From Nioella sediminis (lineage in GTDB: Bacteria > Pseudomonadota > Alphaproteobacteria > Rhodobacterales > Rhodobacteraceae), in NCBI RefSeq assembly GCF_001879695.1, contig NZ_MNBL01000054.1, positions 1 through 64,000 on the forward strand: a stretch of 64,000 nt of DNA. The letters run 5' to 3'. This document shows positions 1 through 64,000 of the stretch, in pieces. Both the position numbers and the translations under genes were made by a program. How positions within the stretch are numbered: position 1 is the stretch's first letter; each line of letters opens with the position of its first letter. The notes below the pieces were generated by a model that saw only the letters and a list, made by a program, of their open reading frames with translations, was not told where the DNA came from and did not search any database.

Positions 1-777
1 AAAACGACACTCAGCCGCCGCTACGCCGCCCAGTGGTTTGCCGCGCGTCGCGGCGAGGCCCCCGAGATTGCCATCGGCACCGCCAGCCCGCCCCTGCGCC
101 CGGCACGGCCCGCGAAGCCAGAGCTTCTGGACCCGCGCGACGTGCCCCGCCGACGTCCCGGCAGCCCCGAGGGGCGCAAAGCGCTGCTGCATGCGGTGGC
201 GCATATCGAGCTGAATGCCGTCGACCTGCATTGGGACGTTATCGCCCGGTTCGGGGGCCGGGTGCGGATGCCTATGGGGTTCTATGACGATTGGGTCAAA
301 TCTGCGGACGAGGAGTCGAAGCATTTCCAACTGGTCAGCGCCTGTCTGGAAACCATGGGCAGCCACTATGGCGACCTTGCCGCCCATGCGGGCATGTGGC
401 GCGCGGCAGAGGATACGGCCGAGGACATCATGGGCCGGCTTGCCGTGGTGCCCATGGTACTGGAGGCACGCGGCCTGGACGTGACACCGGGCATGATCGA
501 GGTCTTCCGCAAGGCGGGCGATGACGCGGCCCGGCAGGCTGTAGAGGCGCTGGAGGTCATCTATGCGGAAGAGGTGCATCACGTGGCCTATGGCTCCAAG
601 TGGTTCCATTTTCTGTGCGGACGTGAAGATATCGACCCGAAGGACGCGTTTCACCGGCTGGTCCGCACCTATTTCCACGGGGCGCTAAAACCCCCGTTCA
701 ACGAGGAAAAACGGGCAGAGGCCGGGTTGCCACCCGATTTCTACTGGCCACTGTCCGAGACCGGTTCGGTCGGCTGA
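1..777 (+). CDS. DUF455 ferritin-like protein, 5' truncated
   Basis: The frame is open from the first base of the window, so the gene starts upstream; 258 residues are visible. The protein belongs to the DUF455 family of ferritin-like proteins, a helical-bundle fold that usually holds a diiron site. Candidate metal ligands are visible in the expected order: Glu in HIELNAVDLHWDV, the Glu/His group in DEESKHFQL, Glu in PMVLEARGLDV and the Glu/His group in YAEEVHHVAYG. The reaction is unknown for the family. An ATG at 142 exists, but the preceding in-frame residues look coding and rich in Pro and Arg, like the family's N-terminal linker, so I do not take it as the start. It is followed by a 150-bp gap before the M23 peptidase. 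The family call is firm; the function is open. Confidence 0.85.
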   Translation, partial: KTTLSRRYAAQWFAARRGEAPEIAIGTASPPLRPARPAKPELLDPRDVPRRRPGSPEGRKALLHAVAHIELNAVDLHWDVIARFGGRVRMPMGFYDDWVKSADEESKHFQLVSACLETMGSHYGDLAAHAGMWRAAEDTAEDIMGRLAVVPMVLEARGLDVTPGMIEVFRKAGDDAARQAVEALEVIYAEEVHHVAYGSKWFHFLCGREDIDPKDAFHRLVRTYFHGALKPPFNEEKRAEAGLPPDFYWPLSETGSVG

Positions 778-930
778 CCCTGCGGGAATGGGCAAAAACC
801 TGCCAAAAACCGGCGAATAGGCCCGTTTATCCACAGCCGGGCAGAAAAAGGTTTGAGCCTCGCGGGGCTTTCCCCTAATCCCTAGTTTACCGGTGCGGCG
901 GGTTGTGGGGACAGGACGGCGCGCAGGGCA

Positions 931-2298
931 ATGACAAGGGTAATGGGGCACAGCGACGTGAAGACACGCCTGACCGACCGTTTCAACGGCGCGCTGGAAC
1001 GGTATTTGCCGGAACAGCGGCTATTCCTGAAATCAGACCAGGGCATGCGCTATGTGCGGCTGCGGCCTGCGACACAGGCGATCATGCTGACGGGGAGCTC
1101 GCTTTTCGTTGGCTGGACGGTAATTGTCACGGCCATCTTCCTGATCGATTCCATCAGCGCGGGCGGGGTCCGCGAACAGGCGGAACGGGCGCAGGTCGCC
1201 TATGAACAGCGCCTGAATGCCATGTCCGAGGAACGCGACGCGCGCGCGTCAGAGGCGCAGGCCAGCCAGGAACGGTTCTCGGTCGCCATGGGCGAGGTCT
1301 CGGCGATGCAGTCGCGTCTGCTGGCATCAGAGGAACGCCGCCGCGAGCTGGAAACCGCGGTCGAGGTGATCCAGACCACCCTGCGCCGGGTCATGACGGA
1401 ACGCGACGACGCCCGCGCACAGACCGCCGCCCTGCTGGCCGAGATCGAGGCCGAAAACGGCTCGGTCCAGACCGCCGCCGGCAGGCAGCGGGAACTGGAA
1501 CGGACGCTGGAATACCTGACCATGGCGCTTGCCCGCGCCGCCGATCAGCGCGACGACGCGGTCGAGATCGCGGAAGATGCCGAAGAAGAAATCGACGAGC
1601 TGGAATTCACCCAGGCCCTCGCCGATGAACGTAACGAGCGGATTTTCGCGCAGCTTGAAGACGCCGTGGAAATGTCGATGGCGCCGCTTGACCGGATGTT
1701 CTCGGCCGCAGGTCTGTCGACCGAGGATCTGGTGAACCAGATGCGCGCCAGCTACAATGGCCAGGGCGGGCCGCTGATGCCGATCACCATGTCGACGCGC
1801 GGCGAAGACCCGGATTCCGCCTCGCTGCGCGCCAACGAGGTTCTGGCACAGCTCGATAACCTCAACCTTCACCGTATGGTCGCGGAAAGACTGCCTTTTT
1901 CTCGGCCCGTCTTTGCCAGCTACCGGCTAAGCTCGCCCTTCGGATACCGCCGTGACCCGTTCAATGGTGGCAGCCGCCTGCATACCGGTGTCGATATGGC
2001 GGGCCCCACCGGCACCCCGATCCACGCCACCGGCGACGGCGTTGTCAGCTTCGCCGGACGGCAGAGCGGCTATGGCAATATCATCGTCATCCAGCACGCC
2101 TTCGGCTTCGAGACCCGCTATGCACATTTGCATCGTATCCGCGTCACCGAGGGCCAAAGGGTCTCGCGCGGGGATCGCATAGGTGATATGGGAAGCACCG
2201 GACGGTCGACGGGGCCCCATCTCCACTATGAGGTTCGCACCGGTGATACGCCCCGAAACCCCATGAACTACATCACGGCAGGTAGAGATGTTTTCTAA
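931..2298 (+). CDS. M23 (LytM) family metallopeptidase, membrane-anchored with coiled coil
   Basis: A 455-residue cell-envelope peptidase expected to cut peptidoglycan cross-links, or to act as a scaffold if inactive. A short cytoplasmic N-terminus is followed by one membrane helix (about residues 51-75), a long charged coiled coil (about 80-250) and a C-terminal LytM domain. The zinc-site motifs look intact: HTGVDMAG supplies His and Asp, and PHLHYEV supplies the later His, with HLH between them. The stop codon lies inside the next gene, bactofilin, with an 11-nt overlap. M23 peptidase and bactofilin genes are paired in many bacteria, where the bactofilin polymer positions the enzyme, so a role in cell shape or localised wall growth is likely. 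An ATG at 943 is an equally possible start because neither has a strong Shine-Dalgarno. Confidence 0.9.
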   Translation: MTRVMGHSDVKTRLTDRFNGALERYLPEQRLFLKSDQGMRYVRLRPATQAIMLTGSSLFVGWTVIVTAIFLIDSISAGGVREQAERAQVAYEQRLNAMSEERDARASEAQASQERFSVAMGEVSAMQSRLLASEERRRELETAVEVIQTTLRRVMTERDDARAQTAALLAEIEAENGSVQTAAGRQRELERTLEYLTMALARAADQRDDAVEIAEDAEEEIDELEFTQALADERNERIFAQLEDAVEMSMAPLDRMFSAAGLSTEDLVNQMRASYNGQGGPLMPITMSTRGEDPDSASLRANEVLAQLDNLNLHRMVAERLPFSRPVFASYRLSSPFGYRRDPFNGGSRLHTGVDMAGPTGTPIHATGDGVVSFAGRQSGYGNIIVIQHAFGFETRYAHLHRIRVTEGQRVSRGDRIGDMGSTGRSTGPHLHYEVRTGDTPRNPMNYITAGRDVF

Positions 2299-2824
2299 GT
2301 CAAAAATCAATGAACCCGGTCCCAAACAGGCTGGCGCCGCTGATAGCAAACCCGAAACCGGGGCAGATGCCCCCAAGGCAGGATCCTCGGACAAAAGCTC
2401 AATGCCCCTTACCTCGAACAAGCCCAAACCGCCCGCATCCTTGCTCAGCTCTGACCTGACGATCACCGGCAATCTGCGCACCACCGGTGACATCCAGGTG
2501 GAAGGCACCGTGCATGGCGACATCCGCGCGCATCTGCTGACGGTTGGCGAAGGCGCCACCATCGAGGGCGAAATCGTTGCCGACGACATCGTCGTGACGG
2601 GCCGCGTCGTGGGCCGTGTCCGTGGCCTGAAAGTGCGCCTGACCGCGACCGCGAAGGTCGAGGGCGACATCATCCACAAGACCATCGCCATCGAGAGCGG
2701 TGCGCATTTCGAAGGCTCTGTTCAGCGCCAGGAAGACCCGCTGTCCAATGGCGGCGCCAAGCGCCCTGCCCCGGCAGCCGCAGCGCCCAAGCCAGCGGCC
2801 AGCAACGGCACCGCAGAAGCCTGA
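2288..2824 (+). CDS. bactofilin
   Basis: A 178-residue bactofilin, a cytoskeletal protein that polymerises without nucleotide through a right-handed beta-helix. The core runs from about residue 55 to 150 and shows the repeating short beta-strand pattern (ITGNLRTTGDIQVEGTVHGD and following turns). Both ends are low-complexity: Pro, Lys and Ser at the start, and Ala/Pro at the end. The short N-terminal tail can bind membrane in this family. The start overlaps the M23 peptidase by 11 nt, so the two are translated together and probably act together on peptidoglycan. A strong intrinsic terminator at 2852-2877 ends the unit. The family is clear; which morphological feature it controls is not. Confidence 0.92.
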   Translation: MFSKSKINEPGPKQAGAADSKPETGADAPKAGSSDKSSMPLTSNKPKPPASLLSSDLTITGNLRTTGDIQVEGTVHGDIRAHLLTVGEGATIEGEIVADDIVVTGRVVGRVRGLKVRLTATAKVEGDIIHKTIAIESGAHFEGSVQRQEDPLSNGGAKRPAPAAAAPKPAASNGTAEA

Positions 2825-2851
2825 TCCTTTCCGGCTGACGGCAGTTCATGG

Positions 2852-2877
2852 CGGCCCCGATCTTTCGGGGCCGTTTT
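2852..2877 (+). terminator. intrinsic terminator after bactofilin
   Basis: A 9-bp GC-rich stem (cggccccga / tcggggccg) closes a TCTT loop and is followed by TTTT and then CGTTT. It lies 27 bp after the bactofilin stop and 13 bp before the convergent DUF2189 stop, so it may limit read-through from both sides. Confidence 0.85.
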
Positions 2878-2890
2878 CGTTTGTGAGGGA

Positions 2891-3682
2891 TCAGCCATGC
2901 TCCAACGCGCGCCGGTAGATATGCCAGCTGGCATGGCCCAGAACCGGCAGCGCGATGAACAGGCCCAGAAGGGCCGGGATCATCGCCGCAAAGGTCAGCA
3001 CCGAAATGGTCACGCCCCAGGCGATCATGACCCTGGGATTGCGTTTGACAACCGCGATCGAGGTCAGCATGGCGGTGACGAAATCCAGCTCCTTGTCCAG
3101 AAGCAGCGGCAGCGAAATTGCGGTCAGGCAAAACAGGACAAAGGCGAACGCCGCCCCGAATGCGGTGCCGACCAGCAGCATCAACAGACCTTCGGGCTGA
3201 AGCAGATAGGCATAGCTGGAGCTGACATTCATCAGAACCGATGGCCCCATGAACAGCGCGAACAGCATATGCGCGAAAAAGGACCAGAACAGGAAATAGA
3301 CGATGATCACCCAGGACATCAGCGGCAATTGCCGAAGGCGCTGACGCCAGACCACGCCGAAAATGTCATTGCGGCGGAAATCCGTGTCGCCTTGTTCCAG
3401 CCGGTGCGAGACCTCGTAAAGCCCCACGGCCAGAAACGGCGCGATCAGGGGGAAGCCCACGGTGATCGGCAGAGACAGCCAGATCTGCTCGGTCACGAAA
3501 AAGAGGATATAGAGCAGCCAGCCGCCGATCACGTAGATATGGGCAAAGAACAGCCCCATCATCGGCTTGCGGCGGAAATCCTGCCACCCGGCGCGCAGCG
3601 CGTAGCCGATATCGCCCATATCCATCTGCCGGACCTCCGGCACTTTCGACGCTTCGGGCAATGCCTGACTTGTGTCACTCAT
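2891..3682 (-). CDS. DUF2189 multi-pass membrane protein
   Basis: A 263-residue integral membrane protein of the DUF2189 family, which has no known function. The N-terminus is soluble (MSDTSQALPEASKVPEVRQM), followed by about six hydrophobic segments, including GLFFAHIYVIGGWLLYILFF, VIIVYFLFWSFFAHMLFALF and two C-terminal stretches (MLLVGTAFGAAFAFVLFCL; TISVLTFAAMIPALLGLFIA). A frame extending 40 residues further upstream exists. I chose the ATG at 3682 because a strong GGGAGGA sits just before it and the extra residues do not look like a protein. It lies downstream of prfB on the same strand, 76 bp after the prfB stop. Confidence 0.85.
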   Translation of the reverse strand: MSDTSQALPEASKVPEVRQMDMGDIGYALRAGWQDFRRKPMMGLFFAHIYVIGGWLLYILFFVTEQIWLSLPITVGFPLIAPFLAVGLYEVSHRLEQGDTDFRRNDIFGVVWRQRLRQLPLMSWVIIVYFLFWSFFAHMLFALFMGPSVLMNVSSSYAYLLQPEGLLMLLVGTAFGAAFAFVLFCLTAISLPLLLDKELDFVTAMLTSIAVVKRNPRVMIAWGVTISVLTFAAMIPALLGLFIALPVLGHASWHIYRRALEHG

Positions 3683-3758
3683 CACGAAATCCTCCCTCGG
3701 GGAAATGCTAAGGGAGGATGCTTGACCGTGCCAAGGGAAATCTGGAGCTGCGTGCCGT

Positions 3759-4886
3759 TCAGTCCTCGGCCTGCGCCTGTGCGCGGGTCTTGCCAGAGAC
3801 ATCCATGGCCAGCACGCTGGCCATCAGCCCGTCCAGATCGCCATCCAGAACGCCCTGTGTGTCAGAGGTTTCGAACCCGGTGCGCAGGTCCTTTACCATC
3901 TGGTAGGGTTGCAGAACATAGGACCGGATCTGGTTGCCCCAGCCCGCATCGCCCTTGTTCTCATGCGCCTCGTTGATGGCTGCGTTCCGGCGGTCAAGCT
4001 CCTGCTGGTAGAGCCGCGATTTCAGCGCCTTCATGGCGATATCGCGGTTCTGGTGCTGCGATTTCTCGGAACTGGTCACGACGATGCCCGTGGGAATATG
4101 GGTTATCCGAACCGCGGAATCCGTGGTGTTGACGTGCTGACCGCCCGCGCCGGACGACCGATAGGTGTCGATGCGGATGTCAGAGGGGTTCACCTCAATC
4201 TCGATATTGTCGTCCACGACCGGATAAACCCAGACCGAGCTGAAGGAGGTGTGCCGCCGGGCGGCGCTGTCATAGGGGCTGATCCGCACCAGGCGGTGCA
4301 CGCCCGATTCCGATTTCAGCCAGCCATAGGCATTGTGGCCGGAAATCTTGTAGGTGGCGGATTTGATGCCCGCCTCTTCGCCCGCGCTTTCGGACTGAAG
4401 CTCCACATCATAGCCCTTTTTCTCGGCCCACCGGACATACATCCGCGCCAAGATGGACGCCCAGTCACAGCTTTCGGTGCCACCGGCGCCGGAGTTGATT
4501 TCAAGGAAGGTGTCATTGCTGTCGGCCTCGCCGTCCAGCAGCGCCTCCAGTTCTTTCGCGGCGGCGGTCTTGACCAACTCGGCCAGCGCTTCCTCGGCCT
4601 CGGCGATCACCTCCTGATCGTCCTCCATCTCGCCAAGCTCGATCAGTTCCACATTGTCGTTCAGTCCGGTCTCGATGGCCTTGTAGGTGCCCATCTTGTC
4701 GACCAGCAACTGACGGTCGCGCATCAGCTTCTGCGCCTTTTCCGGGTCGTTCCACAGGTCCGGGTCCTCGACGCGGGCATTGAATTCCTCCAACCGATGG
4801 GGGGCCGTCTCAAGGTCCATCCGCTGGCCCAGAAGGGTCAGGGATTTGCGGATTTTCTCGATATGGCTCTGGGTTTCGGCCCGCAT
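3759..4886 (-). CDS. prfB: peptide chain release factor 2
   Basis: RF2 ends translation at UGA and UAA codons by triggering hydrolysis of peptidyl-tRNA. The 375-residue protein carries the universal GGQ motif ([19 protein letters not shown], around residue 250). The codon-recognition loop reads SPY ([15 protein letters not shown]) instead of the SPF of E. coli RF2. The frame is continuous from ATG to stop; the in-frame UGA and programmed +1 frameshift that regulate prfB in many bacteria are absent. It follows mrcA on the same strand with an 87-bp gap. Length and motif order match full-length RF2. Confidence 0.96.
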
Positions 4887-4973
4887 GGTCTGCTCGCTCG
4901 GCTCTGGAATGGGTTGTCACAGGGATGTAGACCAGCCCCCGCGCCGCTGCAAGCGGGCAAGGGCCGGTGATGG

Positions 4974-7589
4974 TCAGTAAAGCCCACCGGAGGTCAGTTC
5001 GCCAAAGCCCGTGCCAAGCGGCACTCGCGCGGTTCCACCAGTCGAGGTTTCCACGGTACTGTCCGTGGGCGGTAACGGATCGCCGTCGACGATTTCCCCG
5101 CCGCCGGTGCCCGGTTCCTGACCGCGCGCGAACATCGGCAGGTTCGACCCCATGCCGAAGCCCCCGTCGACGATGGACAGCATGCCGAAGAACGGCTCTT
5201 CCCCGTCGCGGAAATATTCCATCACCACATCGGGGCCGGAGGCGCCGGATTCGAGACGCTGACCCGAATAGCGGTCGATCGGATAAAAATGGCCGCCCGG
5301 CGGCACTTCGAACTCTCCGCCGCCATATTCGGCAATCGCCTCGCGCATGAATTGCGCAAAGACCGGCCCGCACATTCCACCGCCCGAGGCACCCCGGCCA
5401 AGGCTGCGCGGCGTGTCGAAGCCGATATAGCACCCCGCAACGATGGTGTTGGAAAAGCCCACGAACCACACATCGCGCGCGTCGTTGGTGGTGCCGGTCT
5501 TGCCAGCCAGTGGCACGCCGAGCCCGGCATTGCCGACGCTGCCCGCTGCCGTACCGCGCTGAACCACGCCGCGCATCATCGAGGTGATCTGGTAGGCGGT
5601 GATTGCATCAATCACCCGTTCGCGGTTCGAGACGATCCGGGGCGCGCGTCCGCTTTCAAGATCGCTCAGCAGACAGTCCTGACAGATGCGCTGATCATGG
5701 CGATAGACGGTAGCACCGAAGCGGTCCTGCACCCGGTCAACCAGCGTGGGTTCCACCCTCTCTCCGCCATTGGCGAACATCGCATAGGCCGCAACGACCC
5801 GGTAAAGCGTGGTTTCCTGCGACCCGAGCGAATTGGCCAGATAGGGCTGCAATTCATCATAGACGCCGAAGCGTTCCGCATACCGGGCGACGGTCTCCAT
5901 CCCGATATCCTGTGCCAGACGCACGGTCATCAGGTTCCGCGACCGTTCGATGCCGGTACGCAGAGGCGCGGGGCCATAGAATTCGTTCGAGGCATTGGTG
6001 GGCCGCCAGATTCCCTCGCCCGTATCGACCTCGATCGGGGCGTCGATGACAATGGTGTTGGGGCTGTAGCCGGTATCAAGTGCGGTCGCATAGACGAAGG
6101 GCTTGAAGACAGACCCCGGCTGGCGCGTCGCCTGCGTGGCGCGGTTGAAGCTGGAATACTGGTAGGAAAAGCCCCCCTGCATCGCCAGAACCCGGCCCGT
6201 GTTCACATCCATCGCCATGAACCCGCCCTGCACCTCGGGGATCTGGCGCAGGGTCCAGCGGATGAAACTGCCGTCACTGTCGCTGGTCATGGCGCGTACA
6301 TGGATCACGTCGCCCACATCCAGCAGGTCGCCAGCATTGCGCGCGGTATCGCCCCGGTTGCCATCGGCGTCCACGGGCCGCGCCCATGTCACGTCTTCCG
6401 GCGGAATCCAATGGCCGTCCTCGTCATCCTCAATGCCTTCGATACCGATCCGGGCATGGGTGTTGCCCACCTCCAGCACCACGGCGGCATGCCAGCCGTC
6501 GATATCGCGGGGGAAGGTCACATCAGCCAGCAGGTCGCGCCAGCCCTCGCCCTCGGCTTCGGCCAATAGTTCCGGATCAATCGTCGCCAGCGGGTCGCGC
6601 CACAGGCCCCGGTCGCGGTCATAGCGTTCCAACGCCCGGCGCAGGGCCTGAGCAGCGGCATCTTGCAAGCTTTCGTCCATCGTGGCGCGCACGGTGTAGC
6701 CGCCCGACAGGAACCCTTCGGTACCGAAATCGCGGCTGAGCTGGCGGCGGATCTCATCGGAGAAGTAGTCACGCGATGGCAGCTGCGCCCGGAACGGTTC
6801 GATATGGCCGCCCTGCACGGTTTCCAGCGGCGCGGCCTGCGCGGCCTCCATCTCTTCCAGCGAGAGATAGCCGTTTTCGTACATCTCGCGCAGCACGTAG
6901 TTGCGGCGGCTGATCGCGCGGTCATAGTTGCGCACCGGATGCAGCGCGGTGCCCCCTGATTGCGGCAGCGCCGCCAGGTAGGCGGCCTGTTCGGGGCGCA
7001 GATCAACAAGGTCGGAGTTGAAATAGGTCTGAGCCGCTGCGGCCACACCGAACGATCGCTGACCAAGCTCGATCTCGTTTAGATAAAGCTCCATGATCCG
7101 TTCCTTGGACAGCGTCTGCTCGATCCGCGCGGCCAGGATGATCTCGCGGATCTTGCGTTCGATCCGGCGCGAACCATCGAGCAGGAAGTTCTTCACCACC
7201 TGCTGCGTGATCGTGGAGGCCCCGCGCACATCCCGCCCCCGCGACCGGATCGCCTCAACCACCGCGGCCCCGATGGCGCGGGGGTCATAGCCCGAATGGT
7301 CAAAGAAATTGCGGTCCTCGGCGCTGACGAAGGCATGCACGACGACCGGCGGAATCTCCTCATAGGACGCATAGATCCGGCGTTCAGCGGCGAACTCGTC
7401 CATGATCTCGCCATCGCGGTTGTAAATCCGGCTGATCGTGGCGGGCGAATACTGTTGCAGCGTCTGGTAATCGGGCAGATCGCGGGTGAAGGAGAAGATC
7501 ACGCCCCCGGCAATCAACGCGCCCATGACGAGCCCATTGGTCACGAGGCTGAATATTGCCCCCAAAAAGGAAAAAATGAATCGGATCAT
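4974..7589 (-). CDS. mrcA: penicillin-binding protein 1A, bifunctional transglycosylase/transpeptidase
   Basis: An 871-residue class A PBP that polymerises glycan strands and cross-links peptides at the inner membrane. A short N-terminus and one membrane helix (about 8-33) lead to a GT51 domain with EDRNFFDHSG (catalytic Glu) and GASTITQQVVKNF. The transpeptidase domain has all three motifs: SVFK (in RQPGSVFKPF), SRN (in IERSRNLMTV) and KTGT (in GKTGTTNDARDVWFVGF). A central insert (about 300-430) matches the OB-like domain of proteobacterial PBP1A. The C-terminal tail is Gly/Thr-rich and low-complexity. It is divergent from the methyltransferase gene, with 131 bp between them, and prfB follows. 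Confidence 0.96.
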   Translation of the reverse strand: MIRFIFSFLGAIFSLVTNGLVMGALIAGGVIFSFTRDLPDYQTLQQYSPATISRIYNRDGEIMDEFAAERRIYASYEEIPPVVVHAFVSAEDRNFFDHSGYDPRAIGAAVVEAIRSRGRDVRGASTITQQVVKNFLLDGSRRIERKIREIILAARIEQTLSKERIMELYLNEIELGQRSFGVAAAAQTYFNSDLVDLRPEQAAYLAALPQSGGTALHPVRNYDRAISRRNYVLREMYENGYLSLEEMEAAQAAPLETVQGGHIEPFRAQLPSRDYFSDEIRRQLSRDFGTEGFLSGGYTVRATMDESLQDAAAQALRRALERYDRDRGLWRDPLATIDPELLAEAEGEGWRDLLADVTFPRDIDGWHAAVVLEVGNTHARIGIEGIEDDEDGHWIPPEDVTWARPVDADGNRGDTARNAGDLLDVGDVIHVRAMTSDSDGSFIRWTLRQIPEVQGGFMAMDVNTGRVLAMQGGFSYQYSSFNRATQATRQPGSVFKPFVYATALDTGYSPNTIVIDAPIEVDTGEGIWRPTNASNEFYGPAPLRTGIERSRNLMTVRLAQDIGMETVARYAERFGVYDELQPYLANSLGSQETTLYRVVAAYAMFANGGERVEPTLVDRVQDRFGATVYRHDQRICQDCLLSDLESGRAPRIVSNRERVIDAITAYQITSMMRGVVQRGTAAGSVGNAGLGVPLAGKTGTTNDARDVWFVGFSNTIVAGCYIGFDTPRSLGRGASGGGMCGPVFAQFMREAIAEYGGGEFEVPPGGHFYPIDRYSGQRLESGASGPDVVMEYFRDGEEPFFGMLSIVDGGFGMGSNLPMFARGQEPGTGGGEIVDGDPLPPTDSTVETSTGGTARVPLGTGFGELTSGGLY

Positions 7590-7720
7590 GCCCGCGACTC
7601 CTGTGGCGCCTTCGCCTTATAGGCCGCGCGGCAGGGGGGGTCAAAAGCAACGCCACGAAAGCGGCGGGAATTCGCGCCTCAAGGGGTTTTCCGAGAATGG
7701 GTAGTGACGCAGGATAAGGC

Positions 7721-8326
7721 ATGGACTTCAACGACATCCTTCCCGCCTATGACCGGGTGGCCGATCACTGGGCCAAAACGCGCAACACGTCCCTGTTCGA
7801 GGTCGGAGCTTTGACGGCGGCTCTGGACGGTCAGAAGGACGCGACGGTGCTCGATCTGGGCTGCGGGTCGGGGGTGCCGATTGCGGCATGGTTCACGGAT
7901 CAGGGTTGTGCCGTGACGGGTGTCGACGGGTCAAAGCGCATGCTGGATCATTTCCGGGGCAATCTTCCCGACGCAAGAGCGGTTCTCGCCGATATGCGCG
8001 GACTGTCATTGGGCCAGCAATTTGACGTGATCGTCGCGTGGGACAGTTTCTTTCACCTGTCGCGCGGGGCTCAACGCACCATGTTTCCAGTGTTCAAGGC
8101 CCATGCCGCCCCCGGCGCGCGGCTTCTGATGACAACCGGCCCGTCGGACAGCGAAGCCATGGGCCAGGTCGGACCGGAACCGGTGATCCATGCCAGCCTG
8201 TCGCCGGACGCCTACCGTGCGCTCTTTGCCGAGCACGGGTTCGAGGTGCTGTGGTTCCGCCCGGAAGACGCGGAATTCCACGGCCATTCCGTCTGGCTCG
8301 CTCAGCGGTCGGGCGGGATCGCGTAG
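7721..8326 (+). CDS. class I SAM-dependent methyltransferase
   Basis: A 201-residue Rossmann-fold methyltransferase. Motif I (VLDLGCGSGVPI, around residues 43-54) binds S-adenosylmethionine, the acidic residue after strand 2 is in VTGVDGS, and motif III/IV-like FDVIVAWDSFFHLSR follows. The substrate cannot be read from the sequence; the closest architecture is the small Methyltransf_25-type enzymes that act on small molecules. It overlaps the convergent thioesterase gene by 25 bp at the 3' ends, so no terminator separates them. Confidence 0.88.
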   Translation: MDFNDILPAYDRVADHWAKTRNTSLFEVGALTAALDGQKDATVLDLGCGSGVPIAAWFTDQGCAVTGVDGSKRMLDHFRGNLPDARAVLADMRGLSLGQQFDVIVAWDSFFHLSRGAQRTMFPVFKAHAAPGARLLMTTGPSDSEAMGQVGPEPVIHASLSPDAYRALFAEHGFEVLWFRPEDAEFHGHSVWLAQRSGGIA

Positions 8327-8724
8327 GTCATCGAGGCGCGAGCCACCGGGGCCTCCATGCCGTCGGACCGGATCAGGCAATCGCCCACGGCCAGTGTCTT
8401 GCCCAGTTTCAGCAACCGGCAATCGCACAGAAGGTCGGTCGCGGCGGCGGGTTTGCGCATGAAATCCATCGAGATATTGGTGGTGACCGCCAGTGCCTTG
8501 GGGCCGACCATCGCCAGCACCGCCAGATAGATCGACACATCGGCCAGCGCGAACATCGACGGCCCGGATACGGTGCCGCCGGGGCGCAGGTGCCGCTCAT
8601 CGACCTTGAGCCGCACGAGGATGCCCATCTCTCTGACCTCTTCGATGGTGAAGTCGTCTGCAACTTGCGCGAATTCCGTTTGCAGGAACGTGGATAGCGC
8701 GGATTTGTCCATGGCCAGTGCCAT
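8302..8724 (-). CDS. PaaI-type hotdog-fold thioesterase
   Basis: A 140-residue hotdog-fold protein of the PaaI/YdiI thioesterase group, which hydrolyses acyl-CoA esters. The core helix segment GGTVSGPSMFALADVSIYLAV holds the Asp usually placed near the catalytic site, followed by the beta strands TTNISMDFMRKP and VARASMTYAIP. The ATG at 8724 is preceded by GGAGGGG; the 18 residues upstream in frame (MPIASKTLNARP...) are unlikely to be translated. It is divergent from the crotonase gene, with 65 bp between starts. The two might act on the same acyl-CoA pool, but that is inferred only from position. Confidence 0.85.
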   Translation of the reverse strand: MALAMDKSALSTFLQTEFAQVADDFTIEEVREMGILVRLKVDERHLRPGGTVSGPSMFALADVSIYLAVLAMVGPKALAVTTNISMDFMRKPAAATDLLCDCRLLKLGKTLAVGDCLIRSDGMEAPVARASMTYAIPPDR

Positions 8725-8789
8725 TGCCCCTCCTCCCTCTTTCGGCCTAGCATTCAGCGTCTTGGATGCAATTGGCAAGGGAGGGCCAG

Positions 8790-9599
8790 ATGTCGGACGC
8801 TACGTCACAGGATATTCTTATCCGCGAGGACCTTGGCCCCATCACCCGGCTGACGCTGAACATGCCCGGCGCGCTGAATGCGCTGTCGGACGCGATGCTG
8901 GCGCGGCTGAAAGCGGAATTCACCGATCTGTTGGGATCGGACACGCAGCGCGTTGTGGTGCTGCGCGGCACAGGCAAGGCGTTCTGCGCGGGCCATGACC
9001 TGAAGGAAATGCGCGCCAAGCGGCAGGCCCCCGACAAGGGCGCGGCGGCCCTGCGCGATCTCTTCAACCGCTGTGGAGAGGTCATGCAGATGATCCCGCG
9101 TCTTCCGCAGCCGGTGATTGCGCAGGTCCACGGCATCGCCACGGCAGCGGGCTGTCAGCTGGTGGCGTCCTGCGATATGGCCGTTGCCGCAGATGACACG
9201 CGGTTCGGGGTGAACGGCGTCAATATCGGGCTCTTTTGTTCCACGCCCATGGTGGCTCTGTCCCGCAATATCCCGCGCAAACAGGCGATGGAGATGCTGA
9301 CCACGGGCCGGTTCATCAGCGCCGACCGGGCCGAGGCGCTCGGGCTGATCAACCGCTCCGTTCATGCCGACCGGCTGGAGGAGGAGGTGATGGACATGGC
9401 GCAGACCGTGGCCGACAAGCTCGGCAGCGCGGTCAGGATCGGCAAACGCGCCTTCTATGACCAGATCCAGATGAGCCTCGCCCAAGCCTATGATTACACG
9501 GGCGCGGTGATGGTGGAAAACATGCTCGATGACGACACCGCCGAGGGGATCAACGCATTCATCGAAAAGCGGGCACCGGACTGGACACAGCCGGGCTGA
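8790..9599 (+). CDS. ECHDC3-like enoyl-CoA hydratase/isomerase family protein
   Basis: A 269-residue crotonase-superfamily protein. The first oxyanion-hole segment is FCAGHDLKEM and the second is HGIATAAGCQLVASCDMAVA. This second segment, with VGVNGVNIGLFCSTPMVAL, matches the ECHDC3 subgroup known from mitochondria. Both glutamates that hydrate enoyl-CoA in classical crotonase are replaced: Gln stands in GCQLV, and the second site region NIGLFCSTP has no Glu. CoA-thioester binding is likely, but hydratase activity is doubtful. I chose ATG 8790 because GGGAGG lies just upstream; an ATG at 8766 would add eight residues. Confidence 0.87.
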   Translation: MSDATSQDILIREDLGPITRLTLNMPGALNALSDAMLARLKAEFTDLLGSDTQRVVVLRGTGKAFCAGHDLKEMRAKRQAPDKGAAALRDLFNRCGEVMQMIPRLPQPVIAQVHGIATAAGCQLVASCDMAVAADDTRFGVNGVNIGLFCSTPMVALSRNIPRKQAMEMLTTGRFISADRAEALGLINRSVHADRLEEEVMDMAQTVADKLGSAVRIGKRAFYDQIQMSLAQAYDYTGAVMVENMLDDDTAEGINAFIEKRAPDWTQPG

Positions 9600-9601
9600 G
9601 G

Positions 9602-10792
9602 TCACCCCAATCGCCTTAGCAAGATGGCCAGCATCCCAAGGCTGGCCATCAGAACCAGAAGCGAGAGGCCAAGCAGGCCGGGCACACCGAACCCTTCCAG
9701 CATGAAGGCCCCCAGAACCGGGGCAATTGCCCCTGCCATAATTGCAGGAATCTGGATCGTGCCCGCAATGGCACCATAGCCCGCCGGTCCCATGACCTCG
9801 GAGATCAGCACCGGACGCAGGATGGTCATGACCCCGATTGCACCGCCCTGGATGGCGGTAAAGGCGAAAATCAGCCAGGGCTGCACCCCCGCCAGAAACA
9901 GTGCCAGCGTGCCCGCGACCATGGCCAGAAAGGTGATGCGGGTGGCTGCCGCGGTGCCGATCCGCGCCTCGTATCGCATCAGGACCAGTCGTCCGGCCAC
10001 CTGAGCGGGTCCAACGGTAGAGGCCGCGAACACCGCCAGCGGCTGGTTCGCGCCCTGTTCAACGAAGATCGGCACCGCATATTGGATCAGCATCCAGTGA
10101 TTGAGCGAGACAAGCGACAGGACGACCGCCAGAAGCCAGAAGCTAACTGTGCGCAACGCCCGTCCCAACGCCCCCCTGTCAGCATCTTTCGTATCGGGCG
10201 CGCCTTCGACCCGGCGCAGCATCCGGCCCGCGATGGCGAAGAGTGGCGCCAGACCGAATGCCATCACCGCCGCCGCAACCCAGACCGCCCCACGCCAGCC
10301 AATCGAAGCGCTGAGCGTCGCGCCCGCCGGAAAGGCAAGCGTCGAGGCGAAGCCCGCGACCAGCGTGACGCGAACGATTGCTGCCCTCGCATGCGGTCCA
10401 AGGCGGCGAATGAGAAAGGCAAAACAGGTTTCATAGAGAGTGACGGACTGGGCCAGCCCGATCAGGGCCCATGCGGCCAGATACGCTGTCGGCGTCTGAC
10501 TGAGCGCCAGCACCACCAACGCCCCGGCCCCGATCAGAGCGCCCGCCACCATCGCCTCGGGCCCTTTGCCAAGATCCACCAGCCGTCCGGCGAACGGGGC
10601 CAGCACTGCGGCAATCACGATGGCCAGGAACGGCCCGGTGGCCAGCACGGCCCGGTCCCAACCAAGATCGGCCTCCCAGCTCAGGATGAGTGCAGCAAAG
10701 ATGTAGTAGAGGCAGGCGTAGCTGAGCGTCTGGCCTACCGCCAGCATCCAGACCGCCGGGCCGCGTGCGGCCTGATCTGGCCGCACCCCCAT
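9602..10792 (-). CDS. MFS transporter
   Basis: A 396-residue major facilitator with about twelve hydrophobic helices. The loop between helices 2 and 3 reads APFAGRLVDLGKG, a weak form of the MFS motif A. Substrate cannot be inferred. The start (MGVRPDQAARGP) lies one base after the stop of the M32 carboxypeptidase gene, so the two are translationally coupled, and peptide-derived or amino-acid export or import is a possible but unproven link. A longer frame to 10909 would lie inside the carboxypeptidase gene and is rejected. It is convergent with the crotonase gene, with 2 bp between stops. Confidence 0.85.
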   Translation of the reverse strand: MGVRPDQAARGPAVWMLAVGQTLSYACLYYIFAALILSWEADLGWDRAVLATGPFLAIVIAAVLAPFAGRLVDLGKGPEAMVAGALIGAGALVVLALSQTPTAYLAAWALIGLAQSVTLYETCFAFLIRRLGPHARAAIVRVTLVAGFASTLAFPAGATLSASIGWRGAVWVAAAVMAFGLAPLFAIAGRMLRRVEGAPDTKDADRGALGRALRTVSFWLLAVVLSLVSLNHWMLIQYAVPIFVEQGANQPLAVFAASTVGPAQVAGRLVLMRYEARIGTAAATRITFLAMVAGTLALFLAGVQPWLIFAFTAIQGGAIGVMTILRPVLISEVMGPAGYGAIAGTIQIPAIMAGAIAPVLGAFMLEGFGVPGLLGLSLLVLMASLGMLAILLRRLG

Positions 10793-10793
10793 T

Positions 10794-12266
10794 CTAAACC
10801 CCGTAAATCGCGCCGAACTTGGCGTCGAGATAATCGAGAAGCGGCGCTTCGCTGACCGGTGCACGCGCGGCGCGTTCCACCACCTCGCCCGGCTCGTATA
10901 GCCCGCCATGGGTTTGCAGGTTCTGCGCCATCCAGCCGGTTGCGCCGCTCAGATCGCCCTTTGCCATCTGCGCATCCACATGCGGCAGATCCTCCCGCAG
11001 GGTCTTGAACAGGCAGCCCGCATAGACATTGCCAAGCGTGTAGGTCGGGAAATAGCCAAAGAGCCCCACCGACCAATGCACATCCTGCAACATCCCGTTC
11101 GAAGGCTTATCGACCGCCACACCGAAATCGGCGGCAAAGCGGTCATTCCAGGCGGCTTCCAGATCGGCCACTTGCAGGTCACCGGTGATCAACGCCCGCT
11201 CCAGATCGAAGCGCAGCAGGATATGCAGGTTGTAGTGGACCTCGTCGGCCTCGGTGCGGATATAGCCTGACTGGACCCGGTTCACCGCCGCATGGAAGGC
11301 ATCGGCATCCTTGACGTTCAGATTGCCAAAGGTCTCGGTCATCTTGCCGAAAAGCCAGCCGGTGAAGGCACGGCTGCGGCCCATCTGGTTCTCATAGGAC
11401 CGGCTCTGGCTTTCATGCACGCCCATGGACACGCCGCCGCCGAGGATGGTCAGCAGGTAGGCATCGTCAATATTGAGCTCATAACAGGCGTGGCCGACCT
11501 CGTGGATGGTGGAATAAAGACAGCCGAACGGTTCGCTTTCATCCACCCGCGTCGTGATCCGCGCATCGTGACCGGACCCGGAGCTGAATGGATGCACCGC
11601 CTTGTCAATGCGGCCCCGGTCGAAGTCATAGCCGAAGACCGCCGCCAGTTCTGCGGACAAGGCCAGTTGCGCGGCTTCGGGAAAATGGCCCTTCAGCGGT
11701 TCAGGGTTGTAGCCTGACGACAGGACACGCCCGCGCAGATCGACCAACCGGGGGCGCATTCGTGAAAAAAGCGCCTCCAGCTCGGCACCGGTGATCCCCG
11801 GCTCATAATCCTGAAGGAGCGCATCATAGGGGTCGGCGTCCCCGGCGATGGCAGCGGCTTCCTCGCGCCGGAGACGCAGGATTTCGGCCAGCGTCGGCAG
11901 GAAGGCCGCCACGTCTTCATTCGCCCGCGCCTCGGCCCAGATGCCTTGCGCGCGGGAGGTGGCCTTGGCAAGTGCCTTGGCCAGATCGGCGGGCACCTTG
12001 GTGGCGCGGTCGTATTCGCGGCGGATCAGACGCAAATTGGCACGCGCCACGTCACCGGAGGCCTCCGCCCGGTCCAGCCAGTCGCCCACACGCGGATCGG
12101 TGCGGCGGGCATGGAGCACGCTTTCCATCGCCGCCATTTCCTCGGCCCGCTGATCGGCGGCCCCGCGTGGCATCATCGTTTCCTGATCCCAGCCGAGACG
12201 GCCCATCACTTCGGACAGGGCCTGCGTGTCTTTCTGGTGGGCGATCAGATCGTCATAGGCGGACAT
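10794..12266 (-). CDS. M32 family carboxypeptidase (Taq type)
   Basis: A 490-residue metallocarboxypeptidase that removes C-terminal amino acids from peptides in the cytoplasm. The zinc site HEVGH (in STIHEVGHACYELN) and the downstream family motif with HESQSR (GGVSMGVHESQSRSYENQ) supply the ligands and catalytic Glu. The helical cap typical of Taq carboxypeptidase is present in the N-terminal 200 residues. The start lies one base downstream of the ctaA stop, and the MFS gene follows one base after its own stop. This makes a tight ctaA-M32-MFS operon. Confidence 0.95.
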   Translation of the reverse strand: MSAYDDLIAHQKDTQALSEVMGRLGWDQETMMPRGAADQRAEEMAAMESVLHARRTDPRVGDWLDRAEASGDVARANLRLIRREYDRATKVPADLAKALAKATSRAQGIWAEARANEDVAAFLPTLAEILRLRREEAAAIAGDADPYDALLQDYEPGITGAELEALFSRMRPRLVDLRGRVLSSGYNPEPLKGHFPEAAQLALSAELAAVFGYDFDRGRIDKAVHPFSSGSGHDARITTRVDESEPFGCLYSTIHEVGHACYELNIDDAYLLTILGGGVSMGVHESQSRSYENQMGRSRAFTGWLFGKMTETFGNLNVKDADAFHAAVNRVQSGYIRTEADEVHYNLHILLRFDLERALITGDLQVADLEAAWNDRFAADFGVAVDKPSNGMLQDVHWSVGLFGYFPTYTLGNVYAGCLFKTLREDLPHVDAQMAKGDLSGATGWMAQNLQTHGGLYEPGEVVERAARAPVSEAPLLDYLDAKFGAIYGV

Positions 12267-12267
12267 G

Positions 12268-13401
12268 TCAGGCCCCTCTCACAGATTGGGCATGGGGATG
12301 CATCGCGGTGAAGCGCGCGCGCAGGATCAGCACGATGGTCACGACTGCGCCCAACTGGTGCAGAAGCGCCAGGGCCAACGGCGAGGAATGCATGACCGTG
12401 ACAATCCCCAGAACCGCCTGAACGAAGATCATCGCCGCCGCTACCTGCGCAGCGCCCCTGACGCTGCGATTGGCGGATTTGCGGGCGGCCATAAGGATAC
12501 CGATCGCCATCAGCACCAGCACATAGCCCACGATCCGGTGGATGAACTGCACCGTGCCCGCGTTCTCAAAAAAGTTCCGCCATAGCGGCTCGATTTGCCA
12601 CATATCGGGCGGGAAGAAACCGCCGGACATCAGCGGCCAGTCGGGGAACATGCGGCCCGCGTCTATCCCCGCGACCAGAGCCCCCAGAAGGATCTGAATG
12701 AAGGACAGGTGCAACAGCCCCGTCACCATCCCCTTGGTCTTACGGTCCATATTGCGGCGGGCCTGCATCAGCTCCGCCTCGTCACGCATCAGGCGCAGCA
12801 CATACCATGCAATGAGCGCGAGGATCAGGAAGGCCAGCCCCAGATGTGTCGCCAGCCGGTAAGAGGCCACGTCGAGCATCCCTTCCTGCAGCCCGGAATG
12901 CACCATCCACCAGCCAATCGCCCCCTGCGCGCCGCCAAGTGCGCCAAGCAAAAGGAAGCGTCCGGTCCATCCTGTTGGCATCCGTTTCGTCGCCAGCATG
13001 AAGGCAAAGCCGAGCGCCCAGACAAGGCCGATGGTCCGGCCAAGCTGCCGGTGGCCCCATTCCCACCAGTAGATGTACTGAAACTCGGCGAGGCTCATCC
13101 CTGCATTCTGCAGCCGGTATTCATCGGTTTGCTGATAGGCTTCGAACTCCGACTGCCAGTCAGCCTCGTTCAGGGGCGGCACCGCGCCCGAGATCGGGGC
13201 CCATTCGGTGATCGACAGGCCCGAATCCGTCAGCCGGGTCAGTCCGCCCACGGCGATCATCACCACGACCATCGCGAAAAGCACCATCAGCCAGACCCGC
13301 GCAAAGCCGCGCCCCCTGCCCCGGCCCGCCGTCAAAGCGCCCGGCGTCGCGGCGGGTTTCTGGGTTTCGGTGACCTCTTCGAAGATACTGCGTCCGCTCA
13401 T
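12268..13401 (-). CDS. ctaA: heme A synthase, COX15/CtaA type
   Basis: An inner-membrane enzyme that oxidises the C8 methyl of heme O to the formyl of heme A for cytochrome aa3-type oxidases. The 377-residue protein has about eight membrane helices and the conserved histidines in WWEWGHRQLGR, GWWMVHSGL, RLATHLGLAF, QFIHRIVGYV and LLHQLGAVV. The alphaproteobacterial signature near the N-terminus (GGLTRLTDSGLSITEW) is intact. I chose ATG 13401 (MSGRSIFEEV) with GGGAG eight bases upstream; ATG 13416 is also possible. It is upstream of, and coupled to, the M32 carboxypeptidase gene. Confidence 0.95.
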   Translation of the reverse strand: MSGRSIFEEVTETQKPAATPGALTAGRGRGRGFARVWLMVLFAMVVVMIAVGGLTRLTDSGLSITEWAPISGAVPPLNEADWQSEFEAYQQTDEYRLQNAGMSLAEFQYIYWWEWGHRQLGRTIGLVWALGFAFMLATKRMPTGWTGRFLLLGALGGAQGAIGWWMVHSGLQEGMLDVASYRLATHLGLAFLILALIAWYVLRLMRDEAELMQARRNMDRKTKGMVTGLLHLSFIQILLGALVAGIDAGRMFPDWPLMSGGFFPPDMWQIEPLWRNFFENAGTVQFIHRIVGYVLVLMAIGILMAARKSANRSVRGAAQVAAAMIFVQAVLGIVTVMHSSPLALALLHQLGAVVTIVLILRARFTAMHPHAQSVRGA

Positions 13402-13482
13402 GCCTCGGGCTCCCATTTCCGTCCCGCCAGACCTAGCCCCGCCCCACGGGAGGATCAAGCGCCACGGCAATGCGTCGCGGGG

Positions 13483-14238
13483 TCAGCCGCGTTCTTTCCA
13501 GCGCACCATCTGGCGAAGGACACCGTGGAGCGTCTGCACATCGGCGCGCGTAAGCGGCAGGCGCGACCACATGTTACGAAGGTTGAGGCGCATGCTGTCT
13601 GCCTTGGCCTCGGGGAAGAAGAACCCGGCATCGTTCAGGCGTTCCTCGAAATGGTCGCCCAGTTTTTCCACTTCCAGCCCGGTGGCGAACTCGGTCCCGG
13701 CCAGTTCCATCACTTCCGCCACGATCTCTTCCGTCGCGCGGCGCCATTCATAGGCGGTCAGCAACACGCATTGGCCAAGATTGAGCGAGGCAAAGTCCGG
13801 GTTCACCGGCACCGAGATGATGGCGTTGGCCTGCACGATATCCTCGTTTTCCAACCCCGCCCGCTCGGGACCGAACAGCACCCCCACCTTGCCGCCCTCC
13901 GCATGGATCGCACGGGCCTGTTCCATCGCGCGCTCGGGCGTCACAATCGGTTTCGTCAGGCCCCGTTGCCGGGCCGTGGTGGCAAAGACATAGGTGCAAT
14001 CGCGCAGCGCTTCTGCCGTGGTTTGAAAAAGGCCAGCATTGTCCAGAAGCCGCCCCGCCCCGCTGGCCAGCGCCACGGCGCGTTCATTGGGCCAACCATC
14101 GCGCGGGGCGATGACCCGCATATGATCCAGCCCGAAATTCCACATCGCCCGCGCGGCGGCACCGATGTTTTCGCCCATCTGCGGGCGCACGAGGATGAAG
14201 GCGGGTTGCGGGTGCTTGCTGTCCATGGGCTGCCGCAT
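13483..14238 (-). CDS. TrmJ-like tRNA/rRNA 2'-O-methyltransferase (SpoU/TrmH family)
   Basis: A 251-residue SPOUT-class RNA methyltransferase. Family motif 1 is in PQMGENIGAAARAMWNFG, motif 2 in VGVLFGPERAGLENEDI and motif 3 in ISVPVNPDFASLNLGQCV, the trefoil-knot SAM site. The N-terminal placement and short C-terminal extension resemble TrmJ, which methylates position 32 of tRNA. The exact target cannot be fixed from sequence. The start is uncertain: ATG 14238 (MRQPMDSK) or ATG 14226 (MDSKHPQP). Neither has a clear Shine-Dalgarno, and the region upstream is an unusual run of C on this strand. It is divergent from the thiE-like gene. Confidence 0.9.
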   Translation of the reverse strand: MRQPMDSKHPQPAFILVRPQMGENIGAAARAMWNFGLDHMRVIAPRDGWPNERAVALASGAGRLLDNAGLFQTTAEALRDCTYVFATTARQRGLTKPIVTPERAMEQARAIHAEGGKVGVLFGPERAGLENEDIVQANAIISVPVNPDFASLNLGQCVLLTAYEWRRATEEIVAEVMELAGTEFATGLEVEKLGDHFEERLNDAGFFFPEAKADSMRLNLRNMWSRLPLTRADVQTLHGVLRQMVRWKERG

Positions 14239-14327
14239 AAATCCGGGGGGGCCGCGATGCAAGCGCCCCATTGTTCCCGGCGCGGCGACCGGCTATCACC
14301 GCGCCAGAAAAGACGAAGGATATTCCC

Positions 14328-14954
14328 ATGCCGCAGGACGCCCCCGAGCAGCCGCAGATCTACCTGATCACGCCGCCCGCCTTCGAAATCGACGCCTTCG
14401 CGCCGAAGCTTGCCGCCGTGCTGGACGGGATGGAGATCGCCTGCCTGCGGCTGGCCCATGCCTCCTCCGATGCCAATGACGTGGCCCGCGCCGCCGATGC
14501 GTTGCGCGTCATTGCCCATGAGCGGGACGTGCCGATTGTGATCGAAAAGCATCTGGGAATGGTGGAACGGCTCGGGCTTGACGGGGTTCACCTGACCGAT
14601 GCCGCACGGTCCGTCCGCAAGGCCCGCAAGGAACTGGGGGCCGATCCCATTGTCGGCGCGTTCTGCGGTGCCTCCACCCATGAGGGGATGACGGCGGGCG
14701 AAGTGGGCGCAGACTACATCGCCTTCGGTCCTGTCGGTGACAGCCCGCTTGGGGACGGCACCCGCGCCGAACATGACCTTTTCGCCTGGTGGTCGCAGAT
14801 GATCGAGCTGCCCGTTGTGGCGGAAGGTGCCTTGACGGTCGATCTGGTGGCGCAGCTGGCCCCGGTCACGGATTTCTTCGCAATCGGGCAGGAGATCTGG
14901 AAGGCGGATAATCCGCTGGCCGCGCTGACCGCCCTTACCGCGCCGCTTCGGTGA
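14328..14954 (+). CDS. thiamine phosphate synthase family protein
   Basis: A 208-residue TIM-barrel protein of the ThiE/TenI family, which joins the pyrimidine and thiazole parts of thiamine. The strand-end motifs are recognisable (DGVHLTDAARSVRKAR; GAFCGASTHEGMTAGEVGADYIAFGPV), although the usual Gly-rich phosphate loop in VVAEGALT is slightly changed. No other thi gene is nearby, so a divergent role cannot be excluded. ATG 14328 follows GAAGGA; a frame running up to 14271 has no support. It is convergent with olsA, with a 20-bp overlap of the 3' ends. Confidence 0.8.
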   Translation: MPQDAPEQPQIYLITPPAFEIDAFAPKLAAVLDGMEIACLRLAHASSDANDVARAADALRVIAHERDVPIVIEKHLGMVERLGLDGVHLTDAARSVRKARKELGADPIVGAFCGASTHEGMTAGEVGADYIAFGPVGDSPLGDGTRAEHDLFAWWSQMIELPVVAEGALTVDLVAQLAPVTDFFAIGQEIWKADNPLAALTALTAPLR

Positions 14955-15735
14955 AGCCCATCCGGACGGCTTGTTCGCACGCTGCCGCCAGAGATTTACG
15001 ATCGGGGAAGTCCGAGACCCTTAGCGGCGGGTGGTAGGTCACGTCGACGCGGCCCTGTCGCCGGACGGCCAGCACCTTCAGCAGCCCATAGCCGAAACCC
15101 ATATCGCCCCACCAGCCGTAGAATCTCGGGTCTTCGCCCTCGGGCGCATGATAGCGCAGGGAGATGGGCTGAACGGTCAGGAAGTCGCGCAAGGTCTCGG
15201 TGGTGAAGGCCGCGAAAAGGGTCGTCTTGAAGGGCAGAACCCGTTGTCCATCGGTGCTGGTGCCTTCGGGGAAAAACAACAGGTGGTGGCCTGCGCGCAG
15301 CCGGTCCTCGAACACGTCCTGCTGCCGCTTCGCTTCGCGCCGGTCGCGGCGGATGAACACCGTGCCGGTGCCCCGCGCCAGCCAGCCGATGCCGGGCCAG
15401 CCATGCACCTCGGCCTTGGCAACGAAGTAGATGCGTTTCGACGCGTTCAGCACGAAAATGTCGAGCCAGCTGGAATGATTGGCCACATAGGCCCCACGTT
15501 GCGGGCTTGGAACACCACTAACATTCCGCTTCAACCCCATCATCCAACAGGTTGATATACATACGAATTGTGTAATCCAGGGAGTGATGGGGCGACGATA
15601 ACCCCAGATCCACTTCTCCGGCAGCCGCAGGAGCAGAAGCAGCGGAAAGCAGACAAGCAGGAGCAGGATGACAGGAATACCCCTGCGACCGGCCCTCAGC
15701 CACCCGGCAAGGGCAATGGGGCTGTCCACCGGCAT
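14935..15735 (-). CDS. olsA: lysophospholipid acyltransferase, OlsA type
   Basis: A 266-residue 1-acylglycerol-3-phosphate-type acyltransferase. The acceptor motifs of the PlsC family are present: NHSSWLD (HX4D) and FPEGTSTDG. A membrane segment (IPVILLLLVCFPLLLLL) lies near the N-terminus. It follows an OlsB-type gene, so it most likely adds the ester-linked fatty acid to lyso-ornithine lipid; it may also make phosphatidic acid. The start is either ATG 15735 (used here, 20 bp after the olsB stop) or GTG 15759, which would overlap the olsB stop as GTGA. Confidence 0.88.
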   Translation of the reverse strand: MPVDSPIALAGWLRAGRRGIPVILLLLVCFPLLLLLRLPEKWIWGYRRPITPWITQFVCISTCWMMGLKRNVSGVPSPQRGAYVANHSSWLDIFVLNASKRIYFVAKAEVHGWPGIGWLARGTGTVFIRRDRREAKRQQDVFEDRLRAGHHLLFFPEGTSTDGQRVLPFKTTLFAAFTTETLRDFLTVQPISLRYHAPEGEDPRFYGWWGDMGFGYGLLKVLAVRRQGRVDVTYHPPLRVSDFPDRKSLAAACEQAVRMGFTEAAR

Positions 15736-15755
15736 CTCGCCATCATCCCAGACCG

Positions 15756-16526
15756 TCACCGCCGCACGCCCTTGGCATAGAGGCCGAACTGCTTCTGCGA
15801 CACCCGTTTCACATCCATCAGCAGGCAGATATCGGTGGTGTTGAAAGGCCGGTCTATATAGGCCCCCTCGCCCACGAACCCGCCCATCTTGAGATAGCCC
15901 TTGATCAGCGCAGGTATCGCGCGGGCGGCGGCGACCCGGTCCAGATCGGGCTCGGCGATCAGGTCCATGCGCTGAAAACTGTCCTCGCGCGCGCGTACCC
16001 GAATCTCCGGCGGAGAAAGGTAACGGTGATGAAGCAATGATAAGGGCGCGGCAAAGGCAGCGGCATCGGTGCCATGGAAGGACGCAACGCCGAACATCAG
16101 GTCGATCCCGTGATCCTCCACATAGGCCGCGAGCCCGTTCCAAAGATGCAGCATCGCCGTGCCGCCGCGATAATCGGCGTGCACGCAAGACCGCCCCAGT
16201 TCCAGCAGCTTCAGCGGACCCTGTTTCAGAACCGTCAGGTCATATTCATCGTCGCAATAGAACTGTCCTGCGGCGGCGGCCTGGTCTTCTCGCATCACAC
16301 GGTAGACGCCGACGCATTGATTGCCCTGCCGCGACCGATCCAGCAGCATCAGATGGTCGAAGAACGGATCGAACCTGTCCGCCTCCAGCCCGTTTGCGTG
16401 ATCGACGAGGTCGCCATCGCCGCCCAGTTCCCGGATGAAAACCTCGTAGCGCAGGGCCTGTGCAAGCCTCAGATCGGCCTCGCCTCGGGCCAGACGCAGT
16501 TCAAGCTGGGTGTCGTCAATCACCAT
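15756..16526 (-). CDS. olsB: ornithine-acyl-ACP N-acyltransferase (OlsB)
   Basis: A 256-residue GNAT-like acyltransferase that transfers a 3-hydroxyacyl chain from ACP to the alpha-amino group of ornithine, the first step of ornithine-lipid synthesis. The family pattern is clear: LRYEVFIRELGGDGD near the N-terminus, ELGRSCVHADYRGG in the middle, and FGVASFHGTD. The C-terminal part (RAIPALIKGYLKMGGFVGEGAYID) is also typical. I chose ATG 16526; a longer frame to 16577 adds 17 residues. The gene lies immediately before olsA on the same strand, giving the complete two-gene pathway. Ornithine lipids are usually made by these bacteria under phosphate limitation, but no Pho box was identified here. 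Confidence 0.92.
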   Translation of the reverse strand: MVIDDTQLELRLARGEADLRLAQALRYEVFIRELGGDGDLVDHANGLEADRFDPFFDHLMLLDRSRQGNQCVGVYRVMREDQAAAAGQFYCDDEYDLTVLKQGPLKLLELGRSCVHADYRGGTAMLHLWNGLAAYVEDHGIDLMFGVASFHGTDAAAFAAPLSLLHHRYLSPPEIRVRAREDSFQRMDLIAEPDLDRVAAARAIPALIKGYLKMGGFVGEGAYIDRPFNTTDICLLMDVKRVSQKQFGLYAKGVRR

Positions 16527-16656
16527 GGGTCGCCCGCCAAGAAACCTGCGCGCGAGGTAAGCGATTGACCGGGCCAATGCAACCTCAAGCCCCCACCCGT
16601 TAGGAAACTGTTAACCGCAAGCGGGCTAGCGTTACCGGGCAGAAGATCCGAGGAGA

Positions 16657-16836
16657 TCAGAACTCGATGACAAGGCCCACCCGTTCGCCATTGATCACCA
16701 CCTTTCCGGCATTCTCGAAATTCACCGTGATCCGGCCCGCGATATTCGATTGCACCTGCCCCAGCCCCCAATCAGGCTGGCCGGGGTGCCGCACCAGCAT
16801 TCCCGGCTCCAGCATCGCGTTGAGATCATTGACCAT
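16657..16836 (-). CDS. DUF3553 small protein
   Basis: A 59-residue protein with the DUF3553 pattern MLVRHPGQPDWGLGQVQSNI followed by short beta strands, resembling the SH3-like domain of UvrD/CarD-type proteins. Function is unknown. ATG 16836 is preceded by AAAGG; an extension to 16920 would overlap the chpT coding region. Its start lies only 18 bp from the divergent chpT start, so each promoter must lie inside or very near the other gene. Confidence 0.75.
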   Translation of the reverse strand: MVNDLNAMLEPGMLVRHPGQPDWGLGQVQSNIAGRITVNFENAGKVVINGERVGLVIEF

Positions 16837-16854
16837 TTCAGGGGGCCTTTCGTG

Positions 16855-17484
16855 ATGGATGATCGCCATGATTTCCCAGTACCGGATCTTGCCGAGCTGG
16901 TTGGATCGCGGCTTTGCCATGACCTTGTAAACCCGCTGTCAGCGATTTCCAACGGGATGGAGCTGATTGGCCTGTCCGGCGCGCCCCGGACACCAGAGCT
17001 GGAGCTGATCGGATCGGCCATAGAAGACGCCATGGCCCGCATCCGCTTTTTCCGGGTGGCTTTCGGCGCGGCGCGGGCGGGCGAAACCCTGTCGGAACGC
17101 GAATTGCGCGAGATCGTGACCGCGATCTATGGCGGCGGTCGGCTATCGGTGGAGTGGCGGGTAACGGGCGACCTGCCCCGGCAGGACGCGAAGCTCGCTT
17201 TCCTGCTGCTCAACTGTGCCGAGACGGCTCTTCCGCTTGGGGGCGTGTTGACGGTTCAGCGCGACGGGGAGGACTGGGACATCTCGGGCGAGGGTCGCAA
17301 GCTGACCATCGACGCGGAGATCTGGCAGGTTCTGGATCAGCCGATATCATCTGACCTATTGCCGCCGCCCTCTCGCGTCCAGTTCGCATTGCTGGCCAAG
17401 GAAGCTGCAATCAGCGGAAGACGCGCCCGGCTATCGCTGTCCGCGGATAGACAGCAATTCACGCTGAGCCTGACCCGGGCCTAG
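16855..17484 (+). CDS. chpT: histidine phosphotransferase ChpT
   Basis: A 209-residue phosphotransferase. In alphaproteobacteria ChpT passes phosphate from the hybrid kinase CckA to the regulators CtrA and CpdR, controlling the cell cycle or, in Rhodobacterales, motility and gene-transfer-agent production. The phospho-accepting His is in [20 protein letters not shown] (about residues 19-38), inside a dimerising helical hairpin. The rest is a degenerate HATPase-like domain without ATP-binding boxes, as expected. ATG 16855 starts [17 protein letters not shown]. It overlaps the convergent gamma-carbonic-anhydrase gene by 4 bp. Confidence 0.9.
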
Positions 17485-18002
17485 CCCAAGGCGACCAGCC
17501 CATTGCGGAAACGGCGCATGTTCTGCCGGTAATGCTCGGCCGAGGCCAGCAGCCCGGCCTGTGCCGCCTCATCAAGCTGTCGCACCACTTTGCCCGGCGC
17601 GCCCATGACCAGCGAGAAATCGGGGATCTCCTTGTTTTCCGTGATCAGCGCCCCGGCCCCGATCAGGCAACCTTTGCCGATCTTCGCCCCGTTCAGCACC
17701 GTCGCCCCCATGCCGATCAGGCTGCCATCCCCGATTGTGCAACCGTGCAGCATGACCTTGTGGCCGATGGTGCAATTCGCCCCGATGGTCAGCGGGCAGC
17801 CGGGATCGGTGTGGAAGACGCAGTTTTCCTGCACATTCGACCCGGCCCCGACCCGGATTTCTTCATTGTCACCGCGCAGGGTGCTGCCGAACCAGACCGA
17901 GGCGCCTGCCTCCAGCACCACCCGGCCGATCACATTCGCATCGGGCGCTATCCAGGTATCCTCTGCGATCTCTGGTGCGATGCCGTCCAGGGCGTAAATC
18001 AC
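17481..18002 (-). CDS. gamma-carbonic-anhydrase-like hexapeptide protein
   Basis: A 173-residue left-handed beta-helix protein of the gamma-carbonic anhydrase/PaaY/CaiE group. Hexapeptide repeats fill residues 15-135, and the three metal-ligand histidines are in CVFHTDPG and [11 protein letters not shown]. The reaction may be CO2 hydration or CoA-thioester hydrolysis; the family is catalytically mixed. The start overlaps the gmk stop (ATGA), so it is the third gene of a yicC-gmk-gamma-CA unit. Confidence 0.9.
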
Positions 18003-18658
18003 TGTTCATCCTCCTGAAACTCGGACTGCAGCCCGCGCACGAAGCCCACCAGACCCGGCTGCTGCGGCTGGCGCAGACGTTCGGCACTGACGATGGTTTT
18101 CAGCCGCTCGAAGGTCACGTCCAGATCGTCGTTGACCAGCACGTAATCATAACCGTCCCAATGGCTGATCTCGTCCCAGCTTTTTTGCATCCGCTTCTGG
18201 ATCACCTCCGGCGCATCCTGTCCGCGGCTGACCAATCGACGGCGCAGTTCCGCGATGGATGGCGGCAGAACGAAGATCGACAATACATGGTCGCGCAAGG
18301 CACTGGTCTTGATCTGCTGCGCCCCCTGCCAGTCGATGTCGAACAGCACGTCGCAGCCGCTGTCGATGGCCTCTTTCACGGGTGCCATGGGCGAGCCGTA
18401 GAAATTGCCGAACACATGGGCGTGTTCCAGCATCGCGCCGTCCCGAACCATGTCCTTGAAGGCGGTTTCTGTCAGAAAGTGGTAGTCCGTGCCGTCCACC
18501 TCGCCCGGCCGTGCCGCGCGCGTCGTGGCAGAGACCGAGAAGCTTAGGGACGGGTCCCATTCCATCAGCCGCTTGGCCAGCGTCGATTTTCCCGCGCCCG
18601 AGGGCGAGGACAGGATGATAAGAAGGCCACGGCGGCTGTCGGTCTGGGGCATGGTCAC
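17999..18658 (-). CDS. gmk: guanylate kinase
   Basis: Guanylate kinase phosphorylates GMP to GDP with ATP. The P-loop [10 protein letters not shown] is near residue 20, the GMP-binding region follows ([21 protein letters not shown]) and the lid region carries the expected basic residues. At 219 residues it is of normal length. Start and stop overlap its neighbours by 4 bp (yicC upstream, gamma-CA downstream). Confidence 0.97.
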
Positions 18659-19545
18659 TCCACGTTCTGAACCTGCTCGCGCATCTGATCAATCGCAACC
18701 TTGAGGTCAAGGCCGGTCTGGGTCAGCGCCGCGTCGCTGGATTTCGAGCAGAGCGTATTGGCCTCTCGATTGAACTCCTGCATCAGGAAATCGAACCGCC
18801 GCCCGACCGGGCCGTCAGCCGTCAGCAGGGCCTTTGCAGCGGGGATATGGGCATTGGCCAGCCGGTCAATCTCTTCGGTCACATCCGACTTGACCGCCTG
18901 AAGGGCGAGTTCCTGCGCCAGCCGGTCGGGGTCCATACCGTCAGCGGTGTTCAGGATCTTTAGCAAGTTTTCCGCCAACCGGTCCGCTGCCGTGCCTTTT
19001 CGGGCTTCGGCCTGCGCGGCGGCCTGTGCAACCAGCGGATCCATGGCGTCGATCTGGTCGCTGAGGGTCTGGCGCAAAGCCGCCCCTTCTTCGGCGCGGG
19101 AGGCCAGGAAGGACGCCAGCAAGTCGTCGAACTCCGCCAGCAGGGTTTCGTCTGATGGAAAACTCTCCTCCGCCGCGCCATTGGACATGACACCGGGCAA
19201 GGTGAGTATACGGGCGGGATCGACGGGGCCGACGGGCAGGCCCTGCGCCTCGGCGCTGCGCTGCACATGGGCGAGAGCCGATAGAGAGGCCAGCAAAGCC
19301 GCTTCATCTATGGAGGCCGCCGCGCCGCTGTCTTCCTTGCTGATCCGCAGATTCAGCGTCACCGATCCGCGCGCGATGGCTTTCTTCAACCGCTCCCGCA
19401 GCATGATATCGAGCCGCCCCAGCCGATCCGGCAGGCGCAGCCGCATATCCAGCCCCCGGCCATTGACGCTGCGCAATTCCCAACTGCGCAGAACGCCATC
19501 GGAGGCCACATCGCGGGCGGCATATCCCGTCATCGAGTTAACCAC
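18655..19545 (-). CDS. yicC: YicC/YloC family endoribonuclease
   Basis: A 296-residue protein with the YicC signature at the N-terminus ([21 protein letters not shown]) and the DUF1732 C-terminal region ([19 protein letters not shown]...[24 protein letters not shown]). In E. coli YicC is an endoribonuclease that promotes decay of a small RNA. It starts a yicC-gmk-gamma-CA operon, an arrangement with gmk that is common across bacteria. The promoter must lie in the 144-bp gap to the divergent PAS gene. Confidence 0.93.
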
Positions 19546-19689
19546 TTAAGCTTTTCCCCCCTGCTCGTCGAATTGTTCGGATGTTATTAAGGGTTGGGTA
19601 AGGATCTCCGGTTCAGCGTTAACACAAGTCAGGGTGCGACGCCAACGCCGGGCAGGGTCGCTTCGGGGGCGTGAGTGCAGGAGTGCAAG

Positions 19690-20343
19690 ATGAAAACCTG
19701 TTCGGAACAGCCGCGAAACGTGGTGCCGCTTTGGCATCGCAAGGATCATCAGATGGGATCGGTTGTCAGCACCGTCATGACCCACTGGACCAGCCTGCGG
19801 CGCAATGGCGGGATTCCCCGGCGCGCCGATCTGGACCCGCAGGCACTGGCCCCGGCATTGCCCAATGCCTTCCTGCTGGAACGCCCGCGCCCCGATGCGG
19901 TGCGGTTTCGGCTGGCCGGGCAGCATCTGCATCACACGATGGGGATGGATGTTCGGGGCATGCCCTTGCGGGCGTTCTTCGAAATCCCGGACCGTAAGCG
20001 ATTGATGGAAAAGGTCTCTCAGGTCTTTTCCGACCCCGCTGTTCTGGATCTGGAGCTTGTGTCCGACGCGCAGGGCCGGGCGGTTCTGGAAGGCCGCATG
20101 TGCCTCATGCCGCTCACTGGACCGGAGGGGAAGATCAACCGCGCGCTAGGCGTTCTGGTCACCGACGGGCTGGTTGGCCTCCCGCCACGCCGCTTCCGCA
20201 TTCGTCATCTGAGCCAGACACGTCTGGCCGGCGGCCCTGACAGCACGGGCGCGATCCCGAGCCAACCCGGTCAATCCGCCGAACCAGCCCGCCCGTTTCA
20301 GGAGCGCCCGGCCTTGCGGCTGGTCCAGGGTGGGCTGAGCTGA
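19690..20343 (+). CDS. PAS_5-family protein
   Basis: A 217-residue protein with a single PAS_5 domain, typical of alphaproteobacteria. The hallmark is MTHWTSLRRNGGIPRRADLDP followed by LPNAFLLERPRPDAVRFRLAGQHL (about residues 25-80). There is no output domain; the C-terminal 50 residues are Pro/Gln-rich and probably disordered. Ligand and partner are unknown. ATG 19690 has AGGAG six bases upstream; an in-frame GTG at 19675 is rejected. Confidence 0.82.
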   Translation: MKTCSEQPRNVVPLWHRKDHQMGSVVSTVMTHWTSLRRNGGIPRRADLDPQALAPALPNAFLLERPRPDAVRFRLAGQHLHHTMGMDVRGMPLRAFFEIPDRKRLMEKVSQVFSDPAVLDLELVSDAQGRAVLEGRMCLMPLTGPEGKINRALGVLVTDGLVGLPPRRFRIRHLSQTRLAGGPDSTGAIPSQPGQSAEPARPFQERPALRLVQGGLS

Positions 20344-20402
20344 GCCAATACCAGGTTCGTTAACCTCGATCCGAGCCAGCTCCAGGTGACATGGTTAACG
20401 AC

Positions 20403-20435
20403 AACGCCCCGGAACCGATCAGGCTCCGGGGCGTT
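20403..20435. terminator. hairpin between convergent PAS_5 and DAHP synthase genes
   Basis: An 11-bp perfect stem (aacgccccgga / tccggggcgtt) closes an 11-nt loop in the gap between two convergent genes. The thymine tract is weak in both directions (TTTCAATT on plus), so termination is likely but may be partial. Confidence 0.65.
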
Positions 20436-20458
20436 TCAATTCAGGCGTTAACCTTGTC

Positions 20459-21829
20459 TCAACCCGCCGCTGCGGCTGCCTTGCGGCCATCGCGGCTCAG
20501 TTCCTCGGCGACAAGGAAGGCCAGTTCCAGCGATTGCGAGGCGTTGAGACGCGGATCGCAGGCGGTGTGGTAGCGGTCGGACAGATCTTCGTCCGTCACC
20601 GCCCGCACACCGCCGGTGCATTCGGTCACGTCCTTGCCAGTCATCTCGAAATGTACGCCGCCCGGAACGGTGCCCTCGGCGCGGTGGATCGCGAAGAACT
20701 CCTGCACCTCGCGCAGCACCGAATCGAAGGGCCGGGTCTTGTAGCCAGAGGCCGCCTTGATCGTGTTGCCGTGCATCGGGTCGCAGGACCAGACCACATT
20801 CGCGCCCTCGGACTGAACCGTCTTGATCAGGCGCGGCAAGTGATCACCCACATTGCCCGCGCCGAACCGCGCAATCAGGGTCAGGCGACCGGCCTCGTTC
20901 TTGGGGTTCAGCTTGGCCATAAGAACCTTGAGGTCGTCCTCGGTCGTGGTGGGGCCGCATTTCAGGCCAATGGGGTTTTGCACGCCGCTGGCAAATTCCA
21001 CATGCGCGCCTTCGGGCTGGCGGGTGCGGTCCCCGATCCAGATCATGTGACCCGACCCCGCGACCGGCAGGCCAGAGGTCGAATCGATCCGGCACAGCGC
21101 CTCTTCGTATTCCAGCAGCAGCGCCTCGTGGCTGGTGTAGAAATCCACCGTGCCAAGCTGATGCGCGGTTTCGGAATTCAGACCGGCGGCGGTCATGAAG
21201 TCGAGCGCATCGGAAATCCGGTTCGCCATATCCCGATACCGGTCCGCGTCATCGGCATCGGTAAAACCGAGCGTCCAGCTATGCACCCGGTGGATATCCG
21301 CAAACCCGCCCTGGCTGAATGCGCGCAGCAGGTTCAGCGTGGCGGCTGCCTGCGTATAGGCCTGCAGCATCTTCTGCGGGTTCGGCAGGCGGGCGGCTTC
21401 GGTGAAGTCCAGCTCGTTGATAATGTCACCGCGGTAGGAGGGCAGCTCCACCCCATCCTTGACCTCGGTCGGCGCGGAACGGGGCTTGGCGAACTGGCCT
21501 GCCATGCGGCCCACCTTGACCACGGGCACCTTGGCGCCGAAGGTCAGCACCACGGCCATCTGCAGCATGACCTTGTAGGTGTCGCGGATGGAATCAGCGG
21601 AAAATTCGGCAAAGCTTTCGGCACAATCGCCACCTTGCAGCAGAAACGCCTCGCCGCGCGACACGGCGGCCAACTGACTGCGCAGTTTGCGGGCCTCACC
21701 GGCAAAGACAAGCGGCGGATAGCTGGCAAGCTGAGCCTCGACCGCTGCCAATGCTTCCGCATCGGGATAGTCGGGCATCTGAATCCGCGGCTTCGCGCGC
21801 CAATCCGATTTCGTCCATGCCTGTGCCAT
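20459..21829 (-). CDS. aroG: class II 3-deoxy-7-phosphoheptulonate synthase
   Basis: A 456-residue plant/AroA-II type DAHP synthase that condenses PEP and erythrose 4-phosphate, the first step of the shikimate pathway. Family motifs: [80 protein letters not shown] and [13 protein letters not shown]. Two other shikimate genes (aroK, aroB) lie 36 kb away in this window. It is divergent from the GlxA-type regulator, with 158 bp between starts. Confidence 0.96.
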
Positions 21830-21987
21830 AACGCAACTCCTGTCAGTGTCAGACCTTGCTTATAGGGCGGAGAAAAGCGGGGGCCAATGCGAAATTCATC
21901 CCCTCGGGGGATTGCGAAACGCAAAAAATGGTGGTTTCGCTAGAAAAAGCGGCAAAACCAATCCGGCCGCAAAGGAGAAATAGCGCA

Positions 21988-22977
21988 ATGGTCACTCTGC
22001 TTCATGGCGTCCCCCGCCAACCCCGGCGCTTTATCTTCGTTTTGCTCGATCAATTCACCCTGCTCAGCTTCGCCGGGGCGGTCGATACGTTGCGGATCGC
22101 CAACCGGCTTGGGGGGGCTGACCTGTACAAGATCCTCTATGCAGGCGAAGAAGGCGACGAAGTGCAATGCAGTTCCTATGCGCGGATCAAGCTGCATATG
22201 AATTTCGAAGAGCTCAACCGCGAGGACACGATTGTCATCTGCGGTGGCATCGACGTGCAGAAGGCCACCACCAAGAAGCTGATCAACTGGCTGCGCCGCG
22301 AGGCCCGGCGCGGGGTGACCATCGCAGCGCTTTGCACCGGGGCCTATGCCATGGGCAAGGCCGGGCTGCTCGATGGCAAGCGCGCAACGATCCACTGGGA
22401 AAACCAGGACAGCTTTTCCGAGGAATTCGAAGAGGTGAAGCTGACCAAATCGGTCTTCGTGATTGATGGCAACCGGATGACCACGGCGGGCGGGACGGCC
22501 TCGATCGACCTTATGCTGACGATCGTGGCCAATGACCATGGCGAGGAATTGGCCAGCCAGATCGCCGACCAGCAGATCTACACCTCGATCCGCACCGACC
22601 AGGACTCGCAGCGCTTGTCGATTCCGACCCGGATCGGCGTGCGACATCCCAAACTGAGCCAGGTCATCCGGATGATGGAACAGAATCTGGAGGAACCAAT
22701 CAGCCCGTCAACGCTGGCCCACGAGGTCGGCATGTCGACGCGGCAGTTGGAACGGCTGTTCCGCCGGTATCTGAACCGCAGCCCCAAGCGCTATTACATG
22801 GAACTGCGTCTGCAGAAGGCGCGCAACCTGCTGATGCAGACGGATATGAGCGTGATCAACGTGGCACTGTCCTGCGGCTTTGCCTCGCCCTCGCATTTCT
22901 CCAAATGCTACCGGGCGCATTACGACACCACCCCCTACCGCGAACGCGGGGCGCAATCGACGCGGGTGAAGGACTGA
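21988..22977 (+). CDS. GlxA-family transcriptional regulator (DJ-1/PfpI + AraC)
   Basis: A 329-residue regulator with an N-terminal DJ-1/PfpI-like domain (about 15-185) and a C-terminal AraC helix-turn-helix pair (about 230-320: TLAHEVGMSTRQLERLFRRY, then SVINVALSCGFASPSHFSKCY). The N-terminal domain keeps a Cys in AALCTGAYAMG and the following ATIHWE. Members sense small amines or carnitine/choline-type metabolites; the ligand here is unknown. ATG 21988 follows AAAGGAG. The earlier in-frame ATG (21928) is possible but less well placed. Confidence 0.9.
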   Translation: MVTLLHGVPRQPRRFIFVLLDQFTLLSFAGAVDTLRIANRLGGADLYKILYAGEEGDEVQCSSYARIKLHMNFEELNREDTIVICGGIDVQKATTKKLINWLRREARRGVTIAALCTGAYAMGKAGLLDGKRATIHWENQDSFSEEFEEVKLTKSVFVIDGNRMTTAGGTASIDLMLTIVANDHGEELASQIADQQIYTSIRTDQDSQRLSIPTRIGVRHPKLSQVIRMMEQNLEEPISPSTLAHEVGMSTRQLERLFRRYLNRSPKRYYMELRLQKARNLLMQTDMSVINVALSCGFASPSHFSKCYRAHYDTTPYRERGAQSTRVKD

Positions 22978-22981
22978 TCGC

Positions 22982-23248
22982 TCAGCCCTGCCCGATCCGT
23001 CCGGCACGCCCGCCCCTGCGTTTTGCAGCGGGGGGATTGGCCAACCCCAGTTCAAGGACTGCCGTCATCGGATGATCCGGCGCATCGGTCCGGTAGCGGT
23101 CCAGCAGCGCCCGGATATGCGGCAGCGGGTCGGGGTCCGCGAGGCTCAGCGCCCAATCCATGAAGATCGAACGGCATTCGCCATCGGTGATTCCCTCGAT
23201 CCGGTAGGCTTCCCGGATCAGGTTCTTGGGGTCGCTTGCGTCTTTCAT
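22982..23248 (-). CDS. conserved small protein coupled to glnE
   Basis: An 88-residue acidic protein (MKDASDPKNLIREAYRIEGI...) with no recognised domain, ending in a basic Arg/Gly tail. The start overlaps the glnE stop by one base (TGATG), so translation is coupled to glnE. The middle (CRSIFMDWALSL, HIRALLDRYR) looks helical. I recognise no function; a role alongside glutamine synthetase control is only inferred from coupling. Confidence 0.75.
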   Translation of the reverse strand: MKDASDPKNLIREAYRIEGITDGECRSIFMDWALSLADPDPLPHIRALLDRYRTDAPDHPMTAVLELGLANPPAAKRRGGRAGRIGQG

Positions 23249-26043
23249 CAGGTTTCCTCACTGGATGGCGGATGTGCCAGCGCCGTGTTGATGATAGCCT
23301 CACAACGGGTACGCAGGCTCTCGGCTTTCGCGGCCAATTCAGCGCCATCTGCGACACCGGCTTCGCGGGCGATGAAGCTGCGCCCGCCCGATCCGATCTC
23401 GTCCAGATCGAGGCGCCGGTCGGTCAAGAGCCGGGTCGCGTGATTCAGGCGGCCATAGAGGTGATGGGCCGCGGCAAGGGTGCGGGCGTCATCCGCACTG
23501 ATCCAGCCGATGGACACACCGGCCTCCAACTGGCCTTCCACGTCACGGGCGGGCACACCGGCAATCAGCGCGGCGGTTTCTGCCAGCAGTTCCACGTCCT
23601 TCATCCGTCCGGGGCCTTCCTTGGCATCCAGCCCCTCGCCCACACGCCCCGCTGCCGCCAGCCGGTCGCGCATGTCCTGTGCATCCGCGACGATCTTCAC
23701 CGGATCGCGGGGCGTGGTCAGAACCTCCATCCGGATCGCCTCAATATCGGCGCAGAGGCTGGCATCGCCTGCCACGGGCCGCGCGCGGGTCAGCGCCAGA
23801 TGTTCCCAGGTCCAGGCCTCTGTCATCTGGTAGTGCCGGAAGCCTTCCAGCGCCGTTGCCACCGGCCCCTGACGGCCAGAGGGGCGCAACCGCATATCCA
23901 CGTCATAGAGCTTGCCCTCACCCGTCGGCGCGGTCAGGGCGGTGATCAGAGTCTTCGTCGCCTTGGCGAACCAGCCGCGCGGGTCCAGTGGGCGGCGGCC
24001 CTCGGTAAACTCGACCCCGCCGGGATCGTAGATCACCAGAAGGTCGAGGTCAGACCCCGCCGTCAGCCGCCCCGCGCCAAGGCTGCCCATGGCCACAACC
24101 GCGCCACCGCGCCCCGGTGCGGGACCATGACGGCGCGCGACCTCGTCACAGACACGCGGCCAGAGCGCCCGCAGGATCACCTGCGCCAGCATGGAATACT
24201 CAGCGCCTGCTTCCTCGGCATGGATCAGCCCGCGCAGATGATGCACGCCAACGCGGAAATGCCATTCCTTCAGCCAGCGGCGGGCAGTGTTCAGGACCCC
24301 TTCATAGTCCAGCCCCTCAAGCTGCGCCTCCAGATGCGCAGAGAGGGTGTCCCGATCCGGCCAGCCCGCAAAGAAATCGCCGCCGATCACCGCGTCCAGC
24401 ACCCCGGAATTGCGCGACAGGTAGCGCGACAGGCCCGGCGCGGTGCCGCAGATATCCACGATCAGATCGACAAGCGGCGGGTTGGCCTCGAACAGCGAGA
24501 AGAGCTGCACCCCGGCAGGCAGGCCCCTGAGGAACCCGTCAAAGTTGCCAAGCGCCTCTTCGGGTCGCGGGGTGGCCGCGAAGCGCGCCAGAAGATCGGG
24601 TTTGAGCCGCGCAAAAATCGCCTGGCCACGGGCAGAGCGGAGCGCAGGGTAGCCGGGCCAGCGGGCAACGATCTCTTCGGCGGTTTCCGACAGGTCGGGC
24701 AGATCGGTTTCGGTCTTCTCGGGCTTGAAAAAGGGCTCGCACAGCCGGTCGACCTCGGCCAGACGGTCGCGCAGCATTGTGCGAAGGGCTGCTGTATCGC
24801 CCTCGCCACAGAACCGTGCCAGCCTGTCGAACCCTTCGTCCGAGTTGGGCAGCAAATGGGTTTGCGCATCATTGACCATCTGAACGCGATGCTCGATTTC
24901 CCGGTGCAGCCGGTAATGCCGGGTCAGCCGGTCGCGCACATCCGCCTCGATCCAGCCTTTTTCCGCCAAGGCAGCCAAGGCTGGAACCGTGCCACGACAG
25001 CGCAAATCCGGGTCGCGCCCGCCCGAGACGATCTGGCGGGTCTGGGCAAAGAACTCTATCTCTCGGATGCCCCCCGCACCGAGCTTCATATTATGACCTT
25101 CCAGCGTGATCGGCCCGTGCAACCCCTTGTGACGGCGGATCTTCTCGCGCATCTCGTGGGTGTCCTGAATGGCGGCAAAATCCAGATGCTTGCGCCAGAC
25201 GAACGGGGTGAGGGTGTTCAGAAACCGCTCCCCCGCCGCGATATCGCCCGCACAGGGCCGCGCCTTGATATAGGCCGCGCGCTCCCAGTTTCGCCCCTCG
25301 GCCTCGTAATAGCGTTCGGCGGCCGCCATAGAGATGCAGACCGGCGTGACCGAGGCATCGGGGCGCAACCGCAGATCGGTGCGGAAGACATAGCCATCGC
25401 GGGTCACATCGGCGAGGGCCGCCGTCATGCGGCGGGTCACCTTGATGAAGCTCGCCCGTGCCTCCATCTCGTCGCCCGGCTCAAACCGGGTTTCGTCAAA
25501 CAGCACGATGAGGTCGATGTCGGAGGAATAGTTCAGCTCGCCCGCGCCCATCTTGCCCATGGCCAGCGCCACCATCCCCGCGCCGGTTTCCGCGTCTTCC
25601 TCGGTCATGCCGGGGATTTTGCCGCGTTTGGCCTCCGCCGCCACCAATCGACGGATCGCAACATCGACGGCGGCATCCGCGAAATCGGTCAGCAAGCCCG
25701 TCACCTGTTCTAGAGGCCAAACGCCCCCCAGATCGGCCAGTGCTGCATAAATCGCCACGCGGCGTTTCAGGCGCCGCAATTCCGGGGCCAGATCGCTCAG
25801 GGCAACCGCGCCGGTTTCCAGCAGCAGCCCCCGGCGCACTTCGTCAGGGTCTTGCGTCAGCGCCTCGGCCAGCCAGTCCTTTTCCTTGCCGATAAGGCTC
25901 AGCAGGTAAGGGCTGCACCCGCCGGTGCCTTCGATCAGCGGGCGCAGCTCCGGGGCCATATCGGGCAGATGCGCCAGCGCGTCGGCACCGCGATCGGGAT
26001 CGAAGGGAATGGGATGGCGGGTCAGTCGGGATGCAAAGCTCAT
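23248..26043 (-). CDS. glnE: bifunctional glutamine synthetase adenylyltransferase/deadenylase
   Basis: A 931-residue enzyme that adenylylates glutamine synthetase when nitrogen is plentiful and removes AMP when it is scarce. Two nucleotidyltransferase domains each show the DxD pattern: GELNYSSDIDLIVLF in the N-terminal half and GRLTAGSDLDLLVIYD in the C-terminal half. The conserved central regulatory region lies between them. The protein starts at ATG 26043 (MSFASRLTRHPIPF); a longer frame to 26220 crosses the divergent YbaK gene and is rejected. Confidence 0.95.
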   Translation of the reverse strand: MSFASRLTRHPIPFDPDRGADALAHLPDMAPELRPLIEGTGGCSPYLLSLIGKEKDWLAEALTQDPDEVRRGLLLETGAVALSDLAPELRRLKRRVAIYAALADLGGVWPLEQVTGLLTDFADAAVDVAIRRLVAAEAKRGKIPGMTEEDAETGAGMVALAMGKMGAGELNYSSDIDLIVLFDETRFEPGDEMEARASFIKVTRRMTAALADVTRDGYVFRTDLRLRPDASVTPVCISMAAAERYYEAEGRNWERAAYIKARPCAGDIAAGERFLNTLTPFVWRKHLDFAAIQDTHEMREKIRRHKGLHGPITLEGHNMKLGAGGIREIEFFAQTRQIVSGGRDPDLRCRGTVPALAALAEKGWIEADVRDRLTRHYRLHREIEHRVQMVNDAQTHLLPNSDEGFDRLARFCGEGDTAALRTMLRDRLAEVDRLCEPFFKPEKTETDLPDLSETAEEIVARWPGYPALRSARGQAIFARLKPDLLARFAATPRPEEALGNFDGFLRGLPAGVQLFSLFEANPPLVDLIVDICGTAPGLSRYLSRNSGVLDAVIGGDFFAGWPDRDTLSAHLEAQLEGLDYEGVLNTARRWLKEWHFRVGVHHLRGLIHAEEAGAEYSMLAQVILRALWPRVCDEVARRHGPAPGRGGAVVAMGSLGAGRLTAGSDLDLLVIYDPGGVEFTEGRRPLDPRGWFAKATKTLITALTAPTGEGKLYDVDMRLRPSGRQGPVATALEGFRHYQMTEAWTWEHLALTRARPVAGDASLCADIEAIRMEVLTTPRDPVKIVADAQDMRDRLAAAGRVGEGLDAKEGPGRMKDVELLAETAALIAGVPARDVEGQLEAGVSIGWISADDARTLAAAHHLYGRLNHATRLLTDRRLDLDEIGSGGRSFIAREAGVADGAELAAKAESLRTRCEAIINTALAHPPSSEET

Positions 26044-26137
26044 GGCTTCCGTGATGGCGGGCGGCTTCGGTTTCGTCAATTGCTTGCACGTCGCAGGGGG
26101 ACCGGGCAACAAGGGGTCGGAAAACGGAGTGAAGAAT

Positions 26138-26608
26138 ATGAGCAAGAGCCTCAAGCGCGTGATCAGGGCATTGCAAGAGGCCGGCCTGCCCGCCGATGTG
26201 ATGGAAATGGATGGCAGCACCAGAACGGCGGTTGAGGCGGCAGATCAGGCGGGCTGCGAGATCGACCAGATCTGCAAATCGGTGATTTTCCGGGGCGACG
26301 ACAGCGGCGCGGCGCTGCTCTTCATCACGGCGGGCGGCAATCAGGTGGATGCGGCCAAGGCCAGCGATTTGGCGGGGGAGCCACTGGGCAAAGCGGATGC
26401 GGCCTTGATCCGGACGCAGACGGGGTTTGCCATTGGGGGCGTTTCGCCCGTGGGGCACCTGAACCCGATCCGCGCCTGGTTCGATCCGCGTCTCTCTGCC
26501 TTTGACAAGGTCTATGCGGCGGCAGGCACCCCGCGCCATATCGTGCCGGTCGCACCGGAGGACCTGCTGCGCCTGACAGGGGCGGTCCCCGCCGATTTCA
26601 CCGCCTAG
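26138..26608 (+). CDS. YbaK/EbsC-type aminoacyl-tRNA deacylase
   Basis: A 156-residue single-domain protein of the YbaK/ProX family, which hydrolyses mischarged tRNAs such as Ala- or Cys-tRNA(Pro). Key features: ICKSVIFRG with the conserved Lys, and TGFAIGGVSPVGHL, the GXXXP loop. ATG 26138 has GGAG upstream; a longer frame to 25925 overlaps glnE and is rejected. It is divergent from glnE and convergent with lpxB, with a 4-bp overlap of the stops. Confidence 0.9.
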   Translation: MSKSLKRVIRALQEAGLPADVMEMDGSTRTAVEAADQAGCEIDQICKSVIFRGDDSGAALLFITAGGNQVDAAKASDLAGEPLGKADAALIRTQTGFAIGGVSPVGHLNPIRAWFDPRLSAFDKVYAAAGTPRHIVPVAPEDLLRLTGAVPADFTA

Positions 26609-27774
26609 AGATGCGCCAGAACCGAACGGGCCGCGCGGAGGCCCGGTGCCTCGCCCCCTGCCCCGATGCGGTCCATGGTCAGGGCCATTGCCTCGATCTG
26701 CGCCGCGCGCGTGCCTGTGTCGGTCAACAGCTTTTCCAGAGCCGGAACGATCAGGTCAGGACGGCAGTCCGGTGACAGGAAGTCGGGCACATGGCGGGTG
26801 TCGGACACCAGATTGACAAGTGTCACCGTGTCGATCAGCGCTGCCCGCTTCATCAGGAAAAACGACAGCCGGTTCATGTCATAGGCCACGACCATCGGCG
26901 TCGCATTGGCGGCCAGTTCCAGCGACACGGTGCCAGAGGCCGCAAGCGCCACGTCGGCGGCGCGGAAGGCCGCGCGCTTGTCGGAGGCGTAGCTGTCGGG
27001 GGCGTCGCTCGGGTCCAGCAGGATCGGCCTGATGGGCCAGCTTTCAAGGGCGTCCCGCAAGGCCGGTGCCACATGGGCCACCGTCGGCACTACGGCCTGC
27101 ACCCCCGGCACACGCGCGGAAAGCTGCGCCAGAACCTCGCCAAAGACCGGGGCCAGCCGCGCCACTTCGCTGCGCCGCGAACCGGGCAGCATCAGCAGCA
27201 AGGGCGCGTCGGGGGCAATGTCATACCGGGCGCGGAAGGCGGCGGCCTCGGCCTCGGTCGCCACCGGTTCGTTCACCACCGGATGGCCGACGAAATCGCA
27301 GGTCATGCCTGCGGCCTCCATATAGGGCGGCTCGAAGGGCAGCAGGGCCAGTACGTGATCCACATGCCGCGCCATTTTGGCCGCGCGACCGGGACGCCAG
27401 GCCCAGACAGAGGGCGCGACGTAATGCATGGTGCGGATAAGCGGTGCGGTTTCTCGCACCTGCCGGGCCACGCGAAGGCAGAAATCGGGGCTGTCGATGG
27501 TGATCAGCGCATCGGGGTTCAGCGCCACGACCGCTTCTGCCGCCTGACGTTTCAACGCAAAGAGATGGCGCAGCTTGGGCAGCACCTCTGCAATGCCCAT
27601 GACCGCCAGTTCCTCCATCGGGAACAGGCTATCGAGCCCTTCGGCCTGCATCAGCGGCCCGCCAACCCCGTGAAAAATCACATCCGGATGAAGCTCCTTG
27701 ACCCCCCGCATCAGTGCGGCCCCAAGCCTGTCGCCGGACGACTCTCCCGCAATCAGGAAGAGCGTCAGGGTCAT
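26605..27774 (-). CDS. lpxB: lipid-A-disaccharide synthase
   Basis: A 389-residue GT19 glycosyltransferase that joins UDP-diacylglucosamine and lipid X to form the lipid A disaccharide. Recognisable segments are the N-terminal FLIAGESSGDRLGAALM, the HGVGGPLMQAEGL region and MHYVAPSVWAWRPGR. ATG 27774 overlaps the lpxI stop (ATGA); a GTG at 27786 would add four residues. It is the last gene of the envelope cluster. Confidence 0.95.
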   Translation of the reverse strand: MTLTLFLIAGESSGDRLGAALMRGVKELHPDVIFHGVGGPLMQAEGLDSLFPMEELAVMGIAEVLPKLRHLFALKRQAAEAVVALNPDALITIDSPDFCLRVARQVRETAPLIRTMHYVAPSVWAWRPGRAAKMARHVDHVLALLPFEPPYMEAAGMTCDFVGHPVVNEPVATEAEAAAFRARYDIAPDAPLLLMLPGSRRSEVARLAPVFGEVLAQLSARVPGVQAVVPTVAHVAPALRDALESWPIRPILLDPSDAPDSYASDKRAAFRAADVALAASGTVSLELAANATPMVVAYDMNRLSFFLMKRAALIDTVTLVNLVSDTRHVPDFLSPDCRPDLIVPALEKLLTDTGTRAAQIEAMALTMDRIGAGGEAPGLRAARSVLAHL

Positions 27775-28562
27775 GGCGCGGCCCACAGTGCGATGCCGGA
27801 CGCCTCGCAGGCCGCTTCCACCGCGTCGCGATCCAGGATCAGAACCGATCCGGCGGCGATCTCTATCCCCGACAGCCCGGCCTCTGCGGCCTTCATCACG
27901 GTCGCGGGGCCGATCACGGGCGTGTCCATGCGCAGATCCTGCCCCGGCTTCGGCCGTTTGACCAGCACTCCGCCCGAACCGGGCTGCGACATGCCGACAA
28001 AGCGCAGCATGGCATCGGTGCCTTGCAGCGTTTCAATGCCGATGACCTGTCCCTTAGCCGCAACAGCGCCCTGCCCCACATCGAGCGGTCCGAGCGCATC
28101 CAGCACGGACCGGGCCCGCGCGGCATCGCGCAGGTGCGCGTCCGACGCGTCGCCGCTGATTGGACCCTCTGCCGCAACAAGATCGGGGCGCAGGTCCAGC
28201 GCCCCCACCACGCGAAATCCCTGTTCCTCGAAGATTGCTGCAATGGTGCGCAGAAGCGTATCGTCCCCCTGCGCCATCGCCCCGGCCACGCGCGGCATCA
28301 GCGCCATGGTTTCCGGGTCCATCAGGGACGGATCGAACGCCGGACGGCTCAGCGCCCCGGCAAAGGCCAGTTCCTCGACGCCCGCCGCGCGCAGATCCGC
28401 GAACAGCGCCCCGAACTGTTCGAACCGCGCAGGGATGTCGGGCGCGTCGAGCGGTTCGCTTTCAACGCCTGCCAAGCGCACGACATGGGCAGGCCCCGCC
28501 TGTAGCAAAAGCCCCGGAAGCACGCCCGATCCTGCGATGATTGCCCGCGCCAAGCCGATCAC
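27771..28562 (-). CDS. lpxI: UDP-2,3-diacylglucosamine diphosphatase LpxI
   Basis: A 263-residue LpxI, the alphaproteobacterial enzyme that cleaves UDP-diacylglucosamine to lipid X (replacing LpxH). The C-terminal catalytic region shows KPGQDLRMDTPVIGP with the conserved Asp, preceded by the N-terminal segment (MIGLARAIIAGSGVLPGLL). The start is GTG at 28562, forming a GTGA overlap with the lpxA stop. Position between lpxA and lpxB is diagnostic. Confidence 0.95.
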   Translation of the reverse strand: MIGLARAIIAGSGVLPGLLLQAGPAHVVRLAGVESEPLDAPDIPARFEQFGALFADLRAAGVEELAFAGALSRPAFDPSLMDPETMALMPRVAGAMAQGDDTLLRTIAAIFEEQGFRVVGALDLRPDLVAAEGPISGDASDAHLRDAARARSVLDALGPLDVGQGAVAAKGQVIGIETLQGTDAMLRFVGMSQPGSGGVLVKRPKPGQDLRMDTPVIGPATVMKAAEAGLSGIEIAAGSVLILDRDAVEAACEASGIALWAAP

Positions 28563-29359
28563 CTCGGCGTCAGGAAAGACCGGTCGGTCTGACCCATGAT
28601 GAAGTCGACGATCTGGGTGACATGGGGCGAATCCGGGTTGTCCTCGGACAGCCGCCGGGCGCGATCCATGAAGGTGCCCTCGCCCTGCGCCAGTTGCTGA
28701 AAGGCGGCACGCAGCGCGGTGATCTCGGCCCTATCGACGCCGCGGCGTTTCAGGCCGACAAGGTTCAACCCGTCCAGTTCCCCGCGCGGGCCTTGCACCA
28801 GCCCATGGGGGATCACATCATTCGTGACCATGGACAGCGCGCCGATGATGGCGCCCTTGCCGATCCGCACCCACTGATGAATGCCGCACAGCCCGCCGAT
28901 GATCACATCATCCTCGATCACGCAATGGCCCGCGACGGCAGCAGAGTTCACCACGATCACCCGGTCGCCCACCTGGGCGTCATGGGCGATATGGCAACCC
29001 GCCATGAACAGCCCGTCATCCCCGATCCGCGTGACGCCGCCACCGCCTTCGGTGCCGCAATTCATCGTCACATGCTCGCGGATGCGGTTGCGTCGGCCGA
29101 TGATCAGCCGGGTATTCTCACCCTTGAATTTCAGATCCTGCGGGATCTCTCCGATAACAGCGAAGGAAAAGACGGTGGTCTCATCCCCGATCTCGGTCTG
29201 GCCGGTCACGACGACATGGGGTTTCAGCACCACGCCACGCCCCAGAACAGCTTGCGAGCCGACCACGCAGAACGGGCCGATCTGACAATCGGGACCGATA
29301 CTGGCACCCGGTTCGATCACGGCCGAGCTGTGAATCTCGGCACTGGCATCAATGGCCAT
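28559..29359 (-). CDS. lpxA: UDP-N-acetylglucosamine acyltransferase
   Basis: A 266-residue left-handed beta-helix acyltransferase that adds the first 3-hydroxyacyl chain to UDP-GlcNAc in lipid A synthesis. Hexapeptide repeats occupy about residues 1-180, with the catalytic His in FMAGCHIAHDAQVGD. A C-terminal helical domain follows. It lies 11 bp downstream of the fabZ stop and overlaps lpxI. Confidence 0.96.
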   Translation of the reverse strand: MAIDASAEIHSSAVIEPGASIGPDCQIGPFCVVGSQAVLGRGVVLKPHVVVTGQTEIGDETTVFSFAVIGEIPQDLKFKGENTRLIIGRRNRIREHVTMNCGTEGGGGVTRIGDDGLFMAGCHIAHDAQVGDRVIVVNSAAVAGHCVIEDDVIIGGLCGIHQWVRIGKGAIIGALSMVTNDVIPHGLVQGPRGELDGLNLVGLKRRGVDRAEITALRAAFQQLAQGEGTFMDRARRLSEDNPDSPHVTQIVDFIMGQTDRSFLTPR

Positions 29360-29370
29360 GGGGCGCTCTC

Positions 29371-29835
29371 CTAGGCGGGCAGATCCATCATCGCGGTAAA
29401 TTCGGCCTCACAGGCCAGTTCGCCCTCAACCTCGGCGCGGCCCGAGAATTTCCAGACCTTGCCGCCGGGCTTGCCGCGAATGACCGAGACATGCAGTTCC
29501 AGCACGTCGCCGGGGCCAACCTTGCGGCGAAACTTCACCCCGTCGATGCCCATGAAATAGACCAGCATGTTCTTGTCCGCGAGGTCGGCGGACACACCTA
29601 CCATGATCGCCGCGGCCTGCGCCATCGCTTCGATGATCGTGACGCCAGGCATGATCGGCACACCAGGAAAATGGCCCTGAAAATGCGGCTCGTTCATGGT
29701 GACGTTCTTGATGCCCACGGCGCTTTTGAACGGAACGATGTCGCGCACCTTGTCCACCAGAAGGAACGGGTAGCGATGCGGGATGATCCGCTGGATCAGG
29801 TCGATATCGGCGGTGGTGGGCGTGTCGGCCGTCAT
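29371..29835 (-). CDS. fabZ: 3-hydroxyacyl-ACP dehydratase FabZ
   Basis: A 154-residue hotdog-fold dehydratase of fatty acid synthesis. The catalytic His is in [14 protein letters not shown] and the partner Glu in [14 protein letters not shown] 29835 ([11 protein letters not shown]) is used; a 14-residue extension to 29877 is less likely. fabZ and lpxA compete for 3-hydroxyacyl-ACP and are adjacent, as in most Gram-negatives. No lpxD separates it from ompH. Confidence 0.96.
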
Positions 29836-29903
29836 GGGGCTGCGATCCTTCTTGTTTACCTGACTTGGTGGTAGCAATTCGGGCCGGGGCCGACAAGCAG
29901 CGC

Positions 29904-30479
29904 TTACGGGGCGCTTGAGTTGACCCGGTCGAGGATCGGCTCTTCTCCGCCATCGCCAAGCTCGGCATTGACGCGCTGTAGCGCCATATCCGTGACATCA
30001 CCGCCTTCGGCCACATAGATGACCACGCGCGAATCGAGAACGGCCGCTGCGCCGATATCGTTGAGCAGACCGCTCAGAATGGGGGTGATCAGCTCGAAGA
30101 AGAGTTGCTCTGCCCCGTCGGCCTGCGCCCGAAGGCGGCGCAGACGTTCGGCCTGAACCGCGCGGATTTCCTCGGCCCGCCTGTCGAAATCCTCGGCCAG
30201 CGGGCGGAATTCCTCGGCGCTCATGGTGGCGCGCTGTTCGGTCAGGGATTGTTCTTCTTCCAGAAGCGCCGTTTCCAGTTCGCGGTTCTGGCGCGACAGG
30301 GCGCTGGAGGCCTCCGCCAGTTCTTCCTGAACGCGCTGCCCAAAGAGAGAGTCCGAGAACAGCCGTTCCTGGTTGAGAATGACGATCGGCGGCCCGTCAA
30401 CCCTGCCAATGGACAGCGGCTGCGCGAAAACTGGCCCAGAGAGGGCCAGCATCGCAAGACTTATCAGGATCAGGCGCAT
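29904..30479 (-). CDS. OmpH/Skp-like periplasmic chaperone
   Basis: A 191-residue exported protein with a signal peptide ([20 protein letters not shown]) and long coiled-coil helices (about residues 50-130) like the tentacles of Skp, which hold unfolded outer-membrane proteins on the way to BamA. The final C-terminal part is less conserved. It starts 9 bp after the bamA stop, supporting a shared role in outer-membrane assembly. Confidence 0.9.
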
Positions 30480-30488
30480 GGCCTGGCT

Positions 30489-32801
30489 TCAGAACCGCGC
30501 TTCGACGGTAAAGTCAAAGCTGCGGGTCCGGTCGTATTCCTGCGCGTCCAGAACGTGGCTGAAGTTGAAGCGCAGCGGTCCGATCTGGGTGTCCCAGAAG
30601 ATCGAGACCCCAACCGTCTGACGGATATGCATGTCGTCATCGACCACGCCACCAAGGGTGTTGTCGAGCCCCCAGACAGAACCGATGTCGTAGTACAGAC
30701 CACCGGTGATGCCGTATTCCTCGGGCAGGCCGATCGGGAAGGCGGTCTCGAAACGGGCAGCGAAGTAGTAGTTGCCGCCCAAAGCATCCGCCGCAGTTCC
30801 GGCATCGGTCAGGTCACGCGGACCAACCCCATTGCCCTCGAACCCGCGCAGCTGGCGCGAATTCAGGCCAAAACGGTCGATCCGGCGGCTGTTGCCGGAC
30901 AGCATGTTCAGCGCGCCGCCTTCCAAAGTGGCCCGCAGTGACACCTCTTCGCGCATGATCGTGGTTTCCGCCACCATCGCGGCCGTTGTGCGGATATATT
31001 CGTTATCCCCGCCAAGCCCTGCAAAGTCCTGTCCGAAGCTGAAGCTGAAGCCGGCATTCGGGTTCAGGCCGGTGCCAAGCGTGCTGTAGCTGTAGGTATA
31101 GCCCACGGAGGATGTCAGGCGAGAGCCTTCCTCGGCCTGAAGGATCGCAGACGAAGTCGCCGGTACATCGAAAATGCCATCATCGGAGATCCGGTAGTTC
31201 AACGCCAAGCGGCTGTTTTCGGTCAGCGGGAAGGACACCGAAGGGCTGAACCCGACGCTGCGCGTGTTGTAACTCGCGTTCTGTTGGCTGGTTGTTGTGT
31301 AGTACGCAGCCAGGCCAAGTTGCAGATCGCGGCCCAGGAAAGCCGGTTCCGTGAAGGAGAAGTTGAAGCTCCGGGAACCCTCGGACGTATCGAACCCGAA
31401 GCGCAGTGCCTGACCACGTCCAAGGAAATTGCTTTCAGAGAAGTTGACGGCCAGACCCACACCGGTATCGGTCGCGAAGTTCACACCAAATCCGAGCGAT
31501 CCCGTCGGCTGTTCAACCACATCCACGTCAAGGATCACCTGATCGGGGGTAGACCCCGGACGGCTCTGCACCGTCGCATCCGAGAAGAACCCGAGGGCAC
31601 GGATACGCTCTGCGCTTTGACGGATCTCGCGCGGGTCGAGCGGATCGCCTTCGGCGCTGCGGAACTGACGGCGGATCACGCGGTCGAGCGTCGTCGCGTT
31701 GCCCTCAATGTCGATGCGCTCGACGAAAACACGGTCTCCTCGGGTGATGACGAACTCGATATCGAGGGTCAGGTCCGCATCGTTGCGGGTGACACGCGGC
31801 TCCACCCGGACAAACCGCAGCCCCATGCTGGAGGCGAGATTTTCCATCCGCGTGATCGTGTTGTCCACCAGCCGGGGCGAATAGGTCACCCCCGGGCGCA
31901 CGGCGATCGTGTCCTGGAAGGGCTGTGCATCCACGTCAGCAATCTCGCTAACGGTGGTGATCTCGCCGAACGAGAAGCTTTGCCCTTCGCGGATGTTGAA
32001 GGTGATGAAATAGGCGTTGCGTTCGCGCGCCAGTTCCGACGTCACGCTTTGAACGGTGAAGTCGATATAGCCCCGCTCGCGGTAGAAATCGGTCAGCAAT
32101 TGCTGGTCAAAGGCCACGCGGTCGGCCACGAAAGTGTCAGACCCGATCAGCTGCCGGAAGATTCCAGCCTGCGTGCTTTCCATGACCCTGCGCAGACGGC
32201 GGTCGCTGAAGTCACGGTTGCCGACGAAGGTAATGCGCTCGGTTTCCACGACGCGGCCCTCGGTCACTTCGAAGACCAGATCGACGCGGTTTTCATCACG
32301 GCGGATGATGACAGGGGTCACGGTGGCAGTCAGGCGGCCCTGCAACCGATAGGCTTCGGTGATGGACGCGGCATCCTGCTCCGCCTGCGAGGGCGAATAG
32401 ACGCGGCGTGGCTGCGAAGTGACAACCGTCATCAGCATATCGTCTTCGAGCCGGCGGTTGCCCTCGATATTGATGCGGTTGATCGTCGGGTATTCCTGCA
32501 CGATGGCCACCAGACGCGATCCGCGCGGATCAAGCTCCGCACTCTCGAACAGGCCCGAGTTCTGGAGGCGCTGATAGGCATCGTTCAGCTGCGCGGCCGT
32601 GATCGTCTGCCCTGCCGGGATGTCGAGAAAGGCAAGGATCGTGGCAGGATCGACACGGTCATTTCCTTCGACGGCGAAAGACGTGAACCGGTAGGTCTGC
32701 GCATTGGCGTTGCCGGGCAGCAGAATCATCCCTGCCATCAGCACCGCAAGAACGGCAGCAAAATGCCTGAATCTACCGGAAAATCCCGTTTTCACATACA
32801 T
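30489..32801 (-). CDS. bamA: outer membrane protein assembly factor BamA
   Basis: A 770-residue Omp85 protein, the core of the machine that folds beta-barrels into the outer membrane. A signal peptide (to about residue 35, ending GNANAQ) is followed by five POTRA domains (about 35-420) and a 16-stranded barrel whose last residues are FDFTVEARF, ending in Phe as required. The family region near FGFDTSEGSRSFNFSFTEP is present. Upstream lie a 490-bp interval with a small membrane ORF and then rseP, the usual partner order. Confidence 0.97.
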   Translation of the reverse strand: MYVKTGFSGRFRHFAAVLAVLMAGMILLPGNANAQTYRFTSFAVEGNDRVDPATILAFLDIPAGQTITAAQLNDAYQRLQNSGLFESAELDPRGSRLVAIVQEYPTINRINIEGNRRLEDDMLMTVVTSQPRRVYSPSQAEQDAASITEAYRLQGRLTATVTPVIIRRDENRVDLVFEVTEGRVVETERITFVGNRDFSDRRLRRVMESTQAGIFRQLIGSDTFVADRVAFDQQLLTDFYRERGYIDFTVQSVTSELARERNAYFITFNIREGQSFSFGEITTVSEIADVDAQPFQDTIAVRPGVTYSPRLVDNTITRMENLASSMGLRFVRVEPRVTRNDADLTLDIEFVITRGDRVFVERIDIEGNATTLDRVIRRQFRSAEGDPLDPREIRQSAERIRALGFFSDATVQSRPGSTPDQVILDVDVVEQPTGSLGFGVNFATDTGVGLAVNFSESNFLGRGQALRFGFDTSEGSRSFNFSFTEPAFLGRDLQLGLAAYYTTTSQQNASYNTRSVGFSPSVSFPLTENSRLALNYRISDDGIFDVPATSSAILQAEEGSRLTSSVGYTYSYSTLGTGLNPNAGFSFSFGQDFAGLGGDNEYIRTTAAMVAETTIMREEVSLRATLEGGALNMLSGNSRRIDRFGLNSRQLRGFEGNGVGPRDLTDAGTAADALGGNYYFAARFETAFPIGLPEEYGITGGLYYDIGSVWGLDNTLGGVVDDDMHIRQTVGVSIFWDTQIGPLRFNFSHVLDAQEYDRTRSFDFTVEARF

Positions 32802-33008
32802 CGAATCCGCCCCGCCAAGTATCTAAGCTACCGAAAGCTCTATCGCGCGCGGGTAGGCTTGTCAAAACGCGTTAACCCACGGTGTAGGAGTAATTTCCGA
32901 CCGTGGCACAAGATATACATAATTCGGGCTGGAATCGCCAAACCGGCAGCCAGTCGGGATGCCGGTTTACAGATGTTCGGCAGGGCAAAAGCCCTGAAAG
33001 CGAGACGA

Positions 33009-33134
33009 TCAGAGCGTGACCAGCCAACCGGCCACGGTCAGCGCGCCGACGATCATCACCGGCACAAGGAAGCGGTCGATATTGACTTCCACAAAGAAGC
33101 TGAAGCTGCGGTAGCTTTCGTTGATCATTCTCAT
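33009..33134 (-). CDS. small one-helix membrane protein between rseP and bamA
   Basis: A 41-codon frame from ATG 33134 (MRMINESYRSFSFFVEV...) to TGA at 33009. It has an amphipathic N-terminal part and one clear membrane helix in the second half (FLVPVMIVGALTVAGWLVTL). A second ATG at 33128 is possible. It sits alone in the gap inside the rseP-bamA operon, on the same strand. The strongly hydrophobic, balanced composition argues for a real gene. I do not recognise the family. Confidence 0.55.
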   Translation of the reverse strand: MRMINESYRSFSFFVEVNIDRFLVPVMIVGALTVAGWLVTL

Positions 33135-33291
33135 TGGTCTCGCCTCGGTCTGCTTCTTGGGGCGCATGGCCCCTTGCAGATCCAAGACTCGCGCTCAATT
33201 TGGGCGCGAATGCGGCACCGCCTTGACGCTTTTGCGAATTGTTAAGCTTTTGCAGCCATATACCTGCGACAGCCTGTCCCGCCCTGCCCGC

Positions 33292-34623
33292 TTACGGGCA
33301 AAACAGGTCGTTCGTCAGCGCAAACAGCATCAGCGACAGGATCAGCGTCAGCCCAACCGTCATGAAGATGCGCATCGCCTTGTCCGAGGGCGGGCGTCCT
33401 GTAACGGCCTCAAACGCGTGGAACAGAAGATGTCCGCCATCCAGCACCGGGATCGGGAACAGGTTCAGCAGGCCAACGGCGGTCGACAGCACCGCCACGA
33501 ACCAGAAGAAGCTTTCCAGCCCCTGACTGGCCGCCGCGCCGGAGGTTTCGGCGATACCGATCGGGCCTTGCAGGTTGCAGCTGGAAATCGCGCCGGTGAT
33601 CATGTGCCACAGACCCGACAGCGAGGTCTGGATCACGTTCACGACCGTGGCCGCGCCGCCGGTTATGGCCGGGCCAAGACCCACGCGGGTGATTTCGGGG
33701 TCGAAGAACAACCCGCCGGTGACGCCGATCAGCCAGCGGGTTTCAAAGCCCCCTTCGGGCGACGGCAAATCCATGCGGCGCGGGGCAAGGGTGATGTCGA
33801 TCATCTCGCCATCGCGCCAGACCTCCAGCGCCAATTCCGCCCCTTGCGACGCTTCCACAGCGGTGCGCAACTGTTCAAAGGCATAGACCGGATCGCCATT
33901 GATGGTGCGGATCACGTCGCCGCGTTCCAACCCGGCATCCATCGCGGCAGATCGTGGCGTGACGCTGTCCACCACGGGAATCAGCGGGAAACTGGCCTCT
34001 AGGCTCAGATCGGAGCCATTGCGCTGAATGTCATATGTCAGGGTTTCTGCGGGCGGCAGCGTACGACCGAGCTCGAACACATCGGCCAGATTATCCACCG
34101 TCTCCCCCTCGATGGCGGTGATCAGATCGCCCTGCTGCAAAAGCTGCATTTCGGACGGCATCGGGCGCAGATCGCCCACCACCGGATCCTCTGACGCCTG
34201 ACCGGACAGCATCATCACGCCCGCAAAGATCAGGATCGACAGGATGAAATTGAACACCGGCCCCGCCGCCACGGTCGCCGCCCGCGCCCACAGGGGCGCG
34301 CCATGCATCGATCGGCGGCGTTCCTCGGCATCCAGCGCATCGACCGCCGCAGCATCCTTGCCCGAGGCCGCATCCGCATCGCCCAGGAATTTCACGTAGC
34401 CGCCGAAGGGCAGCGCCGCGACCTGCCACTTTGTGCCATGCCGGTCGACCCGCGAAAACAGGACCGGCCCGAAGCCAAGCGAGAACACCTCCGCATGAAT
34501 ACCCGACCAGCGCCCCACGATGTAATGGCCATATTCATGGATCGCGACGATGATCGACAACGCCGCCACGAAGGCCACAAGGGTAAAGGCAAAGCCACCG
34601 AAGGTGGGGATTAGGTCGGTCAC
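33292..34623 (-). CDS. rseP: RIP metalloprotease RseP
   Basis: A 443-residue M50 intramembrane protease that cuts membrane-embedded substrates such as anti-sigma factors and signal-peptide remnants. HEYGH in the first membrane helix (VAIHEYGHYIVGRW) and the C-terminal NLFPIPVLDGGH supply the zinc site; PDZ segments lie between (LERGDVIRTINGDPVYAFEQL). The start is GTG at 34623, forming GTGA with the dxr stop. In bacteria of this group it usually sits between dxr and bamA, as here. Confidence 0.96.
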   Translation of the reverse strand: MTDLIPTFGGFAFTLVAFVAALSIIVAIHEYGHYIVGRWSGIHAEVFSLGFGPVLFSRVDRHGTKWQVAALPFGGYVKFLGDADAASGKDAAAVDALDAEERRRSMHGAPLWARAATVAAGPVFNFILSILIFAGVMMLSGQASEDPVVGDLRPMPSEMQLLQQGDLITAIEGETVDNLADVFELGRTLPPAETLTYDIQRNGSDLSLEASFPLIPVVDSVTPRSAAMDAGLERGDVIRTINGDPVYAFEQLRTAVEASQGAELALEVWRDGEMIDITLAPRRMDLPSPEGGFETRWLIGVTGGLFFDPEITRVGLGPAITGGAATVVNVIQTSLSGLWHMITGAISSCNLQGPIGIAETSGAAASQGLESFFWFVAVLSTAVGLLNLFPIPVLDGGHLLFHAFEAVTGRPPSDKAMRIFMTVGLTLILSLMLFALTNDLFCP

Positions 34624-35804
34624 GCGGTCTGCTCCTGTCTGCTGTTGGCCAGGTCTTCTGCCCGTACCCTCGTCAGATGGTCGGTTTGCAGCACTGTCTC
34701 AAGGCTGTCCATGGCATCGGTAAGGCAAATTTCGCGCGACATCGCGTCAAGTGTCGCCTCGACCAGCCCGGCCATGTCGGTAAAGCGGAGGCGCCCGGCG
34801 ATGAAATGATCCAGCGCCACCTCTTTCGCGGCATTGAACACGGCCCCTGCCCGGCCGCCCGTCGCCATCACCTGCCGCGCCAGTGTCAGCGCGGGAAAGC
34901 GGGCCTCGTCGGCGGTGCGGAATTCCAGCGTGGCAAGCTTGGCGAGGTCGATCCGCTCCACCGGCAGATCGCGCCGTTCGGGCCAATGCAGCGCGTAGCC
35001 GATGGCGTGGCGCATGTCGGGCGCGCCCAGATGGGCCATCAGCGCCCCGTCAGAGAAGCCCACCAGAGCATGCACGATGCTTTGCGGATGAATGACGGTG
35101 TCGATCTTTTCCGGTGCGATCCCGAAGAATTCGCGCGTTTCGATCAGCTCCAGTGCCTTGTTGAACATGGAGGCCGAGTCGATTGTGATCCGCTGGCCCA
35201 TGTCCCAATTGGGATGCGCGCAAGCGTCGGCGACGGTGGCCTGGGCCAGCCGGTCAAGCGGCCAATCGCGCAACGCGCCACCCGAAGCGGTGATGATGAC
35301 GCGTTCGACCGCTGCCATATCCTCGCCTACGAGGGCCTGAAACACGGCGGAATGCTCACTGTCCACGGGCAGGATCCGGGCGCCATGGGCACGAGCCTCC
35401 GCCATCAGAAGCGGCCCGGCGGTGACAAGGCTTTCCTTGTTGGCCAGCGCCAGCGTGCGGCCATGGCGCAGCGCGTGAAAGCCGGGTGCCAGACCCGCCG
35501 CGCCGACAATCGCGGACATGGTCCAGTCGGCGGGCCGGTCGGCGGCCTCGATTAGTGCCTCGGCCCCGGCGGCCACGGCAATGCCTGTGCCTGACAGCGC
35601 CTCTCGCAGCGCGGGCAGGCAGTCGTCGAAGCAGGTCACGGCGATTTCGGCGTTGAACTCCCGCGCATCAGCAGCCAGCTGCGCCACATTGCGCCCGCCG
35701 GTCAGCGCCACGACGCGATAAGCCCCCCGGTCGCGCCGGATGAGGTCGAGCGTGCTTTGCCCGATCGACCCGGTGGCCCCGAAGATGCTGACCGACCGGC
35801 TCAC
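34620..35804 (-). CDS. dxr: 1-deoxy-D-xylulose 5-phosphate reductoisomerase
   Basis: A 394-residue MEP-pathway enzyme producing 2-C-methylerythritol 4-phosphate for isoprenoids, including the undecaprenyl carrier made by the nearby uppS. NADPH-binding FGATGSIGQSTL begins the protein. The catalytic/metal regions are present: ALANKESLVTAG, LPVDSEHSAVFQ, IITASGGALRDW and HPNWDMGQRITIDSASMFNK. The start is GTG at 35804, overlapping the cdsA stop as GTGA; an ORF running further upstream is an artefact of the cdsA region. Confidence 0.96.
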   Translation of the reverse strand: MSRSVSIFGATGSIGQSTLDLIRRDRGAYRVVALTGGRNVAQLAADAREFNAEIAVTCFDDCLPALREALSGTGIAVAAGAEALIEAADRPADWTMSAIVGAAGLAPGFHALRHGRTLALANKESLVTAGPLLMAEARAHGARILPVDSEHSAVFQALVGEDMAAVERVIITASGGALRDWPLDRLAQATVADACAHPNWDMGQRITIDSASMFNKALELIETREFFGIAPEKIDTVIHPQSIVHALVGFSDGALMAHLGAPDMRHAIGYALHWPERRDLPVERIDLAKLATLEFRTADEARFPALTLARQVMATGGRAGAVFNAAKEVALDHFIAGRLRFTDMAGLVEATLDAMSREICLTDAMDSLETVLQTDHLTRVRAEDLANSRQEQTA

Positions 35805-36622
35805 ATCAACAGGCCCCCAACCGTGGCCATGGCCAGCGTCGCAACCGCGCCCGCGCCGGTCATGCCGTCGAACCGGTCCAGCACCCCGCCATGGCCGGGA
35901 ATGAGGTTCGAGGCGTCCTTGACGCCCACATGCCGCTTGATCGCGCTTTCCACCACATCGCCCATCTGCGAGGCGAGCGACAAAAGCGGCGCGATGATCA
36001 GAACCATCACGGGTTCGAATCCCAGTAGGCCCCAGGCGACAGCGGCGGAGGCAATCCAGCCCGCAACGGTGCCCGACCACGTCTTCTTTGGGCTGACCTG
36101 CGGCCAGAATTTCGGCCCGCCAATGATGCGGCCCGCGAAATAGCCCGCGATATCCGTGGCCACCACGACGCCGACAAGGAAGGCCACGAAGATCAGCCCA
36201 TACATGACGCGCAGATAGAACATGCCCGCCACGGCGAAGAGGAAGAACATGCCGTAAAGGACGAAGATCCAGCGGTTTTGCGCCTCGACCGTCTGCACCC
36301 CTCCCCAGATCGCCAACCCCAGGAAGGGAACGATCCACGGCGTCAGGAAGATGGAGTCGAGGAATCCTTCGCCGGTGGCAAAGGTGAAGATCTGCGCGAC
36401 GCAGGTGGCCAGCACAGCCGTCGCCGCCAGCCCGCCCGCCCGGATCGGGGTCTCGCCGCCAAGCAGGCGATGCAACTCCCAGATGCCGAAGCCGCCAAGA
36501 GCCACCAGCCCGAGGAGCAACGGATAGCTGCCAACATAGATCAGGCCGAAACCGACAGCAGCCAGCACCACGCCAGAAACCACGCGCGGCCCCAGATCGC
36601 CCCATTTGCCAGCAGCGCTCAT
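35801..36622 (-). CDS. cdsA: phosphatidate cytidylyltransferase
   Basis: A 273-residue membrane enzyme making CDP-diacylglycerol from phosphatidate and CTP, the branch point of phospholipid synthesis. About eight hydrophobic helices precede the C-terminal signature GVKDASNLIPGHGGVLDRFDGM. It overlaps uppS by 4 bp upstream (ATGA) and dxr downstream. Confidence 0.95.
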   Translation of the reverse strand: MSAAGKWGDLGPRVVSGVVLAAVGFGLIYVGSYPLLLGLVALGGFGIWELHRLLGGETPIRAGGLAATAVLATCVAQIFTFATGEGFLDSIFLTPWIVPFLGLAIWGGVQTVEAQNRWIFVLYGMFFLFAVAGMFYLRVMYGLIFVAFLVGVVVATDIAGYFAGRIIGGPKFWPQVSPKKTWSGTVAGWIASAAVAWGLLGFEPVMVLIIAPLLSLASQMGDVVESAIKRHVGVKDASNLIPGHGGVLDRFDGMTGAGAVATLAMATVGGLLM

Positions 36623-37344
36623 GCCTTCACCGCACCGAAACGGCGGTCACGCTGGCCGTAGCGGGCCAGAACCCTGGCAAATTCCTCGGACGAGAAATCG
36701 GGCCAGAGCGTGTCGATGAATTCATATTCCGCATAGGCCGACTGCCAGAGCAGGAAGTTGGAGATCCGCGCCTCTCCGCTGGTGCGGATCACCAGATCGG
36801 GGTCGGGCAGGTAACACGTATCGAGGTAGCGCGGCAGGGTTTCGCCATCGACATCCTCGGGCTTCAGCTTACCCGCCGCCACATCCTGCGCCAGCCGTTT
36901 TGTAGCGCGCGCCACCTCGTCCCGGCCGCCATAGTTCAGCGCAATGGTCAGGTTCACCCCGGTGTTTTCGGCGGTCAGCAGTTCCAGGTTGTCCATCATG
37001 TCCTGAAGCCGCGGCTCCAGCCGGACCCGGTCGCCGATGAAGCGAACGCGCACGTTCTTGGCGTGCAATTCCTGCGCCTTGTTGGTGATGAAGCGCTTGA
37101 ACAGCCGCATCAGCCCGGCAACTTCGGTCTGGGTGCGTTTCCAGTTCTCGGTCGAAAAGGCAAAGATCGTCAGGTACTTGACGCCAAGAGGTGTGCAGGC
37201 TTCAACAATTTCCTGCACGCGGCGCGCCCCGGCATGGTGGCCCACCAGACGCGGGCGACCGCGCTGCTTGGCCCACCGTCCGTTGCCATCCATGATGATC
37301 GCCACATGGCGCGGGGTGTTGCTTGACTGGTCCTTCGGGGCCAT
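36619..37344 (-). CDS. uppS: undecaprenyl diphosphate synthase
   Basis: A 241-residue cis-prenyltransferase making the C55 lipid carrier for peptidoglycan and polysaccharides. The signature starts at IIMDGNGRWAKQRGRPRLVGH, with the catalytic Asp and the diphosphate-binding region. The C-terminal DLVIRTSGEARISNFLLWQ is intact. ATG 37344 has GGGGAAGG upstream; a GTG at 37368 would add eight residues. Confidence 0.96.
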   Translation of the reverse strand: MAPKDQSSNTPRHVAIIMDGNGRWAKQRGRPRLVGHHAGARRVQEIVEACTPLGVKYLTIFAFSTENWKRTQTEVAGLMRLFKRFITNKAQELHAKNVRVRFIGDRVRLEPRLQDMMDNLELLTAENTGVNLTIALNYGGRDEVARATKRLAQDVAAGKLKPEDVDGETLPRYLDTCYLPDPDLVIRTSGEARISNFLLWQSAYAEYEFIDTLWPDFSSEEFARVLARYGQRDRRFGAVKA

Positions 37345-37376
37345 CGGCCTTCCCCACCGGGCGATCACACAGGTCC

Positions 37377-37943
37377 TCAGACCTGCATGATCTCTTCCTG
37401 TTTCGTCGCGAGAAAGGCGTCAACCTTGGCGATATGGGCGTCGGTGAGATCCTGCACTTCGCTTTCCCATAGCTTCTGGTCATCCTCGGACATGCCGTCG
37501 GCCTTGGCCTTCTTGATCTGATCCATGCCGTCGCGGCGCACATTGCGGATCGCAACGCGGGCGTGCTCGGCATAGTTTCCGGCCACCTTGGTCAGTTCGC
37601 GGCGACGTTCCTCGTTCAATTCCGGGATCGGCAGCATGATGATGGTGCCGTTCATCTGCGGATTGATGCCAAGGCCGCTTTCGCGAATGGCCTTTTCCAC
37701 CTTGTTCACCATCGACTTGTCCCAGACATTGATGGTGACCATGCGCGGTTCGGGCACGTTCACCGTGCCCACCTGGTTGATCGGGGTCATCTGGCCATAG
37801 GCCTCGACCTGCACCGGCTCCAGCATCGAGGCCGAGGCCCGGCCCGTGCGCAGCGATGCGAATTCCGTTCTGAGGGACGCCAGCGCGCCGTCCATCCGGC
37901 GGCTCAGATCGTCCAGATCAATCTCGATATCGTCCTCGGACAT
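37377..37943 (-). CDS. frr: ribosome recycling factor
   Basis: A 188-residue factor that splits post-termination ribosomes with EF-G. It shows the three-helix bundle pattern, [26 protein letters not shown] and [13 protein letters not shown]. It lies between pyrH and uppS, the commonest arrangement in proteobacteria. Confidence 0.96.
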
Positions 37944-37990
37944 GCCCGTTACTCCGTCAGGTCTTGATCGTTAAGGGGGTTCTACCGCGT

Positions 37991-38719
37991 TCACTGCACC
38001 TTTGTATAGGTGCCTTCCCCGGCGAGGATGCCTTTGAAGCCGCCGGGCTCATCGAGGCTGAAGACGATGATCGGCATGTCATTCTCGCGCGCGAGCGCGA
38101 TGGCCGAGGCATCCATGACCCCCAGATGCTGCGCCAGCACGTCGTCATAAGAGATCGTGTCGTAGCGCGTGGCGTCGTCATGCTTGACCGGGTCCTTGTC
38201 ATAGACGCCGTCCACCTTGGTGCCCTTGAAAATCGCCTGGCAGTTCATCTCGTTGGCGCGCAGCGTCGCGGCGGTATCCGTCGTGAAATAGGGGTTGCCG
38301 GTGCCGGCGGCGAAGATCACCACGCGCTTTTTCTCAAGGTGGCGCACGGCGCGGCGGCGGATGTAAGGCTCGCAGACCTGATCCATGGGAATGGCGCTGA
38401 TCACACGGGTATGGATGCCGAGTTTCTCCAACGCGCCCTGCATGGCCAGCGCGTTCATGACCGTGGCCAGCATCCCCATGTAGTCGGCCGTTGCCCGCTC
38501 CATCCCCTGGGCGCTGCCCTGCAGGCCCCGAAAGATATTGCCGCCACCGATGACCATGCAGATCTCGACCCCCATGGAATGCACCGACTGCACTTCCTTG
38601 GCGATGCGTTCGACGGTTGGCGGGTGCAGCCCGTATCCCTGATCGCCCATCAGCGCCTCTCCCGAGATTTTTAGCATGACGCGGGAATAGGCGGGTGCGT
38701 GCGCGGTATCGGAGGGCAT
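37991..38719 (-). CDS. pyrH: UMP kinase
   Basis: A 242-residue amino-acid-kinase-fold enzyme converting UMP to UDP. The N-terminal [17 protein letters not shown] and [13 protein letters not shown] bind the phosphates, and [13 protein letters not shown] follows. ATG 38719 is preceded by AAGGA; a frame to 38830 is non-coding. It begins the long envelope cluster. The genes usually found upstream (rpsB, tsf) are not here; miaA lies divergently instead. Confidence 0.95.
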
Positions 38720-38881
38720 GGCGAATCCTTGATTGGTCTGGGCATGGCTGGCGCAAGGGGCAGCACCAGTTTGGGCTGCTTTGCGACCGGGGGCAACATG
38801 GCCTAAATAACAGGCAGGTTCAACGGGCAATCAGCCCTGCCTTGAAACCGGAAAGCGACATCAGGAACGGCGTGTAGAGCA

Positions 38882-39754
38882 TTGATAAACATAAATTCCC
38901 TCTCCGCTGAAAAGCCGATTCTGATTGCCGGACCAACCGCATCGGGCAAAACCGCGCTGGCGCTGGAAATCGCTGCGCGTCAAGGCGGACGGATTATCAA
39001 TGCCGATGCGTTGCAGGTCTATGACGGCTGGCGTGTCCTGACCGCACGCCCTTCCCCCGAAGAGGAAGCCGCCGCACCGCATGCCCTGTTCGGTCATGTG
39101 CCGTTCGATGCCGAGTACTCGACAGGCCATTGGCTGCGCGAGGCGGCTGCGCTGCTGTGGCAGGGGCCGCGCCCGATCATCGTGGGCGGCACCGGGCTTT
39201 ATTTCACCGCCCTGACCGAAGGGCTGGCCGATATTCCCGCCACCCCGCCCGAGATCAGGGCAGAGGCCGACGCAATGACGGCAGAGGCCATGCTGGCGGA
39301 GCTTGACCGCGAGGACCCAGAGATTGCCAACCGGATCGACCGGCAAAACCCGATGCGCATTCAACGGGCCTGGGAAGTGCTGCGCGCCACCGGGCGGCCG
39401 CTCTCCGCCTGGCAAGCCGAGACACCGGCGCCCGTGCTACCGCTTTCAAGGACGCAGCCCCTGCTGCTGGACGCAGACCGCGATTGGCTGGCAGAGCGAA
39501 TCGAGCGGCGCTTCGACCTGATGCTGGCGGGCGGTGCACTGGAGGAGGCCCGCGCGCTTGAACCGGTCTGGCACCGCGCGGCGGGCGCAAAGAAGGCCAT
39601 TGGCGGGCCAGAGCTGATTGCCGTCCTTCGCGGAGAGATGACTCTGCAACAGGCACGCGAAGCCGCCATCATCGGCAGTCGCCAATACGCCAAGCGGCAG
39701 CGCACCTGGTTCCGGGCCCGGATGGGCAACTGGCAGGCGATCCCCCTGCCCTGA
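38882..39754 (+). CDS. miaA: tRNA dimethylallyltransferase
   Basis: A 290-residue enzyme adding a dimethylallyl group to A37 of tRNAs reading UNN codons. The P-loop [11 protein letters not shown] is about 18 residues from the start, with [18 protein letters not shown] and GGTGLYF following. No ATG exists in frame before the P-loop. The only usual start is TTG at 38882, with a weak AGGAACGG 11 bases upstream and an in-frame TGA at 38843. It is divergent from pyrH. Confidence 0.9.
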
Positions 39755-39823
39755 CCCGGGCCAGAAGCGATTTCACCACGAGATCACTTTCCTTGCTGCG
39801 CTTCTGCGCCTAGGCTCCGCGCC

Positions 39824-40630
39824 ATGACACAGGTGTATCGCGTCACATCGCTGGCCAAACTGCGCAGCGCTGCTCCTTGGCGGCATGCGACCCTGCATTC
39901 GCATCCGCGACCGCAGCTTTTCTGGTTCACGCGCGGCCAGGGCCGGTTTTCCATCGGGGCGGTGACGCGGGGCTACGGGCCAAATACAGCGGTCTTCATC
40001 CCGGCCTCGACGATCTTGTCGCTGGAGATTTCCGGCCAGGTCCAGGGCGAGCTTCTGGAATTGCCGCTGGACCCGTCTCTGAACCTGCCGACCGTTCCGT
40101 TCCACATCCGGGTGACGAGCGTCGAGGCGCAGTCACAGTTTTCGGGCTATCTCGACAAGATCGAGCAGGAAATCGCGGCCCATGCGGCTGCACGGGACGA
40201 AGCCCTTCGCGCCTATGGGTTGTTGGTATCGGTCTGGATCGCCCGTCAGTTGACCATCCATGACGGCAGCATCCTGCGCGACCGGACCCATGTTCTGGCC
40301 GAGAAATATGCAGCCCTCGTCGAACGCGGGTTTCGCAGTGGCAAAGGGGTCGCGGATTACGCGGAACAGCTCGGGGTGACGCCGACACATCTGTCGCGCA
40401 TCTGCCGCGATGCTTCGGGCCGCCCGGCCCTGGCCATTCTGCAGGAACGCATTGTCCACGAAGCCTGCAAGATGCTGGTCGATTCCGACATGGCCGCGCG
40501 CGATATCGCCTCGGAACTCGGGTTTTCCTCCGCCGCATATTTCACGCGCGCGTTCTCGAAACTGACCGGGCGAACCCCGTCGGAGTTCCGAAAGCTTCCC
40601 CCGGCTCAACAGATTCTCGTGACCGGCTGA
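39824..40630 (+). CDS. AraC-family transcriptional regulator
   Basis: A 268-residue regulator with an N-terminal cupin-like sensing domain (TLHSHPRPQLFWFTRGQGRF, about 20-100) and C-terminal HTH domains (DYAEQLGVTPTHLSRICRD; then ARDIASELGFSSAAYFTRAF). It lies directly upstream of, and in line with, a peptide-type ABC transporter operon whose promoter region carries two ATGTCGCA direct repeats 22 bp apart, so it is the best candidate for its regulator. Effector unknown. Confidence 0.9.
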   Translation: MTQVYRVTSLAKLRSAAPWRHATLHSHPRPQLFWFTRGQGRFSIGAVTRGYGPNTAVFIPASTILSLEISGQVQGELLELPLDPSLNLPTVPFHIRVTSVEAQSQFSGYLDKIEQEIAAHAAARDEALRAYGLLVSVWIARQLTIHDGSILRDRTHVLAEKYAALVERGFRSGKGVADYAEQLGVTPTHLSRICRDASGRPALAILQERIVHEACKMLVDSDMAARDIASELGFSSAAYFTRAFSKLTGRTPSEFRKLPPAQQILVTG

Positions 40631-40682
40631 CCTGTCGCCCTTTCGGCAATGCTGCAGGTGCATGCGGGCGATCGCAAAGCAT

Positions 40683-40731
40683 ATGTCGCATTTCAACATT
40701 CCGCATGTCGCAAAATGACAAAAAAAGTCAT
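40683..40731 (+). promoter_or_regulatory. direct-repeat operator candidate upstream of ABC importer
   Basis: The octamer ATGTCGCA occurs at 40683-40690 and again at 40705-40712, two helical turns apart, as expected for an AraC-type dimer. A short inverted repeat, ATGAC-N7-GTCAT, follows at 40715-40731. It lies 50-100 bp after the AraC gene and about 130 bp before the binding-protein gene. The link to that regulator is inference. Confidence 0.5.
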
Positions 40732-40857
40732 GGCCGCACCATTGACGGGTGGCAGGGAAAGGTGCGGTAATGATCGCTGTAACTCATCTTCGGGATCGGC
40801 TGCTCTCCGACCTGAAGACGGGCAAAGAAGATAAGAGTGTGTCACAGGGAGACGACA

Positions 40858-42498
40858 ATGACGCAACAATCCACCTCTTTCCTCAAAACGCATCCCGCAG
40901 CGGAAATGTATGCAGAGGAATACAAAAAAGGCCAGATGAGCCGCCGCGAATTCCTGACCCGTGCCTCGGCACTCGGGGTCGGAACCGTCGCCGCCTATTC
41001 GATGATCGGCCTGTCGCCGGCTCAGGCCGACGGCCATATGGCAACCCCGTCCATGGGCGGCACCCTGCGTATCCAGCAGACCGTGCGTCCGGGCAAGGAC
41101 CCGCGTTCCTACGACTGGTCGGAACTGGGCAACATGTCCCGCGGCCTGACCGAGTACCTCGTGGAATACAACCGCGACGGGTCCTTCACCGGCCGCCTGC
41201 TGGAAAGCTGGGAAGCCAACGCAGACGCAACCCAGTACACCCTGCATGTGCGTCAGGGCGTGACCTGGAATAACGGCGATGCTTTCGACGCTGAAGACGT
41301 GGCCGCGAACTTCCGCGGCTGGTGCGACAGCTCGGTCGAGGGTAACTCGATGGCATCCCGCATGGGCGGCCTGGTCGACCCCGACACCGGCATGGCCCGC
41401 GAGGGCGGCATCGTTGTCGTCGACAGCCACACCGTGCAGCTCAACCTGCCCTCGGGCGACATCTCGATCATCGCAGGCGTGGCGGACTACCCTTCGGCCG
41501 TTCAGCACCGCGACCTGATCGGTCAGGACCCGCTGGTTCACGGCGTGGGCACCGGCGCTTACATGCTGGAAAGCCACGAAGTGGGCGTGGGCGCTGTCTG
41601 GGTCAAGAACCCCAACCACACCTACTGGGGCAATGCCTATCTCGACCGCGTCGAATTCGTTGACCTCGGCACCGATCCGGCGGCCTGGCTGTCCGGCGCG
41701 GAAGCCGAAGAATTCGACATGACCTACGAGACCACCGGTGACTTCATCGACATCTTCCAGGCCATCGGCTGGGAAACCTCGGAAGCCACCACAGCGGCCA
41801 CGCTGGTCATCCGCATGAACCAGGACAACGCCCCCTATGACAACGCGATGGTGCGTCAGGCCGTGAACATGGCTGTCGATCCGTCCGTGGTTCTGGAACT
41901 GGGTTATGCTGGTCGCGGGACGCTTGCGGAAAACCATCATGTCTGCCCGATCCACCCGGAATATGCGGAACTGCCCGCACGCACCGTGGACAAGGACGCC
42001 GCATATGCGCTGCTCCAGGAATCGGGCCACGCGGACCACGTGTTCGAGATCGTGTCGCTTGACGCGGGCTTCGAGCGGGACTCGACCGACGCCCTCGCCG
42101 CGCAGCTGCGGGACGCAGGCTTCAACGTCGATCGCCGCGTGATCCCGGGCTCGACCTTCTGGAACGATTGGGCAAGCTACCCGTTCTCCTCCACCACCTG
42201 GAACCACCGCGAACTGGGTGTCATGGTGCTGAACCTGGCCTATCGCTCGGGTGTGCCGTGGAACGAGACCGCCTATTCGAACCCGACCTTCGATGACCTG
42301 CTGACCCAGGCCAGCGGTATCCCGGACGCCGATGCGCGCCGTGAAATCATGGCCCAGATCGAGCAGATCATGCAGGACGATGCGGTTGTGAACCAGTCCT
42401 ACTGGCGCTCGCTCTATCGCAGCTACGTGCCGGGTCTGGTCAATGCAGACATGCATCCCAAGTTCGAGATCAACATCCACCACATCGGTTGGGCGTAA
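40858..42498 (+). CDS. ABC transporter substrate-binding protein, family 5 (peptide/nickel type)
   Basis: A 546-residue solute-binding protein of the DppA/OppA type. The N-terminal [21 protein letters not shown] is a twin-arginine signal, so it is probably exported folded by Tat after a long n-region of about 22 residues. The lobe pattern is that of family 5 ([26 protein letters not shown]). The ligand may be a peptide or another small molecule. Start ATG 40858 has GGGAG upstream. A terminator separates it from the permease genes. Confidence 0.9.
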
Positions 42499-42509
42499 TG
42501 TGATCTTTG

Positions 42510-42538
42510 GGGCGGCGATGTGAATCGCCGCCCTTTTT
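42510..42538 (+). terminator. internal terminator/attenuator between binding-protein and permease genes
   Basis: A 9-bp GC-rich stem (gggcggcga / tcgccgccc) with a 6-nt loop is followed by TTTTT. It stands 12 bp after the binding-protein stop and about 100 bp before the first permease. Partial termination here would yield more binding protein than membrane components, a common design in ABC importer operons. Confidence 0.8.
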
Positions 42539-42640
42539 GCCTGCTGATACGGGGGTGGTCAGCACGACCATGCCTGTGCCCAACGGTTCACCAAGAAACC
42601 GGCCAACCCGCCTCAGGCGGCACTAGCGACAGGGAAACCC

Positions 42641-43726
42641 ATGGGACTCTTCATTCTACGCCGGCTCGGCGTCATGATCCTGACCGCGCTTTGCCTCACA
42701 TTCGTGGTCTTCTTCCTCACCAATCTCGGCCCCAACCTCGAAAAGCTTGCCAAGACGCAGGGCAACGCCCGTATGACGGACGCAGAGGTTGTGCAGTGGC
42801 TCGACAATCGCGGCTACAGCCGCCCGCTGCTGGTGCGCTATGGCGAATGGCTCGGCGTGGCGCCGGGCTGGACGCGGGTTGCCCCCGACGGAACCGAGAC
42901 CGGGCGCTGTGTCGAACCGGGTGGAACCATCGCGGAATCGCCCACTTTCTGCGGGGTGTTCCAGGGGGATCTTGGCTATTCCACCGTCTCCGCCGATGAT
43001 GTGTCCAATGTTGTTGGCGGTCGCCTGGCGCTGACCGGCTGGCTGATGTTGCTGGCCTTCTCGGTCATGGTGCCCGCCGCGCTGATTGTCGGCATCCTCG
43101 CCGGGATGCGCGAAGGCAGTCGACTTGACCGTAGCCTTTCCACCTTCTCCATCGCGTCAACCGCGACGCCTGAATACGTGTCCGGGGTGATCTTCATCAT
43201 CCTTCTTGCCTCCTCCACCTCGGGCCTGTCGCCGTGGCTGGCGGAAAACGGCTGGATCGACGGGCGCACCTTGTTCCTTGGCTCGGCCCGGTCGGCAATG
43301 AATGACATCACCTTCTGGAACTTCACCCTGCCGGTGATCACCATCGCGCTTTACGGCATGGGCTACATCGCCCGGATGACCCGCGCCTCGATGGCCGAGG
43401 TCATGACGGCGCAATACATCCGTACCGCGCGCCTCAAGGGTGTCAGCTTCCGCAACATCGTGCTGAAGCATGCGCTTCGGAACGCGCTGATCGCGCCCTT
43501 CACCGTCATCATGTTGCAGATCCCATGGCTGCTGACCGGTGTGGTGATCGTCGAGACGCTCTTCAACTACAATGGCTTCGGCTGGACGCTGGTTGAAGCG
43601 GCGGGGAACAATGACATCGAAATGCTGCTGACCTGCTCGGTCGTGGCTGTCTTCGTGGTTCTGCTGACGCAGCTGATTTCAGATATCGGCTATGTCTACC
43701 TGAACCCGCGTATCCGCATCTCGTAA
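42641..43726 (+). CDS. ABC transporter permease, DppB type
   Basis: A 361-residue inner-membrane permease with about six helices; the first is MGLFILRRLGVMILTALCLTFVV. A large periplasmic loop (about 40-120) contains two cysteines (GRCVEPGG, TFCGVF) that could pair. The EAA loop that docks the ATPase is YIRTARLKGVSFRNIVLKHA. It is the first permease after the internal terminator; the second permease starts 13 bp after its stop. Confidence 0.9.
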   Translation: MGLFILRRLGVMILTALCLTFVVFFLTNLGPNLEKLAKTQGNARMTDAEVVQWLDNRGYSRPLLVRYGEWLGVAPGWTRVAPDGTETGRCVEPGGTIAESPTFCGVFQGDLGYSTVSADDVSNVVGGRLALTGWLMLLAFSVMVPAALIVGILAGMREGSRLDRSLSTFSIASTATPEYVSGVIFIILLASSTSGLSPWLAENGWIDGRTLFLGSARSAMNDITFWNFTLPVITIALYGMGYIARMTRASMAEVMTAQYIRTARLKGVSFRNIVLKHALRNALIAPFTVIMLQIPWLLTGVVIVETLFNYNGFGWTLVEAAGNNDIEMLLTCSVVAVFVVLLTQLISDIGYVYLNPRIRIS

Positions 43727-43739
43727 GGAGGACCGAGCA

Positions 43740-45257
43740 ATGGAACAGCTTACCTGGACCGGGACCCTCGGGACCTTCCTGAACCCCATCATGCTGTGGG
43801 CGGTCTATGCCTTCTTCGCAGCTTTCGTCATCAACCTCGGCATGTCCCTGATCGGCATGCGGCAGGCCGACCCGATCGTGAATCCCGATCACACGATCAG
43901 CTACCAGTATGGGCCTGTCGATTATGCGCTGCTGGTCATGAAATACGCGGTCTTCGTGTTCCTCGGGGCGTTCGTCGTGCATATCATCGGCGGCATCGTC
44001 CAGCCGAGTCACGAAGCACGGGGCATCATCGGCGGACTTGGCGCGCGCTTCCTGCCCGTCTGGATCGCGCTGATCGTGTCTTTCGTGCTGTCGATCCGCT
44101 TCAAGCGGCGGCTTGGCCTTTATGGCAAGCTCTTCGACAACCTCATTGGCATGATCGGCTTTGGCCTGGCGATGTTCTGGCTGTTTACCGCCATCTTCGC
44201 CCCGATGATCGCCACTCATGGCGCCATCGACCAGGTGGCATCCATGCGCAACGCGGTGCCCGGATCGGCCGTGTCCGGCGGGGATGAGGGCCTGTTTGCC
44301 TACTACCTTCTGGGCGGTGACAACCTGGGCCGCGACGTGTTCAGCCGGATGATCTTCGGGGCGCGCGAGGTTCTGACCATCGCCCCTGCCGCGACGCTCT
44401 TCGCCTTCATGGTGGGGATCACGCTCGGCCTGCCTGCAGGCTATATGGGTGGTCGGTTCGACACGCTGATCACCTTCGTGGCCAACCTCGTTCTGGCCTT
44501 CCCGGTGATCCTGCTCTTCTACCTGCTGGTGACACCCGAGATCGTCGAGGCCGGGGTGCCGGTCTATATGGCGGCGGTGCTGTTCATCCTGCCGGTGGCC
44601 TTTGTCTGGGTGCTGCTCTATTCGCGCTACCGCGCGCAGCCGAGCATCATCAAATGGGTTGCGGTCCCGATCACGCTGGTGCTGCTGCTGCTCTATCTGG
44701 GCACGGTGTTCCAGTTCGATCCCTTCGTGTGGCTTGCCACGTCGTTCATCGGCTATCTCAATCAGGGCAACCCGGTTGCGGAGTGGATGGCAACGACGCA
44801 GGGCGAATATGAGCCACTGATCGGCATCCCGATCGACGGCAACCTGCTGATCGTCTTCGTGTCGGTGGTCTTCGTGAACAGCCCCACGGTGTTCCGTATC
44901 GTTCGCGGCCTCGTTCTGGATATCAAGACGCGGGACTACGTGGCTGCGGCCCAGACCCGTGGTGAAGGCCCGTGGTACATCATGCTGTGGGAGATTCTGC
45001 CCAATGCGCGGGGTCCGCTGATCGTCGATTTCTGTCTGCGCATCGGCTACACCACGATCCTTCTGGGGACCCTGGGTTTCTTCGGCCTCGGTGTTGACCC
45101 GGAAAGCGCCAACTGGGGCTCGACGATCAACGAGGGCCGGGCGCTTCTGCGGCTCTACCCACATCCGCCCCTGCCCCCGGCGCTGGCCCTTATGACGCTG
45201 GTGCTTGGCCTTAACCTGCTGGCCGATGGCCTGCGTGAAGAAAGCCTGAAGGACTGA
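43740..45257 (+). CDS. ABC transporter permease, DppC type, enlarged
   Basis: A 505-residue permease. The core matches DppC (GGDNLGRDVFSRMIFGAREVL; EAA loop YVAAAQTRGEGPWYIMLWEI), but it is about 200 residues longer than usual. About three additional membrane helices precede the first core helix (roughly residues 15-120), and a further hydrophobic insert of about 100 residues (265-375) splits the core. The extra parts contain charged loop residues and are not obviously another domain. It overlaps nothing and is followed 4 bp later by the ATPase gene. Confidence 0.88.
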   Translation: MEQLTWTGTLGTFLNPIMLWAVYAFFAAFVINLGMSLIGMRQADPIVNPDHTISYQYGPVDYALLVMKYAVFVFLGAFVVHIIGGIVQPSHEARGIIGGLGARFLPVWIALIVSFVLSIRFKRRLGLYGKLFDNLIGMIGFGLAMFWLFTAIFAPMIATHGAIDQVASMRNAVPGSAVSGGDEGLFAYYLLGGDNLGRDVFSRMIFGAREVLTIAPAATLFAFMVGITLGLPAGYMGGRFDTLITFVANLVLAFPVILLFYLLVTPEIVEAGVPVYMAAVLFILPVAFVWVLLYSRYRAQPSIIKWVAVPITLVLLLLYLGTVFQFDPFVWLATSFIGYLNQGNPVAEWMATTQGEYEPLIGIPIDGNLLIVFVSVVFVNSPTVFRIVRGLVLDIKTRDYVAAAQTRGEGPWYIMLWEILPNARGPLIVDFCLRIGYTTILLGTLGFFGLGVDPESANWGSTINEGRALLRLYPHPPLPPALALMTLVLGLNLLADGLREESLKD

Positions 45258-45261
45258 TCCC

Positions 45262-47343
45262 ATGACCGAGACATATGACGGACCGATCCTGGAAATCGAA
45301 AACCTCTCCATCAGCTTCTTCACGCGCCTGCGCGAGATTCCGGCGGTGATGGATTTCTCCTGCACGGTGATGCCGGGCGAGGCCATGGGTCTCGTCGGTG
45401 AATCCGGCTGCGGGAAATCCACCGTGGCGCTTGGGGTCATGCAGGACCTTGGCGTGAACGGGCGCATCGTGGGCGGCTCGATCAAGTTCAAGGGAAAGAA
45501 CCTGAACGAGATGTCATTGCAGGAACTTGCCAAGATCCGCGGCAAGGAAATCGCGATGATCTATCAGGAGCCGATGGCCTCGCTGAACCCTGCGATGAAA
45601 ATCGGCAAACAGCTGATGGAAGTGCCCATGATCCACGAGGGCGTGTCGGAAAAGGAGGCCTACAAGCGCGCCCTGGAAGTGGTCACCGATGTGCGCCTGC
45701 CGGACCCGGAACGGATGCTGGATGCCTATCCGCACCAGCTCTCTGGTGGTCAGCAGCAGCGGATTGTCATCGCGCTGGCGCTGATGGCAAACCCCTCGCT
45801 TCTGATCCTCGACGAGCCCACCACCGCGCTTGACGTGACGGTGGAGGCCGCGGTGGTCGAGATCGTCAAGGATCTGGGCAAGAAATACGGCACCTCGATG
45901 CTGTTCATCTCGCACAACCTGGGCCTGATCCTGGAAACCTGCGACCGGCTTTGCGTGATGTATTCGGGCGAAGCGGTGGAAACCGGGTCTATCAAGGACG
46001 TGTTCGACAAGATGCGCCACCCCTATACACAGGCGCTGTTCCGCTCGATCCCTCTGCCAGGGGCCGACAAGAACAGCCGCCCGCTGGTGGCCATTCCGGG
46101 CAACTTCCCCCTGCCCCATGAACGCCCGCCGGGCTGCAATTTCGGCCCCCGCTGCGACTATTTCGAGGGCGGTCGATGTGACGCCGGTGATATCAAGATG
46201 GACGGGATCGAGGGCGATGACCGACACGAGTCCCGCTGTCTGAAATTCCGGGAAATCGACTGGGAAGCGCCGATCATCGCCGGGGCCCAGACCGAAAAGG
46301 CGCAAGTGGGCGAGGTGGTGCTGAAGGTCGACAACCTCAAGAAATACTACGAGGTCGCGGCCAGTGCGCTGTTCAGCCATGGCGAGAAGAAAGTGGTGAA
46401 GGCCAACGAGACGCTCAGTTTCGAGGCCCGCGAATCCGAAACGCTCGCCATCGTGGGGGAATCGGGCTGCGGCAAGTCCACGCTCGCCAAGGTGCTGATG
46501 GGGCTGGAAACGGCCACCGACGGCCATGTGGTGCTGGACAACAAGGGCATCGAAGCGGTGCCGATTGAGGAACGCGACACCAAGACGGTGTCATCCATCC
46601 AGATGGTGTTCCAGAACCCGTTCGACACGCTGAACCCTTCAATGACCGTCGGCCGGCAGATCATCCGCGCGCTGGAGATCTTCAAGATCGGCAAGAACGA
46701 GGCCGAGCGGCGTCAGCGCATGCTGGAACTGCTGGACCTGGTGAAACTGCCCCGCGCCTTTGCCGAGCGGATGCCACGGCAGCTGTCGGGTGGCCAGAAA
46801 CAGCGCGTCGGCATCGCCCGCGCCTTTGCCGGTGATGCTCAGATCGTGGTGGCGGACGAACCCGTCTCGGCGCTTGACGTGTCTGTACAGGCCGCGGTGA
46901 CCGATCTGCTGATGGAGATTCAGCGCGAACAGAAAACGACGCTTCTTTTCATCAGCCACGACCTGTCCATCGTCCGCTACCTGTCGGATCGGGTGATGGT
47001 GATGTATCTGGGCCATGTGGTTGAAATCGGGACGACCGATCAGGTCTTCAGCCCGCCCTACCACCCCTATACCGAGGCCCTGCTGTCGGCTGTTCCGATT
47101 GCCGATACCTCGGTCGAAAAGGAACATATCGTTCTGGAAGGTGACATCCCCTCTGCCATGAATCCGCCGACCGGATGCCCGTTCCAGACGCGCTGCCGCT
47201 GGAAGAAGGACGTGCCGGGCGGGCTGTGTGAACGGGATGTGCCGCCGATGAAGAAACTGGCGGATGGGCACCAGATCAAGTGCCATCTGGCGGATGATGT
47301 TCTTGCCAAGATGCGGCCCGTCATCAAGATCGCTGCGGAGTAA
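45262..47343 (+). CDS. fused double ABC ATPase for peptide-type importer
   Basis: A 693-residue protein with two complete nucleotide-binding domains fused, equivalent to DppD-DppF. Both Walker A motifs read GESGCGKST; both have a signature (LSGGQQQR and LSGGQKQR) and Walker B (LLILDEPTTALDV and VVADEPVSALDV). Each half ends with the cysteine-rich oligopeptide C-terminal region (GCNFGPRCDYFEGGRC; GCPFQTRCRW). A single protein thus serves both sites. A strong terminator follows at 47367. Confidence 0.95.
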   Translation: MTETYDGPILEIENLSISFFTRLREIPAVMDFSCTVMPGEAMGLVGESGCGKSTVALGVMQDLGVNGRIVGGSIKFKGKNLNEMSLQELAKIRGKEIAMIYQEPMASLNPAMKIGKQLMEVPMIHEGVSEKEAYKRALEVVTDVRLPDPERMLDAYPHQLSGGQQQRIVIALALMANPSLLILDEPTTALDVTVEAAVVEIVKDLGKKYGTSMLFISHNLGLILETCDRLCVMYSGEAVETGSIKDVFDKMRHPYTQALFRSIPLPGADKNSRPLVAIPGNFPLPHERPPGCNFGPRCDYFEGGRCDAGDIKMDGIEGDDRHESRCLKFREIDWEAPIIAGAQTEKAQVGEVVLKVDNLKKYYEVAASALFSHGEKKVVKANETLSFEARESETLAIVGESGCGKSTLAKVLMGLETATDGHVVLDNKGIEAVPIEERDTKTVSSIQMVFQNPFDTLNPSMTVGRQIIRALEIFKIGKNEAERRQRMLELLDLVKLPRAFAERMPRQLSGGQKQRVGIARAFAGDAQIVVADEPVSALDVSVQAAVTDLLMEIQREQKTTLLFISHDLSIVRYLSDRVMVMYLGHVVEIGTTDQVFSPPYHPYTEALLSAVPIADTSVEKEHIVLEGDIPSAMNPPTGCPFQTRCRWKKDVPGGLCERDVPPMKKLADGHQIKCHLADDVLAKMRPVIKIAAE

Positions 47344-47366
47344 CTCCCGTCCATAGAACGACGTTG

Positions 47367-47393
47367 AAAGGCCCTCCTCTCGGGGGGCCTTTT
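47367..47393 (+). terminator. intrinsic terminator of ABC importer operon
   Basis: An 11-bp stem (aaaggccctcc / ggggggccttt, with one G-T pair) closes a TCTC loop and ends in TTTT. It lies 24 bp after the ATPase stop. Confidence 0.88.
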
Positions 47394-47431
47394 CACATGA
47401 AAACTACCGTGCAGAGCGCTGCTTTTCATGG

Positions 47432-47457
47432 AAAAAAGGGGGCCCGAAGGCCCCCTT
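47432..47457 (-). terminator. intrinsic terminator downstream of nrdJ
   Basis: Read on the minus strand, the stem aagggggcc / ggccccctt closes a TTCG tetraloop and is followed by a T run. It lies about 200 bp after the nrdJ stop, so nrdJ mRNA has a long 3' tail if termination occurs here. Confidence 0.8.
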
Positions 47458-47601
47458 GAGTCTCGCTGTTCAGGCTCACTGTTTATACCGCCCGGAGTTT
47501 TCTGCCTGCGGCCTGAACCGCGTCAGGGGCGAGCGCACCCGCCCCGTGTTTCAGAACCCGCGCCGGGGCAATTGGCGCGAATCCCGATCGTGTTGCGCGG
47601 G

Positions 47602-47623
47602 GAAAACTCTTCGAAGAGTTTTC
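47602..47623. repeat. perfect 22-bp palindrome, GAAAAC...GTTTTC class
   Basis: Arms gaaaactct / agagttttc meet at a central TTCGAA, 33 bp downstream of the nrdJ stop. It shares arm ends with the palindrome at 56380-56403. It has no T tract suited to a terminator on the minus strand. Confidence 0.7.
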
Positions 47624-47626
47624 AGA

Positions 47627-47646
47627 AAGGCCCTTCGAAGGGCCTT
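47627..47646. repeat. perfect 20-bp palindrome beside nrdJ stop
   Basis: Arms aaggccctt / aagggcctt are again centred on TTCGAA. It is 10 bp from the nrdJ stop and 3 bp from the neighbouring palindrome, giving a tandem pair. Confidence 0.7.
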
Positions 47647-47655
47647 CCCCCGCGC

Positions 47656-50600
47656 TTAGCTGCACCCGCTTGTCGCCCCGCAGGTGTTGCACTTCATGCA
47701 GGTGCCGTTGCGCACCAGCGTGTAGTTTCCGCAATCGCCGCAGGCCTCGCCCTCATAGCCCTGCATCTTCGCCTTGGTGCGTGCATCCATCCCAACGGTG
47801 CCAGAGGCCACGGCGGTGGTCGTCGTGGAGCTGACAGCGACGGTGTTGCGGGCCACTTCCGGCACCAGCGTTTCCAGCGTCGCCACCGGATCGCCCGCGC
47901 CATTCAGCGCCGTGATCGCCCCGGCCCCGCCTTGCAGGACCACCAGTTCCTGCGGCACCCGCTTGCGCAGATAGCCGGTCGAGGAAATCTGGCGCAGCAC
48001 GTCAATCGGCGACGCCCCATGGCTGTCCGGTACTTCCTCGAAATTGCGCACGCCCTCTTCCTGGCCCCGGCCGAGGCTGTCGAAAGTCGCGCCTTCCGGC
48101 TTCACATGCGCGAGGTCCGTGCGGTCCAGGTAGGACACCGCCAGTTCGCGGAAGATGTAGTCGAGGATCGAGGTGGCGTTCTTGATCGAGTCATTGCCCT
48201 GCACCATGCCCGCCGGTTCGAACTTGGTGAAGGTGAAGGCATCGACAAACTCCTCCAGCGGCACGCCGTATTGCAGGCCCACGGACACGGCGATTGCGAA
48301 GTTGTTCATCATCGCGCGGAAGCCGGCGCCTTCCTTGTGCATGTCGATGAAGATCTCACCAAGCGAACCATCGGCATATTCGCCGGTCCGCAGATAGACC
48401 TTGTGACCGCCAACAACCGCCTTTTGGGTATAGCCCTTGCGGCGTTCCGGCATCTTCTCGCGGTGGCTGCGGATGAGTTCCTTCACCACCACCTTCTCGA
48501 TGATCTTTTCGGCAAGAACCTGCGCCTTTTCAGCAGGGGTGCCGGTTTCCAGCACCTCGGCAGCTTCGTCATCATCCTCGACAAGCGCGGCTGCGAGCGG
48601 CTGGCTGAGTTTCGACCCGTCGCGATAGAGCGCATTGGCCTTCACGCCGAGCGACCAGCTGAGCTCATAGGCCTTCTGGCAATCCTCGATGGTCGCGTCA
48701 TTGGGCATGTTGATCGTCTTGGAGATCGCGCCCGAGATGAAGCTCTGCGCCGCCGCCATCATCGTGATGTGGCTGTTGACGCTGAGGAAGCGCTTACCCT
48801 TCTTGCCGCAGGGATTGGCGCAGTCGAAGACGTGGTAATGCTCTTCCTTCAGATGCGGCGCGCCTTCCAGCGTCATCGTCCCGCAGACATGGTCATTCGC
48901 GGCTTCGATATCCTTCCGGGCGAAGCCGAAATGGCGCAGCATGTCGAAGGTTGGGTCATTGAGCTTCGCTGCCGGAATGCCGAGCACCTTGGTGCAGAAC
49001 TCCTCGCCCAGGGTCCACTGGTTGAACACGAAGCGGATGTCGAAGGCGGACGGCAGTGCTGCCTCGATTTTCTCAATCTCTGCATCGCCAAAGCCATGGC
49101 CTCGCAACGCGGTGTGGTTGATGATGGGCGCATTGCCCAGGGTGCCGTGACCGACCGCGTGCGAGGTGATTTCCTCGATCTGCGAGGTGGAATAGCCCAG
49201 TTTTTCAAGCGCCGCAGGCACCGACTGGTTGATGATCTTGAAGTAGCCACCACCGGCCAGCTTCTTGAACTTCACAAGCGCGAAATCGGGCTCGATCCCG
49301 GTCGTGTCGCAATCCATGACCAGACCGATGGTCCCGGTCGGGGCAATCACCGACACCTGCGCGTTGCGGTAACCGTGCTTCTCACCAAGCGCCAACGCCT
49401 CGTCCCAGGCCTGTTCGGACAGGGCAATCAGCGTCTGGTCGGGGCAGCTGGCGTGATCCAGCGGGACCGGCTTCACGGCCAGGTCCTCATAGCCATCCGC
49501 AGCGCCTTGGGCCGCGCGGCGGTGGTTGCGGATCACGCGGAGCATGTGCTCACGGTTGCGCTCAAAGCCCGAGAACGGCCCAAGCTCGCCTGCAATCTCG
49601 GCCGAGGTCGCGTAGGCCACACCGGTCATGATCGCGGTCAGGGCGCCGCCCATGGCCCGGCCCTCGTCCGAGTCATAGCCGAGACCCATATTCATCAGCA
49701 GACCGCCGATATTGGCGTAGCCAAGGCCAAGGGTGCGGAAGTCGTAGCTGAGCTGCGCGATTTCCTTGGACGGGAACTGCGCCATCATCACCGAGATTTC
49801 CAGCGTCAGCGTCCACAGCCGCGTGGCGTGCATATAGCTTTCCGCGTCGAACTTGCCGTCGCTGTAAAAAGTCAGCAGGTTCATCGAGGCGAGGTTACAG
49901 GCCGTGTCATCAAGGAACATGTATTCCGAACACGGGTTCGAGCCCCGGATCGCGCCATCTTCCGGGCAGGTGTGCCAGGAATTCACGGTATCATGGAACT
50001 GGATGCCCGGATCGGCGCAGGCCCAGGCCGCGTGGCCGATCGTATCCCACAGCTCGCGCGCCTTGACCGTCTTGGACACCTTGCCATTGGTGCGGTTGAT
50101 CAGGTCCCAATCGCCATCTTCGTCCACGGCCTTCAGGAAGGCATCTGTGACGCGGATGGAGTTGTTGGAGTTCTGGCCGGAAACCGAGTTATAGGCTTCC
50201 GAATCCCAATCCGTGTCATAGGTCGGGAATTCGATGCTGGTGTGACCCTGCTTCGCGTAATCCAGCACCCGCTTGATGTAAGTCTCGGGGATCGCGCATT
50301 TTTTCGCGCTACGGATGGCGGCTTTCAGGGTCTCGTTCTTGGCCGGGTCAACCGCGTCTTCCAGCTTGCCGTCCCACGCGGCGATGGCCGAGAAGATATT
50401 GTTCAGCTCGCGCTCATGCATCTTGGAACCGGCGACGATGGAGGCAACTTTCTGCTCCTCCAACACCTTCCAGTTGATGAACTCCTCGATATCGGGGTGG
50501 TCGGCATCAACGATGACCATCTTGGCCGCGCGCCGCGTGGTGCCGCCCGACTTGATCGCGCCCGCTGCCCGGTCGCCGATCTTGAGGAAGCCCATAAGGC

Positions 50601-51357
50601 CCGAGGACTTGCCGCCACCCGACAGCGCCTCGCCTTCGGCCCGCAGGGAGGAGAAATTGGTGCCAGTGCCGGAGCCGTATTTGAACAGACGCGCCTCACG
50701 CACCCACAGGTCCATGATGCCGCCTTCATTCACCAGATCATCGCTGACCGACTGGATGAAACAGGCATGGGGCTGCGGATGTTCGTAGGACGAGGTGGAT
50801 TTGGTCAGTTTGCCGGTCTTGTGGTCCACGTAGTGGTGGCCCTGCGCGGGACCGTCGATGCCATAGGCCCAATGCAGGCCAGTGTTAAACCACTGAGGAG
50901 AGTTCGGCGCCGCCATCTGGCGGGCCAACATCAGCTGCATCTCATCGAAATAGGCGCGGGCATCTTCTTCGGTGGTGAAGTAGCCCCCTTTCCAGCCCCA
51001 GTAGCACCAGGCCCCGGCCAGACGGCGGAAGACCTGCTTGGCCGAGGTTTCCCCGCCGAACCGCTGATCCTCCGGCAGATCCGCCAGCGCGACCTCATCA
51101 GGCACATGACGCCACAGGAAGGACGGCACGCCCTTTTCCTTGACCGGTTTCAGGATCGCGGCGACCCCGGCCTTGCGGAAGTATTTCTGCGCCAGAACAT
51201 CAGACGCGACCTGGCTCCAGCCGACGGGTACTTCAACGCCATCCAGCTTGAACACGGTGGTGCCATCAGGATTGCGAATCTCGGAAGATGTCAGGCTGAA
51301 TTCCAGGTCCGCATAGGTGTCCTGGTCCGCTTTGGTGAAACGGCGTTCGATCTTCAT
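47656..51357 (-). CDS. nrdJ: adenosylcobalamin-dependent (class II) ribonucleotide reductase
   Basis: A 1233-residue vitamin B12-dependent reductase producing deoxyribonucleotides, active with or without oxygen. The substrate- and radical-site regions are in place ([43 protein letters not shown] near the N-terminus). The C-terminal tail carries a four-cysteine cluster (CGDCGNYTL and [14 protein letters not shown]), probably zinc-binding or redox-active. At 1233 residues it is typical of this large alphaproteobacterial form. Its start is preceded by a long untranslated region described separately. Cobalamin supply must come from elsewhere, since no cob genes are in the window. Confidence 0.96.
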
Positions 51358-51780
51358 GGTCTGCCTCTAGTCCCTGTGCGTGCGCGGCGTGCCAGCGTGT
51401 CCCCGCTCTTGCCGTCGTGGTTCCCTTCATGTCGGGCAGCAAGTCGACGTGCCGTGGCCCCCCAGAACCCGGTTACGGCTGCAAAGCCGTTCTGTCTTAG
51501 ATGTGAAGACCATCTGCCCCTTGGTGCCTGCGGCCACTACATTTAGTGCTGCCCCGCTCGACAGCTACAAACTGACGTATCCACGCATAGGGCGTCAACG
51601 GGTTTTTTTTACTTTACCGTTACAAATATCCCTTGCATTGAGGGCAATCCACAGCCCCGCCTGCGGCCATCCGATTCACGCGTATCCTTTTGGACAGGTT
51701 TTCCGCTGACAACAGCGGCAGTTACGCGGTGAAGGGAAAGTGTCGCCTTGGATCGCGTTAGGAAACACTAATTGTGGGGG
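51358..51780 (-). ncRNA. long structured leader upstream of nrdJ (candidate regulatory RNA)
   Basis: This stretch of about 420 bp upstream of nrdJ has no protein-like frame. It holds several stems: a 6-bp stem with tetraloop at 51475-51490, a 5-bp stem at 51535-51548, and two alternatives that cannot coexist (51494-51510 or 51499-51515). A 7-bp long-range match joins gggcagc at 51434-51440 with gctgccc at 51549-51555. I looked for the adenosylcobalamin riboswitch (conserved B12 box order) and did not find it. The role as a regulator or separate RNA is inference. Confidence 0.4.
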
Positions 51781-51877
51781 TGTCAAATCGGCCACATCTA
51801 TATCTGGTGGCAGATGCGATTCCCCGCCGTCCTGCGGGCTGCAATGTCACGGTTTCCGCGAATCCCGCACCGTCGGG
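51781..51877. other. gap between glycosyltransferase stop and nrdJ leader
   Basis: A 97-bp interval containing an imperfect dyad (ccaca ... tggtgg around 51792-51811), near where an operator or promoter for nrdJ could lie. It does not match the NrdR box consensus well enough to call one. Confidence 0.3.
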
Positions 51878-52831
51878 CTATAGCCGCCCGAGGGACACCG
51901 CGAGCCACAGGGCGGCCTGCCCGGCGCGGCCCTGTCGATAGATGCCCAATTCCCGAAAGCTGCGCAGGCGGGACACCATATCTTGTGTCCGGATACAGGT
52001 GAACCGATCCAGCAGCGCGCGGTTCTCTGGCGTCAGGCGATGCGCGGACACCGACAAAGCGCGGGCATTGCAGGCGGTCCAGACGGCCAGATCGCCCGAG
52101 GTGACCATCCTCAACCTCTTCAGCGCTGCACGCGTTCCAAGGTTCGTGCCGAAGAGGTTGTCGCCATGCTGCCGGTAAAGCACTGTGGGCTGCTCGCCGC
52201 GGATGACCTGCCCGCCTGCACCACTGATCAACTGGTAGAGCCACCAGTCATGGGTCACCGGCAGGCAATCCGCCGCCAGCGCCTCTGCCGCCGCGGCGCG
52301 GGCCAGATCCACTCCGGCCCGGTTCAGAAGCATCGTGTTGCCACCGGCGATGCTTTGCACCAGGGCATTGCGAAATCCGGGCGGGCGAGAGAACCGCGGA
52401 GACTGACGGCGATCGCTCAGATCCTCTTTGACAATCCAGGTGGCGCTGCCAAAGAGCGCCGGCACCTCTGGCGGGATTCCCGACAGCGCCTCCTGGCCCC
52501 GTTCCAGCCGGTCGGGCAACCAGACATCGTCCTGATCGGACAGGGCCGCCCAGTCAGTGCCTTCGGTCAGTCCCGCCAGCAGCGACAGGAAATTCGCGGC
52601 AACACCCCGGCCCGGCCCGGCGATCAGGGCTACGGAGCGTCCCTTTTCGTGCTGCGCGCGAGCAAAATCCGTCACCATCCGCGGCCCCATATCCTGCGAT
52701 CCATCGTCGCTGACGATCAGATCCCAATCCGGCACGGTCTGATTGGCGAAACTGGTCAACTGGTCATCCAGAAAGGGGGCTCCGTCGAACAGCCCCATGA
52801 GAATCGCGGTGCGGCCCGTCCCGCCAGCCAT
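51878..52831 (-). CDS. GT2-family glycosyltransferase
   Basis: A 317-residue family 2 glycosyltransferase of the GT-A fold. The nucleotide-sugar site is visible as IVSDDGSQD and the metal/acceptor region as ALSDQDDVW, with THDWWLYQL further on. The C-terminal 80 residues are helical. It probably adds a sugar to a cell-surface glycan, with no partner genes beside it. ATG 52831 ([11 protein letters not shown]) has GGAAAAG upstream; ATG 52855 and GTG 52858 are alternatives. It is flanked by the tRNA-Pro gene and nrdJ, all on the minus strand. Confidence 0.87.
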
Positions 52832-52941
52832 GTTCCTGCTTTTCCGGGTTTCCATCACATCACCAGCCGTTCAAACGTCGCCGCACCTACCTGCCCTCAG
52901 GGATCACCCGGTGCAAGCCTCGTGCCGCTTTGTGTGGAGAA

Positions 52942-53018
52942 TGGTCGGGGAGGCGAGATTCGAACTCACGGCCTTCTGTACCCAAAACAGACGCGCTACC
53001 AGGCTGCGCTACACCCCG
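52942..53018 (-). tRNA. tRNA-Pro (anticodon TGG), CCA encoded
   Basis: The minus strand gives a 77-nt cloverleaf. The acceptor stem is CGGGGTG ... CTCCCCG with one mismatch (position 6 with 67, T-T), the D stem is GCGC/GCGC, the anticodon stem is TCTGT/ACAGA with loop TTTGGGT, and the T arm is GTGAG-TTCGAAT-CTCGC. Discriminator A and encoded CCA follow. The anticodon TGG reads CCN proline codons. Confidence 0.95.
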
Positions 53019-53063
53019 ACTGGCGCTTCCTCTACCGCGCTCTGCGCGAGGATGGAAGCCCGA

Positions 53064-53528
53064 TTATTCGCACGGCCACACCGCAAGGGTCTGATCAATG
53101 CCGGGATGACGCATTTCCGAGCCGACGGTGATGCCAAGGGTCTCTGTCATGCCGCCATTCACCTCCAGCACATACTGGATGTCATTGCCGCCGGGAATCG
53201 GCGTGCGATCCAGCGGCACGGCGTTTTCATGAATATGCTGAACCGTACCGCTCTCATCCATGAAGATCATGTCGAGCGGAATAAGCGTGTTTTCCATCCA
53301 GAAGCTGACCCGTTGCGGCCGTTCATAGATGAACAACATCCCGGCAGCGGAAGCCATGTGTTCGCGGTGCATCAGGCCAATGCTGCGCTCTTCGGGGGTG
53401 TCCGCGATCTCAACCCGGAACCGGGCCGTCCCCCAGTCCCCCCGCAGTTCAAGGCGTCCCTCATTGCATGCGGCCGCTGCGGCCCCTGCTATGAAACTTG
53501 CCGCAATCGCCAGATGCAAGACGCGCAT
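53064..53528 (-). CDS. DUF192 exported protein
   Basis: A 154-residue protein with a signal peptide ([19 protein letters not shown]) followed by the DUF192 domain: [39 protein letters not shown] and [13 protein letters not shown]. The family is common and its function unknown. ATG 53528 has AGGAGG upstream, inside the end of the cold-shock gene, with one base between that stop and this start, so the two are coupled. The tRNA-Pro gene lies 45 bp downstream on the same strand. Confidence 0.92.
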
Positions 53529-53529
53529 C

Positions 53530-54051
53530 CTAATCCTCCTGAACGTAGTCCCACGGGCGCACTTCACCGGCCATCTGACCGCGCGGCCCCTGCACCACCC
53601 GCAAGACCACGGCTTCGCCGGGTTGCAGATCGGCAAGGCCAAAGCGGCGCAGCACCTCGATATGCACGAACACATCGGCAGGATGCCCGAAGACATTGGC
53701 AAAGCCAAAGCCTTTCGCCTTGTCGAACCATTTGACGCGGGCCGGCACGAAGGGCGTGCCCTCCGGTATCTCGATCATCATGCCCGAAGCATCCGGGGCT
53801 TCCTCGGGATCGGGCGGATCAATGGACAGGATTTCCTGCGCCTGGATTCCGCGTTCGGTCTTTTGGACGACCACGGAAATACGGGAATGATCCGCCACCG
53901 AACCTTGCCCAAAATTGCGCAAGACATTGGCGTGCAACAGAATATCGGGACCGCCTTCATCAGAGATGATGAACCCGAATCCCTTGGCATTGTCGAACCA
54001 CTTGACCGTTCCGGCCACAACAGGCGCAGCCTGTCGCTCGTCTTCCATCAT
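53530..54051 (-). CDS. double cold-shock-domain protein
   Basis: A 173-residue protein with two cold-shock domains. The first is at about 12-75 (GTVKWFDNAKGFGFI, DILLHA) and the second at about 105-165 (ARVKWFDKAKGFGFA, VFVHI); both keep RNP1 and RNP2. They are joined by an acidic, proline-rich linker. It should bind single-stranded RNA or DNA, like CspA. A perfect 7-bp dyad sits about 50 bp upstream. The following DUF192 gene is coupled. Confidence 0.93.
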   Translation of the reverse strand: MMEDERQAAPVVAGTVKWFDNAKGFGFIISDEGGPDILLHANVLRNFGQGSVADHSRISVVVQKTERGIQAQEILSIDPPDPEEAPDASGMMIEIPEGTPFVPARVKWFDKAKGFGFANVFGHPADVFVHIEVLRRFGLADLQPGEAVVLRVVQGPRGQMAGEVRPWDYVQED

Positions 54052-54097
54052 GACGCCCCAACCTCAGCACGTGCAGCTAGTCTTATTGTCCCCGTAA

Positions 54098-54115
54098 ACT
54101 AACCTGACGGTTAGT
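54098..54115. promoter_or_regulatory. perfect dyad upstream of cold-shock gene
   Basis: ACTAACC-TGAC-GGTTAGT is a perfect 7-bp inverted repeat with a 4-bp centre, resembling operators of TetR-family repressors. In RNA it would form a short hairpin in the 5' leader. No TetR gene is adjacent. Confidence 0.5.
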
Positions 54116-54190
54116 CTGGTCAGGTGCAAGGATAATAAAGTGATAAGTATCAATATGTTATCAGGCGGGTATCAATTGATCCACAGATTC

Positions 54191-54210
54191 TGTTAACCAT
54201 TGTTAACCAT
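54191..54210. repeat. tandem 10-bp repeat (tgttaaccat twice)
   Basis: Two identical, directly adjacent copies lie in the gap between the pdxH stop and the cold-shock gene. They contain TTAA-N6-TTAA, close to but not the CtrA box, which has seven bases between. Confidence 0.6.
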
Positions 54211-54235
54211 CACGGCCCCTGCAAGGGGCAAGGCT

Positions 54236-54841
54236 TCAGGGGTTCAGGCGCGTAATCTCCCAGTTCGACGAGACATCCGGCCGTTGCCAGCGAAACCGGT
54301 CATGCAACCGGAAGGCACCGTCAGCCCAGAACTCGATCTCCAACGGGGTGATCCGATAGCCTCCCCAGAATGGCGGGCGTTCGGGATTCGGGCCATGCTG
54401 AGCCGTGATTCTGGCGACCTCGGCCATTAGTGCCCCCCGAGACGCCAGTGGCCGCGACTGCTGCGACGCCCATGCCCCGAGCCGGCTTTTGAGAGACCGG
54501 GATTTGTAATAGGCATCCGCCTGCGGCCCTTCCTCCTTGCTGACAAGACCGCGCACACGGATCTGCCGACGCAGGCTTTTCCAGTGCATCACGAAGCCCG
54601 CCTTGCCTGCCTGGCCGATCTCTTGCGCCTTGGCGGACTCGTAATTGGTGTAAAAGACAAAAGCCCCGGCCTCGATCTCCTTCAGCAACACCATGCGGGC
54701 ATTGGGCAACCCGTTGGCATCGACGGTAGCCAGGGCGATGGCGTTCGGGTCGTTGGGTTCGGTCTGCTCTGCCTCTGCCAGCCAGGCTCGCGCGATGGCG
54801 AAGGGATCGTCGCCCGCAAATAGTCCGCTTCTGTCGCTCAT
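54236..54841 (-). CDS. pdxH: pyridoxamine 5'-phosphate oxidase
   Basis: A 201-residue FMN enzyme oxidising pyridoxine/pyridoxamine phosphate to pyridoxal phosphate. FMN- and substrate-binding segments are clear: [46 protein letters not shown] and the C-terminal [15 protein letters not shown]...[11 protein letters not shown] 54841 starts [12 protein letters not shown]; a longer frame to 55057 overlaps fabI. It is divergent from fabI. Confidence 0.96.
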
Positions 54842-54986
54842 GGCACTCTCCGCCTCAATGGGTTGCCGCCACGCTACCCGCGGACCCGATCCGCCGCAAG
54901 GCGATGCGCCTGCCGTCTTGATGCAGGCGCGACTATGCCCTAAAGGGTTGCCGATACGCGCAAAGAGCCGCCAAAGGGGAGCTGAC

Positions 54987-55799
54987 ATGGGTTTGATGAC
55001 GGGCAAGCGGGGTCTCATCATGGGGCTCGCCAATGACAAATCCATCGCGTGGGGCATAGCAAAGGCCTGCGCCGATCAGGGCGCCGAACTGGCCTTTTCC
55101 TATCAGGGGGAACAGTTGCTCAAGCGGGTCTCGCCCTTGGCCGCCCAGATCGGCTGCGACACGATGCTGGAATGCGACGTGACGGATGAGGCCTCGATGG
55201 ATGCGCTCTTCGCCGCGCTGGAGGCCAAATGGGGCAAGCTCGATTTCGTCGTTCACGCCATCGGCTTTTCCGACAAGTCGGAACTGCGCGGCCGCTATGT
55301 GGACACGAGCGCCGGCAATTTCGCCATGACCATGAATATCTCGGTCTATTCCTTCACCTCGGTATGCCGACGCGCTGCGGCGATCATGCCCGATGGCGGG
55401 TCGCTGCTGACGCTGACCTATTACGGCGCCGAACAGGTCATGCCGCATTACAACGTCATGGGCGTGGCCAAGGCGGCGCTGGAAGCGTCGGTGAAGTACA
55501 TTGCCGAGGATCTGGGCAAGGACGGCATCCGCTGCAACGCCATTTCGGCGGGCCCGATCAAGACGCTGGCAGCCTCGGGCATCGGCGATTTCCGCTATAT
55601 CATGAAGTGGAACGAGTTGAACTCGCCTTTGCGCCGTAATGTGACGCAGGAAGAGGTCGGCAAGGCCGCGCTCTACCTGCTCTCCGATCTCGGCTCTGGC
55701 ACGACAGGCGAGAACCTGCATGTGGATGCGGGCTATCACGTGGTCGGCATGAAGGCAATCGATGCGCCCGACATGACCCTTGAGAAGAAGGAGGGTTGA
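54987..55799 (+). CDS. fabI: enoyl-ACP reductase (NADH), FabI type
   Basis: A 270-residue enzyme catalysing the last step of fatty-acid elongation. SDR-like NAD site [21 protein letters not shown], the active-site [21 protein letters not shown] (the Tyr and Lys of the YX6K pattern) and [11 protein letters not shown] are intact. ATG 54987 follows AAAGGGGA. The xanthine phosphoribosyltransferase gene starts 3 bp after its stop, so they are co-transcribed. Confidence 0.96.
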
Positions 55800-55802
55800 G
55801 CG

Positions 55803-56312
55803 ATGACCGGCGCACAGCTGCCCCATGAAAAGGGCTTCCACATCTCCTGGGACCAGATTCACCGAGACTCCCGCGCGCTGGCCTGGCGTCTCGACAAGCG
55901 CGGCCCCGGCGAAGACGGGGCCTGGCGCGCTGTGGTGGCCATCACCCGCGGCGGCATGGCCCCCGCGATGATCATTGCGCGCGAGCTGGACATCCGCACG
56001 GTCGATACAATTTCAATCAAATCCTACAATCACCAGACGCAGTCCGAACCGGTCGTGTTGAGCAAACCCGATGCGGAGCTGATGGGCGATGGCGAGGGCG
56101 TTCTCGTGATCGACGATCTGGTCGATAGCGGCAAGACGCTGGAAGTGGTGCGCGCGATGTATCCCAAGGCGCATTTTGCGACGGTCTATGCCAAGCCCAA
56201 GGGTGAACCGATGGTCGATACCTTCATCACAGGGGTCAGCCAGGACACCTGGATTTTCTTCCCCTGGGATATGGCCCTGCAATACGTGGAACCCTATCGC
56301 GGCACAGACTGA
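55803..56312 (+). CDS. gpt: xanthine phosphoribosyltransferase
   Basis: A 169-residue type I phosphoribosyltransferase salvaging xanthine and guanine. The PRPP motif [17 protein letters not shown] is intact, with [20 protein letters not shown] before it. It lies 3 bp downstream of fabI. The stop codon is the first base pair or so of the triple hairpin region, which probably serves as the terminator. Confidence 0.94.
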
Positions 56313-56334
56313 AGAATTTTCCCGAAAATTCTTC
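56311..56334. repeat. hairpin 1 of triple inverted-repeat array
   Basis: A 10-bp perfect stem (gaagaatttt / aaaattcttc) with loop CCCG. It begins on the last bases of the gpt stop codon. Confidence 0.75.
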
Positions 56335-56348
56335 GACTTAGACTGCAT

Positions 56349-56370
56349 AAAAATCTTCCAGAAGATTTTT
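56349..56370. repeat. hairpin 2 of triple inverted-repeat array, terminator-like
   Basis: A 10-bp perfect stem (aaaaatcttc / gaagattttt) with only a CA centre. A5 on one arm and T5 on the other make it a possible bidirectional terminator for gpt and aroB. Confidence 0.75.
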
Positions 56371-56379
56371 CAGGCTGCT

Positions 56380-56403
56380 GAAAACCTTTCCTGAAAGGTT
56401 TTC
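56380..56403. repeat. hairpin 3 of triple inverted-repeat array, GAAAAC...GTTTTC class
   Basis: An 11-bp perfect stem (gaaaacctttc / gaaaggttttc) with centre CT. Its last base is the first base of the aroB stop codon on minus. Arm ends match the palindrome at 47602-47623. Confidence 0.75.
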
Positions 56404-57521
56404 TATGCACGTGCGATCAACGCCTCTGACAACAGTTCGCGCACCGCATCCCTGGGGACATCTGCCGTCACGAAGGCCTCGCCGATCTGCCGTGCGAGGA
56501 TGAAGCGCAACTGACCGTCCACGACCTTTTTATCCTGTCCCATCAGCTCCAGCAGCGCCTCCGCATCGGGCAGATCGCCGGGAATGTCTGCCAGATCCTT
56601 TTTCATTCCCATGGCCGCCAGATGCTCCCGCACGCGGCTTGGCTCTTCCTGGCTGACCAGCCCGAGCCGAGAGGACAGTTCAAAGGCCAAGGCGCAGCCA
56701 ATGGCCACGCCCTCCCCGTGCAACAGCCGGTCGGAATAGCCCGTGGCCGCCTCCAGCGCGTGGCAGAACGTGTGGCCGAGATTGAGCAGCGCGCGGTCCC
56801 CCTGCTCCGTCTCGTCCCGTTCCACGATATCGGCCTTCATCTGGACAGAACGGCGCACCGCCTCCAGCCGCAAATCATCCTCGCCTGCCGCCATCGCGGG
56901 GCCATGCCGTTCCAGCCACTCAAAGAAACCGGCATCCCCGAGCAGCCCGTATTTCTGCACCTCGCCATAGCCCGCCAGGAAGTCGCGCGGGGTCAGCGTC
57001 CCCAGAACCGAGATATCGGCCAGAACCAGCGAGGGCTGATGAAAGGCCCCAATGAGGTTCTTGCCATGTGCCGAATTGATCCCTGTCTTGCCGCCCACAG
57101 AACTGTCCACCTGCGCCAGCAGGCTCGTCGGGATCTGCACGAAGCGAACCCCGCGCCGCAGAACGGCGGCGGCAAACCCTGCAAGGTCTCCTATGACGCC
57201 GCCCCCGAAGGCCACCACGATATCCTTGCGCTCAACCCGCTCTGCCAGCAGCCATTCCACCGTGCGGGTAAATTCCGGCCAGCCCTTGGTGGCCTCTCCG
57301 GGGGGCAGCACCAGCGCCTCCATCCCGATACCCTCAGCCGCAAGCCCGGTGCGAAGCGTCTCCAGATGAAGGCCCGCCACGCGCTCCTCCGTCACCACAA
57401 ATACACGCGGGCGGTTCAGCAATGGCGCAATCTCGGCCCCCGCGCGGGCCAGCAGGCCCGGCCCGATGCGGACATCATAGGCCCTCTCGCCAAGCGGCAC
57501 GTGAACGGTGGCAAGGGTCAT
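56403..57521 (-). CDS. aroB: 3-dehydroquinate synthase
   Basis: A 372-residue enzyme, step two of the shikimate pathway. NAD- and metal-site motifs are present: VAFGGGVIGDLAGFAAAVLRRG, SSVGGKTGIN and LNLGHTFCHALE. The start overlaps the aroK stop by 4 bp (ATGA), so the two are translated as a pair. The stop abuts the triple hairpin region. Confidence 0.96.
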   Translation of the reverse strand: MTLATVHVPLGERAYDVRIGPGLLARAGAEIAPLLNRPRVFVVTEERVAGLHLETLRTGLAAEGIGMEALVLPPGEATKGWPEFTRTVEWLLAERVERKDIVVAFGGGVIGDLAGFAAAVLRRGVRFVQIPTSLLAQVDSSVGGKTGINSAHGKNLIGAFHQPSLVLADISVLGTLTPRDFLAGYGEVQKYGLLGDAGFFEWLERHGPAMAAGEDDLRLEAVRRSVQMKADIVERDETEQGDRALLNLGHTFCHALEAATGYSDRLLHGEGVAIGCALAFELSSRLGLVSQEEPSRVREHLAAMGMKKDLADIPGDLPDAEALLELMGQDKKVVDGQLRFILARQIGEAFVTADVPRDAVRELLSEALIARA

Positions 57522-58084
57522 GTCCGGGTCTCCAAGATACCCGCCTCCGTCAGTGTCTTGAGCACCGAGGCGGTGGTCTGTTCAATCGACCACTCCGGTC
57601 GCGTCTCAACAGTGAACTCGGCCTGTTCATAAGCCGGGGTGCGCGCCTCCAGCAACTGGGCCAATGTCGCACGGGGGTTCGCGGTGCGCAGCAGGGGCCG
57701 GGTGCTTTTGTGTTTCACGCGGGTCCACAGCAGGTCGAGATCGGCTTTCAACCAAACCACGGCGGCCCTTTCGGCCATAAAGGCGCGGTTTTCCGGCGAC
57801 AGCCAAGCGCCGCCGCCTGTCGATAGCACGCAAGGCGGCCCGTCCAGCAGTCGCGCGATCACCTGGCTTTCCTTATCGCGGAAGAACGGCTCGCCGTAGC
57901 GGTCGAAAATCTCGGCAATCGTCAGCTTCGACGCCGCCTCGATCTCCGCATCCGAATCCTCGAAGGGAACCCCCAAATGCGCCGACAAAGCCTTGCCGAT
58001 GGCGGTCTTTCCGGCCCCCATCATGCCAACCAGCACCACCGTCCGGGTCAGTTTCGCCTGATTATCTGGCGTGGTTTCGCCCAT
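57518..58084 (-). CDS. aroK: shikimate kinase
   Basis: A 188-residue kinase phosphorylating shikimate. The P-loop is VGMMGAGKTAIGKAL, with the shikimate site FEDSDAEIE and the downstream STGGGAWLSPENR. ATG 58084 starts MGETTPDNQ; a longer frame to 58207 crosses the divergent small ORF and is rejected. It overlaps aroB. Confidence 0.95.
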   Translation of the reverse strand: MGETTPDNQAKLTRTVVLVGMMGAGKTAIGKALSAHLGVPFEDSDAEIEAASKLTIAEIFDRYGEPFFRDKESQVIARLLDGPPCVLSTGGGAWLSPENRAFMAERAAVVWLKADLDLLWTRVKHKSTRPLLRTANPRATLAQLLEARTPAYEQAEFTVETRPEWSIEQTTASVLKTLTEAGILETRT

Positions 58085-58187
58085 CTTCAAAAAAATCGTC
58101 CCCCTACTGGCGAAATTCCCTCGCAAGTGGCTTATAATGAAAAGATAGCGGCGGCAAACGCCGAAAATACCGGCAGGCTGGGGTCTC

Positions 58188-58325
58188 ATGATTGGGCGCA
58201 TTTTCAAGGTTTTCTTTTTTCTCGCGCTGCTCGGGGTGATCGGGCTCGTGGGTTATGCCTATTCCGGGTTGATGCAGCCTCAGACGCGCGAAATCACACG
58301 GCCGGTGGATCTGGATGTGGACTAG
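58188..58325 (+). CDS. 45-residue one-helix membrane protein
   Basis: A short frame starting MIGRIFKVFFFLALLGVIG, with one membrane helix (about residues 6-27), then an acidic tail ending PVDLDVD. It overlaps the next gene by 11 bp (ATGTGGACTAG), which strongly suggests it is real and translated with it. It is divergent from aroK, with about 100 bp between. Unrecognised family. Confidence 0.7.
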   Translation: MIGRIFKVFFFLALLGVIGLVGYAYSGLMQPQTREITRPVDLDVD

Positions 58326-59820
58326 GGCGGCGCTGATCGCGGCGGCATTGGCAGGCCCGGCCGCCGCACAGGAGGCGGTGGAGCAAACCGCCCCGCCGGA
58401 ATGGCTGTCGGAAACGCTGCTCAGCCCGCATGGCAACATCGCCACATCCGCGACACCGGCAGAAATCACAGTCATGCCGATTGGCGCGGTCAATCTCGAT
58501 GCGGTCGGGCTGCTTTCTCCGAATCAGACCGGGTTGCCAGCAGACCTCTGGGCCGGGTCCGAGTCCGCGACACTGGCCAACCTCTTCCGCGCGCAGACCG
58601 ATCTGGCGCTGCCCTCGATCCAGCGCTTCACCACCATGCTGGCCCTGGCCGAACTGAACCCGCCCCCCGACAGCACGGCCGAGGCAGAGCTGTTTCTCGC
58701 CCGTCTCGACATGCTGCTGTCACGGGGCGCCATCGACGCCGCCCGCGCGATGATGGAGCGCGCGGGACCAAGCGCGCCGCAGGTTTTCCGCCGCTGGTTC
58801 GACGTGACCCTGCTGACCGACCAGCCCGATCGCGCCTGCGCCACCATGCGTGCCAACCCCGATATCGCGCCGTCCTTTCCGGCGCGCATTTTTTGCCTTG
58901 CCCGCAATGGCGACTGGTCCGCCGCGGCGCTGACCCTTGGCACCGGCGAGGCACTCGGCTTTATCGACGAGGCCGAGGGCGAATTGATCGCCCGTTTCCT
59001 CGACCCGGAGCTCTTCGAAGGCGAGCCTCCCCTGCCGCTCGATCTCTCACCCTCGCCCCTGCATTACGTGATGCGGGTGGCCATCGGCGAACGCCCCGGT
59101 GCCGGTCAACTCCCCCTGCCCTTTGCCCATGCGGACATGGCCGACGTGGCCGGCTGGCGAGCGCAGCTTGACGCCGCTGAACGGCTGGCCCGGGCGGGGG
59201 CGATCACCCCCGATCAATGGCAGCTGATCGCCACCAGCCGCGTGCCGTCGGCCTCTGGCGGGGTCTGGGACCGGATCGACGCCTTGCAGGAATTCGACGT
59301 GGCCCTTCTGGCGCAAGATCCCGCCTTGGTGGCCGAAACGCTACCCGATGCCTGGGCGGCCATGCAGGAGGCGCATCTGGAAGTGCCCTTTGCCGAGCTT
59401 TATGCCCAAAGGCTGCTACGTCTGCCCCTGACCGGCGACCCCGCGATGCTGGCCCGCCGGGTGGCGCTATTGTCGGGCGAATATGAATCCGTCGCGCAGC
59501 TTGCCGTGCCGCAGTCTCCCGAGGAACGGTTCCTCTTTGCCGTGGCGCGCGGCCAGACCGCCCCGCCTGCGCCGGCAGGCGGCCTGCCCCGCGCCATCGC
59601 AGCTGTCTTTTCCACGACCGCCATGCCGGACCGCTACGCGCGGCTCTATTCTGAGGGCCGGATCGGCGAGGCCATGCTGCGTGCCGCGCTGGTGCTTGGA
59701 GACGGGTCGGGCGATTTCGACGACATGCAGGATGCCCTGTCACTGTTCCGGGCCCTGGGATTGGAAACCGTGGCTAGGCGCACGGCGCTTGAATTGCTGA
59801 TCCTGGAACGTCGGGGATGA
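58315..59820 (+). CDS. large exported alpha-helical protein of unknown function
   Basis: A 501-residue protein with a signal peptide (MWTRAALIAAALAGPAAA, cut about residue 18) and no membrane helix. The remainder is Ala/Leu-rich and arranged as helix pairs, like a TPR/SEL1-type superhelix, though I can assign no named repeat. It starts inside the small membrane ORF and its stop overlaps the xerD start by 4 bp (ATGA). Function unknown; it could be a periplasmic scaffold. Confidence 0.75.
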   Translation: MWTRAALIAAALAGPAAAQEAVEQTAPPEWLSETLLSPHGNIATSATPAEITVMPIGAVNLDAVGLLSPNQTGLPADLWAGSESATLANLFRAQTDLALPSIQRFTTMLALAELNPPPDSTAEAELFLARLDMLLSRGAIDAARAMMERAGPSAPQVFRRWFDVTLLTDQPDRACATMRANPDIAPSFPARIFCLARNGDWSAAALTLGTGEALGFIDEAEGELIARFLDPELFEGEPPLPLDLSPSPLHYVMRVAIGERPGAGQLPLPFAHADMADVAGWRAQLDAAERLARAGAITPDQWQLIATSRVPSASGGVWDRIDALQEFDVALLAQDPALVAETLPDAWAAMQEAHLEVPFAELYAQRLLRLPLTGDPAMLARRVALLSGEYESVAQLAVPQSPEERFLFAVARGQTAPPAPAGGLPRAIAAVFSTTAMPDRYARLYSEGRIGEAMLRAALVLGDGSGDFDDMQDALSLFRALGLETVARRTALELLILERRG

Positions 59821-60743
59821 CCGCCGCCTGGATTTCCCCGTTTCTGGAGGCGCAGGCGGCTGAGCTGAACGCGGCCGAAAACACCCTGCTGGCCTATGGG
59901 CGCGACCTGAGGGATGCCTGCGACTGGCTGGCCGCGCGCGGGATTGGCTTTGACATTGCCACGCGGGCCGATCTGGAGGCCTATCTGATCGCGCTCGACG
60001 CCGAGGGACTGGCCCGATCCACCCGCGCACGGCGGCTGTCGTCGATCAAGCAGCTCTATCGCTTTGCCTATGAGGACGGGTTGCGCACCGACAACCCGGC
60101 GCTTCAGATCAAGGGACCGGGGCGCGACAAGGCACTGCCCAAGACCCTGACGATGGAAGAAGTCGATCGCCTGCTTGCCGCCGCTGAAACCCATGGCCGC
60201 AGCGCGGGGGACCGGCTGCGCAACACCTGCCTGATGCAACTGCTTTACGCCACTGGCATGCGCGTCAGCGAGTTGGTCGGCCTGCCCGTTTCCGCTGCGC
60301 GGGGCGATCCGCAGCTGCTGCTGATCCGGGGCAAGGGCGGCAAGGAACGGATGGTGCCGCTGTCCCCCCCCGCGCGCGCGGCGCTGGCCGCGTGGCTGGT
60401 CCATCGCGATGAGGCCGAGGACATGGCGCGGATCGAAAAGGGGACCCCACCCTCCCGCTTTCTCTTTCCCTCACGTGGCAAGGCCGGGCACCTGACGCGC
60501 GTCAGGTTCTTTACGCTTATCAAGGAGTTGGCCGTAGCGGGCGGGGTCTCTCCCGATTCTGTCACCCCTCATACGCTGCGCCATGCCTTCGCCACCCATC
60601 TGTTGCAGAACGGGGCTGATCTGCGGGCCATCCAGACGCTTCTGGGCCATGCCGACATCGCCACGACCGAGATCTACACGCATGTGCTGGACGAACGGCT
60701 GAAGGCGCTGGTGCTGGAAAAACACCCCTTGGCAAAATCCTGA
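59817..60743 (+). CDS. xerD: site-specific tyrosine recombinase XerD
   Basis: A 308-residue recombinase that resolves chromosome dimers at dif with XerC. The N-terminal SAM-like DNA-binding domain starts FLEAQAAELNAAENTLLAY. Catalytic residues: Arg in LYATGMRVSELVGL, Lys in GKGGKERMVPL, and the His-Arg-His/Tyr cluster in HTLRHAFATHLLQNG, LLGHADIATTEIYTHV. The start overlaps the preceding gene by 4 bp, unusual coupling of a recombinase with an exported protein. Confidence 0.95.
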   Translation: MTAAWISPFLEAQAAELNAAENTLLAYGRDLRDACDWLAARGIGFDIATRADLEAYLIALDAEGLARSTRARRLSSIKQLYRFAYEDGLRTDNPALQIKGPGRDKALPKTLTMEEVDRLLAAAETHGRSAGDRLRNTCLMQLLYATGMRVSELVGLPVSAARGDPQLLLIRGKGGKERMVPLSPPARAALAAWLVHRDEAEDMARIEKGTPPSRFLFPSRGKAGHLTRVRFFTLIKELAVAGGVSPDSVTPHTLRHAFATHLLQNGADLRAIQTLLGHADIATTEIYTHVLDERLKALVLEKHPLAKS

Positions 60744-60814
60744 TTTCCCACGGGTTTCGCCCCGAACTGGCCCCATTTTGCCGCTAGACACGCTGCAAAA
60801 GGCGAAGAGCACAG

Positions 60815-62389
60815 ATGCAGGTACAGCTTTCCGATATCCGGGACACCCACTGGGACGCGATCGTGATCGGCACGGGCGTTGGCGGCGGTGTTGCGGGCCG
60901 CGCGCTGGCAGAGGCCGGGATGAAGGTGCTGTTTCTGGAGAAGGGACGCGCCGGTTTCCGGACGGAAGAAACCGCGCTGAACCTCGATATGCCCGATCCG
61001 GTCGCCCGCGCGATCCGTGGCTTCTGGCCCGATCCGATCTCGGTCACTCTTGACGGGCGCCCGCAGGAGCTTTTCGCCCCTATTGGCGCAGGCCCCGGCG
61101 GCTCTTCGGTCTTCTATGCGGCCACGCTGGAACGTCCCGAACCACATGATCTGGACGACCTGCCAGACCGTCCTCACCCCACCGGCGGCTGGCCCGTGGG
61201 GTTCGCCGCCATGCGGCCATGGTTCGACGCCGCCCAAACCATGTTCCACATTCATGGGGAGCCCGACCCGCTATCCTCTGTGCCAAGCCCCGCCGTTGCC
61301 GCCCCCCACCCGAGCGCCCCCGGCGATGCGATGATCATGGACCGGCTGCGCGGCAATGGCCTGCACCCGTACCGGCTGCACACGGCGGTCAAGCGGCTGG
61401 ACGGGTGCCGTGACTGCCTTGGCCACAAATGCCCCCGCGCCTGCAAGATGGATGGGCGCTCTGCGGGGCTGGAACCGGCATTGGTGACCGGACAGGCCGT
61501 GCTGCTGACGGGGTGTGCGGTGACACGGTTTGTTCGAAACGCCGACAATTCGGTAAGCGTCGAAGCGTGCCTTGATGGACAGGTTGAATCGCTCAATGCC
61601 CGCCATATCGTGCTGGCTGCGGGGGCCCTGTCGTCGCCGCGCCTGTTGCTTGCGTCACGCTCGGAGCGGGACCCTAAGGGACTGGGAAACAGCGCCGACC
61701 TGGTCGGACGCAATCTGATGTTCCACCTGAATGAAATCTTCGCGCTCTGGCCCGGTAAATCTGCGGGTTTCGCAGGGCCATCCAAGTCCGTGGGCTTCCG
61801 CGATCACTATTTTGCCGAGGGCCAGCGGCTTGGCATGGTGCAGGCCATGGGCATCGACGTGGGCTATGGCGAGATCGTGCATCATCTGCGCGGGCGCGTC
61901 GCCCGATCTTGGCTGCGGCATATGCCCGGCGCGATGGACCTGACACGCATTCCAGCTGCGATCGGGGCCAAGGTTATGGGCACCGCCAAGGTCTTCGTCG
62001 GCCTGCTGGAGGATCTACCCTATGCCGAAAATCGTGTGGTTCTGGATGCAGGCAATCCCGGCCGGATCACGCTGGAATATCGCGTGTCGGAGGAACTTCT
62101 GGCGCGGCGCAAGCTGTTCCGGCGGCTGATCCGAAACTCATTCAAAGGCACCCGCACCGCCTTTCTAACACATGAGCCGGAACCGAATTTTGGACATCCC
62201 TGCGGGACGTTACGGATGGGCGTTGATGTTGGTGAATCGGTGGTAAACGCCGAGTGCCGCGTCCATGATGTGCCCAATCTCTGGGTCACAGATGCCTCGG
62301 TCTTCCCGACATCCATGGGCGTCAACCCAAGCCTGACCATCGCCGCGAATGCGCTGCGCGTGGCCGACAGGATAAAGGACAGCAAATGA
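60815..62389 (+). CDS. GMC-family FAD oxidoreductase
   Basis: A 524-residue flavoprotein. The FAD site is DAIVIGTGVGGGVAGRALAEAG at the N-terminus, and the C-terminal substrate/FAD region is HPCGTLRMG and LWVTDASVFPTSMGVNPSLT, with a His near the expected active site. A cluster of cysteines (GCRDCLGHKCPRACK) about residue 195 is unusual and might bind a metal or an iron-sulfur cluster. It overlaps the SDR gene by 4 bp (ATGA). The substrate, perhaps a sugar or alcohol, is unknown. Confidence 0.9.
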   Translation: MQVQLSDIRDTHWDAIVIGTGVGGGVAGRALAEAGMKVLFLEKGRAGFRTEETALNLDMPDPVARAIRGFWPDPISVTLDGRPQELFAPIGAGPGGSSVFYAATLERPEPHDLDDLPDRPHPTGGWPVGFAAMRPWFDAAQTMFHIHGEPDPLSSVPSPAVAAPHPSAPGDAMIMDRLRGNGLHPYRLHTAVKRLDGCRDCLGHKCPRACKMDGRSAGLEPALVTGQAVLLTGCAVTRFVRNADNSVSVEACLDGQVESLNARHIVLAAGALSSPRLLLASRSERDPKGLGNSADLVGRNLMFHLNEIFALWPGKSAGFAGPSKSVGFRDHYFAEGQRLGMVQAMGIDVGYGEIVHHLRGRVARSWLRHMPGAMDLTRIPAAIGAKVMGTAKVFVGLLEDLPYAENRVVLDAGNPGRITLEYRVSEELLARRKLFRRLIRNSFKGTRTAFLTHEPEPNFGHPCGTLRMGVDVGESVVNAECRVHDVPNLWVTDASVFPTSMGVNPSLTIAANALRVADRIKDSK

Positions 62390-63147
62390 CCGATCTGACC
62401 GAAGGCATTGCGGTAGTGACAGGGGCTGGCGGCGGGCTTGGCCGGGCGCTGGCGGTGGAGCTTTCGCAACACATGACAGTGGTTGGCCTTGGCCGCGACG
62501 CGACCGCGTTGGAGGGCACCGCGCAATTGTCCTCTGAGGGCAGGTTTCACGGCATCGAAGCGGATGTATCCTGCTTCAACTCCACCTCGCAGGCATTTGA
62601 AAAAACGAGAATACATGGGGCCATAACGCTTCTTATCAACAACGCGGCCCAATACCCGCGCCGGGACTTCACCGAGGAAACCGCCGAGAGCTTCATGGAG
62701 GTTGTCGCCACAAACCTGGGTGGCACCGTCGCCTGCACCCGAGCAGCACTGAACGACATGCTGGACACTGGATTTGGCCGCATAATGAACGTGGCGACCT
62801 TCGCCGATATCGCGCCGCTGCCTGCCTCCTCCGCCTATTCGGTGTCGAAGGGGGCCGCACGGATCTTCACCCGCGCGCTCATCGCCGATATCGGCGACCG
62901 TTTTCCGGGGATCGTGGTCAATGACTGGATGCCGGGCATGCTGGCCACGAAGATGGGCATTCCCGACGGGCTGGAACCGGAACAGGCGGCGAAATGGGGG
63001 GCGCAACTGGCGCTGTGGCATGATCCCAGCCTGACCGGCACCACATGGGAGATGGACCGCGAAATCCCGCCGCCGCGATCCCTGAAACGCCGCATCGCCG
63101 ACCGGGTTCTCATGAAACCCCGCGTTGCCGCGCGCCGTTTGGGTTAA
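62386..63147 (+). CDS. short-chain dehydrogenase/reductase
   Basis: A 253-residue SDR. The NAD(P) site is VVTGAGGGLGRALAVEL, the structural LINNAAQYPRRDF follows, and the catalytic Tyr/Lys are in SAYSVSKGAARIF. It is translationally coupled to the GMC oxidoreductase, so both may act on the same hydroxyl/keto substrate in sequence. The last bases overlap the convergent WecG gene by 4 bp. Confidence 0.9.
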   Translation: MTDLTEGIAVVTGAGGGLGRALAVELSQHMTVVGLGRDATALEGTAQLSSEGRFHGIEADVSCFNSTSQAFEKTRIHGAITLLINNAAQYPRRDFTEETAESFMEVVATNLGGTVACTRAALNDMLDTGFGRIMNVATFADIAPLPASSAYSVSKGAARIFTRALIADIGDRFPGIVVNDWMPGMLATKMGIPDGLEPEQAAKWGAQLALWHDPSLTGTTWEMDREIPPPRSLKRRIADRVLMKPRVAARRLG

Positions 63148-63890
63148 CGCATCCGCCAGGACCGCCACAGATGCCCCGGCAGGTCGCGGAACGCCGCGCC
63201 ATAGCGGGCCGCCATCCGGCGCGGGCTGCCAAGCAATCGCCACAGCCATTCCAGCGCCAACCGCCGCACCCATGCAGGCGCGCGGGTTTGCTGGCCCGAC
63301 AGAAAATCCAGCCCCGCCCCGATGGAGGCAAAGCCGATCTCCGGCGCGATCTGACGGCCTCGGGCAGCGAGGATTTCCTGCTTGGGGGCGCCAAGTGCCA
63401 GAAAACACAGGCGAACGCCCACCTCACTCAATCCGCGCAATATCTCATCCGCCGCCGGGCCAGCAGGATCGAACCCCATCGGCGGGGCCACCTTTGCCAC
63501 GACCCGCAGCCCCGGCACCTGCGCCTCCAAAGCCTTTGCCGCCCCCGCGAGGCTTTCATCCGTGCTGCCCACCAGCCCGAGCGGCACGTCCATCTCGGCA
63601 GCGATCCGGCAGATCGGCAGGATCATGTCCGACCCCGGCAACAGCGCCACCGGCTGCCCCGCAAGGCGCGAACACCAGACGATCGGATTGCCATCGGCGG
63701 TGACCAGATCCTGCGCGTCATACGCGGCGCGAAACGGCCCCGGATGGCGCAGCTTGGTCAGGTGATCGAGGTTCAGCGTCGCCAGCGCAAAGCCCTCACC
63801 CACCGCAAACCGGGTTCTCAATTCACGCTCCAGCGCGGGCCAGCCGTCGATAGTGACGGTCACGTCGTGATCACCAGCCCGGAATTTCAT
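63144..63890 (-). CDS. WecG/TagA/CpsF-family glycosyltransferase
   Basis: A 248-residue GT26 glycosyltransferase, which adds a sugar to a lipid-linked intermediate in exopolysaccharide or teichoic-acid-like synthesis. The family pattern is visible: ATLNLDHLTKLRH, TADGNPIVWCSRL, GLVGSTDESLAGAAKAL, and the C-terminal FLALGAPKQEILAARG and GASIGAGLDFLSG-like region. ATG 63890 (MKFRAGDHDV) is chosen; an extension with a TTG start to 63959 is unlikely. No polysaccharide cluster is visible, but the window ends just beyond. Confidence 0.9.
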   Translation of the reverse strand: MKFRAGDHDVTVTIDGWPALERELRTRFAVGEGFALATLNLDHLTKLRHPGPFRAAYDAQDLVTADGNPIVWCSRLAGQPVALLPGSDMILPICRIAAEMDVPLGLVGSTDESLAGAAKALEAQVPGLRVVAKVAPPMGFDPAGPAADEILRGLSEVGVRLCFLALGAPKQEILAARGRQIAPEIGFASIGAGLDFLSGQQTRAPAWVRRLALEWLWRLLGSPRRMAARYGAAFRDLPGHLWRSWRMR

Positions 63891-64000
63891 CGCTGCCCTC
63901 TGCCTTTGCACCACTTTGCCCGAAACGCCGCTTGCACAAAAGAGCACCCGGCAGGACAAACTGTTGCCATGCTTTTGAGGTCAAAGTGACGTCAAGACAA

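Follow-up and report, generated by a model that had tools for sequence, protein, structure and literature searches.

A candidate regulatory RNA element in the putative nrdJ mRNA leader of Nioella sediminis: about 200 bases with a conserved hairpin that has no match among catalogued RNA families

The window analysed here, a stretch of 64,000 nucleotides from the Rhodobacteraceae member Nioella sediminis (host genome, 3.96 Mb), carries nrdJ on its minus strand (47656-51357, start codon at 51357-51355), annotated from the list of open reading frames as a B12-dependent ribonucleotide reductase of 1233 amino acids. Class II ribonucleotide reductases require B12. The first 213 amino acids of the product match 248 of the 254 genomes sampled in the order. 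The gap 5' of the gene, about 520 bp, holds no gene-like frame, and the next gene upstream is a glycosyltransferase-like frame, also on the minus strand, that ends at 51878; further upstream of this neighbour lies a tRNA-Pro (TGG) at 52942-53018 on the minus strand. A preliminary description of the region had reported no protein-like frame before nrdJ, and we agree: the one sizeable open reading frame in the gap, 109 amino acids from a GTG on the plus strand (51380-51709), looks mechanical rather than coding because the antisense frames of the leader show scattered stops across the genus. A Shine-Dalgarno-like AGAGG (51364-51368, minus strand) stands 6 nt before the ATG, and in the leaders of the family GAGGCAG or GGGGCAG is enriched about 11-12 nt before the ATG. 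Outside the genes, conservation in an eight-genome alignment was concentrated at three places: a block at about 51534-51640 with two NrdR boxes and GTTGAC, a TGAATC upstream of it, and a block adjoining the start codon. Above about 51640 conservation is restricted to the nearest relatives, and 51640-51780 is kept only in the two nearest genomes. At about 51620-51680, upstream of the −35 element, TTGCAA...TTTTGT-like and TGAATC bits are conserved in eight genus-level sequences, and in the family consensus a GTCAA stands some 57 nt upstream of box 1; these are perhaps the site of another regulator.

The promoter region is organized around the two NrdR boxes, which the preliminary description had missed and which set the 5' end of the leader. 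Box 2 (GCACTAAATGTAGTGG, 51534-51549, minus strand) is conserved in the genus alignment and recurs in the upstream regions of the family. Box 1 (ATACGTCAGTTTGTAG, 51565-51580, minus strand) lies 31 bp from box 2; it is weak in the window (8 of 15; consensus aTACG.CAg.TTGTG) and overlaps CAGTTT, a −10-like hexamer. A −35-like TTGACG is found at 51593-51598 on the minus strand, identified by its position relative to box 1 in the family, and upstream of it an A-tract (T8 on the plus strand; 51604-51611, read on the minus strand), apparent in both the genus conservation and the family consensus, may act as an UP-element. The paired-box score was above threshold in all 116 family upstream regions, with a spacing of 31 in 91 of them and 32 in 25 (the scan also permitted 30), and a single box scored at least 11 in 109 of the 116. 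In 92 of 114 upstream regions a TTGAC, TTGAT or TTGCC stands at −18 relative to box 1, and in 10 of 114 at −17; if the spacer is 18 nt, the CAGnTT conserved within box 1 falls at the −10 position. From the −35 element, this spacer and the CAGnTT at −10, we infer that nrdJ transcription starts near 51562, which would give a leader of about 200 nt (51358-51562, minus strand), its 5' end being uncertain by several nucleotides. The leader had been described as unusually long, at some 420 bp; it would be about half that length and ordinary for the family, in which the distance from the NrdR box to the ATG has a median of 196 nt (quartiles 182 and 212). Indeed, a promoter-like −35 with tandem NrdR boxes about 190-240 nt upstream recurs at a near-fixed distance across Rhodobacteraceae. 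In 48 upstream regions of the class outside Rhodobacteraceae the box distance was scattered, from 28 to 235 nt among 34 strong pairs, and the fixed leader length is therefore a feature of the family. The nrdR gene is itself encoded in the genome (TIGR00244, E 1.1e-48), and the two boxes lie about three helical turns apart, the spacing given for NrdR in PMC9110341.

We then asked whether the leader is structured, as had been claimed from this one sequence. In that form the claim did not hold, since the 423-nt stretch folded no better than its dinucleotide shuffles (MFE z +0.86; 80 of 100 shuffles folded as well) and neither did the plus strand (z +0.20). Over the family, the whole-leader MFE signal was modest (mean z −0.83 vs −0.40 for the upstream control). 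The absence of an adenosylcobalamin riboswitch, on the other hand, was borne out by covariance models: the Rfam search of the leader returned neither a cobalamin riboswitch nor another family at E<=5, save a sub-threshold RAGATH-35 match on the opposite strand (E 4.5), and no Rfam 15 family reached its gathering score or a credible E-value there. On 20 other leader loci the search gave tRNA matches only and no cobalamin riboswitch. Rfam matched the window twice, with Cis52_sRNA and with tRNA-Pro, in each case outside the leader; the former, a Ruegeria small RNA, is a strong match (132.7 bits) at 43305-43482 on the minus strand. Elsewhere in the genome there are two cobalamin riboswitches, at G000:C73:17076-17285 and G000:C190:5119-5349.

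Comparison between leaders was more informative than single-sequence folding. From genus to genus the leaders have little sequence in common but resemble each other in layout. The first component of this layout is a long-range helix, P1, whose 5' strand in the window is GGGCAG (51514-51519, minus strand, about 30 nt after the start of box 2) and whose 3' strand is CTGCCC (51434-51439, minus strand). In the window P1 has only 6 bp and is absent from the MFE structure. The preliminary description had singled out a long-range match that is indeed present, as 8 nt pairing 51434-51441 with 51547-51554, its coordinates having been one base off; by our own estimate, chance would give about two perfect inverted matches of 8 bp in a sequence of 541 bp. 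This match uses the position-conserved 3' strand of P1, and its 5' partner is a second GGGCAG copy that touches the edge of NrdR box 2. Evidence for P1 came from partner-swap tests across the family. The first set covered 108 of the 128 genomes matched in the genome search (our own count), and 105 of its 116 leaders remained once two near copies of the window (L073 and L044) and leaders shorter than 150 nt had been dropped. In an alignment-free test on these 105, the 5' and middle parts of a leader paired better with each other than with those of other genera (−33.6 vs −31.87 kcal/mol, sd 0.41; 0 of 5000 permutations), and a position map placed the pairing signal at 20-50 nt after the start of box 2 against 70-100 nt before the ATG. 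Fixed P1 windows, chosen after viewing this first set, scored 17.59 for own and 16.41 for swapped partners (2 of 20000 permutations), the four control windows giving z −0.83, −0.35, −0.03 and −2.09. The second set, drawn from the same family, comprised 105 leaders, of which 88 remained after filtering for length and redundancy, with L185 and L193 left out; 7 of the 105 had weak NrdR boxes, which was no ground for removal. With the windows unchanged, these 88 new leaders gave z 2.20 (315 of 20000 permutations; controls −0.20, 0.18 and 0.07), suggesting a modest P1 effect in an independent set. For the combined 193 leaders with G-U pairs allowed, no permutation in 20000 reached the observed value and z was 4.53, vs 3.52 with Watson-Crick pairs only and 3.64 with A-C allowed; the gain with G-U over A-C favours the nrdJ sense strand.

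Between the P1 strands lie local hairpins, represented in the window by ACGGCTTTGCAGCCGT (51475-51490, minus strand). Family-wide, local hairpins are enriched over shuffles in the middle of the leader (z 8.6 and 8.5) and towards its 3' end (z 7.1); the 5' part has fewer of them than shuffles (z −3.0). Two short words also recur among the 114 Rhodobacteraceae leaders: AGGGACA about 29 nt after the start of box 2 (20 leaders, 2.3 expected) and CGGCACG about 65 nt before the ATG (17 leaders, 4.2 expected). A conserved leader peptide was not found, internal open reading frames of at least 12 amino acids being no more frequent in the leaders (130 of 193) than in shuffled ones (135), and a minus-strand scan for an intrinsic terminator or attenuator revealed no G+C-rich stem followed by a U-run. 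Homologues on plasmids were looked for and not found.

The last component, P4 (51384-51415, minus strand), is a two-stem hairpin located just before the ribosome-binding site. It consists of an outer stem ACGGC/GCCGC, an internal loop AAG/GGCAC, an inner stem AGCG/CGCT and a 6-nt loop. We aligned 14 distinct sequences (alignment A3, one row per type), taken from leaders in which covariance model R1 or inspection by eye found the hairpin. The asymmetric internal loop (5' AG / 3' GGCA) is invariant in all of them, and the stems vary: the inner one changes from AGCG/CGCT to AGGG/CCCT, and in the outer one a pair occurs as C-G, U-A or U-G, while a second pair goes from G-C to A-U. Changes on both sides affect 4 of the 10 pairs, in 12 such cells. 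The compensatory changes in relatives that the preliminary description had proposed to look for are thus present. The covariation score was 0.238, vs 0.107 (sd 0.021) in shuffles, none of 500 shuffles reaching it, and it fell to between 0 and 0.089 in slid registers. The loop is 6, 7 or 8 nt long, which speaks against a coding frame and against a DNA site of fixed spacing; these length changes shift the reading frame and so also count against a conserved leader peptide. P4 lies 21-56 nt from the start codon, clear of the Shine-Dalgarno sequence and at a variable distance from it, and at a fairly constant 116-151 nt from NrdR box 2. In genus g378 (L187-L192) an extra hairpin of the CCTGG...CCAGG type stands between P4 and the Shine-Dalgarno sequence. 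The TGGCAC in P4 was also considered as a sigma-54 element and rejected by eye, since the −12 element is not kept.

P4 is limited to part of the family and closely tied to nrdJ. The exact core occurs once per genome in all six genomes of the genus, and model R1 found the hairpin in both genomes of a neighbouring genus and, in additional genera, more diverged versions of it upstream of nrdJ. Searched against 394 family genomes, R1 matched 11, three strongly and eight marginally (E 0.006-0.08); only one of the marginal matches (G293) precedes nrdJ. The improved model R2 on the same 394 also matched 11 genomes, six of them at E<=1.2e-7 and all six within about 60 nt before nrdJ; the other five were weak (E 0.003-0.009), with nrdJ on a different contig or at a great distance. 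Of 100 loci searched, 11 gave a strong R2 match, always before nrdJ; none of the 80 first-set loci did. The range of P4 is thus roughly six genera near Nioella, with absence from most of Rhodobacteraceae and losses within genus g235, where of three genomes L183 carries it and L184 and L194 lack it. A loose P4 pattern run over the genome collection gave 42 stretches; nrdJ followed directly in 7, and the 35 without nrdJ behind them were rejected as looking like chance.

Altogether, P4 covariation, the P1 swap tests and the constant gene association (6 of 6 strong R2 matches) are what a cis-regulatory leader should show. The idea of an RNA regulator other than the cobalamin riboswitch is strengthened by the compensatory changes in P4, the position-conserved P1 and the lack of a credible Rfam family, with the leader at about half its claimed length. 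That the leader is ordinary and unstructured, its apparent structure arising by chance, would agree with the single-sequence z-scores and is highly improbable given that P4 covariation and the P1 swap tests both disfavour it. The strand is less clear. The promoter-like elements and the strand preference of P1 would place the leader in the nrdJ transcript, whereas the pair types of P4 lean the opposite way: its 140 pair cells include 16 A-C and 3 G-U in the sense orientation, where 123 are paired, vs 136 on the plus strand, on which the A-C cells become G-U. These A-C cells are found at either end of the outer stem. Taken alone this count favours the plus strand, and P4 statistics do not settle the matter. 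P4 could then belong to an antisense or independent small RNA that overlaps the leader on the plus strand and ends near the T8 run; a weak repeat, TGACG/CGTCA, precedes this run at 51573-51597. We consider this unlikely: the repeat is short and its loop long, it is not conserved in L076, L060 or the L053/L097 genome, it is accounted for by the −35 element and NrdR box 1, and it is absent from the results of the terminator scan; on the plus strand the analysis turned up neither a promoter nor a conserved terminator, and P1 favours the sense strand.

About equally doubtful is the reading of P4 as the palindromic DNA binding site of a regulator. Inverted repeats keep their symmetry at the DNA level too, and the fairly constant distance to NrdR box 2 would suit such a site, but the spacing between the arms varies from 6 to 8 nt, two nested stems enclose a conserved asymmetric internal loop, and three cells are G-U. 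A more serious possibility, though still one we hold to be distinctly less probable than regulation, is that the structure stabilizes the mRNA or provides a ribosome standby site and senses nothing; hairpins close to the start codon are enriched family-wide and P4 itself is clade-restricted. Against such a passive role, the internal loop is nearly invariant while the stems covary, which goes beyond the needs of a passive stem.

We therefore regard as the most probable reading, on comparative sequence evidence and with somewhat better than even confidence, an NrdR-controlled nrdJ promoter followed by a structured mRNA leader of about 200 nt that acts in cis after initiation, with P4 as a recognition site. 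It draws on the tandem NrdR boxes, the near-constant distance from the boxes to the ATG, a position-conserved P1 around central hairpins and a clade-limited P4. In this scenario transcription would start near 51562 and NrdR would repress initiation at high dATP; the leader would then adjust nrdJ expression in cis, P4 possibly being recognized by a protein or a small molecule that alters ribosome access or nrdJ mRNA stability. P4 by itself is unlikely to act by direct occlusion, because it lies off the Shine-Dalgarno sequence at variable spacing; with that sequence free and the ATG 21 to 56 nt away, P4 is more probably a recognition element than a mere lid. We also speculate, as a long shot, that the Rhodobacteraceae nrdJ leader is an uncatalogued metabolite-sensing RNA that has no relation to the cobalamin riboswitch; P1, the central hairpins and P4 would then form a switch that adds to NrdR control by coupling synthesis of the B12-dependent reductase to a (deoxy)nucleotide or to adenosylcobalamin.

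The element appears to be new, as a structured mRNA leader with no Rfam family match and no counterpart in the literature searched. The main texts of three surveys of structured RNAs (PMC2864571, PMC8632094 and PMC3766115) mention neither nrdJ nor ribonucleotide reductase, and a full-text search, with most subscription papers outside its reach, gave no title on an nrdJ leader element. The class II reductase is widespread (248 of 254 sampled genomes of the order), yet no Rfam RNA element matches its leader here. A defined hairpin with testable pairs would offer a concrete route to the question of how these bacteria match the supply of DNA precursors to cofactor or nucleotide levels beyond NrdR.

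Several known systems resemble this leader in part. The cobalamin riboswitch (RF00174) is likewise a leader RNA of B12-related genes, with two copies in this very genome, but matches neither the nrdJ leader nor the 20 other leader loci. The SAM/SAH riboswitch (RF01727), described in PMC2864571, is a small RNA restricted to the order and located just upstream of one gene, in Rhodobacterales metK leaders; that gene is a different one, and the nrdJ leader has no Rfam match. HRC-8-4 and uORFC-8-2, Rhodobacterales motifs described in the main text of PMC8632094, are also order-restricted structured elements near metabolic genes, but they are sited at cco operons and cysS, with nrdJ absent from that main text; uORFC-8-2 moreover looks, from the same text, like a ribosome-mediated attenuator, whereas the nrdJ leaders are not enriched in internal open reading frames. 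At the promoter the parallel is the NrdR regulon: nrdJ is preceded by two boxes in tandem at a spacing of 31 bp, in line with PMC9110341, and the genome has an nrdR gene; NrdR would account for the promoter, but not for the structured leader of about 200 nt that probably follows it.
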